DNA of 40,232 nucleotides, from the NCBI GenBank assembly GCA_031288225.1, contig JAITRU010000011.1, forward strand, positions 1-40,232, in the 5' to 3' direction. Below the pieces are notes generated by a model. The model searched no databases. It was not told the origin of the DNA and saw only the letters and a program-made list of their open reading frames with translations. A program made the translations under genes and the position numbers. The stretch's first letter is position 1. Each line of letters opens with the position of its first letter. Shown piece by piece: positions 1 to 40,232 of this stretch. This DNA is from Holosporaceae bacterium. Lineage in GTDB: Bacteria; Pseudomonadota; Alphaproteobacteria; UBA3830.

Positions 1-138
1 TTTCTTTTCTTCTTTCTTTTCCTTCCTAGGTTCCATTGCGCCGCTTCCAACATCCCCGCCCACCGTGGCATTTAGGGGAAATAATGTTGCTAGCAGCAAT
101 ATTCCCAGGCATTTGATTACTTTTTTCATGTTTTTCAT
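1..138 (-). CDS. Secreted protein, N-terminal part only (runs off the left edge)
   Basis: Reading leftward from position 138, the first 46 codons of a gene are present and the rest lies outside the window. The N-terminus is a classical signal peptide: MKNMKK, a hydrophobic core KCLGILLLATLFPL, and a probable cleavage site after LNA. The mature part starts with a glycine-rich stretch and then a run of Lys and Glu (PRKEKKEEKK). A GGGAGG ribosome-binding site lies at 141-146. It is only 2 nt from the ATG at 138 but 11 nt from the in-frame ATG at 129, so either could be used. A consensus promoter lies upstream at 269-297. The product is exported to the periplasm or beyond. The visible part does not allow a family assignment. 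Confidence 0.72.
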   Translation of the reverse strand, partial: MKNMKKVIKCLGILLLATLFPLNATVGGDVGSGAMEPRKEKKEEKK

Positions 139-217
139 TTCCTCCCTTTTCTTCCGCTGTTTTTCCCATTTTGGCATCAACGCATCGTTGCATGTTTCCG
201 CAAATCCTGAAAATATT

Positions 218-241
218 CCGGAATTGGCGAAAAATTCCCGG
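218..241 (-). promoter_or_regulatory. Hairpin in the 5' leader of the truncated secreted-protein gene
   Basis: CCGGAATT at 218-225 faces AATTCCCGG at 233-241, giving an 8-bp GC-capped stem with one bulged base and a loop of about 7 nt. It lies between the consensus promoter and the ribosome-binding site. On the minus strand it is followed by an A/T-rich stretch, so it could be an attenuator or only a leader structure. No known riboswitch class is recognised. Confidence 0.35.
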
Positions 242-268
242 CCGACCCAAAGGACCAGAAGTATATTT

Positions 269-297
269 ATTATAGCCCATAGACAAATTAATGTCAA
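269..297 (-). promoter_or_regulatory. Consensus sigma-70 promoter for the truncated secreted-protein gene
   Basis: On the minus strand a perfect TTGACA (297-292), a 17-nt spacer and a perfect TATAAT (274-269) point at the gene starting at 138. Transcription would begin near 262, leaving an untranslated leader of about 120 nt. It is the best-matching promoter I saw in the window. Confidence 0.75.
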
Positions 298-429
298 ATA
301 TTTTACTCAATTAATTGATGTATTTTAGAAAAAATATTGGATAATTAGCAAAAAATCAAATTCGTTAGCGCAATGATTTGGCTGATATTTGAGCAAAAAT
401 GCGCCATTGCAAACGCACTTTCAAAGTAA

Positions 430-528
430 TACCAAATCCCACCATCGATTAACTATTGCCTGCCTGGCAGCAGCTGCCATAGAGCGTGTTCGAGAAGCCA
501 TTTGGACAATCCAAAATGGGATTTGGTA
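430..528. mobile_element. 99-bp MITE-like element with 12-bp perfect terminal inverted repeats
   Basis: The ends are TACCAAATCCCA (430-441) and TGGGATTTGGTA (517-528), exact reverse complements. TAA occurs on both sides (427-429 and 529-531). The uninterrupted homologous sequence at 820-848 has one TAA at the matching point, so this is a 99-bp insertion with a 3-bp target duplication. It is too short to code for a transposase and no ORF in it looks real. The parent transposon is not in this window: the terminal repeats differ from those of the IS at 37881-38592. Confidence 0.72.
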
Positions 529-532
529 TAAT
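503..532 (+). promoter_or_regulatory. Outward promoter formed at the right junction of the 99-bp element
   Basis: TGGACA at 503-508 inside the element, an 18-nt spacer, and TATAAT at 527-532 resemble a sigma-70 promoter pointing right. The -10 box is composite: TA from the element end, TAA from the target duplication, and one flanking T. A second TATAAT from the original site lies at 538-543. Transcription from here would run antisense into the tRNA-Thr. Activity is inferred from the motif only. Confidence 0.4.
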
Positions 533-697
533 TTATCTATAATGAACAAAATGCATATTCAAGTTATTTTAAATTTAGCTAAAAACAAATACGCGACGTT
601 CCGTGCAAAGGGAAAAAACGCACAACGCCGCCACAAATTCCAAGTTTTTCATTTTTTCGTAGTTCGTTTTATCTTCATTTTTCCCTGATATTGCAAA

Positions 698-773
698 TGG
701 TGCCGAACGAGGGACTCGAACCCCCGACCTGCTGATTACAAATCAGCTGCTCTACCAATTGAGCTAGTTCGGC
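698..773 (-). tRNA. tRNA-Thr (anticodon TGT)
   Basis: The minus strand folds into a complete cloverleaf. The acceptor stem pairs GCCGAAC with GTTCGGC, the D arm is GCTC...GAGC, the anticodon stem GCTGA/TCAGC holds the loop TTTGTAA (anticodon TGT), and the T arm carries TTCGAGT. The discriminator base is A (701) and the CCA end is encoded (700-698). It decodes ACN threonine codons, chiefly ACA. Its anticodon reads ANN codons, so A37 is a likely target of the t6A pathway to which TsaE in this window belongs. Confidence 0.97.
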
Positions 774-819
774 ATTTTTTCCTGAACGGAGCCGTACACC
801 TTATCACCATTCCAATGAC

Positions 820-850
820 CATTATAGATAAATTACTTTGAAAATGCGAA
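820..850 (-). promoter_or_regulatory. Promoter of tRNA-Thr (right copy of the inverted repeat)
   Basis: On the minus strand, TTCGCA (850-845; 4 of 6 matches to the -35 consensus), an 18-nt spacer and a perfect TATAAT (826-821) lie about 48 nt upstream of the tRNA 5' end. The same sequence, inverted, occurs at 414-544. The -10 is convincing and the -35 weak. Confidence 0.55.
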
Positions 851-1142
851 TTTCGTGTAAACAGGTATAGAAACTGCAATGATTAACAGAACGAACTTTC
901 AAAGTAGGTCATGTATATTATAAGATTCAACAATCAGAGCTTTTTGAAAAAACGTCAAACTCCTTAGCCGGAAGCTACATTGCATTACAACACCTCAACA
1001 ATTGCACCACACCACCCAAATATGCGTAACTGCGCCCTGCCGTTTTGGAGCGAAACACCCACGGAACCAGCCTCAAGATAGGCAGCTGCGAAGATTCAGA
1101 GTATACCTATAAAATAATTTTTACTAGCAGAGCAATCCAACA
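849..1142. other. Intergenic stretch between tRNA-Thr promoter and ftsZ
   Basis: About 290 bp without a convincing gene on either strand. It contains the degenerate third copy of the ACTTTCAAAGTA sequence near 893. On the minus strand it is the 3' trailer of ftsZ, and I see no strong terminator hairpin with a T run. Confidence 0.5.
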
Positions 1143-2735
1143 CTAGCCCCTGCGCAGGAAGGCCGGTATTTCCAGATCTTCTTCCTGTGTTACGACCTGT
1201 TGCTGGGATGGCTGCGGTTGCTGAAGTGATTGTTTTTGTTGAACCACAAAATCATTTACACTCTTCTGTTGCTGCTGCTGAGGAGAAGATTGGGATCCGC
1301 CGGATGAAAACGGCCGTCTCATGCCAGTTAATCGTTCAAACAAGGAAGGCGCCCTCTTTTTCTGTCCAATTTCTTCATGGGTGCTTAGTATTTCAGCGCT
1401 GCTAGAATTTGCAAAGGTCGCTCCCGGCTGATTACCACCGGCGACATTGGTACCGCCGCTACTGTAACCACCACCAGCCGGATTCTGTCCATGCATCGAC
1501 TGAAGATGGGCACCGCTTCCAACAACGGCATCGAATGGCATTGTGGTGCCAGCCGGTGGCATCGGCGTTGGTACACCATGCTGAGCAGCTGCACCAAAAT
1601 CTCTCTCGGATTGGCCATAATAGCCAACAGCCGCGTCGCTCCTGTCCTTCTCCTGGGCCTTGCCGAAACCCGCTTCCTCAAAGGCCTTAATTTTTTGCTG
1701 TACCGCAACCGCATCAATGCCAGTGGCTACGACTGACACTCTCATGCGACCATTCATCTTTTCATTAAACGTGGATCCAAATATGATATTGGCGTCCGGA
1801 TCAACCTCTTCTCTTATGCGGTTGGCTGCCTCGTCAACCTCATACAATGTCATGTCATATCCACCAGTAATATTAATGAGAATACCCTTGGCTCCCTTCA
1901 TGGAGACATCGTCCAGCAGAGGGTTGGATATGGCTGCTTCGGCCGCTTCGATGGCCCGGCGATCTCCTTCGGCATCGCCGGTCCCCATCATTGCTTTACC
2001 CATCTCACTCATCACCGTTCTTATGTCAGCAAAGTCAAGATTGATGAGGCCTGGCATAACCATAAGATCCGTAACTCCCTGCACGCCGGAACGCAATACA
2101 TCGTCTGCCATCTTAAAGGCATCAGCAAACGTCGTTTTTTCGTTGGCAACTCTGAACAAATTTTGGTTTGGAATAATAATCAGAGTATCGACAAACTGCT
2201 GCAATTCGTCGATGCCCCGCTCGGCGATGCGCATTCGCGTCGTACCTTCAAAATGGAAAGGCTTTGTTATTACCCCTATGGTAAGTACACCATGTTCCTT
2301 GGCTAACCTAGCAATCACCGGTGCAGCACCGGTGCCAGTCCCACCTCCCATGCCTGCAGTTATAAAAACCATGTTGCTATTTTTTATATAGGATACGATC
2401 TCGTTTATGGCCTCCTCTGCTGCGGCTCTGCCTACATCCGGCCTAGCTCCAGCCCCCAGACCGCTCGTGATTTCAAGTCCAAGCTGGATGCGTTTTTCGC
2501 TCATGGATTGGAGTAATGCCTGGGCATCAGTATTAGCCACCACGAAATCCACTCCCTCAAGGTTTGATCTAATCATATTGTTTACGGCATTGCCACCTGC
2601 GCCACCGACTCCAAACACAGTAATTCTTGGTTTTAAATAGGAATCCGCACCGGCAGCGAAATCATCATTAAAAAAATCACCCTGTGCGCTTTTGTCCACT
2701 TGGTTCAAATTATCGGCTTCGACTGTCGGGGCCAT
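1143..2735 (-). CDS. ftsZ: Cell division protein FtsZ
   Basis: Tubulin-like GTPase that polymerises into the Z ring and recruits the division machinery. The N-terminal GTPase domain starts with [17 protein letters not shown] and carries the tubulin signature [10 protein letters not shown] near residue 130. After the globular core comes a long low-complexity linker rich in Gly, Ser and Gln, ending in the conserved C-terminal peptide [10 protein letters not shown] that binds FtsA. At 530 residues it is longer than E. coli FtsZ, as is common in Alphaproteobacteria because of the linker. I chose the ATG at 2735 because GGAGG lies 8 nt upstream (2744-2748); an in-frame start at 2771 has less support. 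It is last in the minus-strand cluster mreB-ftsQ-ftsA-ftsZ. Confidence 0.97.
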
Positions 2736-2898
2736 GCAAATATCCTCCAGATTATAGCAGCGATTCATCACTGAATTTCGTTAAAGCACAAGGCAACGAT
2801 AAACGCAAGATAGTACGACAAAAAATACCCAAACCACCATATTATTAACGCAATCCAGATGTTTTCTTGTGCTGGATAATAAACCACAATTGCTTATT

Positions 2899-4137
2899 TT
2901 ACAAGTTATTCTCTATCCAGTTTAGTGTCTTTCTAAAAAAATTTGCGCTATTTTTCATTTTTTTTTTAGGTTTATCCACCATAATGCTAATTTCACTCAA
3001 TTGTGCAAACTTTATCATACCCAATGCAACACTAAATCCATTATCGATCAAAATATTTTGTTCCGATGATTCACAGTTAATTTTTTTGAGATTTACTTTT
3101 CTGTTTAAAATGCCCATGGCAAAATCCTTTATGCCGGTTAAATTGCTGCCGCCTCCAGTCAATGTTACGCCACTTTTGCTGAAGTCATTATGGAATATTG
3201 ATTCATCAATTTTTTTCTTCAAAATCTTCAAAATTTCTTCTACTCGATATTGAATGATGTGGTTCAGAGCACTCTTAGGAATTTGCTGTAGATCGATTAC
3301 ATTATTTTCCTCCACGGCCGGAATAAAAATCATATCCCTATCATCGTCAATGGAGACAAATGCCGCTCCGTGCAATGTTTTCAATCTTTCCGCACTGGCA
3401 AAAGAAATATTGAGTCCAAGCGCAATATCTTTTGTGATACTTCTGCCACCCAGGGGAATGGTTTCCATGCCACAAAATGTGTCGTTAAAGAAAAAGGATG
3501 CCGATGCTGTACTGTCTCCTATATCCACAACAATTTGATTTCCATTGTTCTGGGACTCGCCTATCACACACAATCCTGATGCATAGCCGGAGGCAACTAT
3601 GCCGACTGGTTCCAAATGACATCGGGACAAACACAAGACTATATTGCGCAATTGCTGTTTCGGAGCACCAACAATACAGATGCTAGCACTTATCTGCTGA
3701 GCTATCATGCCAACCGGATCCTTCACACCATTCAATGAATCAACGCTGTACATTATTGGAATGGAATGGATCAAATCCATTTCCTGCATATGCTCGTCAA
3801 ATGAAGATAGTAGTCGCACGATATCATCGTTTTTGATGATTTTGCCGCCAAGATATATGGATGCATTTACTATCCTGGATTTAATGGATGCTCCGGAAAT
3901 GTTGACATAGACGGATTTCGCCAGATAATTTGCTGATTTTTCAGCTCTTTCTACGGCTGCGGCAACGGATCTTTCCACCGATGCCATATCGACTATTATG
4001 CCTGACTTTACTCCCAAACAAACACAGCACCCGGTGCCCAAAATACTGAAACGACCATCTCCAGAAACGCTTGCTATGCAACAGCAAACTTTAGAACTGC
4101 CTATATCCAACACTGTTACAACATTTCTACCTATCAT
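2899..4137 (-). CDS. ftsA: Cell division protein FtsA
   Basis: Actin-like ATPase that anchors FtsZ to the inner membrane and links it to later division proteins. The phosphate-binding motifs of the actin fold are visible: VLDIGSSKVCC at the N-terminus, VVDIGDSTAS in the middle and LTGGGSNLTGI toward the C-terminus. The last 15 residues (FFRKTLNWIENNL) look like the amphipathic membrane-binding helix. At 412 residues the length is normal. It follows ftsQ after 30 bp, and a gap of about 160 bp separates it from the ftsZ start, so ftsZ could have an extra promoter there. Confidence 0.95.
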   Translation of the reverse strand: MIGRNVVTVLDIGSSKVCCCIASVSGDGRFSILGTGCCVCLGVKSGIIVDMASVERSVAAAVERAEKSANYLAKSVYVNISGASIKSRIVNASIYLGGKIIKNDDIVRLLSSFDEHMQEMDLIHSIPIMYSVDSLNGVKDPVGMIAQQISASICIVGAPKQQLRNIVLCLSRCHLEPVGIVASGYASGLCVIGESQNNGNQIVVDIGDSTASASFFFNDTFCGMETIPLGGRSITKDIALGLNISFASAERLKTLHGAAFVSIDDDRDMIFIPAVEENNVIDLQQIPKSALNHIIQYRVEEILKILKKKIDESIFHNDFSKSGVTLTGGGSNLTGIKDFAMGILNRKVNLKKINCESSEQNILIDNGFSVALGMIKFAQLSEISIMVDKPKKKMKNSANFFRKTLNWIENNL

Positions 4138-4167
4138 ATATTTATTCTCTAATGCTAAGCGCTATTT

Positions 4168-4995
4168 TCATTGCAATTTTCCGATGTCATCCGGTCCAGT
4201 ATTCTTTCTGGTTACCACGACTCTGTCAAGCATACGGAGATCTATCGACTTGATATCTGGATTGAAAAATCCATCACTATCGGAGAGCTCCGATAATATG
4301 CCTATGGCGTGTAAAATTCTTTTTTCCGGTAGTTTTACGGTAATTCCTCGATTTATTCTCATGTTCCACCTTCTTTTGCTTATTCTGATGGCAAAAACTA
4401 ATTGTTTCTCTATTTTTGGATATTGTGCCAAACACCTGAGTAAATACGAGACTTCCTTCTCGGCTCCATCTCCCACCACTATGGGGAGGTTGTTGAAATT
4501 ACCTATGCCATCATTTTTTAGCACTACCCCATCTGCATCGACTAGGTATAATTTATATCTCGATTGCAGAATTGCTATTGGTATGCGTTCGGCAATGCGG
4601 ACACTGATGGTGTCCGGAAATTTTCTGCTAACAACAGCGGAACGTACCCAGGACATATTCTCCAATCTTTTTTTTATTTCCCGAATGGAAACAGACATAA
4701 TGTTGCGCCGATAGCGAATGCCGGATGCTTTTAGCAACAAAACATCCGGTACACGCTCATTCCCGTCAAATTCAACCTTTTGCACCAGAAATGGCGGTAT
4801 ATTTGCCGTTGTTATTGTATGAAAATTAAAAAAAATTGTTCCACAAACGATGCCTAAAAATAACAGGAATAAAATAAAATTGCTCTTCAGTGGAACAGCA
4901 AACAGATATAATACTTTCAAAGAAGAAGTAAAAAAACCATAAACACCTCCGGTGCCGGACAATTTCGATGTGTTTTTTCTAGTAGATCGTGCCAT
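4168..4995 (-). CDS. ftsQ: Cell division protein FtsQ
   Basis: Bitopic inner-membrane protein that connects the cytoplasmic and periplasmic parts of the divisome. A short basic cytoplasmic N-terminus is followed by one membrane segment around residues 38-58. The POTRA domain begins at VQKVEFDGNERVPDVLLLKA. The FtsQ region SWVRSAVVSRKFPDTISVRI precedes a beta-rich C-terminal domain. Length (275 aa) and position directly before ftsA match the family. The genes normally found just upstream in dcw clusters (murC, murB, ddl) are not here; mreB is there instead. Confidence 0.92.
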   Translation of the reverse strand: MARSTRKNTSKLSGTGGVYGFFTSSLKVLYLFAVPLKSNFILFLLFLGIVCGTIFFNFHTITTANIPPFLVQKVEFDGNERVPDVLLLKASGIRYRRNIMSVSIREIKKRLENMSWVRSAVVSRKFPDTISVRIAERIPIAILQSRYKLYLVDADGVVLKNDGIGNFNNLPIVVGDGAEKEVSYLLRCLAQYPKIEKQLVFAIRISKRRWNMRINRGITVKLPEKRILHAIGILSELSDSDGFFNPDIKSIDLRMLDRVVVTRKNTGPDDIGKLQ

Positions 4996-5050
4996 GGATT
5001 ACTTTAATTTATGATCTCAGCAAAATTTTACATCAGCGAATACCGCAGAC

Positions 5051-6091
<1,041 letters not shown>

Positions 6092-6345
6092 CTAAGCAAA
6101 ACTCCATAAAAAACACCGGCAGATTTTTAAGAAACCAGCCAATGAGCGGCAAAACTAGCCGATAGATCATTCTCCACTAAACTAGATAATTTACGATTAT
6201 ATCGAAGAATAGCTTTTTTATGCGGTCTTCTCAAGAAAATATTTTTCTCCGGATCCATAAAAAAATTACCAATTCATTTAGTATTCATTTAGTATTTAGG
6301 GCTATAATCGCGTGAATTTATTATCGGTAATTTTGTGGGGATTTC
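6092..6345. promoter_or_regulatory. Divergent promoter region between mreB and the lipoprotein gene, with an 11-bp tandem repeat
   Basis: Facing left, TATAAT at 6201-6196 lies about 105 nt upstream of mreB. Facing right, a perfect TATAAT at 6303-6308 lies 37 nt upstream of the lipoprotein ATG. Immediately before the right-facing -10 are two perfect head-to-tail copies of ATTCATTTAGT (6272-6282 and 6283-6293), followed by a partial third. There is no good -35 for this promoter, which would fit one that needs an activator at the repeats. Confidence 0.5.
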
Positions 6346-7950
6346 ATGAAAAATAGAAAAAAAACGCTAATTTCATTGTGTTGTCTAGTTCTGCAAGGCT
6401 GCGGTGTTGACGATGATATTTTTTTGCAAAATCAGCATAAAGTTCCAAATTATGAAATGAACGCAGATAATTATTTTGATGACGATATTCGTGTATTAAA
6501 TGATGTTATCCTGGAAAATAATGGCAATATCGTTGCAAACACATCCATACCTCCAGATACTTTAGAACTCATATTTCAAAGGGAACAAAGAAAAAGAAAA
6601 GAAGAAAAAGCAAATTTTTCAAAGAAGCAGATCCTTACAAATACGGAATCCTATGCTTCTGTTGCCGAAGTACCGTCCATGCCGGCTGTAGCTCCGCAAA
6701 TTTCAGGCACATTAACGACGAAGGAAGATGTCAAAGGCTCAAATACAGCTGGCTTGGATAGCAAAAAAGACCCATCCGGGCAAATTAGGCCAGAATTGGG
6801 TTATGATCAATGGGACAATGTTTCCAGGTATTTAGCTGGCATGTACGCTCCTGATAATTTCAATAAAGAAGAATTCGCAAATTACGCAAAAGTTATAGAA
6901 GGCAAATTTTCAGGGCTAATGTCCAATAGCCTTGGTTTGGTAAAATCATGGTCCCGCGAAAATATTCTCGATAAAGTTGCCAATTGCCAGACTGTTTTTT
7001 ATCCCTTCGGAGGTCCAGACGTGGCCTACGCCCTTGAGTTTTTTCCGGATGCTCAAACATATGTTTTAGTTGGATTAGAGCCCATCGGTAACTTTGATGC
7101 TATAGTTAAAGCCATAGGCAATCCAAATACACTGCGGCTCCTTACAACATCATTATCCACATATCTATCGAGTGGGTTTTTCATAACATCAGAAATGTCC
7201 AATCAACTAACCAACAAGAGCGTCAGAGGAACGTTACCTTTAATGCTCATCCAGCTATCTAGGCTAGGATTCACTTTGGATAAAGTAGAAAGTGCAAAAA
7301 TTGGAACTTCCGGAGATATTGAATTTTCCGGGAATGGTATCGATTGTGTAAGAATTAATTGCACAAGAAATGAAGATGCTGCCCAAAAGGTGGTCTATTA
7401 CGTAAGAACAAATCTAGGCAATGGCAATTCTCAATTGGATAATTTGTTTCAGTTAGTAAAGAAAAACAATTTTGTAACTTTCATAAAAAGCGCTTCCTAC
7501 GCTCTTCACGATAGGTCATTATTTAGGCTAAAACAATTCATTCTTGCCAATACCAGCGCGGTTTTACAAGATGATTCCGGCATTCCATTTTCTTCCTTTG
7601 ATGCAACATGGGAAAAAAATATTTTTGGCACCTACAATGGTCCAACTTTAAAAATTTTTAAAAATTATATACAAAAAGATCTTTTGAATTTTTATGGAAC
7701 TCACGCTTGTGCTAGCATTCCATTTAAAATTGGATATGGATTCCGGATGGGAAGACCAAATTTGTTTCTGGGAATTTCTTCCGCGAAAAACAATCGGAAA
7801 GCGGAAGAATCAGCGAATAAAAATATCGATGATGAAAAAGCGTCCATGGAAGAACAATCCAAAAAAGGCGGATCTGAGCAAGGAAAATCCAGGAAGGAAC
7901 AACGTCAGGTTGAGTCCATAAAAACTGTACCGCCACAGGAATCTCTTTGA
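6346..7950 (+). CDS. Large lipoprotein of unknown function
   Basis: The N-terminus is a lipoprotein signal: basic MKNRKK, a short hydrophobic stretch, and lipobox LQGC with the lipidated Cys at residue 19. Residues 20-145 are polar and low in complexity, as expected for a tether. The main domain runs from about residue 150 to 480 and includes YPFGGPDVAYALEFFPDAQ and YVLVGLEPIGNFD. I recall this YPF-GPD / GLEP pattern from unnamed lipoproteins of other bacteria, but I know of no assigned function. The C-terminal 50 residues are highly charged (K/E/S/Q). The ATG has GGGG 5 nt upstream. The stop codon overlaps the start of the next gene (TGATG), so the two are probably translationally coupled. 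Confidence 0.85.
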   Translation: MKNRKKTLISLCCLVLQGCGVDDDIFLQNQHKVPNYEMNADNYFDDDIRVLNDVILENNGNIVANTSIPPDTLELIFQREQRKRKEEKANFSKKQILTNTESYASVAEVPSMPAVAPQISGTLTTKEDVKGSNTAGLDSKKDPSGQIRPELGYDQWDNVSRYLAGMYAPDNFNKEEFANYAKVIEGKFSGLMSNSLGLVKSWSRENILDKVANCQTVFYPFGGPDVAYALEFFPDAQTYVLVGLEPIGNFDAIVKAIGNPNTLRLLTTSLSTYLSSGFFITSEMSNQLTNKSVRGTLPLMLIQLSRLGFTLDKVESAKIGTSGDIEFSGNGIDCVRINCTRNEDAAQKVVYYVRTNLGNGNSQLDNLFQLVKKNNFVTFIKSASYALHDRSLFRLKQFILANTSAVLQDDSGIPFSSFDATWEKNIFGTYNGPTLKIFKNYIQKDLLNFYGTHACASIPFKIGYGFRMGRPNLFLGISSAKNNRKAEESANKNIDDEKASMEEQSKKGGSEQGKSRKEQRQVESIKTVPPQESL

Positions 7951-8807
7951 TGGCAAGTGAAACGCATGCAAAAATCGTCGGGGTCATTGGTGCCGGACAG
8001 ATGGGATCCGGTATTGCTCAGCTGTGTGCCATGGCCGGATATAGGACGAAGGTCTGTGACGTATCAGATCATGTACTAGCAACGGCCCAGCGACGCATTG
8101 GGGAATCATTGTTGAAGTTGGCATCGAAGCGATTGCTGGAAAATAGTCCGAAAACAATAATGGAGCTCATTTCCTACGGTGTTGATATTGAAGATTTGAA
8201 AGATTGCCTGATATTAGTCGAGTCGGCCTTCGAAGATTTTGACATAAAAAGCAATATTTTGTATAAAATTGGAAGTTTTATGACACCGACCTCCTATGTT
8301 GCTTCCAATACCTCATCCTATTCCATAACATCTTTGGCAAAAATGCTACCTTATCCTAATCGGTTCATTGGATTGCATTTCATGAACCCACCGCCACTCA
8401 TGGAATTGGTCGAGATTGTAAAAGGATTTCATACCGATGATGAAACATTCAATTTCTTTTGGAAATTTGCTCTTACTCTGAAGAAGGTTCCTATAGAATC
8501 AAAAGATTCGCCGGGCTTTATCCTAAATCGCATCCTGATTCCAATGATAAATGAAGCAATTTATTTGCTGCAGGCAGCAATTTCTACCCCAGAGCATATA
8601 GACGCAGCCATGAAATTGGGAGCGCACCATCCAGTTGGACCGCTTGCCCTGGCTGACTTAATTGGATTAGATACTGTATTGGCCATAATGAAAACGCTGA
8701 AAACGAAATTAAATCAGGAAAAATACAGTCCATGCCCATTGCTGGAGGAATATGTCGCCCGGGGATTTTTGGGGAAAAAATCAGGACGAGGCTTTTTTAC
8801 CTATTAA
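7950..8807 (+). CDS. hbd: 3-hydroxyacyl-CoA (3-hydroxybutyryl-CoA) dehydrogenase
   Basis: NAD(P)-dependent oxidation or reduction between 3-hydroxyacyl-CoA and 3-oxoacyl-CoA in the cytoplasm. The Rossmann loop IGAGQMGSGIA is at residues 13-23. Further family motifs are VESAFED, ASNTSSYSIT, GLHFMNPPPLMELVEI (active-site His) and DSPGFILNRIL. The C-terminal dimerisation domain ends GFLGKKSGRGFFTY. At 285 residues it is the short stand-alone form, not a FadB-type fusion. The ATG at 7950 overlaps the TGA of the lipoprotein gene. The short-chain butyryl specificity is inferred from length and overall similarity. No other beta-oxidation or polyhydroxybutyrate gene is nearby. Confidence 0.9.
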   Translation: MASETHAKIVGVIGAGQMGSGIAQLCAMAGYRTKVCDVSDHVLATAQRRIGESLLKLASKRLLENSPKTIMELISYGVDIEDLKDCLILVESAFEDFDIKSNILYKIGSFMTPTSYVASNTSSYSITSLAKMLPYPNRFIGLHFMNPPPLMELVEIVKGFHTDDETFNFFWKFALTLKKVPIESKDSPGFILNRILIPMINEAIYLLQAAISTPEHIDAAMKLGAHHPVGPLALADLIGLDTVLAIMKTLKTKLNQEKYSPCPLLEEYVARGFLGKKSGRGFFTY

Positions 8808-8813
8808 ATTTGG

Positions 8814-8843
8814 TGGACATGTTCGGCCGGGTTATGCTAGAAT
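8814..8843 (+). promoter_or_regulatory. Promoter upstream of the glycyl-radical protein and nrdG
   Basis: TGGACA (8814-8819), an 18-nt spacer, and TAGAAT (8838-8843) preceded by an extended TGC element fit a sigma-70 promoter. The leader is about 85 nt. I found no convincing FNR or NrdR operator in it. Confidence 0.5.
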
Positions 8844-8934
8844 ACGCCTAAGAGTTGTTGATGTTCAGGGGATGTTCTCCTTGATGAGTTGGTTTTGTTT
8901 GGAATAGGCCTGGGTGTAAAGGAGGGTTGAGATT

Positions 8935-9123
8935 ATGAGTAAGAATGAGGTTGATGTTGCTCCGTTGAGTGATGATGAGCGCCAGCGGTGTGAGGTTTGG
9001 ACAAGGGTTATGGGTTATCATCGTCCGCTGTCGTACTTTAATATTGGGAAAAAAGGAGAGCACGCGGAGCGAGTGCATTTTCTGGAATCCGTAACTTTTG
9101 GATCTTGTTGTTCTGATCGCTAA
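8935..9123 (+). CDS. Stand-alone glycyl-radical domain protein (NrdD C-terminus-like)
   Basis: This 62-residue protein resembles only the extreme C-terminus of anaerobic class III ribonucleotide reductase NrdD. CEVWTRVMGYHRPLSYFNIG aligns with the glycyl-radical loop, the RVCGY of E. coli NrdD with Gly681, followed by the conserved FN-GK region. The ten-stranded barrel and the zinc-binding cysteine pairs of NrdD are absent. GGAGG lies about 10 nt before the ATG. The gene sits directly before nrdG, whose product installs glycyl radicals. Short proteins of this kind are known and usually annotated as NrdD, but they cannot reduce ribonucleotides alone. By analogy with YfiD/GrcA for pyruvate formate-lyase it could be a spare radical domain; this is inference. 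Confidence 0.8.
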   Translation: MSKNEVDVAPLSDDERQRCEVWTRVMGYHRPLSYFNIGKKGEHAERVHFLESVTFGSCCSDR

Positions 9124-9127
9124 GGAC

Positions 9128-9799
9128 ATGGCTCTCGGCATCGGTGGTGTAGTATCGTTTACCACGGTTGATTATCCGTCTCACATTGCCGCGGTTGTGT
9201 TTCTGCAGGGTTGTTGCTGGAGGTGTGGCTATTGTCATAATCCACATTTGCAGATGTTATCGGCAAGAGACGCGATTCTCTGGAAGGATGTTTTGGGTTT
9301 ACTGAAAAAGAGAGTCGGTTTCATAGAGGCCGTGGTCTTCAGTGGAGGGGAACCGCTAGTTCAGGAGTCGCTACCAGCTGCGGTGGCCGATGTTAGGCAG
9401 ATCGGGTTATTGGTGGGGTTGCATACGGCTGGTGCTGTGCCGGAAATGCTAGCTGCCATCGTACCCCAGCTTGATTGGGTTGGATTCGATGTGAAGTACG
9501 TGTTCGATGAATACGCTCTGGTCACCGGTGTTGATGGCAGTGGCGCTAGGGCTCGTGAAAGCCTGAGGATTCTATTGGATTCCAATGTTTCGTTGGAAGT
9601 TAGAATCACTCTCTGTGAGCAAATAACAGCTGAAAAGCTGATGGAAATTGTCCGGGAGATCTCTTCTATGGGAGTTAGGGCTTTAGTTTTGCAAAAATGT
9701 CGAGACAAGAATGAAAATGTAGTTGAACATTCGGTGTTTTCTGATAAACTCCTGTGGGAGGAGGCGTCTACCTACTTTGATCGGTTGTGTATGCGGTAG
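9128..9799 (+). CDS. nrdG: NrdG-type radical-SAM glycyl-radical activating protein
   Basis: Radical-SAM enzyme expected to abstract hydrogen from the glycine of a partner protein, using S-adenosylmethionine and a 4Fe-4S cluster. The cluster motif CCWRCGYCHNP (CxxxCxxC) follows the family N-terminus IGGVVSFTTVDYP. VVFSGGEPLVQ is the SAM-binding GGE motif. The ATG at 9128 gives 223 residues and an N-terminus that aligns with the family. AAGGA lies almost against it, so an upstream TTG at 9098 overlapping the previous gene cannot be excluded. No full-length nrdD is present in the window. Confidence 0.88.
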   Translation: MALGIGGVVSFTTVDYPSHIAAVVFLQGCCWRCGYCHNPHLQMLSARDAILWKDVLGLLKKRVGFIEAVVFSGGEPLVQESLPAAVADVRQIGLLVGLHTAGAVPEMLAAIVPQLDWVGFDVKYVFDEYALVTGVDGSGARARESLRILLDSNVSLEVRITLCEQITAEKLMEIVREISSMGVRALVLQKCRDKNENVVEHSVFSDKLLWEEASTYFDRLCMR

Positions 9800-9845
9800 T
9801 TGGTCGCTGATGGGATTATAGTTACAACAAGATAGGATCTGAGAT

Positions 9846-10106
9846 ATGGCTAACCATAAGTCGGCTTTAAAGAGAATAAGACAAAATAAAAAGAGAATGC
9901 ACCATAACATCGATAGGATAAGTCGCATAAGAACTTTCATAAAGAAATTTGTTGCAAGCCTGGGTGGTGCGAATGCAGCGGACGGCTTTGTGCGATCTCA
10001 GTCTGAAATTCAAAAAGGTGTCTCCAAGGGCGTTCTGCACCCAAATACGGCGAGTCGCAAAGTTTCGCGCTTGCACAAGATGCTGAAATCAACGGAACCT
10101 AGGTAA
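9846..10106 (+). CDS. rpsT: Small ribosomal subunit protein S20
   Basis: Primary 16S rRNA-binding protein of the 30S subunit. MANHKSALKRIRQNKKRMHHN is the typical S20 start, the protein is highly basic and helical, and VLHPNTASRKVSRLHKML is the conserved C-terminal helix. The 86-residue length is standard. AGGA lies 7 nt before the ATG. The position between nrdG and dnaA is noteworthy because rpsT next to dnaA is common in Alphaproteobacteria. Confidence 0.97.
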   Translation: MANHKSALKRIRQNKKRMHHNIDRISRIRTFIKKFVASLGGANAADGFVRSQSEIQKGVSKGVLHPNTASRKVSRLHKMLKSTEPR

Positions 10107-10227
10107 GAAAGAACTTTTTGTACTTTTTTGTATATTAGTAATTCACAGGGTGTATGTAGGCGTGGCCTTGGTGTGTGTTCTTTTGTTTAGTTTCTGCGTC
10201 CATTTGTGTTTTTAAGACAATCAAGTG

Positions 10228-11640
10228 ATGTCTAAAGTTTCAGAAAAAATTTCTCATAGTAAGGCTGGTGTCATGGACGTTTGGGCTGCCATTTATAAAA
10301 GGTTGCAAATTCATCTTGGCGCTTCCGTCGCCGATAGCTGGATATCTCCGCTCTCCCTAAGTAGGATAGAGGATGGTGTGCTGTACCTGCGTGCACCAAG
10401 CCTGTTTCTGCGGGATTGGGTACAGAATAATTATTCTGACAGAATTCTTCTCTGCAGCAAGCAAGAAAATAAAGATATAAAAGAAATTGATATATTCGTG
10501 TCAGAATGTTCTTGTGATGTTGCCGAGGGAAAAAATACTGAACCTGGCGAAAAGGTGGTTCCTTTCGGCGGAACATTGTCGTTCACCGAAAGAGTGAAGT
10601 TAGATGAAGCCCAGGATCTGGGTATACCGTTGGATCCACGGCTGACATTCGAGAATTTTGTGGTGGGCAAACCAAATGAACTAGCATATGCCGCGGCCGT
10701 AAGAATTGCCGAATCAGATAAGGTGGCATTTAATCCGCTATTTCTCTACGGATCCGTTGGATTGGGCAAAACGCATTTGATGAATGCCATTGCCTGGAGC
10801 ATAAAATCCAGATCTCCCAATAGGAATATCGCCTATTTATCCGCCGAAAAATTTATGTATCAATTTGTGCGGGCTGTGCGATTTAGGGATACCATGCTCT
10901 TCAAGGAGCAGTTCCGATCAGTGGATGTGCTTATGATTGATGATATCCAATTTATCTGCGGAAAAGATTCTACACAGGAAGAATTTTTTCATACCTTTAA
11001 TGCATTGGTAGATAATAAGCGGCAAGTTATAGTTTCAGCGGATAAATCGCCGTCTGATCTTGATGGAATGGAGGATCGCCTTAAGTCTCGTCTTGGTTGG
11101 GGATTGGTAGCTGATATTCACCCAACTACCTATGAGTTGAGAATTGGTATTCTGCAATCCAAGGCTGCTATGTGTCTAGTGAAAATTCCTGATAGGGTTT
11201 TGGAATTTGTAGCCCATAAAATTACTTCTAATGTTAGGGAATTGGAAGGAGCGCTTAACAGAATTGTAGCAAATGCAATGTTTGTTGGAAGAGAAGTTAC
11301 CGTTGACAGCGCAAAGGAAGTTTTGGCGGATTTACTGCGCACCAATGACCGAAAAATTTCCATTGAAGAAATACAAAAAAAAGTTGCATCCCATTATGCA
11401 ATAAGACTTAGCGACATGTCATCTACTCGCCGTGTGAGACAAATTGCTCTACCGCGGCAGGTGGCTATGTACTTGGCAAAAAAGATAACAACCATGTCAT
11501 TGCCAGAAATTGGGAAAAACTTTGGCGGACGAGATCATACCACGGTCATGCATGCTATTCGAAAAATAGACGAATTAGTAGCAACAGACGAAAATGTAGC
11601 AGAAGATATCGCGTTGCTTATGAAAATTTTGGAAAAATAA
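10228..11640 (+). CDS. dnaA: Chromosomal replication initiator DnaA
   Basis: AAA+ ATPase that opens the replication origin. Domain I (residues about 10-80) contains SWISPLSLSRIEDGVLYL. The AAA+ core has Walker A GSVGLGKTH near residue 176 and Walker B VLMIDDIQF, and ends with the REL-EGALNRI region. Domain IV carries the DNA-binding signature GGRDHTTVMHAIRKI. The product is 470 residues from the ATG at 10228 (a GTG lies one codon earlier), a normal length. The upstream region has a single near-match to a DnaA box (TAATTCACA near 10138), so an origin is not evident here. Confidence 0.98.
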   Translation: MSKVSEKISHSKAGVMDVWAAIYKRLQIHLGASVADSWISPLSLSRIEDGVLYLRAPSLFLRDWVQNNYSDRILLCSKQENKDIKEIDIFVSECSCDVAEGKNTEPGEKVVPFGGTLSFTERVKLDEAQDLGIPLDPRLTFENFVVGKPNELAYAAAVRIAESDKVAFNPLFLYGSVGLGKTHLMNAIAWSIKSRSPNRNIAYLSAEKFMYQFVRAVRFRDTMLFKEQFRSVDVLMIDDIQFICGKDSTQEEFFHTFNALVDNKRQVIVSADKSPSDLDGMEDRLKSRLGWGLVADIHPTTYELRIGILQSKAAMCLVKIPDRVLEFVAHKITSNVRELEGALNRIVANAMFVGREVTVDSAKEVLADLLRTNDRKISIEEIQKKVASHYAIRLSDMSSTRRVRQIALPRQVAMYLAKKITTMSLPEIGKNFGGRDHTTVMHAIRKIDELVATDENVAEDIALLMKILEK

Positions 11641-11669
11641 ATGACAATTTCAATTTTTGATATTGTCGT
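11641..11669. terminator. Hairpin between convergent dnaA and comEC
   Basis: GACAAT-T-TCAA, a 3-nt TTT loop, then TTGA-T-ATTGTC form a 10-bp stem with one T:T mismatch. It lies in the 51-bp gap where dnaA and comEC run head-on and could stop transcription from both sides. U-runs are weak, so confidence is moderate. Confidence 0.5.
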
Positions 11670-11691
11670 GTTTGGCAAAAAAACTCATTTA

Positions 11692-13737
11692 TTATGACCA
11701 AGGACGTTGGGTCCCGTCCGTGGATAATTTCCGCTTAGATGGCAGAAATATTACTTCGGAACATTTGTTAGATTCTCGATTGGCAAATAGCATAAGATCA
11801 TCATCGATATTCATGGTCGCATACTTGCTCTTGCTACGACCGTGCCTATTTGTACTATTCTTGCGAATTTTCTTCACACCGGCGGCATCTGTTTTTATCA
11901 AAATGCGTCTGTTCTTGATGTGTGCCACATAGGTGTGTTTGTCTACTTGAGAGATGTATTTTCGGCATGCCTTCGAATCGAACCTTTCGCGTTTCTGTAG
12001 ACCAACGGATTTGGTCCATGCATCGCCAATGGACCGAAAATAACCCAAATGATTGAAGCAGGCGACTGTATTAGTCTTGATACCAATGGTTTTTGCATTT
12101 GGCGCTAGGAAAATGTCCGCAGTTGGTTGCAAAAAATAGATGGCAACACCAACCGGAATTCCAACGAATCCAATACGATTTATGCGATGTCTTAGCAGCG
12201 TAATTAGCAGCCCGGATAAAATAAGGATCGCCATTACGGTGCTAGACGGAGTCTGCATCACAAAAAATGATCCCGGCAATTGTGATATTTTTTCTGCAAT
12301 TTTTATCAGCAAATCCAAGCAATATTCCAGCAGCAATAGCATCGGTCTTGCCGCATCGAATATCATAAAAAACAACGCCGTAATTGTCGTTGGCATGATG
12401 ACAAATCCCATCAATGGAATAGCAATAACGTTCGCTAAAATACTGTTGAGAGTCAACTGATTGAATACGCTTACGGAAAATAGCGTCGTTGGTATGGAGG
12501 CAATAACGGTCGTTAGCATCACATTTGCTAGCCATTTTGTGCCGACGGGAAATCGCAATTCACGTTCGTAGAAAGCAACAATCGCAATAACTGCTCCAAA
12601 TGACATCTGGAAACTAGGAAACAATATAACTTCCGGCATCAATAGCATAATGATGGTCGCGGCTATGGCCACTGATCGCATCGTAAGTGCTGTACGATCC
12701 AGCAATATAGCTGCCATTATCAATGTATGCATGATAAATGCCCGTATGGATGGAACTGAGCAACCGGATATGAACAGATACAGCAGCACAACGATCCATG
12801 ATAGGCAAGCGGCTATTTTTTTCGTATTATAATACATTGATATAGGCAGAATGCAGCATAATAGTATTCGCAGAAGCCAGAAAATGAAAAATCCGATTAT
12901 ACCCATGTGCAATCCAGAAATAGCCAGAATGTGAGCTATGCCGGAGTTGGCGAAATATGATCTGATTTGTTTTGAAATTTCAGCCTTATTGCCGGTTATA
13001 AGTGCCTTGGCTATGGCAGCCGGATTGGTCGAGAGATTGGTGCTAATTTTCTGATCAATTTTGTGACGAAGTTGGTCCATAAATAGCAACAAAGATTGTT
13101 TTGGACTTGCTTTTTCTATGACTGGAGCCCTAATGATAAAACCACGAGCGGCAATCTTTTTGAAATACAACTGTTTTTTAAAATCATAGGCTCCCGGAAA
13201 AGCTTGGCCATAAATCGGTGATAGTATCGCCAAAAACGATACCTTCGTACCTGGAGAATAATCTTCCGTTGAAATTAAAGCTTTTTTCCCCTTCCAAGTG
13301 AGATGCAACCTATTGGATTTTTCGAATGGTTCATCAAATCCAAAATTTTTTCGACGACCTTGCACATGAACATCACTTACCACGAACGTCAATCCTTTCT
13401 CGGTTTTCTCACACGAGACCACTAGAGCATCGAAAGCGATTGGTCCAGCGATTTCTTTGTTTATCATTTGAGTACCCAGTTGTAGCGTTCTGAACTGCGA
13501 CACAAAAAATCCAAGGCTTATAAGGAAAAGTGCGCATGCCGGTACCACAAATTTTCCAGATAGCTTAACAGTTAAACATAGCAGCAACAGAGTTATGACA
13601 CAGACAGCGATATTTCCGTAAAAATTTGGTTCCCGTCGCAGAGAAAAATATAGGCAAATACCAAGTCCAATACAAACGGGTATCCAATTGACAATCCTAT
13701 GTTTTTCGCTTTCAAAAAACTCATCAATGAAATTCAC
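11692..13737 (-). CDS. comEC: ComEC/Rec2-family DNA-uptake channel protein
   Basis: Polytopic inner-membrane protein believed to form the channel that takes single-stranded DNA into the cytoplasm during natural transformation. There are N-terminal membrane helices and a soluble OB-like domain (DUF4131 type, residues about 60-210). The signature HILAISGLHMGIIGFF follows at about residue 270, and then a block of about ten membrane helices. The C-terminal domain of many ComEC proteins, with an HxHxDH metallo-hydrolase motif, is absent. The last 130 residues are basic and soluble. At 681 residues this matches the two-domain form frequent in Alphaproteobacteria. No other competence gene is in the window. 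Confidence 0.93.
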   Translation of the reverse strand: MNFIDEFFESEKHRIVNWIPVCIGLGICLYFSLRREPNFYGNIAVCVITLLLLCLTVKLSGKFVVPACALFLISLGFFVSQFRTLQLGTQMINKEIAGPIAFDALVVSCEKTEKGLTFVVSDVHVQGRRKNFGFDEPFEKSNRLHLTWKGKKALISTEDYSPGTKVSFLAILSPIYGQAFPGAYDFKKQLYFKKIAARGFIIRAPVIEKASPKQSLLLFMDQLRHKIDQKISTNLSTNPAAIAKALITGNKAEISKQIRSYFANSGIAHILAISGLHMGIIGFFIFWLLRILLCCILPISMYYNTKKIAACLSWIVVLLYLFISGCSVPSIRAFIMHTLIMAAILLDRTALTMRSVAIAATIIMLLMPEVILFPSFQMSFGAVIAIVAFYERELRFPVGTKWLANVMLTTVIASIPTTLFSVSVFNQLTLNSILANVIAIPLMGFVIMPTTITALFFMIFDAARPMLLLLEYCLDLLIKIAEKISQLPGSFFVMQTPSSTVMAILILSGLLITLLRHRINRIGFVGIPVGVAIYFLQPTADIFLAPNAKTIGIKTNTVACFNHLGYFRSIGDAWTKSVGLQKRERFDSKACRKYISQVDKHTYVAHIKNRRILIKTDAAGVKKIRKNSTNRHGRSKSKYATMNIDDDLMLFANRESNKCSEVIFLPSKRKLSTDGTQRPWS

Positions 13738-13847
13738 AATGTCTCCATTCGCAAGATTTGATTGTGTAAGCGAAAGTTATGCACTATGCTGTCGAAAATT
13801 TTACCTATATAATAGGCAGCATTAATTGATTATGGGTAAATGATCAC

Positions 13848-15254
13848 ATGGGTAATGTTGTTACACGGTTTGCCCCGTCTCCGACCGGTTTTCTGCACAT
13901 AGGAGGAGCAAGGACAGCGCTTTTCAATTGGCTTTTGGCCCGTCATTATGGAGGAAAATTTCTCCTGCGCATAGAGGATACTGATCGAGCCAGATCCACT
14001 CAGGAAGCCGTAGACGCAATTTTTGATGGATTGAAATGGCTTGGCATTGAGTGGGACGATGAGCCGGTGTTCCAATTTTCGAGATGTGGACGTCATGTTG
14101 AGTTGGCGGAACAGTTGGTAAAAAATGGCGCTGCCTACTATTGCTATTGCTCTCCGCAGGAATTGGAACAAATGCGGGAGGAAGCAAAAGCAAAAGGCTT
14201 ACCATACAAGTACAATGGTAGATGGCGAGATGTGGATCCACGGGATGCTCCTGCCGGAATAAAGCCGGTAATTCGACTCAAAGCTCCCACTGCCGGCACA
14301 ACTGTGTTGATGGATATAGTACAAGGCAATGTTGCGGTTGCCAATGATCAACTGGATGATATGATCCTGGTGCGCAGCGATGGAACACCAACGTTTATGC
14401 TATCGGTGGTGGTGGACGACCACGACATGGGCATTACTCATGTCATTCGGGGAGATGATCACCTCACCAATACATTCCGCCAGATTCAAATTTATGAGGC
14501 ATTTGGATGGAAACTACCTCTGTTTGGACATATTCCGCTTATCCATGGTTCAGACGGAGCAAAACTTTCAAAACGCCATGGTGCTCTTGGTGTGAACAGT
14601 TATCGAAACATGGGATTTTTGCCGGAAGCCCTATGCAACTGCCTGCTGCGCCTTGGGTGGTCGCATGGAAATGACGAGATTATTTCAATGCAGCAGGCCG
14701 TAGAATGGTTTACTACAGATAATCTCGGGAAATCACCTTCCAGGTTCGATTTTGCAAAATTAACAAATATGAATGGGCATTACCTGCGGGAAGCAGATAA
14801 TAATAGGTTATTGAATTATATCCTAACCGCCTCCGGTGACATTGCCGAAGAAAAACGCGATCGTCTGCGCCTTGGCATGAATGGCTTGAAACAAAGAGCC
14901 AAGACTTTGCTTGAATTACAAGATCTATCCATGATATATATAGATGATTTTTGGTGTCCATTGCCGGATGAGTTTGGACTCTTTAGGGCCGGAGTAGAAA
15001 TCGACCTTGCCGACGCTCTTAAAAATGTCGTTATTTGTTTTGGACATCTAGCAGAATGGACAGAGAAGGGTCTCGAAATTACCCTGAAGGAACTAGCTTC
15101 CAACAGTGGAGTGGCCTTCGGAAAAATTGCTCAGCTGTTGCGGAATATATTGGCTCGTAGAAAAGTCACGCCAGGCATCTTTGAGATGTTGGTGGTGTTT
15201 GGTCGCGAGGAAAGCATAAGGCGGATTGAATTGTTTTTGGATTATTACTGCTAG
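13848..15254 (+). CDS. gltX: Glutamate--tRNA ligase
   Basis: Class I aminoacyl-tRNA synthetase that charges tRNA-Glu. The N-terminus contains FAPSPTGFLHIGGARTALF (HIGH motif HIGG) and the KMSKS-equivalent KLSKRHG lies near residue 243. HVIRGDDHLTNTFRQ is the family motif between them. The C-terminal anticodon-binding domain follows and the length of 468 aa is normal. It is the first gene of a long plus-strand run. TATAAT at 13808-13813 lies about 35 nt upstream of the ATG. Whether it also mischarges tRNA-Gln cannot be told from this window, since gatCAB and glnS are not here. Confidence 0.97.
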   Translation: MGNVVTRFAPSPTGFLHIGGARTALFNWLLARHYGGKFLLRIEDTDRARSTQEAVDAIFDGLKWLGIEWDDEPVFQFSRCGRHVELAEQLVKNGAAYYCYCSPQELEQMREEAKAKGLPYKYNGRWRDVDPRDAPAGIKPVIRLKAPTAGTTVLMDIVQGNVAVANDQLDDMILVRSDGTPTFMLSVVVDDHDMGITHVIRGDDHLTNTFRQIQIYEAFGWKLPLFGHIPLIHGSDGAKLSKRHGALGVNSYRNMGFLPEALCNCLLRLGWSHGNDEIISMQQAVEWFTTDNLGKSPSRFDFAKLTNMNGHYLREADNNRLLNYILTASGDIAEEKRDRLRLGMNGLKQRAKTLLELQDLSMIYIDDFWCPLPDEFGLFRAGVEIDLADALKNVVICFGHLAEWTEKGLEITLKELASNSGVAFGKIAQLLRNILARRKVTPGIFEMLVVFGREESIRRIELFLDYYC

Positions 15255-15264
15255 GAGAAAAGTT

Positions 15265-16818
15265 GTGAAGCGTGGTATTTATATTAGGTTCGGTTTCCGC
15301 GTATCTGGAATGGTTTTAGGTGTTCTTATGGGGGTGTTGTTTGCTGTTAATGAAAGCGTACATACGACAGCGCCTGGGGTGAACGCTCAGCAGGGACAAA
15401 AAAAACCATCTAAGCAATTGCCAACGCTACGCGAGAGGGAAATCTCATTACATGAGTCCATCAGATCAGCACTCAACTATAATCTTAAGCTATACGTCAG
15501 CAGATCAGAGAAACAGATCGCCGAAGTTGAGTATGATAAAGCAAAAATATCATTTTTCCCGGATGTTAGAGCGCATTTGAGCATGGGGATTGGGAAACAA
15601 AATACCAGCGGCTGGAACGAGCAAGGCATGCAAATTCCCGAGCGCGATCTGCATCCCTCCGAAACGCAGTTTGGTGTAACCGTTGCCCAAAATCTCTTCA
15701 ATGGATTCTCGACAACCAATAACATGTACGCTGCCGGTTTCATTGCCCAATCAAAGCAGTATAAGCTAAAGCATGATGAGCAAGAGTTAATCATTCAGGT
15801 AGTCGAAGCTTATCTTAATATTTGGTGCGGTAGGCAGAAAGTGCAGGCCTATAAGAAAAGAGAAGAAAACATTTATAAGTTTTACATGGCTAGGAAAAGT
15901 AGCTATGATGTCGGCACTGGTACTCAGGCAGAAATTGCAGAGGCAAATTCAAAATACCAGACAGCGGTGTCCGAACGTATTAATGCTGAGACAGAGCTAA
16001 TTTCCGCCGAATCACAGTTCGCATATCTAACCGGTATGAGTGCAAATGGAAAAATAGAGTTACCAATTTTGAATGCACAGTTACCAAAGAATTTGGAAAC
16101 TCTCATAGCCATAGCAAAGGTATCGTCCCCCGGCGTAAAAAGTAGCAGATTGCAGGAAGATGCCGCTGATAAGAGATTGTCTGCAATCAAGGGAGCATTG
16201 GCTCCATCCTGCGATCTTTCGCTTCATGCAGACAGAAAAATCGGCAAATATGGTAATGATAATCGTGCCGGCGACAATTACTCAAAGTCTCTTGGAGCAT
16301 CTTTAAGTGTTACTATTCCTATTTTTGCCAATAAGCAAGGTAACACATACTCAGAGATTGAGGCAGCCAATCAGGAAGCACTCAAAGCAAGGTTTATGGC
16401 TGAAAATACAACCACAGAAGTAATTAACGCCAGTATTGTAAACTGGAGCACATACGCGTCCGCTAATGCCCGTATTCAGTCAAGCCAGGCCGCAGTTGAC
16501 AGTGCTGAGATAAGTTCCAAGGCTAATCTGGAAGAAGAAGCAGTTGGGTTGAAATCGAACACCGAAATTTGGGCGAACGAAAATACTTTGTTGGAAGCAA
16601 AGGTGAGTTTATTTAAGGCTCAAACTGAAAAAATCGTCGCCTATGTTAAGCTAAAAGCCTTAATGGGAGACTTAACGCTGGGATCCGTATCCAATTGTCT
16701 GAAGCACAGCTATGGGGCCAGCACCAGAGCTGTAGTCAGCAATGTGCCTGCTAATACAAAAAGAGCAGCTCGTCCAAAATCAGTGAAGCGCCCAGTTGCT
16801 AGGAAAGATGCGCCCTGA
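15265..16818 (+). CDS. tolC: TolC-family outer membrane efflux protein
   Basis: Trimeric outer-membrane channel and periplasmic duct for type I secretion or multidrug efflux. The N-terminus has a signal peptide (basic start, then VSGMVLGVLMGVLFAV). Two related halves follow, each with helical hairpins and beta strands: SLHESIRSALNYNLKL begins the first, and GVTVAQNLFNGFSTTNNMYA matches the TolC strand-turn region. The C-terminal 45 residues are basic and Pro/Ala-rich. I chose GTG at 15265 because AGGAG lies 8 nt upstream and the start is 10 nt past the gltX stop; an earlier in-frame start would overlap gltX. Its inner-membrane partners are not in this window. Confidence 0.9.
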   Translation: MKRGIYIRFGFRVSGMVLGVLMGVLFAVNESVHTTAPGVNAQQGQKKPSKQLPTLREREISLHESIRSALNYNLKLYVSRSEKQIAEVEYDKAKISFFPDVRAHLSMGIGKQNTSGWNEQGMQIPERDLHPSETQFGVTVAQNLFNGFSTTNNMYAAGFIAQSKQYKLKHDEQELIIQVVEAYLNIWCGRQKVQAYKKREENIYKFYMARKSSYDVGTGTQAEIAEANSKYQTAVSERINAETELISAESQFAYLTGMSANGKIELPILNAQLPKNLETLIAIAKVSSPGVKSSRLQEDAADKRLSAIKGALAPSCDLSLHADRKIGKYGNDNRAGDNYSKSLGASLSVTIPIFANKQGNTYSEIEAANQEALKARFMAENTTTEVINASIVNWSTYASANARIQSSQAAVDSAEISSKANLEEEAVGLKSNTEIWANENTLLEAKVSLFKAQTEKIVAYVKLKALMGDLTLGSVSNCLKHSYGASTRAVVSNVPANTKRAARPKSVKRPVARKDAP

Positions 16819-16827
16819 TCCACCATT

Positions 16828-18159
16828 GTGCCGCGCATGCCGGATAAGCGCCTCATCAATAATGTAATAACATTTGGCTGCAGATTAAATGCCAGTGAAT
16901 CTGAGTCCATCATGGAAATTGCAGCTGATGCTGGTCTTGAAGGGTTCACGATTATAAATACCTGCGCGGTAACGGCAGAAGCCGAGAGAAAATTACGCCA
17001 GACCATTCGAAAACTTTATAGCGAGAATAAAAACGTCAAGATAATTCTAACCGGGTGTGCATCCCAGCTGCACGCGGATTCTTACCTTAAAATGGATGGA
17101 GTAGTAGGCATTATTCCCAACGATAAAAAGTTATTGCTGCAGGAATATCAAAAATACCTGCACAAGCAGGATAACGATGTAAGTTACGGTAGCAGCGGCG
17201 ACAGTCGTGATGGCTCTGCTAAACAAAGTCTCAGCACTTCGGTTATGGCTTCAGCTTCGGTTTCGTTAGATCTGCAGAAACGACCACAGAAAGTGCGCGG
17301 ATTTTTGCAAATCCAGAATGGGTGCGATCAGCGTTGCACCTATTGCGTAGTCAGAATAACTCGGGGCCGCAATGTTAGCTATGCCAGCGATGATATTCTG
17401 CGGCTAGCAAGAAATATGATCCACAAAGGATATGCGGAAGTTGTATTGACGGGTGTTAACATTACCTCCTACGGTCGTGATAAGGGCACCGACAGTAAAT
17501 TAGCGTTTCTTATCCATTATCTGCTACAAAATATTCCAGAACTCAAGAGACTGAGGCTGTCATCTCTTGATCCAGCCGACATCGACCAAAATTTACTGGA
17601 CGTAATTGGCGGTGAAGAGAGGCTAATGCCACATATTCACGAAAGCATTCAATCCGGAGATAATATGATACTACGGCGCATGATGAGAAGGCATTCCCGG
17701 GAACAAGTGATCGAAATAAACAAAAAAATCGCGGCAATTCGTCCGGAAACAATATTTGGAGCCGATTTCATCGTTGGATTTCCAACTGAAACGGATGAAA
17801 TGTTTGCTAACAGCGTTGGTTTGCTGGCGGAAGCGAACCTGACACTGTCCCATGTATTTCCATTCTCTGCTCGACCAGGAACGCCAGCTGCTCTAATGCC
17901 GCAGGTTAGCGGAACCATCATATCAACCCGATCGGAAGAGTTGCGCTCCAGATCTCGCGCGGTGTTGGATCAAAAGCTATCTGAATTTGTGGGTAATAGT
18001 GTACATGTTTTAGCGGAAAACGCCACTAACGCAAAAACCGACTCATTTTTAAAAGCAAAATCTATGAATACCATGATAGCTGGCAAGATTTATAAATTCG
18101 AATGCCTGTTGGTAGACAAAGGAACCATGGTTGGAATTGCCAAAGAGATGGTATGCTAA
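16828..18159 (+). CDS. mtaB: tRNA t6A37 methylthiotransferase MtaB
   Basis: Radical-SAM methylthiotransferase that converts t6A37 to ms2t6A37 in ANN-decoding tRNAs. The N-terminal domain begins INNVITFGCRLNASESE and has the further cysteines INTCAVTAEAER and LTGCASQ that hold the auxiliary cluster. The radical-SAM motif is NGCDQRCTYCVV (CxxxCxxC). FGADFIVGFPTETDEMF and a C-terminal TRAM-like region follow. The short MtaB-like N-terminus and GCRLN favour MtaB over MiaB (GCQMN) and RimO. The start is GTG 16828 or ATG 16837; neither has a good Shine-Dalgarno. A terminator follows the gene. Confidence 0.92.
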   Translation: MPRMPDKRLINNVITFGCRLNASESESIMEIAADAGLEGFTIINTCAVTAEAERKLRQTIRKLYSENKNVKIILTGCASQLHADSYLKMDGVVGIIPNDKKLLLQEYQKYLHKQDNDVSYGSSGDSRDGSAKQSLSTSVMASASVSLDLQKRPQKVRGFLQIQNGCDQRCTYCVVRITRGRNVSYASDDILRLARNMIHKGYAEVVLTGVNITSYGRDKGTDSKLAFLIHYLLQNIPELKRLRLSSLDPADIDQNLLDVIGGEERLMPHIHESIQSGDNMILRRMMRRHSREQVIEINKKIAAIRPETIFGADFIVGFPTETDEMFANSVGLLAEANLTLSHVFPFSARPGTPAALMPQVSGTIISTRSEELRSRSRAVLDQKLSEFVGNSVHVLAENATNAKTDSFLKAKSMNTMIAGKIYKFECLLVDKGTMVGIAKEMVC

Positions 18160-18181
18160 GCTAAATACCGGGGAGAGCTTG

Positions 18182-18211
18182 AGAAGGCAATGGAGTGCCT
18201 TCTTGCTTTTT
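18182..18211 (+). terminator. Rho-independent terminator after mtaB
   Basis: AGAAGGCA (18182-18189) and TGCCTTCT (18196-18203) form a perfect 8-bp stem with a 6-nt loop, followed by TGCTTTTT. It closes the gltX-tolC-mtaB run immediately upstream of the rpsP promoter. Confidence 0.88.
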
Positions 18212-18214
18212 GAT

Positions 18215-18245
18215 TTGACAAAACACCTGGGATTGTGCTTATACT
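18215..18245 (+). promoter_or_regulatory. Promoter of the rpsP-rimM-trmD operon
   Basis: A perfect TTGACA (18215-18220) and TATACT (18240-18245) lie just after the terminator, with a 19-nt spacer that is slightly long (18 if the -10 is read as TTATAC). The rpsP start is about 45 nt downstream. Confidence 0.6.
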
Positions 18246-18289
18246 AGCCGGTATCGTGATTGTAATTTTAGCAATTGGAGATTTTGATT

Positions 18290-18685
18290 GTGGCTTTGAA
18301 GATTCGTTTAGCTCGTGGTGGAGCGAAAAAGCGTCCTTTTTATCGAATAGTGGTAACAGATTCTCGAAATCCGAGGGATGGCGCGTTTTTGGAGAAGATT
18401 GGTACCTATGATCCATTTTTGCCGTCGGATAATCCGGGTCGCATTGTGGCGAATACCGATAGGGTTAGGTATTGGCTCTCGGTGGGAGCTTTGGCCTCCG
18501 ACAGAACTACGCAACTACTCAGCAGCCTCGGCATTTGCGAAAAACCGCCAATTGCTGATTCGCCAAAGAAATCGGCTCCCAAGAAGAAGGCCCAAGAAAA
18601 GTTGAAGGCACAGCGAGAAGCAGAAGCCGCCTTAGCCGCTACCGCAGCCGCTGCGGCCCTAGATGCAGCTACTGCAGCACAGTAG
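18290..18685 (+). CDS. rpsP: Small ribosomal subunit protein S16
   Basis: 30S assembly protein. The GTG start at 18290 gives VALKIRLARGGAKKRPFYRI, the standard S16 N-terminus, with GGAG 9 nt upstream. S16 homology ends near residue 85 (LSSLGI). The last 45 residues are a low-complexity Lys/Ala tail (PKKSAPKKKAQEKLKAQ, then mostly Ala), longer than the E. coli protein (82 aa) but a known kind of extension in Alphaproteobacteria. It is first in the order rpsP-rimM-trmD, with rplS, the usual fourth gene, replaced by ligA. Confidence 0.97.
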   Translation: MALKIRLARGGAKKRPFYRIVVTDSRNPRDGAFLEKIGTYDPFLPSDNPGRIVANTDRVRYWLSVGALASDRTTQLLSSLGICEKPPIADSPKKSAPKKKAQEKLKAQREAEAALAATAAAAALDAATAAQ

Positions 18686-18766
18686 ATAGTAACCATTTTT
18701 GCGTCGCTATGTCACTGTCGATTTGTGATCTGGGGTTGTGTTCTGGTTTGATGGGGAGTATACGCA

Positions 18767-19330
18767 GTGGTAGAGATTCTGCGCATAACCGGAGCGTATG
18801 GAATACGCGGGATGGTGCGCGCTGCCTTAATTTCGGACAATGTCAGTAGTTACAGGAAAATGTACGACGCTTCCGGTCATGAGCTTGGCTTTAAAGTAGT
18901 TAGATATGTTGGAGGCAAGGCTGCCGTTCTGGCTTTGGATGGTGTGCATGATCGCAGTGCAGCGATGTTACTGAGGGGGCGAAGTTTCTTCATAAAAAGA
19001 TCTGATTTGCCACCTCTCGATGAGGGAGAGTTCCATCTTTGTGATCTAGTTGGTCGTGAAATTGTGTTGGTGGATGAGAATGGCGTTGCTGGCGAGTCGT
19101 ATGCCTCAATTGGTGGCAACCCTAGGATCGTGGATGTCTATAATTTTGGGGCAGGTGATATTCTGGAAATATCTTGGAGCGGTGGCAGTACATTTCTGGT
19201 GCCATTTACCAGGGAAAATTTTCCTCCACCGCCTGCAACAGGCACCGATGGTCTTGCTGCTCATGCCGTACAGGATGACAACAATATCGCTATGGCGTTG
19301 GATGCGTTTAATTGCTATAAGGATCAATAA
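18767..19330 (+). CDS. rimM: Ribosome maturation factor RimM
   Basis: Assembly factor that binds S19 and helps mature the 30S head. The N-terminal barrel starts VEILRITGAYGIRGMVRAAL and the C-terminal PRC-barrel contains FHLCDLVGREIVLVDENG and LVPFTRENFPP (usually LIPFV). GTG at 18767 is used, with GGGGAG about 9 nt upstream. The 187-residue length is normal. Position between rpsP and trmD confirms the call. Confidence 0.95.
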   Translation: MVEILRITGAYGIRGMVRAALISDNVSSYRKMYDASGHELGFKVVRYVGGKAAVLALDGVHDRSAAMLLRGRSFFIKRSDLPPLDEGEFHLCDLVGREIVLVDENGVAGESYASIGGNPRIVDVYNFGAGDILEISWSGGSTFLVPFTRENFPPPPATGTDGLAAHAVQDDNNIAMALDAFNCYKDQ

Positions 19331-19383
19331 TAGAACTCAGAAAAATATTCACTGTGCTTAGTGGTATTGGGAATAAGTATAAA

Positions 19384-20124
19384 ATGGCACCGGTATGGCA
19401 AGCCAATGTGTTTACAATTTTTCCCGAAGCATTTCCGGGGAGTTTGGGTGTTTCTCTTTGTGGGAAGGCGCTGCTACAAGGCATTTGGAAATTAAACCTG
19501 ATAGATTTGAAAAAATTTCCAGCAAAATCCGATCGCATAGATTTTCCTCCCTATGGAGGCGGAGCCGGTATGGTGCTTGCCACGCAGGTTTTTGCTGATG
19601 CTTTCACCCAATTGGATGACATGGAAAGAAATATGCGACGTTTCTACTTTTCTCCACGCGGAAGGCAGCTGACTCACAAAGATCTTCTTGAATTAAGTCG
19701 CTTTGACGGGATATCGATGCTCTGCGGCAGATATGAGGGCGTAGATCAGCGCATATTAGATCTCTATGAAATGGAGGAAATATCTCTGGGAGATTTTGTG
19801 CTCCTCGGCGGAGAAGTGGCAGCCATGGCCATCATCGAAGGTTGTGTTAGATTGCTGCCAAATATTGTGGGAGATGAAACGTCGCTGTTGGAGGATTCAT
19901 TCCATGATAATTTGCTGGAACATGATCATTACACAAAACCAGAGCAATACCAAGGCTGGAGTGTTCCGGAAGTTTTGTTGTCCGGCAATCACAAAGAAAT
20001 AGCGCAATTCCGACTGAATCAGTCCAAACAACTTACCATGAGAAGACGCCCCGATTTATGGGGCAAATATGTGTCGGAAAAAATGTTGCGCACCAATGAT
20101 CATGAAAAGAAAGGAAAAACATGA
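19384..20124 (+). CDS. trmD: tRNA (guanine37-N1)-methyltransferase TrmD
   Basis: SPOUT methyltransferase that makes m1G37 and prevents +1 frameshifting. Motifs seen are VFTIFPEAFPG at the N-terminus, DFPPYGGGAGMVL, the knot residues CGRYEGVDQRIL, and LGDFVLLGGEVAAMAIIEGCVRL. The ATG at 19384 yields 246 residues and the expected N-terminus; an upstream GTG at 19354 is in frame but adds non-conserved residues. The stop overlaps the ligA start as ATGA, so the two are translationally coupled. Confidence 0.95.
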   Translation: MAPVWQANVFTIFPEAFPGSLGVSLCGKALLQGIWKLNLIDLKKFPAKSDRIDFPPYGGGAGMVLATQVFADAFTQLDDMERNMRRFYFSPRGRQLTHKDLLELSRFDGISMLCGRYEGVDQRILDLYEMEEISLGDFVLLGGEVAAMAIIEGCVRLLPNIVGDETSLLEDSFHDNLLEHDHYTKPEQYQGWSVPEVLLSGNHKEIAQFRLNQSKQLTMRRRPDLWGKYVSEKMLRTNDHEKKGKT

Positions 20125-22199
20125 ACGTCACAAATCTCCAGCAACGATCTGATCATGGTGAAAGGAAATATGAGAAAAAAAAGGCACGCCACGCTCAATT
20201 GGCAGAACTGCTAAGCACGTACTCACAGCAATATTATGACCAAGACGAATCCACCATAAATGATGCGACATATGATGAGTTATACCAGGAACTGTTGCAT
20301 TTGGAAAAAGAATATCCGGAATTTGCATTGTTTAGCCCATCACAAAAAGTTGGAGCAAAGGCATCTCCCAAATTCAAAAAGATTCCCCATTCTGTACAGA
20401 TGTTGTCATTGGACAATGCCTATGGAGAGGAAGATATTGCAGCATTTCTGGAAAGAGTAAAAAAATTGTTGCCACCCTCGGGCAAGATTGAATTGATGCT
20501 CGAGCCAAAATTTGATGGACTATCGGCATCTCTGACCTACAGGAACGGAATTTTAGTTACGGCAGCCACCCGAGGAGACGGATTTGTAGGCGAAGATGTA
20601 ACAAAAAATATGCTTACACTGGAGTGTGTTCCAAAGAAAATACCATCACCTCATACTCCAACCCAAATGGAAGTGCGCGGCGAAGTGATGATGCTCAAAT
20701 CCGATTTCTTTGCATTAAATGCTCAGCGAGAAAAAAATGGGGAAAAGCTGTTCACCAATCCCCGCAATGCAGCATCCGGTTCATTGCGCCAATTGGATTC
20801 CGAAATAACCAAAACAAGAAATTTGACTTTCTTCGCCTATGCGATTATTTCCGATGATATAAATTTATCTTCTCAAAAAGAAGTGCTAAACCTTCTGCTG
20901 CAATTTGGTTTTTTGGTATCAGACAAAGTTCACCTGTGCTCCACCCAGGAGGAGGCATTTGCTTTCTACAAAAAAATTGAAAAGCAGCGGGCTGAATTGC
21001 CCTATGACATCGATGGCATTGTATATAAATTGAACGACCTTAATCTTCAGAAACAATTGGGAGCATCTGCTAAATTTCCGAGACATTCCATAGCCTATAA
21101 ATTTCCGGCACAGCAGGCCCAAACAACCGTGTTGGACATAGTAGTTCAAGTGGGGAGGACCGGTAATATTACTCCCGTTGCAGAATTGAAACCCGTAACC
21201 GTAGGCGGAGTTGTTATTTCCCGAGCAACTCTGCACAACAAAGATGAAATAGAAAAATTGGACATTCGCATAGGAGACAGGGTTGTGGTTCAAAGAGCCG
21301 GAGATGTTATTCCTAAAATTGTATATCCATTGCTGGATGAGCGCCCAGTGCATGCAACGCCGTTCACATTTCCGACCCATTGTCCCTGCTGTGGATCAGC
21401 GTTGGTACGGGAGGAGACAGAAGTTGCAATCAAATGCCTCAATTTCAATTGTTCTGCTCAATTGGTGGAAAGACTAATCCACTTTGCGTCCAAACTGGCG
21501 TTTAATATTGATGGATTAGGAGAGCAGAATATACGATTCTTTTTTGAATCAGGCATCATCAAAACTCCCACAGATATATTTGAATTAGAAATCCGCAATG
21601 ATCAATTGCAGCTGCAAAATAGTGAAGGTTGGGGACGGCAATCGGTGAAAAATTTGTTCAGCTCCATCAACCAGGCCAGAACCATTCCGTTGGACAGATT
21701 CATATATGCTCTTGGTATACCCCAGGTGGGTCGATCTATCTCTAAATTGATGGCGAATTTTTTCGTTAGCTACGGCAATTTTATAAACCACATAAAAAAT
21801 CATCGATTGGATTCTCTATTGTCTGTGGCTGGCATAGGCAATTCCATTGGAAATGACATAAAAAATTTCTTCAACAATCAACAAAATATGAATGTTATGG
21901 AAAAATTAGCCGGAGATGGCGTTTCCAGTGGTATGGTAAATGTTGTGGATGTTGGTGGTACTAGAAGCGGATTACTTACCAATAAAACCATTGTATTTAC
22001 CGGAACGTTCGAGACAATTTCCCGAGAAGAGGCAAAAGAATTGGCGGAAAAGCACGGAGCAAGAGCAGCCTCTTCCGTATCATCTAAAACTTCCTTGGTG
22101 GTGGCTGGAGAAAACGCCGGACAAAAGTTGCATCAGGCGCAAAAATTTGGGATAACCGTTATATCGGAACATGATTTTCTAAAAATGATTCAGCAGTAG
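20121..22199 (+). CDS. ligA: NAD-dependent DNA ligase LigA
   Basis: Seals nicks in DNA using NAD+. An N-terminal Ia domain (YYDQDESTINDATYDELYQE) is followed by the adenylation domain with catalytic Lys130 in EPKFDGLSA, the motif GRTGNITPVAELKPV, an OB fold, and a four-cysteine zinc finger (CPCCGS...CLNFNC). The C-terminus has helix-hairpin-helix repeats and a BRCT domain (NKTIVFTGTFETISREEAKE). The 692-residue length is typical. Gene order trmD-ligA with a 4-bp ATGA overlap is unusual; rplS is expected at this place in many bacteria. Confidence 0.97.
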   Translation: MNVTNLQQRSDHGERKYEKKKARHAQLAELLSTYSQQYYDQDESTINDATYDELYQELLHLEKEYPEFALFSPSQKVGAKASPKFKKIPHSVQMLSLDNAYGEEDIAAFLERVKKLLPPSGKIELMLEPKFDGLSASLTYRNGILVTAATRGDGFVGEDVTKNMLTLECVPKKIPSPHTPTQMEVRGEVMMLKSDFFALNAQREKNGEKLFTNPRNAASGSLRQLDSEITKTRNLTFFAYAIISDDINLSSQKEVLNLLLQFGFLVSDKVHLCSTQEEAFAFYKKIEKQRAELPYDIDGIVYKLNDLNLQKQLGASAKFPRHSIAYKFPAQQAQTTVLDIVVQVGRTGNITPVAELKPVTVGGVVISRATLHNKDEIEKLDIRIGDRVVVQRAGDVIPKIVYPLLDERPVHATPFTFPTHCPCCGSALVREETEVAIKCLNFNCSAQLVERLIHFASKLAFNIDGLGEQNIRFFFESGIIKTPTDIFELEIRNDQLQLQNSEGWGRQSVKNLFSSINQARTIPLDRFIYALGIPQVGRSISKLMANFFVSYGNFINHIKNHRLDSLLSVAGIGNSIGNDIKNFFNNQQNMNVMEKLAGDGVSSGMVNVVDVGGTRSGLLTNKTIVFTGTFETISREEAKELAEKHGARAASSVSSKTSLVVAGENAGQKLHQAQKFGITVISEHDFLKMIQQ

Positions 22200-22216
22200 C
22201 GGTGTTGAATTTCCAT

Positions 22217-22256
22217 CATGAATCATGGATAGCGATCTGGTTCATGATTTCATGAC
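22217..22256. repeat. Palindromic stretch between ligA and mreC
   Basis: ATGAATCATG (22218-22227) faces CATGATTTCAT near 22244-22254 across a short loop, giving an imperfect AT-rich hairpin. No T-run follows, so it is a weak terminator at best and could instead be a regulatory stem in the mreC leader. Confidence 0.35.
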
Positions 22257-22273
22257 TTTCGGATGAAAAGAAT

Positions 22274-23113
22274 ATGGCCAAAAAAAACACGCATCAGCGT
22301 AATTTTATTCGCAATTCTCGATATATTTTCAAAAAATTAAGAACAACAAAAGCAATTTTACAGCTAATCGCTGCCATTTTATTACTTATCATGCTGCATC
22401 TTTCATTTGCGAAAAACATGATCAACAATCTACAAATTGCCTCCACCACAGCTAAGACTTACATCAGTGAGTCGTTCACAGCCGTTGAAGATTATGTTTC
22501 CGGATTTATTTGGTATCTAGTGGATGCCAACAAAGTACACCAAAAACTTCGGCAACTACAGATGGAAAATCTGAAATTACAGGAAGAAAATCGCAATTTG
22601 TCGCAATTACTGACAGAAAACGTCGAATTGCGCAGACTCACATCCATGATTGCTCTGAATGACGATACCCATAGGGTAATAGTGGCCAGAGTCGTTGCAA
22701 AACTTTCCAATGATTACACACGATCGTGCGTTTTCAACGTCGGATCCTCCGATGGAGTTGTGGCAGACAACATTGTTAAAAATATTGATGGACTTGTGGG
22801 CCGAATAGTGGAAGTGCACGAAAATTGGTGCAGAGCCATGCTCATAACCGACATGAAATCCAGCATTCCCGTAAAAATTGGAAAAAACAACATAAACGCC
22901 ATAGCTAGCGGCAACAATTCAGGACTACTGCAGGTTACGACAATTCACGAAGATATAACCATCCACTCCAACGATACCGTGATGACGTCTGGCTATGGCA
23001 ACATTTTTCGAGATGACGTTCCCGTCGGAAAAGTAATCAAAAAAGGAAGTATATTTTTCATAGAACCAGCTGTTAATTTCAATGAATTAACCTACGGATG
23101 CATTCTAAAATAA
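22274..23113 (+). CDS. mreC: Rod shape-determining protein MreC
   Basis: Bitopic periplasmic scaffold of the elongasome. A basic cytoplasmic N-terminus is followed by a membrane segment around residues 35-50 (LQLIAAILLLIMLHLSF) and a coiled coil at about 95-125 (KLRQLQMENLKLQEENRNL). The beta-rich MreC core has VFNVGSSDGVVADNIV and VMTSGYGNIFRDDVPVGKV. The length of 279 aa is normal. mreB is elsewhere in the window and mreD is not seen next to this gene, so the usual mreBCD order is broken. Its stop is one nucleotide from that of the convergent tsaE. Confidence 0.93.
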   Translation: MAKKNTHQRNFIRNSRYIFKKLRTTKAILQLIAAILLLIMLHLSFAKNMINNLQIASTTAKTYISESFTAVEDYVSGFIWYLVDANKVHQKLRQLQMENLKLQEENRNLSQLLTENVELRRLTSMIALNDDTHRVIVARVVAKLSNDYTRSCVFNVGSSDGVVADNIVKNIDGLVGRIVEVHENWCRAMLITDMKSSIPVKIGKNNINAIASGNNSGLLQVTTIHEDITIHSNDTVMTSGYGNIFRDDVPVGKVIKKGSIFFIEPAVNFNELTYGCILK

Positions 23114-23114
23114 A

Positions 23115-23609
23115 CTAGATTGAAATCCTATTCGACACGAACATTTTTACATTTCTGGCATTATTTGGTTGGATGCTCATGTACACCCTTACCACATTCG
23201 AAGGCAGGCGCTTTTCAATGATATTCGGCCATTCGATAATGACAATATTTGAATAAAATGCATCATCCAGCCCCAATTCCTCAAATTCATCCATTGATTC
23301 CAATCGGTAACAATCGGCATGCCATAAATCTGGTAGTGAATCTTTCATGGAGTATATTTGAATCAAAGAAAAAGTCGGACTCGTAACGTCTTCTATGGAT
23401 GGATTTAAAAATTGGATAAAATATTTTGCAAAAGTAGTCTTACCAACACCAACATCTCCGTACAAAGCCAAACAATGCCTCCCATTATTGGTCATAAAAT
23501 TTGCTACACTGGCGGCCGCTTGCCTTGTATCATTGGTGGTAGTGCAAGAAAATTCCAGCGACGGCGATGCCACACACACATAACTGCCTGCAGAGTCGAT
23601 TTGCATCAT
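23115..23609 (-). CDS. tsaE: tRNA threonylcarbamoyladenosine biosynthesis ATPase TsaE
   Basis: P-loop ATPase of the TsaB-TsaD-TsaE complex that makes t6A37 in ANN-decoding tRNAs. The Walker A motif is ALYGDVGVGKTTFAKYF. Further family motifs are VTSPTFSLIQIY, LWHADCYRLE and IVIIEWPNIIEKRLP. The family is usually about 150-160 aa. The start is ATG 23609, overlapping the pth stop (TAATG), or 23606; a GGAG upstream serves both. The C-terminus ends against mreC. MtaB in this window modifies the product of the same pathway. Confidence 0.92.
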   Translation of the reverse strand: MMQIDSAGSYVCVASPSLEFSCTTTNDTRQAAASVANFMTNNGRHCLALYGDVGVGKTTFAKYFIQFLNPSIEDVTSPTFSLIQIYSMKDSLPDLWHADCYRLESMDEFEELGLDDAFYSNIVIIEWPNIIEKRLPSNVVRVYMSIQPNNARNVKMFVSNRISI

Positions 23610-24250
23610 TACTCCGACCATTTATTCACTAATAATTTGTCCATATCCAACTCCTGCACTTTCTTCTGCATCACAAGGTCGACAATATTTGCTGCTATTT
23701 TTGCGCAAACCTCATCCATAATCGCGTGTTCTTCCGGTTGAAAATTCGACAACACATGCGCCGCTGTCGGTATTCTTGCAGGCCGTCCCACGCCTATGCG
23801 TATGCGCCAGTAATCTCGTCCTACCGTTTCATCGATGTGTTTTATGCCGTTGTGTCCACCACTACCACCACCCTTTTTAATCTTAACTCGACGAACAGCG
23901 AGATCGATATCGTCATGCAGTACGTACACATTATCCGGAGAAATTTTATAGGCACTCATCAAATAACTGACAGCCCGACCAGAAAGATTCATGAAGGTTT
24001 GAGGCTTAGCTAGTATTAATGTGCTGCCATTTTCCAACTTCAGCGGGGCAAAATCCACAATATGTGCGACTGCCTTGAAGACACCAGCGCCATGGTCCCT
24101 AGCCACACGATCAATAATTCTAAAACCTATATTATGTCTATTGTGAAAGTACTTAGTTCCAGGATTGCCAAGTCCCATGAGCAATATTACGGATGAAATT
24201 TGCGTTTTCTTCGTCACCAATGCCGCCAAAAAATCCAATAACGCCTGCAT
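23609..24250 (-). CDS. pth: Peptidyl-tRNA hydrolase
   Basis: Releases tRNA from peptidyl-tRNAs that drop off the ribosome. The conserved core is LLMGLGNPGTKYFHNRHNIGF (His is catalytic), KPQTFMNLSGRAV, VLHDDIDLAVRRVKIKKGGG, GGHNGIKHI and WRIRIGVGRP. I place the start at ATG 24250 because GGGGAA lies 5 nt upstream and the longer frame from 24346 adds a Cys-rich stretch unlike the family. About 20 residues before MGLGNPG are extra compared with E. coli. It follows rplY, the usual order, and overlaps tsaE by the TAATG junction. Confidence 0.94.
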   Translation of the reverse strand: MQALLDFLAALVTKKTQISSVILLMGLGNPGTKYFHNRHNIGFRIIDRVARDHGAGVFKAVAHIVDFAPLKLENGSTLILAKPQTFMNLSGRAVSYLMSAYKISPDNVYVLHDDIDLAVRRVKIKKGGGSGGHNGIKHIDETVGRDYWRIRIGVGRPARIPTAAHVLSNFQPEEHAIMDEVCAKIAANIVDLVMQKKVQELDMDKLLVNKWSE

Positions 24251-24359
24251 CAATTCCCCGAAACACCACAATATTATCTTTTTACATTTACAGAGACCAC
24301 AGCCGCAGACGACACCGCATTTCATCATCCGTGAACAACACGTCAATGAATGTGCACAT

Positions 24360-24989
24360 CTACTTCTTAGACTCAGCAGTTTCTTCCGTCTCCGCCACCG
24401 TCGTTTCTTCTTCTTTCTTCAAAATCGTAGGAGCAACCACCGTTGCAATGGTGAAGTTCCTTCCACCGCTTGGTAGACTTACTCCATTCATAAGTTTTAC
24501 ATCATGAGCATGCACCGCATGGTGGAATTCGAAACCCGCCAAATCTACCTGAATGGATGCCGGAATGTTATCCGGATCACACACCACATCCATCTCGTGT
24601 ACCAACACATTTAACACTCCACCCTGCTTTAATCCAGGAGACGCTGTTTCATTTACAAACGTTATCGGCACACGGACCGTAACGCGGCTGCCTTTGCCAA
24701 CCCGCATGAAATCCACATGAATTGGACAATCTGTGACAGGATGAAACTGCACATCCTTAGCAACAAACTTTTGTCCTTGCTTTTTGAGGCCAGTAAACTC
24801 AAACACAGTGGAAAAAAAATTAGATTTGTGCACATATTTGTCCAGCAGCTGCTGACAGATGCACATGGCCTCCGGTTCCTTACCATCGCCATATATGATG
24901 CAGGGGATGAATCCACCTCTTCTATCTGCTTTTGCACAGCCAGTGCCAAATTCTTTTCTCGGTTTTACTTCCAAAACAACGGTAGACAT
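24360..24989 (-). CDS. rplY: Large ribosomal subunit protein L25 / CTC
   Basis: Binds 5S rRNA. An L25 domain (LEVKPRKEFGTGCAKADRR) is followed by the TL5/CTC beta domain (VTVRVPITFVNETASPGLKQ, then GVLNVLVHEMDVVCDP). The tail is acidic (EEETTVAETEETAESKK). At 209 residues it is the long CTC form, not the 94-residue E. coli type. It precedes pth on the same strand with a gap of about 110 bp. Confidence 0.95.
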   Translation of the reverse strand: MSTVVLEVKPRKEFGTGCAKADRRGGFIPCIIYGDGKEPEAMCICQQLLDKYVHKSNFFSTVFEFTGLKKQGQKFVAKDVQFHPVTDCPIHVDFMRVGKGSRVTVRVPITFVNETASPGLKQGGVLNVLVHEMDVVCDPDNIPASIQVDLAGFEFHHAVHAHDVKLMNGVSLPSGGRNFTIATVVAPTILKKEEETTVAETEETAESKK

Positions 24990-25136
24990 TATAACAACTT
25001 CCCTACGCTACAAGGACAACTTCCCTTGCCTCAACATGGGAACTAACGCACCCATGCACCCAGCACCCCAGCAATCGCCACCCACTTCACGGGGCTAGTC
25101 GATTAACAAATTAGGTATAAACCACTATCAACGGGC

Positions 25137-26006
25137 TTACATTATATAGCGAACTTCCTCAGCTATCAATGAGGCAATTGATAATTTACGAAATTTTTCC
25201 GGCAATTGGCGCGAAATTTCGATGCTATCACTGATGATTATCTCAGAAATATCTGATTTTTCAAGTTTTTCCACAGCTCCGTCCGACAAAATTCCGTGCG
25301 AAACATAGGCAATGACAAACTTACTGCCGGCTCTGTGCATTGCATCGGCGGCATGGCACAACGTTGCGCCGGAATCTATCATATCATCTATCACAATACA
25401 TATTCTATTATCCACTTTACCGAAGTAGTCGACTTTTTTTAGATCTCCAAATATGCTTCGGGCTTTGTTGCATATGGCAAAATTGCAGCCGATGGATCTG
25501 GCATAGGCATCTGCCCTGTAGGCTCCTCCAAGATCCGGAGACACAACAATTATCTGCTCCGCACCATATTTTGTTATAATATCAGCTTCGAAGATTTTTT
25601 GGGCGCTAATATGATAGACTGGTGTATGCATTGGTGGTTCGCAGTGATTGTCTAACACGATGCACCCGCTAATATTGCCGGCAGATTCCAATAATTTTGG
25701 AAATAATCCAGCTCCAAAAGATTCGTTTCTATTTTGCCTATCTTGCCTGGAATAGCCCAGGTATGGAAGGCATAATATGATGCTGGATGCATTTTTCATG
25801 GCATCCAACAGTAAAAATAATTCTATCCAATCATCGCTGGTGACGGTGGAACCTACCACCATGACATGTCCGAAAGATTTTTCAAGAGAAACGTATAATT
25901 CTTTGTTATGAAACACTCTTACTCCAGCTGGCACAGCAGTGATGTTTAAATCTTTCGCAATTGCCTTCGCTAGTTCTTTAGAATTCCTTGTATAGACAAT
26001 ATCCAT
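25137..26006 (-). CDS. prs: Ribose-phosphate pyrophosphokinase
   Basis: Makes 5-phosphoribosyl-1-pyrophosphate from ribose 5-phosphate and ATP, for purines, pyrimidines, His, Trp and NAD. Visible motifs are LPYLGYSRQDRQ (ATP-binding), DNHCEPP, VVSPDLGGAYRADAYA, and the PRPP-binding loop CIVIDDMIDSGATLCHAA. From ATG 26006, with GAGG 7 nt upstream, it is 289 residues, shorter than the classical bacterial enzyme (about 315). The allosteric regions may therefore differ. It lies between ftsY and rplY on the same strand. Confidence 0.9.
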   Translation of the reverse strand: MDIVYTRNSKELAKAIAKDLNITAVPAGVRVFHNKELYVSLEKSFGHVMVVGSTVTSDDWIELFLLLDAMKNASSIILCLPYLGYSRQDRQNRNESFGAGLFPKLLESAGNISGCIVLDNHCEPPMHTPVYHISAQKIFEADIITKYGAEQIIVVSPDLGGAYRADAYARSIGCNFAICNKARSIFGDLKKVDYFGKVDNRICIVIDDMIDSGATLCHAADAMHRAGSKFVIAYVSHGILSDGAVEKLEKSDISEIIISDSIEISRQLPEKFRKLSIASLIAEEVRYIM

Positions 26007-26077
26007 ATTCACACCTCATTAACACAAAAACCACATCAATTGCAACCGGATACCGTTGCCAAACCAGCGATTGTGCA

Positions 26078-27016
26078 TCAGTATCCCACAATACCTTCTG
26101 CGTATTCCATGGCATTAAAGTGTCTTAGATCTTCGATACCTTCTCCTGTACCAATGGCTAGCACGGGAATTTTGTGCCTCCGTATCAATGAAATAATAGC
26201 ACCCCCCTTGGCTGTACCGTCCAGTTTTGTAACCACCACGCCATCCACACCAACTTTATTCAAAAAGACTTCTACCTGCCCATGGGCAGCTTGTCCCGTA
26301 ATGCCATCGAGTACCAATATTGTAATGTGCGGAGCTGTGTTATCTATTTTTTTCATAACTCTTTTGATTTTTTCCAATTCTGCCAGGAGATCGTCGCGAT
26401 TTTGCATGCGACCAGCAGTGTCTATCAATACCACATCATTGCCGTTGGCATTTGCTTCTTCAATGGATTGGAAAACCAAACCAGCAGCATCAGCTCCGTC
26501 TGCTGCGCACAAAAAATCGACACCAACATAATTTGCCCAGTATTTAAGCTGTTCAACGGCAGCTGCCCTGAAGGTATCCGCAGCCACCAGCATGGGACGG
26601 TGCTGTGACCGTTTCAGTATATGAGCAATTTTCGCTAGAGTCGTGGTTTTTCCATTACCATTTACTCCAACCATCAGCATAACATAGGGCCTACCAGCAA
26701 CGGCAATGTTGTTTCCCGACGATGATTGCAGTGTTGATAATTTTTGCAAAAAATCCGACTCATATGGCAATAGTAGCTGTGCAATTTCGTTGGCCAAAAA
26801 TTTTTTAATTTCATCGCTGGAGGTATTCTTGGGAAATTTTTTTTCGGCAATTTTTCCAGATAGCTCTGCAGCAACAACGACGCCCACATCTGCCATAATA
26901 AGAGCTTCTTCCATTGCCTGCACAAAATCGTGATCGCCACTGCGACCTGAAATGCATAGCGCAATTTGGTTTGATGTTTTTTTGAGAGCAAATTTTATTT
27001 TTTCAAAAATTTCCAT
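26078..27016 (-). CDS. ftsY: Signal recognition particle receptor FtsY
   Basis: Membrane-associated GTPase that receives SRP-ribosome complexes for co-translational insertion. The N-domain is helical (residues about 1-95) and the G-domain has GVNGNGKTTTLAKIA, ADTFRAAAVEQLKYWA, VLIDTAGRMQNRDDL, and TKLDGTAKGGAI. The acidic N-terminal A-domain of E. coli FtsY is missing, giving 312 residues; such short forms are common. Ffh is excluded because no C-terminal methionine-rich M-domain follows. The ATG at 27016 lies 4 nt after the stop of the preceding gene. Confidence 0.95.
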   Translation of the reverse strand: MEIFEKIKFALKKTSNQIALCISGRSGDHDFVQAMEEALIMADVGVVVAAELSGKIAEKKFPKNTSSDEIKKFLANEIAQLLLPYESDFLQKLSTLQSSSGNNIAVAGRPYVMLMVGVNGNGKTTTLAKIAHILKRSQHRPMLVAADTFRAAAVEQLKYWANYVGVDFLCAADGADAAGLVFQSIEEANANGNDVVLIDTAGRMQNRDDLLAELEKIKRVMKKIDNTAPHITILVLDGITGQAAHGQVEVFLNKVGVDGVVVTKLDGTAKGGAIISLIRRHKIPVLAIGTGEGIEDLRHFNAMEYAEGIVGY

Positions 27017-27020
27017 CACA

Positions 27021-27845
27021 CTATTTTTTTTGAACTATATTTTCGTTCTCGTTCTTTATTTCACCACCGGATTGCCATGCTGCGGGTGTATTTTGCTGCT
27101 CCATTGGTGGTTGTTTATCGTCCATACCTTGTTTCGTTGCTAGTTTGCTTTCTTCCTGGCTAGCAGCACTTCTTAGTTCTTTTACTAGGTTGTTTATTGC
27201 TTCACGCAGCTGCTCTTTCACAAGCTCATTATCCTTTGTTTTCTCAAAAATTTTTGCAAGAATCTGAAAGACAAACTTATGCATCAACCGAGGCTCAATT
27301 TCTATATCCCCGGCAAATTGCATTTTGGTCGACACTTGTCCCATAAAAAGCGTCACTACTTTACTATAAGTTTCATGTAACCTATTTATACCATCGATGA
27401 TGGCCAGTATTTGCGCAGAGTCTACCAGCTGGCTATTCCTTATGATCTCCTCCATATATCGCAGGCACTCTCTGGTTTTTTTGATTGCCTCAAAACATGT
27501 GGCTTTTACCTCATCCGTACTGACTCTTTCTATTTCATCGAGATTATGGGACACCCACGCGAACAGAACGTCGCAAATTTTATCCACCGGCAAATGCATC
27601 AGTGAAAATTTGCGCATCTTTTGTTCATCTAGCTCGGCTCCGTATTTTTCATAGATAGCACGTAGGTTCTTTAGCTCTTCGGTGTCTGCTGCTGCTGCAT
27701 CCGTAGAACCATTGGACGTGGCGCGTAGATGCACCGGAAACAACGTTGCAAACGGCATGCACAACACAAGCAACAAGCACCGTAACACTTTCCTGTCATC
27801 CGCGCCGCCAACCAGTCTGTTCCAACACTTTGCCAGTGTAAACAT
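27021..27845 (-). CDS. Exported helical protein of unknown function
   Basis: Not recognised. The N-terminus (basic residues around 18-22, then a hydrophobic stretch CLLLVLCMPFATLFPVHLRA) looks like a signal peptide or single anchor. The rest (about residues 50-225) is predicted mostly helical, with many charged residues. The C-terminal 50 residues are polar, Gln/Asn-rich and probably disordered. GAAGG lies 6 nt before the ATG. It sits between hppA and ftsY on the same strand and ends 4 nt before the ftsY start, so it is in one transcript with ftsY. No enzyme motif is visible. Confidence 0.8.
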   Translation of the reverse strand: MFTLAKCWNRLVGGADDRKVLRCLLLVLCMPFATLFPVHLRATSNGSTDAAAADTEELKNLRAIYEKYGAELDEQKMRKFSLMHLPVDKICDVLFAWVSHNLDEIERVSTDEVKATCFEAIKKTRECLRYMEEIIRNSQLVDSAQILAIIDGINRLHETYSKVVTLFMGQVSTKMQFAGDIEIEPRLMHKFVFQILAKIFEKTKDNELVKEQLREAINNLVKELRSAASQEESKLATKQGMDDKQPPMEQQNTPAAWQSGGEIKNENENIVQKK

Positions 27846-27900
27846 TTATACCTTCTACAATAATTCATAAATGCAAAAAATTATGCGCTTATGGATCATT

Positions 27901-30012
27901 TTACTGTAATTTGACATATATCTTTGCCACCACCGCCAACAGCAATATCGCAACTATGTTAGTAATTTTTATCATGGGGTTGATAGCTGGACCAGCTGTA
28001 TCTTTGTACGGATCACCAACCGTATCTCCGGTAACAGCAGCTTTGTGTGCTTCGGATCCTTTGCCGCCAAAATTTCCGTTTTCTATAAACTTTTTTGCAT
28101 TGTCCCAAGCTCCACCCCCGGAAGTCATGGAAATTGCTAAAAAAATACCAGTCAAGATGGTACCAAGTAGCATGGCACCGACACTGACCAATGCCGCCCT
28201 TAGTCCAGCACAAGCCGCCACAACGATAAATAGCAATATGGGCGCCAATACTGGCAGCATTGACGGAAAAATCATCTCACTAATGGCTGCCTTGGTGAGC
28301 ATGTCAACGGCTGCTTTATAGTCTGGCTTTGCTTTCCCAGTCATAATGCCTTTAATCGATTTAAACTGTCTGCGTACTTCAACCACAACCGCGGCGCCGG
28401 CTCTTCCAACCGCCATCATGCCACATGCTCCGAACAAGTACGGCAATAACCCTCCCATAAACAACCCAACAACCACATATGGATCCCCAAGAAAAAAGCT
28501 TACGTTCAGTGTAGGAAAATAGTAGGCAATATCCTGCGTATAGGCCGAAAATAGCACCAGCGACGCCAGCCCGGCAGATCCAATGGCATAGCCCTTGGTA
28601 ACTGCTTTGGTGGTATTTCCGACTGCATCTAGCTTATCCGTTACTTGGCGAATGTTTTCTGGTAGTCCGGACATTTCTGCAATGCCTCCGGCGTTATCCG
28701 TAATGGGGCCGTAGGCATCCAGCGATACTATCGTACCGGCCAAGGCTAACATGGAGGTGGCAGCTATGGCTATGCCGTAGAGTCCCGCCTGCAGATAGGC
28801 GCCTAGAATACCGGCACAGATGATTATTACGGGCGCAGCAGTAGATTCCATCGATATGGCCAACCCCTGAATAATATTCGTGCCATGACCTGTCTCGGAA
28901 GCCTTTGATATGCTAATGACCGGCCTGTAGGAATAGGAAGTGTAGTACTCAGTCACAAACACCAATAGCATCGTCACAATTATCCCAATAATGCTACAGT
29001 TGATTAAATTACATCCCGTAAAAATTTGGTCGGAATTAAGTACGCAGAAAGTCGCATCGCAGGCGAACATTTTTGTGGATACTAGCCATACGATGGGGAT
29101 GGAAAACAATGCCGTTACGATCAAACCTTTGTAGAGGGCATGCATAACATTTTGTTTTTTCCCTAATGTTACGAAAAATGTCCCCCATAGTGAGGAAAAA
29201 ACGCACACACCGGCAATTACCAGCGGATACATCATCAGTACTTCTTTTTCTGCATTGTTGAAGAAAATACCAGCCAATATAATTGTCGCAGCAATCGTTA
29301 CTATATAAGTCTCGAATAAGTCAGCCGCCATACCTGCACAATCTCCGACGTTATCTCCCACATTATCGGCAATAACGGCAGGATTTCGGGGATCATCTTC
29401 CGGAATTCCAGCTTCTACTTTGCCAACTAAGTCTGCTCCCACATCAGCCCCTTTGGTAAAAATACCACCCCCAAGACGAGCAAATATCGAAATGAGGGAA
29501 GCCCCAAAACTCATGGCAATTAAAGACTCAAACACCAGCCGCTCATCAGCTACAAATCGACGCACGCAGAAGAAATAGCCACTAATTCCCAACAGCGCAA
29601 GCCCAACTACCAAAAATCCCGTAACAGATCCAGCTTTGTAGGCAACGGATAACGCACGAACTATGCCATCCCTGGCAGCTTCTGCCGTGCGTACATTGGC
29701 TTTCACGGAAATATTCATGCCGATATAACCGGCAACGCCGGATAGGATAGCCCCAATGGCGAAGGCCATAGCCAGCAATACATTCACAAACGACAGCATA
29801 ACAAATATTATGGCACCGACAACGCTGATCGTTGTGTACTGTCTATTCAGATAGGCAGATGCTCCCTCCTGAATTGCAGCAGCAATTTCCTGCATACGCG
29901 CATTACCGACACCAAGCCGCAATAAATTGCTTACGTTTATTGCTCCGTAGACCAAAGCAAGCAAACCAGCAATGATAACCACGAATTCCCAAAACACCAT
30001 AGGCTTCTCCAT
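27901..30012 (-). CDS. hppA: Proton-pumping membrane pyrophosphatase, K+-independent type
   Basis: Integral membrane enzyme with about 16 helices that couples pyrophosphate hydrolysis to proton export. The substrate-binding segments are [20 protein letters not shown] with [20 protein letters not shown] downstream, and the late motif [18 protein letters not shown]. The determinant [10 protein letters not shown] has Lys where K+-dependent enzymes have Ala, so the K+-independent class is inferred. ATG 30012 gives 703 residues, a normal length; an upstream TTG at 30027 is less likely. It would save ATP by using the pyrophosphate released by tRNA charging and nucleotide synthesis. Confidence 0.95.
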
Positions 30013-30434
30013 CGCACTTAAATACAAACCAAAAAACGTCGACTACCCATGAACAATTTCAATGCATTATTTACAGCATAACCTCGACTGTCTGGAATAT
30101 ACCATAAACATGCAACGTATTGTACAGAATAAAAAATAAATAAGTGTAAAATTTCGGTGTTCATAAATTCAACGGCAGTATATCCCTGGTACAGGGCCTG
30201 CGCATGGAGAACATCAACGATACACTCAATCACGCTGAAAAAGAGGAAACCATTAGCAATCAGGTGGAAGAATTCATAAATGACCGAAAGTTGAGCATAA
30301 AAACCGGTGGATAAGTTGGGAAATTATCCGATGAACAAAAAAGGAATTATTGGAGCATAGGGTTAAAGTATAACTAAAGATGTTGCACACAAATTATTGC
30401 GCCGAAGTTGGATTTTTGTGTTAGCATTGGGCCC
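30013..30434. other. Intergenic region between divergent hppA and the ABC exporter
   Basis: About 420 bp. It must hold the promoters of both flanking genes, but I could not fix either; TACAAT near 30124 and TATATT near 30103 on the minus strand are the hppA candidates. It also contains a 5-bp hairpin (CCCTG-GTA-CAGGG at 30184-30196) and the small open frame described separately. Confidence 0.4.
30204..30314 (+). CDS. Possible small protein or 3' gene remnant
   Basis: From ATG 30204 a 36-codon frame encodes a polar, Asp/Glu/Lys-rich peptide (MENINDTLNHAEKEET, then ISNQVEEFINDRKLSI) ending in TAA. The frame is open upstream to 30150 without another ATG. Composition and the amphipathic Leu/Ile/Val spacing are protein-like rather than random, but there is no clear Shine-Dalgarno. 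It could be a short genuine gene or the tail of a decayed one. I do not recognise it. Confidence 0.3.
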   Translation: MENINDTLNHAEKEETISNQVEEFINDRKLSIKTGG

Positions 30435-32195
30435 ATGATCAAAAAAGTAAAATCCAAAAGAAAAAAAGCACAGCTAGTCGAATGCTGTACCAATATATAT
30501 CCCTATGTAAAACAATATTTGTTTCGTACAATTGTGGCAATTTTTATAACTGTACCGGTGGGTATCATGGATGCCATCATCGCCTGGTCACTAAAACCGT
30601 ACATGGACATAGTGATGCTGCAGAAAAACATAGCGTCCAGCTCGCATATTCCAGTCATGATCATTGGTTTTAGCTTCATTCAGAGCATATTCAATTATCT
30701 TTCCAACTACATGAATGCGTGGGTTGGTATGCGCATAGGCTGCGATTTGAAGTACGATCTATTCAGGAAATTGCTCCAGTATGAATCAGCATTTTTCGAT
30801 CGAAATACATCCGGTGTCATTCAAACAAGGTTTAACGCAGATGTAGACGCAGCTTGTTCTGGGCTGATGAATCACATGAAACTGTTTTCCACGCGGTTTT
30901 TTTCATCCCTATCTCTATTGGCTGTGCTGTTCATCAATTCTTTGTCATTGGCACTGGTGGCATTTACAATTTTGTTCATCTCCATGTATCCACTTACGAC
31001 GATTCGTCGGCGCATCAGTAATATCATGCATAAAACTATTTTCTCGGGAGCAGCCGTAATAACCCACTATATGGAGGCATTCCAGGGCAATCGCATAATC
31101 GCTGCCTATAACCTCAAAAAATATCAGATACGAAAATTTTTTAAAACGCTGACAGATGTATTTCATCTGGAAATGAAAATGGCAAAAAGAACAGGCATGC
31201 TATCTCCGGTTATGCATTTTGTAATTTCCATCGGCATTGCGCTCATCATCTGGTTAGGTAGTCACATGATTATTAACAACCGGTTGACAATTGGAGAATT
31301 TGTTTCCTTCATTACGGCCCTGCTAATGCTATACCAGCCGATAAAATCAATCGGAAATGATTATAATGCACTCCAAAGATCCATCCTGGCCATTGATAGA
31401 GTTTTCAATCAGCTGAGGGAAGCAACTAACATGGATGCAAATCCCAATGGTATAAAATTATCAGCGGTTACCAACACCATCGAATACAAGAACGTATGCT
31501 TTGCGTACCAGAAAGATCGACCAGTTTTGCAGAATGTGTGCTTTTCCGTGAAGGTCGGAGAAACTGTTGCCTTCGTCGGCAATTCTGGCGGTGGGAAAAC
31601 CACCATAGTAAATTTACTACCACGATTCTATGATGTGACATCCGGAGAGATTCTCCTGAATGGATTAAGCATAAGAGACTATAGCCTAGAATCGCTGAGA
31701 GATAAAATTTCCGTCGTTTTTCAGGAAAGTTTTCTGTTTAGTGGCTCCATTAGGGAAAATATACTTATCGGCAGATACAATGCCAGCGAGGAGCAACTTA
31801 AGGTTGCTATAAAATCCTCTTGCCTTGAGGAATTTGTATCGTCTCTTCCCAATGGATTGGACACAGAAGCAGGAGAGCGTGGTGTAATGCTTTCCGGAGG
31901 ACAAAAACAGCGGATAGCCATAGCTCGTGCGTTTCTAAAAAATGCTCCCATCCTAATTTTAGACGAAGCGACATCGGCATTGGATGCAAAATCAGAAGCA
32001 GTTGTGCAGAAGGCATTGGATAATTTAATGAAAAACCGCACGGTATTTATGGTATCCCATCGATTATCCACCATAAAAAATGCTGATTACATTATCGTCA
32101 TCAATGACGGAGAAGTAGTGGAAAGTGGGTCTCATGATTATCTAATGCAAAGGAATGGAGCCTACGCGTCCCTTCACCGGGCCCAAAGTTTGTAA
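30435..32195 (+). CDS. msbA: ABC exporter, MsbA-like (half transporter)
   Basis: ATP-driven flippase or exporter with six membrane helices followed by the nucleotide-binding domain. Motifs in the second half are Walker A GNSGGGKTTIV, Q-loop VVFQESFLFSGSIREN, signature LSGGQKQRIAIARAF, Walker B ILILDEATSALD, and H-loop FMVSHRLSTI. I chose ATG 30435 (586 aa); the upstream frame to 30408 starts with TTG. The gene is close to lpxK, as msbA is in many Gram-negatives, which supports lipid A-core as substrate. Other exporters of this class cannot be excluded by sequence alone. Confidence 0.82.
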   Translation: MIKKVKSKRKKAQLVECCTNIYPYVKQYLFRTIVAIFITVPVGIMDAIIAWSLKPYMDIVMLQKNIASSSHIPVMIIGFSFIQSIFNYLSNYMNAWVGMRIGCDLKYDLFRKLLQYESAFFDRNTSGVIQTRFNADVDAACSGLMNHMKLFSTRFFSSLSLLAVLFINSLSLALVAFTILFISMYPLTTIRRRISNIMHKTIFSGAAVITHYMEAFQGNRIIAAYNLKKYQIRKFFKTLTDVFHLEMKMAKRTGMLSPVMHFVISIGIALIIWLGSHMIINNRLTIGEFVSFITALLMLYQPIKSIGNDYNALQRSILAIDRVFNQLREATNMDANPNGIKLSAVTNTIEYKNVCFAYQKDRPVLQNVCFSVKVGETVAFVGNSGGGKTTIVNLLPRFYDVTSGEILLNGLSIRDYSLESLRDKISVVFQESFLFSGSIRENILIGRYNASEEQLKVAIKSSCLEEFVSSLPNGLDTEAGERGVMLSGGQKQRIAIARAFLKNAPILILDEATSALDAKSEAVVQKALDNLMKNRTVFMVSHRLSTIKNADYIIVINDGEVVESGSHDYLMQRNGAYASLHRAQSL

Positions 32196-32238
32196 AAATT
32201 TTCGCAGCGTAAATGTCCGGGTACCGTCTTTGGGTAGA

Positions 32239-32332
32239 TATACCCAATCACAGTGAGATTTCAGACGAAAAATACTGTAATCACAATAAAGACTCACCAA
32301 TAAGATCCAATTTCTTACGATGATTGGGTATA
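32239..32332. repeat. 12-bp inverted repeat spanning 94 bp between convergent genes
   Basis: TATACCCAATCA (32239-32250) is the exact reverse complement of TGATTGGGTATA (32321-32332). The 70-nt interior has no ORF. No target duplication is visible at its outer ends. It could be a small non-autonomous element or a structure stopping transcription between the convergent ABC exporter and the pseudouridine synthase. Confidence 0.45.
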
Positions 32333-32402
32333 CAACATCTTCCTTGCCTTCACTATCCTGGGCCACTCATCTAACCCAATGCGAGCGGAACGTAATTGCT
32401 TC

Positions 32403-33482
32403 TTACCTTTTCCCAAAGAAAGTGATGGCTTGCAACATATGTTGCGGTAATGGAGCTGTGATTTTTATATTCCATTCTTCCAGGAAAATTTCATGGGCAT
32501 GCAGAAATAGAAAACCTTTTGGGAAATCCATTGATGCTGCTGATGCGGCTTCCGGCACCCTTTCGTTCGTTATCATTGCTGCCGCTGCGGCTACTGACCG
32601 CTTCTTCGTCGCCATTTTCCCATATTTCGCATCTCCCAGGATAGGCGCATGGAGAACACCGGCACAGTGTAATCTTAATTGGTGCTTACGGCCAGTGAGA
32701 GGTTTTAATTCTGCCAAAGTATATTTTCCCGCTGTTTGCAGTGGATAATAGTGGGTAATCGCGCGTCGTGCGCCAGGATTTTGCCTAGGTGTTGCGATGC
32801 GCATTCTTTCTTCATTTCCTAGAAAAGATTTTTCCAGAAAATTATCGATAATTCCTGATTTTTTGATTACTCCTTCCAGTACAGCCAAATAAGTTTTGTG
32901 TATCTTATTTTCCCTGAACAATTGAGTCAATCGGCGAGCCATGGGCTGTGTCTTGGCCACCAAGAGAACTCCAGACGTTTCCCTATCGAGACGATGCACT
33001 AAACGGCATTGGCCATCGCCATGGGTGTTGATAAACGTTTCTACGCAGATAGACACTCCGGTTCCCATTTGCACGGCCAGGTGATTGGGCTTGTTGATGG
33101 CTAACATATCGTCATTTTCAAAAATGATCATTTCCCGCAGGCTTGCTAGCAATTGCTCCTGGGATGGGTGATGAAAAAAACTTTTTGAATTTTCTTTGCT
33201 CTTCGTGGCTATCGCTCCAGGCACAGTCCTAGCACCGAAATCAGAGGTGACAGTCGTACCAACGCCGTTACCGCCTCTTGTACCGGAAATAAATGGCGCA
33301 AAAATTTTGATTACATCTCCGGTCCTTACTCTATCGCTGGCTTTTACTTTTTTCCCATTGATCGTAACGCGATGGGTGCGGAAAATTTTTTGCAGGAAAA
33401 CATAACTAAAACCGCGGCAGATGTTTCTAATCACCCGATCGGCTCGCGAATCATTTTCTTCAATTGTTACAATATATTCCAC
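32403..33482 (-). CDS. RluC/RluD-type 23S rRNA pseudouridine synthase
   Basis: Isomerises specific uridines to pseudouridine in 23S rRNA. An N-terminal S4 RNA-binding domain (residues about 10-65, VFLQKIFRTHRVTINGKKVK) precedes the catalytic domain with CRLVHRLDRETSGVLLVAK, whose Asp is the nucleophile. ITHYYPL and LKPLTGRKHQLRLHCA are further family motifs. Residues about 70-110 form a Gly/Ser/Thr-rich linker that is longer than usual. The start is GTG at 33482. RluC is the likeliest member, but exact target positions need comparison. It separates the exporter gene from lpxK on the opposite strand. Confidence 0.88.
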   Translation of the reverse strand: MEYIVTIEENDSRADRVIRNICRGFSYVFLQKIFRTHRVTINGKKVKASDRVRTGDVIKIFAPFISGTRGGNGVGTTVTSDFGARTVPGAIATKSKENSKSFFHHPSQEQLLASLREMIIFENDDMLAINKPNHLAVQMGTGVSICVETFINTHGDGQCRLVHRLDRETSGVLLVAKTQPMARRLTQLFRENKIHKTYLAVLEGVIKKSGIIDNFLEKSFLGNEERMRIATPRQNPGARRAITHYYPLQTAGKYTLAELKPLTGRKHQLRLHCAGVLHAPILGDAKYGKMATKKRSVAAAAAMITNERVPEAASAASMDFPKGFLFLHAHEIFLEEWNIKITAPLPQHMLQAITFFGKR

Positions 33483-33627
33483 ATCGATAATTCCAGATTG
33501 TGCCCCAAATTATATCAGCTATATCGGGTAATTTCAGCACCTATGTGGTATACAATTTGTTATATAATTGAATGTATAATTTTCGACATATGTATATCGC
33601 AAAATACTGAAGAAGTGATGACTCACA

Positions 33628-34647
33628 ATGTTTTTCAAGACTCCAAATTTTTGGTTTTCTCCACCAAATTCACTGCTACGTTGCCTGCTCAAACCATTGA
33701 GCGCTATCTACTCTGCCGTTTCTCACATGAATTACGAAAAGCAGTACAAATATAAGAGTCCTGTGGCAAAAACAATAGCAGTGGGTGCCATAACCGCAGG
33801 AGGATCCGGAAAAACCGTTGTTGTATCGTCACTTTGCGGTATTTTAAAAGCCCACAGGAAGAAGGTTGCTGTTCTGAGTCGTGGATATGGTCGTAGATCT
33901 GATTACGGCATTAAAAACATCATCAAAGTTGATCGTGCAATCCATTCTCCCGAACAAGTTGGAGACGAGCCAATGCTACTAGCCCAGGTGGCGGACGTTT
34001 TTGTCAACGAAGATCGATCAATGGGAGCACAATTTGCGGAAGCCACCGGTATCTACGATTTTTTTCTACTGGACGATGGCATTGCCCAAAAGGATATAAA
34101 GCCGGATCTGAAGTTCGTTGTTATCGATAGCCTACAGGGATTCGGTAACGGTGAGATATTACCTCTGGGCCCCAATCGATTCAACTTTGAGCGCATAAAA
34201 CACGACATAAATGCTGCCATCATTCTAACTCACCAAAAGGCGATCGATTTATCACTGCTAGAAGCACAAATTCCCGATTCTGTACCCATAATACATGGAC
34301 GAATACAGCAAAATTTTTATCATATCAATGATAATAACAACTTCATTGCTTTTTGCGGTATTGGTTATCCACCAAAGTTTTTTGCATCCCTCAGCGAGAA
34401 ACTGTCGTTGGTCGATACCATTAGTTTTCCCGACCACTATCCCTATACGGAAGATGACGCGCTTAGTCTTATAGATAGAGCAAAATTTCTTGGAGCAAGA
34501 CTAATTACCACCGAAAAGGATCTGGTACGTATTCCGCTGCGCTTCCATCATCTCATAGACGTTGTACCGGTATATGTAATCTGGAACGACGTGAGCCAAA
34601 TTGCCGCTTATTTGGAGTTAGCGGTAAATAAAGAAACTGCTCCATAA
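33628..34647 (+). CDS. lpxK: Tetraacyldisaccharide 4'-kinase LpxK
   Basis: Phosphorylates the lipid A precursor at the 4' position, at the cytoplasmic face of the inner membrane. The P-loop is VGAITAGGSGKTVVVSSL, a variant of the usual GNLTVGGTGKTP. It is followed by VLSRGYGRRSD, GDEPMLLAQ and FFLLDDGIAQKDIKPDL, matching the DDGFQ motif with Ile for Phe. LPLGPNR and TTEKDLVRIP are conserved C-terminal motifs. The N-terminal 40 residues contain the amphipathic membrane-associating segment. The 339-residue length is normal. The product is direct evidence for lipid A synthesis. Confidence 0.93.
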   Translation: MFFKTPNFWFSPPNSLLRCLLKPLSAIYSAVSHMNYEKQYKYKSPVAKTIAVGAITAGGSGKTVVVSSLCGILKAHRKKVAVLSRGYGRRSDYGIKNIIKVDRAIHSPEQVGDEPMLLAQVADVFVNEDRSMGAQFAEATGIYDFFLLDDGIAQKDIKPDLKFVVIDSLQGFGNGEILPLGPNRFNFERIKHDINAAIILTHQKAIDLSLLEAQIPDSVPIIHGRIQQNFYHINDNNNFIAFCGIGYPPKFFASLSEKLSLVDTISFPDHYPYTEDDALSLIDRAKFLGARLITTEKDLVRIPLRFHHLIDVVPVYVIWNDVSQIAAYLELAVNKETAP

Positions 34648-34748
34648 GCGTACGTTGTTGAAATTTTATAAAATTTTTCGCTTTGCTCCCACCTGGTTTT
34701 TTCAATTTCTGGCGAGTAAATGGCATACCAGGTTCGAAAGAAATTTGC

Positions 34749-37397
34749 TTAAAGATTACTAATTATGCCGGAGATTTTCTCTATTTTTCTAGACAGTACA
34801 TCAACCCGTTTCCTGTGTTCAGTAACAACATCATCGGATGCTTTATCCAGAAAATCTGCATTGGACAACTTTGCCATTGCATCATTTCGAATTTTCTCCA
34901 TCTTCTTTATTTCGCCGATGAGTCTTTCCTTTTCGCGGCTGATATCAACTCGCTCTCCCAAACCCAGCAACACCGTTGCACCATCATTAAGCACAACAGA
35001 AATGGTTCGCTCTTCTCCTGCGATGGCATCAACCAAATTGACTCCAGCCATGGTGGCTACAGATTCTCTATAGCTCTTCAGCAGCTCATAGGTTTCTGCA
35101 TTGATTGCATTTATTTGGACATTAATCCTTTCGAAGACAGGAATTTGCAGATACTGCTTCAGTGACCTTATGGATCCAACAATTTCTCTAATAAATTCGA
35201 TTTCCTTAACGGCATAGGTAAAATCTGTTGCTATACCAGAAAAATCCGGCCACGTTATTTCCATAACCCCCAACTCTCCGCAGAGCTTTTTCGCAATAAA
35301 TGGAGTAATTGGATACAGTACTTGTACAAATTGCACGATGGCCCAAGCAGTGGCATCCCGAATGTCTTTTTTTAAGAGCATTTGTTGCAAATCGTATCCT
35401 TCCAATATTTCCGGAGCAGTAGCACTACTGCTAAGTATGGGCTTTATGAGTTCCATATACCAGTCACAGAAGCAATCCCACAGGCAATGGTAGATGTAGC
35501 CAGACATTTCATCGAAGCGGTAGTCGTCAATGGCCTGCTCAATATTTTTTACCATTTCCTGAACCTTGAAAATAATCCACTTGGCCAGAGGATTTTTAAC
35601 TTCATTAATGTTGAATTCTTTGTTGTAAAAACAACCGTTCATCTGGGCAAATCTCACTACATTCCACAGCTTTGTAAGAAAATTACGCCCCAGCTCTACG
35701 GATTTATCAGTCATTTTTATATCTCTGCCCGGAGATGCCAGAGACGCAAATGTGTACCTTAGCGCATCTGCTCCATACTTGGCGCACAAATCCAATGGAT
35801 CTATAATGTTTTTCTTGGATTTCGACATTTTCTGTCCTTTTTCGTCCCGCACAAGTCCATGAATATAGACATTTTTGAAGGGAATCTCCCCGGTAGCATA
35901 TATTCCAAACATTACCATGCGAGCTATCCAAAAAAAGATTATATCAAAACCAGTAACCACAACTGTGTTTGAATAAAATTTTTTGAAAGCTTCCGAATCA
36001 TTTGGCCAACCTAGAGTAACAAACGGCCACATGGCCGATGAGAACCAAGTATCCAAAACATCCGAGTCCTGCTCAAGGTGTACTACATTCTTCCCGTAAA
36101 ATTTCACAGCCGCTGCTTTGGCCTGCTCCAGGGATTCGGCTACGAAAACCTGGCCGTCTGGCCCATACCAGGCCGGAATGCGATGTCCCCACCAAATTTG
36201 CCGGGATATACACCAGGGCTCGATGTTATGGAGCCACTCAAAATATAAATTTTCCCAATATTTTGGCAGAAAATTTACCCGTCCATCTCTTACGGCACTC
36301 ACCGCATTGGACGCCATTTGCTCCATCCTTATAAACCACTGCTTGGTAATGCGAGGTTCCAGCAAAGCACCGGACCGATCGCCGAAAGGTAATATATGCT
36401 TTATGGATTCTGTTCTCTCTAGTAAATCCTTTTTTTTCAACAGGCTAATCACCAATTTCCGAGCTTCCAGGCGATCTAGCCCACAGAACATATCCGGAAC
36501 ATTCTGCTGTAGCTCACCTTTGTGGTTCATGATATCTACGATGGGAAGGTCATGGCGCTTGCCGACTTCATAGTCATTAAAATCATGGGCTGGAGTAATT
36601 TTCACGGCTCCTGTTCCCTTGGATGGATCAGCATAGGCATCAGCAATTATGGGAATTACCTTACCCACCAGTGGCAATACGACATTGCGACCCACAAAGC
36701 TTGCATAGCGCTCATCGGATGGATTCACGGCCACCGCCACGTCACCAAATATCGTTTCCGGCCGAGTAGTTGCAACTACTATGTAGTTGTTGGAATGTTC
36801 CAGCATGTATCGAATATACCACATGCTACCAGGAACCTCCCTCTCCACAACTTCCAAGTCAGATATGGCAGAACAGATGGCTGGATCCCAGTTTATCATC
36901 CTCTCTCCCAGGTATATCAGGCCATCATTATAGAGTTTTACAAACAATTTTGTTACGGCCCGCTTGCTTTCCTCATCCAATGTAAACCGAAGGCCAGAAA
37001 AATCACATGATATGCCTAAAATTTTCATTTGATCCAAAATTGCACCGCCGGAACTTTCTTTCCATAACCATATTTCCTTCAGCAGTGCCTCCCTGGTCAG
37101 AGTTCCTCTGGGAACTCCGCCATCGTATAACTTTTTTTCCACTAATAACTGAGTAACTATTCCTGCATGATCAAGCCCCGGCTGGAACAGCACATCGAAT
37201 CCCCGCAATCTCTTATATCTGGCTATAATGTCCTGCAGAGTATAACAGAGCGCATGCCCCACATGCAGAGATCCGGTTACATTTGGTGGAGGTAAAAGAA
37301 CCATGAAAGGCTCAGCGTCAGGCTTGCGAATAGACGCTTCTAACTCAAAAGAAAAATTATTTTCAAAAGACTTTGGATCGAAGTTTTTATCTAGCAT
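34749..37397 (-). CDS. valS: Valine--tRNA ligase
   Basis: Class I synthetase that charges tRNA-Val and edits mischarged threonine. The HIGH motif is LPPPNVTGSLHVGHALCYT near residue 40. The editing domain is seen at VATTRPETIFGDVAVAVNP, and GTGAVKITPAHDFNDYEVG is conserved. KMSKSKKNIIDPLD lies near residue 525. The C-terminal tail is a coiled coil (REKERLIGEIKKMEKIRNDA) as in most ValRS. At 882 residues it is somewhat shorter than E. coli (951). It runs convergent to lpxK. Confidence 0.97.
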   Translation of the reverse strand: MLDKNFDPKSFENNFSFELEASIRKPDAEPFMVLLPPPNVTGSLHVGHALCYTLQDIIARYKRLRGFDVLFQPGLDHAGIVTQLLVEKKLYDGGVPRGTLTREALLKEIWLWKESSGGAILDQMKILGISCDFSGLRFTLDEESKRAVTKLFVKLYNDGLIYLGERMINWDPAICSAISDLEVVEREVPGSMWYIRYMLEHSNNYIVVATTRPETIFGDVAVAVNPSDERYASFVGRNVVLPLVGKVIPIIADAYADPSKGTGAVKITPAHDFNDYEVGKRHDLPIVDIMNHKGELQQNVPDMFCGLDRLEARKLVISLLKKKDLLERTESIKHILPFGDRSGALLEPRITKQWFIRMEQMASNAVSAVRDGRVNFLPKYWENLYFEWLHNIEPWCISRQIWWGHRIPAWYGPDGQVFVAESLEQAKAAAVKFYGKNVVHLEQDSDVLDTWFSSAMWPFVTLGWPNDSEAFKKFYSNTVVVTGFDIIFFWIARMVMFGIYATGEIPFKNVYIHGLVRDEKGQKMSKSKKNIIDPLDLCAKYGADALRYTFASLASPGRDIKMTDKSVELGRNFLTKLWNVVRFAQMNGCFYNKEFNINEVKNPLAKWIIFKVQEMVKNIEQAIDDYRFDEMSGYIYHCLWDCFCDWYMELIKPILSSSATAPEILEGYDLQQMLLKKDIRDATAWAIVQFVQVLYPITPFIAKKLCGELGVMEITWPDFSGIATDFTYAVKEIEFIREIVGSIRSLKQYLQIPVFERINVQINAINAETYELLKSYRESVATMAGVNLVDAIAGEERTISVVLNDGATVLLGLGERVDISREKERLIGEIKKMEKIRNDAMAKLSNADFLDKASDDVVTEHRKRVDVLSRKIEKISGIISNL

Positions 37398-37880
37398 TTC
37401 CTATCCCTCATAACATCCTACGCCATACAATATAGGAAAAATTATAATTTTTGAAGCAATACATACTGTGTGATGGGGATCATTGTTTGGACTGTTGAAA
37501 ACAGAAAAAATCCAAATTTTCACAATCTGTGTTTCAGGAGAGTTACTGCTTCAGTAGGGCATTTTTTGATCGGCTTTCAACAGTCCCATACTGACAATGT
37601 TTTCGGTAAACTTTCTGCAGGCTTTCAACAAATTCTCCACGCCTAGGCCCTGGCTCGCTTTCCCTACTACCCTGCGGATTAAAAAGACCGTTGCATAAAA
37701 AAGCTAAGCAAAAAAAATCAACCAGCAAAAGTGGTTAACCATTGATGCTATTTTAGCTCAAAGCTCACCTGCGGCCCATTAGGCAATGGTCTTTAATTGA
37801 TGGCGGGATTTAGTACAATAAAATCGAGCACTAATAAGTTATAAAAAACAAAAAAACAACTTGTAAATATATAAATATTT
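37398..37880. other. Intergenic region upstream of valS and the IS element
   Basis: About 480 bp with no gene I can support. It holds a 12-bp inverted repeat, GGACTGTTGAAA (37489-37500) with TTTCAACAGTCC (37575-37586), spanning 98 bp. A further GGCTTTCAACA lies near 37620. On the minus strand a short open frame ending near 37540 reads VENLLKACRKFTENIVSMG and could be a decayed gene, but nothing confirms it. The valS promoter must lie at the left end. Confidence 0.4.
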
Positions 37881-38592
37881 GGCTCTTGACTAGCAAAATT
37901 CAGCTAGTTAGGATGAAACATGTTAAAATTCAGCAGGTTAAGCCAGTATAAGATAGGTCGTATTATTTTATGTTTTTGCGAAGATATTACTGCCAATTCG
38001 GCAAGTAAATTGTTGAAAATAAATCGCAACACCATCAATCTTTATTACAATTACTTCAGAGAGCTGATATTTCAGCGAAATTTTGGAGCAAATTCTCAGG
38101 ATTCCGGTATCTTCGAATTGGACGAGAGTTATTTCGGAGCCAGAAGAGTTCGCGGCAAGAGAGGTCGCGGAGCGGCAGGGAAAACTCCGGTGTTCGGATT
38201 GCTTAAAAGAGATGGTAAAGTATTTGTTAACGTCGTGGCCAACTGCTCCCGAGAGGAATTAATGCCAATTATTCAGGGAAAAATCCTTGAAGGATCAACA
38301 ATTCACACCGATGGCTGGAAAGCCTATGACGGATTAGTTTTGAACGGCTACGACCATTATCGCGTGTTTCACAGCAATAACGAATTCGCCCGCGGCAAGA
38401 GCCATGTAAATGGTATTGAGGCCTTTTGGAGTTTTGCAAAGCGGCGATTAGCTAAATTTAATGGTTTGCAAGACGAAAACTTCTTGAAGCACTTGAAAGA
38501 ATGCGAGTTCCGATATAATAATAAAGACGAGGATCTTGTTAAGATTTTGACTAAATTGGTCAAAAAACAAAAAAAGATGCTAGTCTAGAGCC
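37881..38592 (+). mobile_element. IS1595-family (IS1016-type) insertion sequence, 712 bp
   Basis: Imperfect terminal inverted repeats GGCTCTTGACTAGC (37881-37894) and GCTAGTCTAGAGCC (38579-38592) match in 13 of 14 positions. Between them lies one transposase gene whose stop codon falls inside the right repeat. Size and organisation fit IS1016-like elements. The 8-bp target duplication usual for the family is not visible (AAATATTT left, TATTGTAT right), so one flank has probably been rearranged since insertion. Confidence 0.85.
37920..38588 (+). CDS. IS1595-family transposase, intact
   Basis: DDE-type transposase. An N-terminal helix-turn-helix (SASKLLKINRNTINLYYNYF) is followed by the catalytic blocks. 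The first Asp is in FELDESYFGARRVRGKRG, the second in IHTDGWKAYDGL, and HVNGIEAFWSFAKRRLAKF holds the Asn/Glu region. The 222-residue length equals that of IS1016-type transposases and there is no internal stop, so it may still be active. Confidence 0.93.
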   Translation: MLKFSRLSQYKIGRIILCFCEDITANSASKLLKINRNTINLYYNYFRELIFQRNFGANSQDSGIFELDESYFGARRVRGKRGRGAAGKTPVFGLLKRDGKVFVNVVANCSREELMPIIQGKILEGSTIHTDGWKAYDGLVLNGYDHYRVFHSNNEFARGKSHVNGIEAFWSFAKRRLAKFNGLQDENFLKHLKECEFRYNNKDEDLVKILTKLVKKQKKMLV

Positions 38593-38636
38593 TATTGTAT
38601 TTACTCGGTATTGGTTCGTTTAATATCATCAGCGCA

Positions 38637-39077
38637 ATGGACATTCCATTGACTGTTTGTAATGATACTGAAGAACCTGTTATAGTCAAAGATTTTAAGT
38701 TAGAACGCTCTAGCGTTGATATTTGGCCTCTTGTTAAAAAGGTAGACAAAGGAAAGACAGTTACATTCCATATAACTCCTATTGCCGGATCGAATGAAGA
38801 ATCTTTCAACATAGTAATAAAAGGGGTTAAAATTCCAATAATACTAAAATGGATCAGCGGCAAAGGAATGGGGCCATTTGTGAAACAACAGGATTCAGAT
38901 TTTAGGGTAATTAAAACTCCAGAGTCAGCTGCAGGTGTTCGGTTGTGTGTAATGGGTCAAAACCAACTTCCTCGTAAAGAGAAAGTTCAAGAATTAACAC
39001 AGCAAAGAAATCTTGATTGGCAAGATTTGTCAGAGCAGACTGGTTTTACAGAAGATGAACTAAAAAGAATGCAATAA
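38637..39077 (+). CDS. Unknown protein with beta-rich domain and helical C-terminus
   Basis: Not recognised. Residues 1-100 alternate hydrophobic and polar (MDIPLTVCNDTEEPVIVKDF, GKTVTFHITPI, IVIKGVKIPIILKWISGKGM), as in a beta-sandwich. After a short linker the C-terminus (KEKVQELTQQRNLDWQDLSE, then QTGFTEDELKRM) looks like a helix-turn-helix or helical adaptor motif. There is no signal peptide or Shine-Dalgarno. The frame is open upstream to the IS stop codon, so the original start may have been lost when the IS landed 45 bp upstream. It ends one nucleotide from the convergent recombinase companion gene. Confidence 0.6.
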   Translation: MDIPLTVCNDTEEPVIVKDFKLERSSVDIWPLVKKVDKGKTVTFHITPIAGSNEESFNIVIKGVKIPIILKWISGKGMGPFVKQQDSDFRVIKTPESAAGVRLCVMGQNQLPRKEKVQELTQQRNLDWQDLSEQTGFTEDELKRMQ

Positions 39078-39078
39078 C

Positions 39079-39465
39079 TCAGTTTGCAATTTTTGATATC
39101 TCTAAAAATCTCTGCTTTTGCTCCTCCCATACCTCCGGGATTTTCCCGGTGATGATGTTCTGCACCGAAATGTTTTTCGGCATCCATCCTCGCATGATCG
39201 CCTTCTTTATTCTCGGGCTGAGGCAGTTTAGCGATAATATCCCGCGGAGATATCGTGGCGAGATGTTATGGAGTCGGCAGAATTCGTTGAAGCCGAGGGT
39301 GTGGTCTTCGAGGAGTTTTTGTTCCATAATGTGAGCTTTAGCCAGGAGTTTTGCGAACGGGGTGTTGGCGAAGGTGTCGTTTGGTTTGATTACGCAAGCT
39401 TTTCGACCTTTTTTTGTATAGATCTTTAGTGGAACGAATATTTCTTGGGTTAGGGTATCTGTCAT
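39079..39465 (-). CDS. Serine-recombinase companion protein
   Basis: Small basic protein of the type found just after large serine recombinases in alphaproteobacterial islands and prophages. It begins with a short beta segment (VPLKIYTKKGRKACVIKPND). It then has LLAKAHIMEQKLLEDHTLGF and a helix-turn-helix-like part NEFCRLHNISPRYLRGILSL. It ends with LSPRIKKAIMRGWMPKNISV and EVWEEQKQRFLEI, the family tail. It looks complete at 128 residues. It follows the recombinase remnant by 40 bp on the same strand. The role is unknown; DNA binding is inferred from the HTH-like part. Confidence 0.7.
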   Translation of the reverse strand: MTDTLTQEIFVPLKIYTKKGRKACVIKPNDTFANTPFAKLLAKAHIMEQKLLEDHTLGFNEFCRLHNISPRYLRGILSLNCLSPRIKKAIMRGWMPKNISVQNIITGKIPEVWEEQKQRFLEISKIAN

Positions 39466-39505
39466 AGAGGACTCTCTTTCAATAATTTTCTAATACTTAA
39501 GACCG

Positions 39506-39811
39506 TCACGAAGCCAGTTCTATCAATAGATTGTCGAAACCATCGAGGTTGAGGTTCAGTTTGAGCCCGTTTTCGTGGATTTCGACGGTATTGACCAAGA
39601 GTCGGACGATTTTTCTTTGTTCCGCTTGATAGAGGTAATTCCAGGCTTCGTTGAGGTTTTTCAGGGCGGTCATGATATCGCTCTTGTTGAGGTCTTTGCG
39701 CTCCTCGGAAAGTTTGTTGAGCTTCATCACCACTTCCGGAGATTTCAGAATGCGCAACACTTCGTCGCTGACGTTCTGTTCCACCGGCTCTGCGGGAACA
39801 TTATCCGTTGG
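39506..39811 (-). pseudogene. C-terminal fragment of a large serine recombinase
   Basis: Only the last 100 codons or so remain. EVLRILKSPEVVMKLNKLSE and NYLYQAEQRKIVRLLVNTVE match the end of site-specific recombinases of the resolvase/invertase superfamily (compare AEQARIVRLLVERV in typical members). The catalytic N-terminal domain, recombinase domain and zinc ribbon are missing. Upstream the frame meets TGA at 39814-39812, just where IS630-type sequence begins on the other strand, so the 5' part was replaced or deleted at that junction. Confidence 0.75.
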
Positions 39812-40033
39812 TCAAAAAAAGGAATTTTTGGAGCATCTGGAGAAGCACACATATGCGAAATCTGCTGAAATTTGCGAGTATGTAAGGGAGAAGTACGGAG
39901 TTGTGTACGCGCAGGCATGGCGAATTTTTTGAAATTTCACGGGTTTTCCCCTAAAAAGCCCCAAGCGAATCCGAAGAAGGTAGATTTGGCAGCACAGAAA
40001 AGATTCATTAAGGAATACAAGAAGTTATACCAG
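39810..40033 (+). pseudogene. IS630-family transposase fragment, frameshifted
   Basis: Two blocks match the IS630 winged-helix region. KKEFLEHLEKHTYAKSAEIC and EYVREKYGVVYAQA are in one frame. ANFLKFHGFSPKKPQANPKK followed by VDLAAQKRFIKEYKKLYQ are in another. The join near 39915 needs one base fewer or two more to restore the frame. The start and the DDE catalytic domain are missing, so it is a dead fragment. Confidence 0.8.
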
Positions 40034-40126
40034 ATCTCGTTGCAAATTATCCAAAACATGCTTTGCATAGCCTGCAAATCAAGGATGTCATTTGGATACC
40101 AGACATGGGATCTGGTTTTATTATCC

Positions 40127-40232
40127 TGCAAGGAATGTGGGATATCGGATCATACCTACTACAAATGGCGCCGAGAATACGGAGGCCTGGACGTATCTCA
40201 GGCCAAGGAGTTGAAGCGTTTAAAGGAAGAAA
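40127..40232 (+). pseudogene. IS3-family OrfA fragment (runs off the right edge)
   Basis: CKECGISDHTYYKWRREYGG followed by LDVSQAKELKRLKEE is the helix-turn-helix and start of the leucine-zipper region of IS3-type OrfA. The usual N-terminal 25 residues are not recognisable upstream; instead the frame continues from the IS630 fragment. Whether the rest of the IS3 element follows outside the window is unknown. Confidence 0.8.

Follow-up and report, generated by a model that had tools for sequence, protein, structure and literature searches.

Is the 99-bp sequence that lies between two copies of TAA near one end of this contig a mobile element and, if so, what moves it? The window (the whole stretch of DNA analysed, 40,232 nucleotides) is contig 37 of a 938-kb, 52-contig Holosporaceae MAG (G000), and among its genes are ftsZ, ftsA, mreB and dnaA as well as those for a valyl-type tRNA synthetase and a DNA ligase. 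An earlier note, made from the letters of the window, had described a MITE-like element with perfect 12-bp terminal repeats at this position, together with its empty site.

The window element and its empty sites

Direct reading of the bases confirms that the coordinates of the element and of its terminal repeats are exact (Table 1). The match on which the earlier note relied was also reproduced. Removing 430-528 plus one TAA leaves CGCACTTTCAAAGTAATTTATCTATAATG, of which 28 of 29 bases are identical to 820-848 read in reverse complement (chance expectation in the window about 4e-11), and the same inverted match appears in a repeat search of the window as two repeat pairs, I3 and I4. The element ends and the duplication read from this comparison hold. 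However, 820-848 lies at the end of MITE-C1, a multicopy repeat in its own right whose first 26 bp are the source of the match, and thus the site is paralogous rather than a former allele of the locus. Other MITE-C1 copies are found at 91-96% identity in C13, C26, C12, C2 and C3, with partial copies in C47 and C51.

The repeat into which the window element is inserted is MITE-C2, which is related to MITE-C1 and whose left end in the window (about 337-359) is degenerate. Once joined, the flanks of the window copy match about 30 unoccupied MITE-C2 copies (best 92.5% over 80 bp, C32:12339-12418), and these are better empty sites for it than 820-848. An orthologous unoccupied ftsZ-tRNA locus was sought in relatives, where the only matches were of 43 bp or less (G003, G010, G002). 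In the genome as a whole, five copies of the family, which we call MITE-A, have related empty sites, the window copy included. The empty sites of the other copies independently show that the added unit is the element plus one 3-bp repeat.

The tRNA-Thr gene lies between two inverted arms, an arrangement that might also arise if a local inverted duplication had lost 99 bp. This reading, raised in the earlier note itself, is extremely improbable. One arm is part of MITE-C1 and the other of MITE-C2, multicopy repeats that are dispersed separately, and the 99 bp is a dispersed family of its own, whose copies with duplications at other loci refute it. The further possibility of a single-copy element is likewise excluded by the number of copies in the genome and by homologues in relatives.

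Table 1. Locations of the features discussed, in window positions (rows with two dots) or in contig and locus coordinates. In the rows on related empty sites, the location is that of the MITE-A copy whose joined flanks have the matches.
Feature	Location	Strand	Basis or remark
MITE-A copy, 99 bp	430..528	+	full-length copies in own genome n=48, 44 exactly 99 bp
Left terminal inverted repeat TACCAAATCCCA	430..441	+	read directly from bases
Right terminal inverted repeat TGGGATTTGGTA, reverse complement of TACCAAATCCCA	517..528	-	read directly
Target site duplication TAA, left copy	427..429	.	direct reading; identical TNA flanks in 37/48 copies
Target site duplication TAA, right copy	529..531	.	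direct reading; identical TNA flanks in 37/48 copies
tRNA-Thr (TGT), outside both repeats and between them	698..773	-	ARAGORN, Rfam RF00005
Host repeat MITE-C2 (about 105-bp family), split by MITE-A	360..541 (360-429 and 532-541)	+	joined-flank matches
MITE-C1, separate 96-bp repeat near tRNA-Thr gene	823..918	+	copies elsewhere in genome
Related empty site, duplication TAA	window copy		joined flanks
Related empty site, duplication TTA	C51:1246		21 matches, at least 6 exact
Related empty site, duplication TGA	C43:6704		15 matches
Related empty site, duplication TTA	C41:2580		11 matches, 2 exact
Related empty site, duplication TTA	C21:7659		1 match
MITE-E	G000 C51:1187-1400, C26:28719, C12:6700-8000 and others		
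Composite-repeat pieces	C11:1-76, C32:1-76, C20:5-103, C23:5-103		contig ends
IS630-family fragments, own genome	C36:325-486, C3:11427-11489, C2:49400-49552, C51:1478-1633		
IS630-family copy L196, relative	G020, 1413-2520		
IS630-family copy L197, relative	G041		1110 bp

A dispersed family with a three-base target duplication

A whole-genome search with the 99-bp query recovered dozens of copies, roughly 88-98% identical to it. The 48 full-length copies that could be extracted are a lower bound, and the four that depart from 99 bp measure 98 (two), 100 and 101 bp. Being short, dispersed and multicopy, lacking a transposase, and having 12-bp terminal inverted repeats, a target duplication and empty sites, the family fits the definition of a MITE. 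As judged from its sequences, MITE-A is a real mobile, non-autonomous MITE family of a known kind. Plasmid collections, phage collections and viral contigs searched with the element gave no match.

The flanking trinucleotides are identical in 37 of the 48 copies and include TTA (18), TAA (18) and TGA (1); therefore the target duplication is T-N-A and not TAA specifically. TAA, as proposed in the earlier note, stands for the window copy, and the many copies proposed there as a test do exist, but the rule does not extend to the family. Among the 46 copies with long flanks, 35 have identical trinucleotides at the boundary versus 0-1 when the comparison is shifted by 3 to 12 bp. When the right flanks were reshuffled among copies 2000 times, the mean was 18.8 identities and the maximum 29. 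The symmetrised target is ATATWATAT, centred on TWA.

Direct neighbours in C2, C5 and C21 are spaced 102 bp apart, and these pairs look like insertions into an older copy's own duplication. Two derivatives were also found: at C8:260-299 a form shortened to 40 bp by deletion, and at C1:14888-14972 an 85-bp palindrome that is nearly perfect. MITE copies are nested in each other, and in several contigs the end falls within or next to a copy, so the repeats probably help explain the fragmented assembly.

MITE-E, with ends TATACTCAATCACCG...CGGTGATTGAGTATA, is a frequent host of MITE-A insertions and is apparently TA-flanked. A composite of MITE-A within a MITE-E-like repeat is located at C41:2580-2678, with halves at four contig ends, and seems to have been copied as one unit. 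Counts for families B, C, D and E refer to about 260 kb of the 938-kb genome.

The constancy of the element might instead indicate that the repeat is retained for a function, such as an RNA hairpin, a terminator or a peptide insert of the Rickettsia type, with mobility being secondary. Although copies in other genomes diverge by up to 30%, their length remains 99 bp, and the 102 bp that include the duplication are a multiple of three; the window copy also folds better than its shuffled versions (z -3.9). However, the folding derives mainly from the terminal repeats, and the G000 consensus and a G024 copy have weaker z values, -2.1 and -1.4 respectively. An Rfam search of the element gave no match. 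A joined reading frame of at least 120 codons is absent at the site in 33 of 39 testable copies, and four of the six candidate frame sites, when inspected, revealed no intact gene with a clear in-frame insert. Lengths do vary, as the 90-bp sister family MITE-D and the 40-bp derivative illustrate. A host function for MITE-A is not supported, and we regard this explanation as very unlikely.

An IS630-family candidate for the mobilising transposase

The mobilising transposon is absent from the window, as the earlier note had stated. Its best candidate is an IS630-family element of about 1.1 kb (DDE_3, ends TACCAAATCCCRTT...), found as fragments elsewhere in the genome and as fuller copies in relatives. 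Strict identity between its end and MITE-A covers only about 12-13 bp. The fragments in this genome, which lie mostly at contig ends, code for the beginning of a single type of transposase (MSRKS...); no complete copy was recovered from this genome. Those with a visible end start TACCAAATCCCA or TACCATTCCTCA, and the 12 bp of TACCAAATCCCA recur at the fragment ends at C3:11335 and C36:567-578. Taking the fragments and the copies in relatives together, the ends follow TACCAAATCCC[AG]TT....

The copy L197 carries two overlapping reading frames. The second scores 100 bits against DDE_3 and 142 bits against the NCBIfam IS630 model NF033545 (cut-off 100), and its D, D and E residues are found at FGDE, IIDGAG and NPVE. 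TNA flanks 15 of 16 readable IS630-family ends (binomial P about 2e-17 at the window base rate of 0.063). In L196, the sole relative copy whose two flanks can both be read, the trinucleotides are TAA and TGA, which is not an identical pair.

At the sequence level, the family, its ends, duplication, related empty sites and spread, and the ends and flank in common with the IS630-family element, are directly evident. The most likely mobiliser of MITE-A appears to be an IS630-family insertion sequence, and we estimate a probability of about 0.8 that the non-autonomous MITE-A is mobilised by an IS630-family DDE transposase that has the same ends and duplicates a 3-bp TNA target. Such a transposase would recognise the TACCAAATCCCA inverted repeats, move the element in trans, presumably by cut-and-paste chemistry, and join it into a TNA target, preferably ATATWATAT, with duplication of the three bases.

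IS630 elements normally duplicate TA, whereas the IS1031 group of IS5 typically duplicates TNA. MITE-A has the latter rather than the TA that is classical for an IS630-derived MITE, and a 3-bp TNA duplication is unusual for its likely IS630 partner. A literature search outside ISfinder for IS630 elements with a 3-bp TNA, TWA or TAA duplication found none. The same MITE might be mobilised by an IS1031-like transposase of the IS5 family, whose known duplication is TNA. Relics of that family are present in this genome (DUF4096 plus DDE_Tnp_1 in C12, C-terminal remnants in C32 and C41), and a MITE-A fragment adjoins the C32 remnant. However, no TACC...GGTA ends were seen on these relics, all of which are decayed, whereas the IS630-family copies do bear such ends next to TNA. 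We consider an IS5-family mobiliser unlikely and retain the IS630-family transposase as the preferred candidate.

In their ends and target, two sister families belong to the same class as MITE-A. MITE-B is represented by 32 copies, 30 of them 99 bp, with duplications TAA, TTA, TGA and TCA, and MITE-D by 14 copies with identical TNA flanks in all 14, both as counted within the 260 kb covered. The interior of MITE-B has a weak gapless likeness to that of MITE-A (30 of 71 positions versus a shuffle mean of 17.7). The first 21 bp of MITE-B are those of the IS630-family fragment end in C51, which links this class of terminal repeats and TNA targets to the IS630-family transposase. MITE-A, MITE-B and MITE-D may therefore all be served by a single IS630-type transposase or by closely related variants. 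We also lean towards the broader view that a Holosporaceae clade of the IS630 family shifted from TA to a 3-bp T-N-A target and drives at least these three MITE families (A, B and D), each kept to one length (99, 99 and 90 bp).

For reference, MITE-B has ends TACCATTCCTCATTATTAATT...GAGGAATGGTA and occurs at C2:49116-49214 and at about 31 further sites (L067, L173, L207), often directly adjoining MITE-A copies. MITE-D has ends TACCAGATCCCATGTCTGG...GAGATCTGGTA and is found at C26:28610-28699 and 13 other places (L004, L079, L173). Separately, an IS630 gene of a second type (MNAYS..., HTH_Tnp_IS630) at C43:22935-23463 was considered as a partner, since it is preceded by 27 bp of MITE-A. We rejected it, as it is best explained as a TA insertion inside a MITE-A copy.

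Distribution in relatives and comparison with known systems

The closest FtsA relatives of the window are from Holosporaceae MAGs (82% identity to Gsp477_bin98). A scan of genome contigs that used the protein encoded at 6346-7950 as query retrieved no relative. MITE-A matches are present in six of 40 related genomes (G003, G010, G024, G015, G023 and, in part, G018), and therefore the family is older than the genome of the window. G003 has one copy at 91% identity and G010 has 25 matches, at 70-76% where full length. In G003, G010, G015, G023 and G024 the homologues have TTA, TAA or TGA duplications, and nearly all extracted copies are 99 bp. MITE-A seems to have been amplified separately in different lineages.

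These repeats document an uncharted MITE burst in the reduced genome of an intracellular bacterium. If the IS630 link is true, they also offer dozens of natural insertion sites for studying how a Tc1/mariner-type target changes from two to three bases.

Among known systems, the Rickettsia palindromic elements are likewise small repeats of an intracellular alphaproteobacterium with terminal repeats of about 12 bp, and they are often fused in frame in genes (PMC2229807). MITE-A differs in this respect, since the 39 tested sites include no clear case of in-frame insertion. The candidate mobiliser resembles the IS630 family in its DDE_3 domain, winged helix-turn-helix, two overlapping frames and length of about 1.1 kb. 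It differs in being flanked by TNA rather than by the TA duplication that is classical for the Tc1/mariner relatives of IS630 (PMC7386202). Within the same transposase group, a change of the duplication from TA to the 3-bp TAA is documented for the Fot elements of the pogo superfamily, which are eukaryotic IS630-Tc1-mariner relatives (PMC7386202). Fot elements use TAA only, whereas TTA, TAA, TGA and TCA are found here; if the reading of a TNA shift is true, these families would be a bacterial counterpart of the Fot shift.

The closest known analogue of MITE-A appears to be the repeat unit of pneumococcus (RUP) with IS630-Spn1, as compared by features and not by sequence. RUP is 107 bp long, has 108 mostly intergenic copies, shares its ends with an IS630-family element and, like MITE-A, often lies beside or inside other insertion sequences (PMC2229807). 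Both are mostly intergenic MITEs of about 100 bp with IS630-family ends. The RUP target contains TA, whereas MITE-A duplicates a 3-bp TNA.
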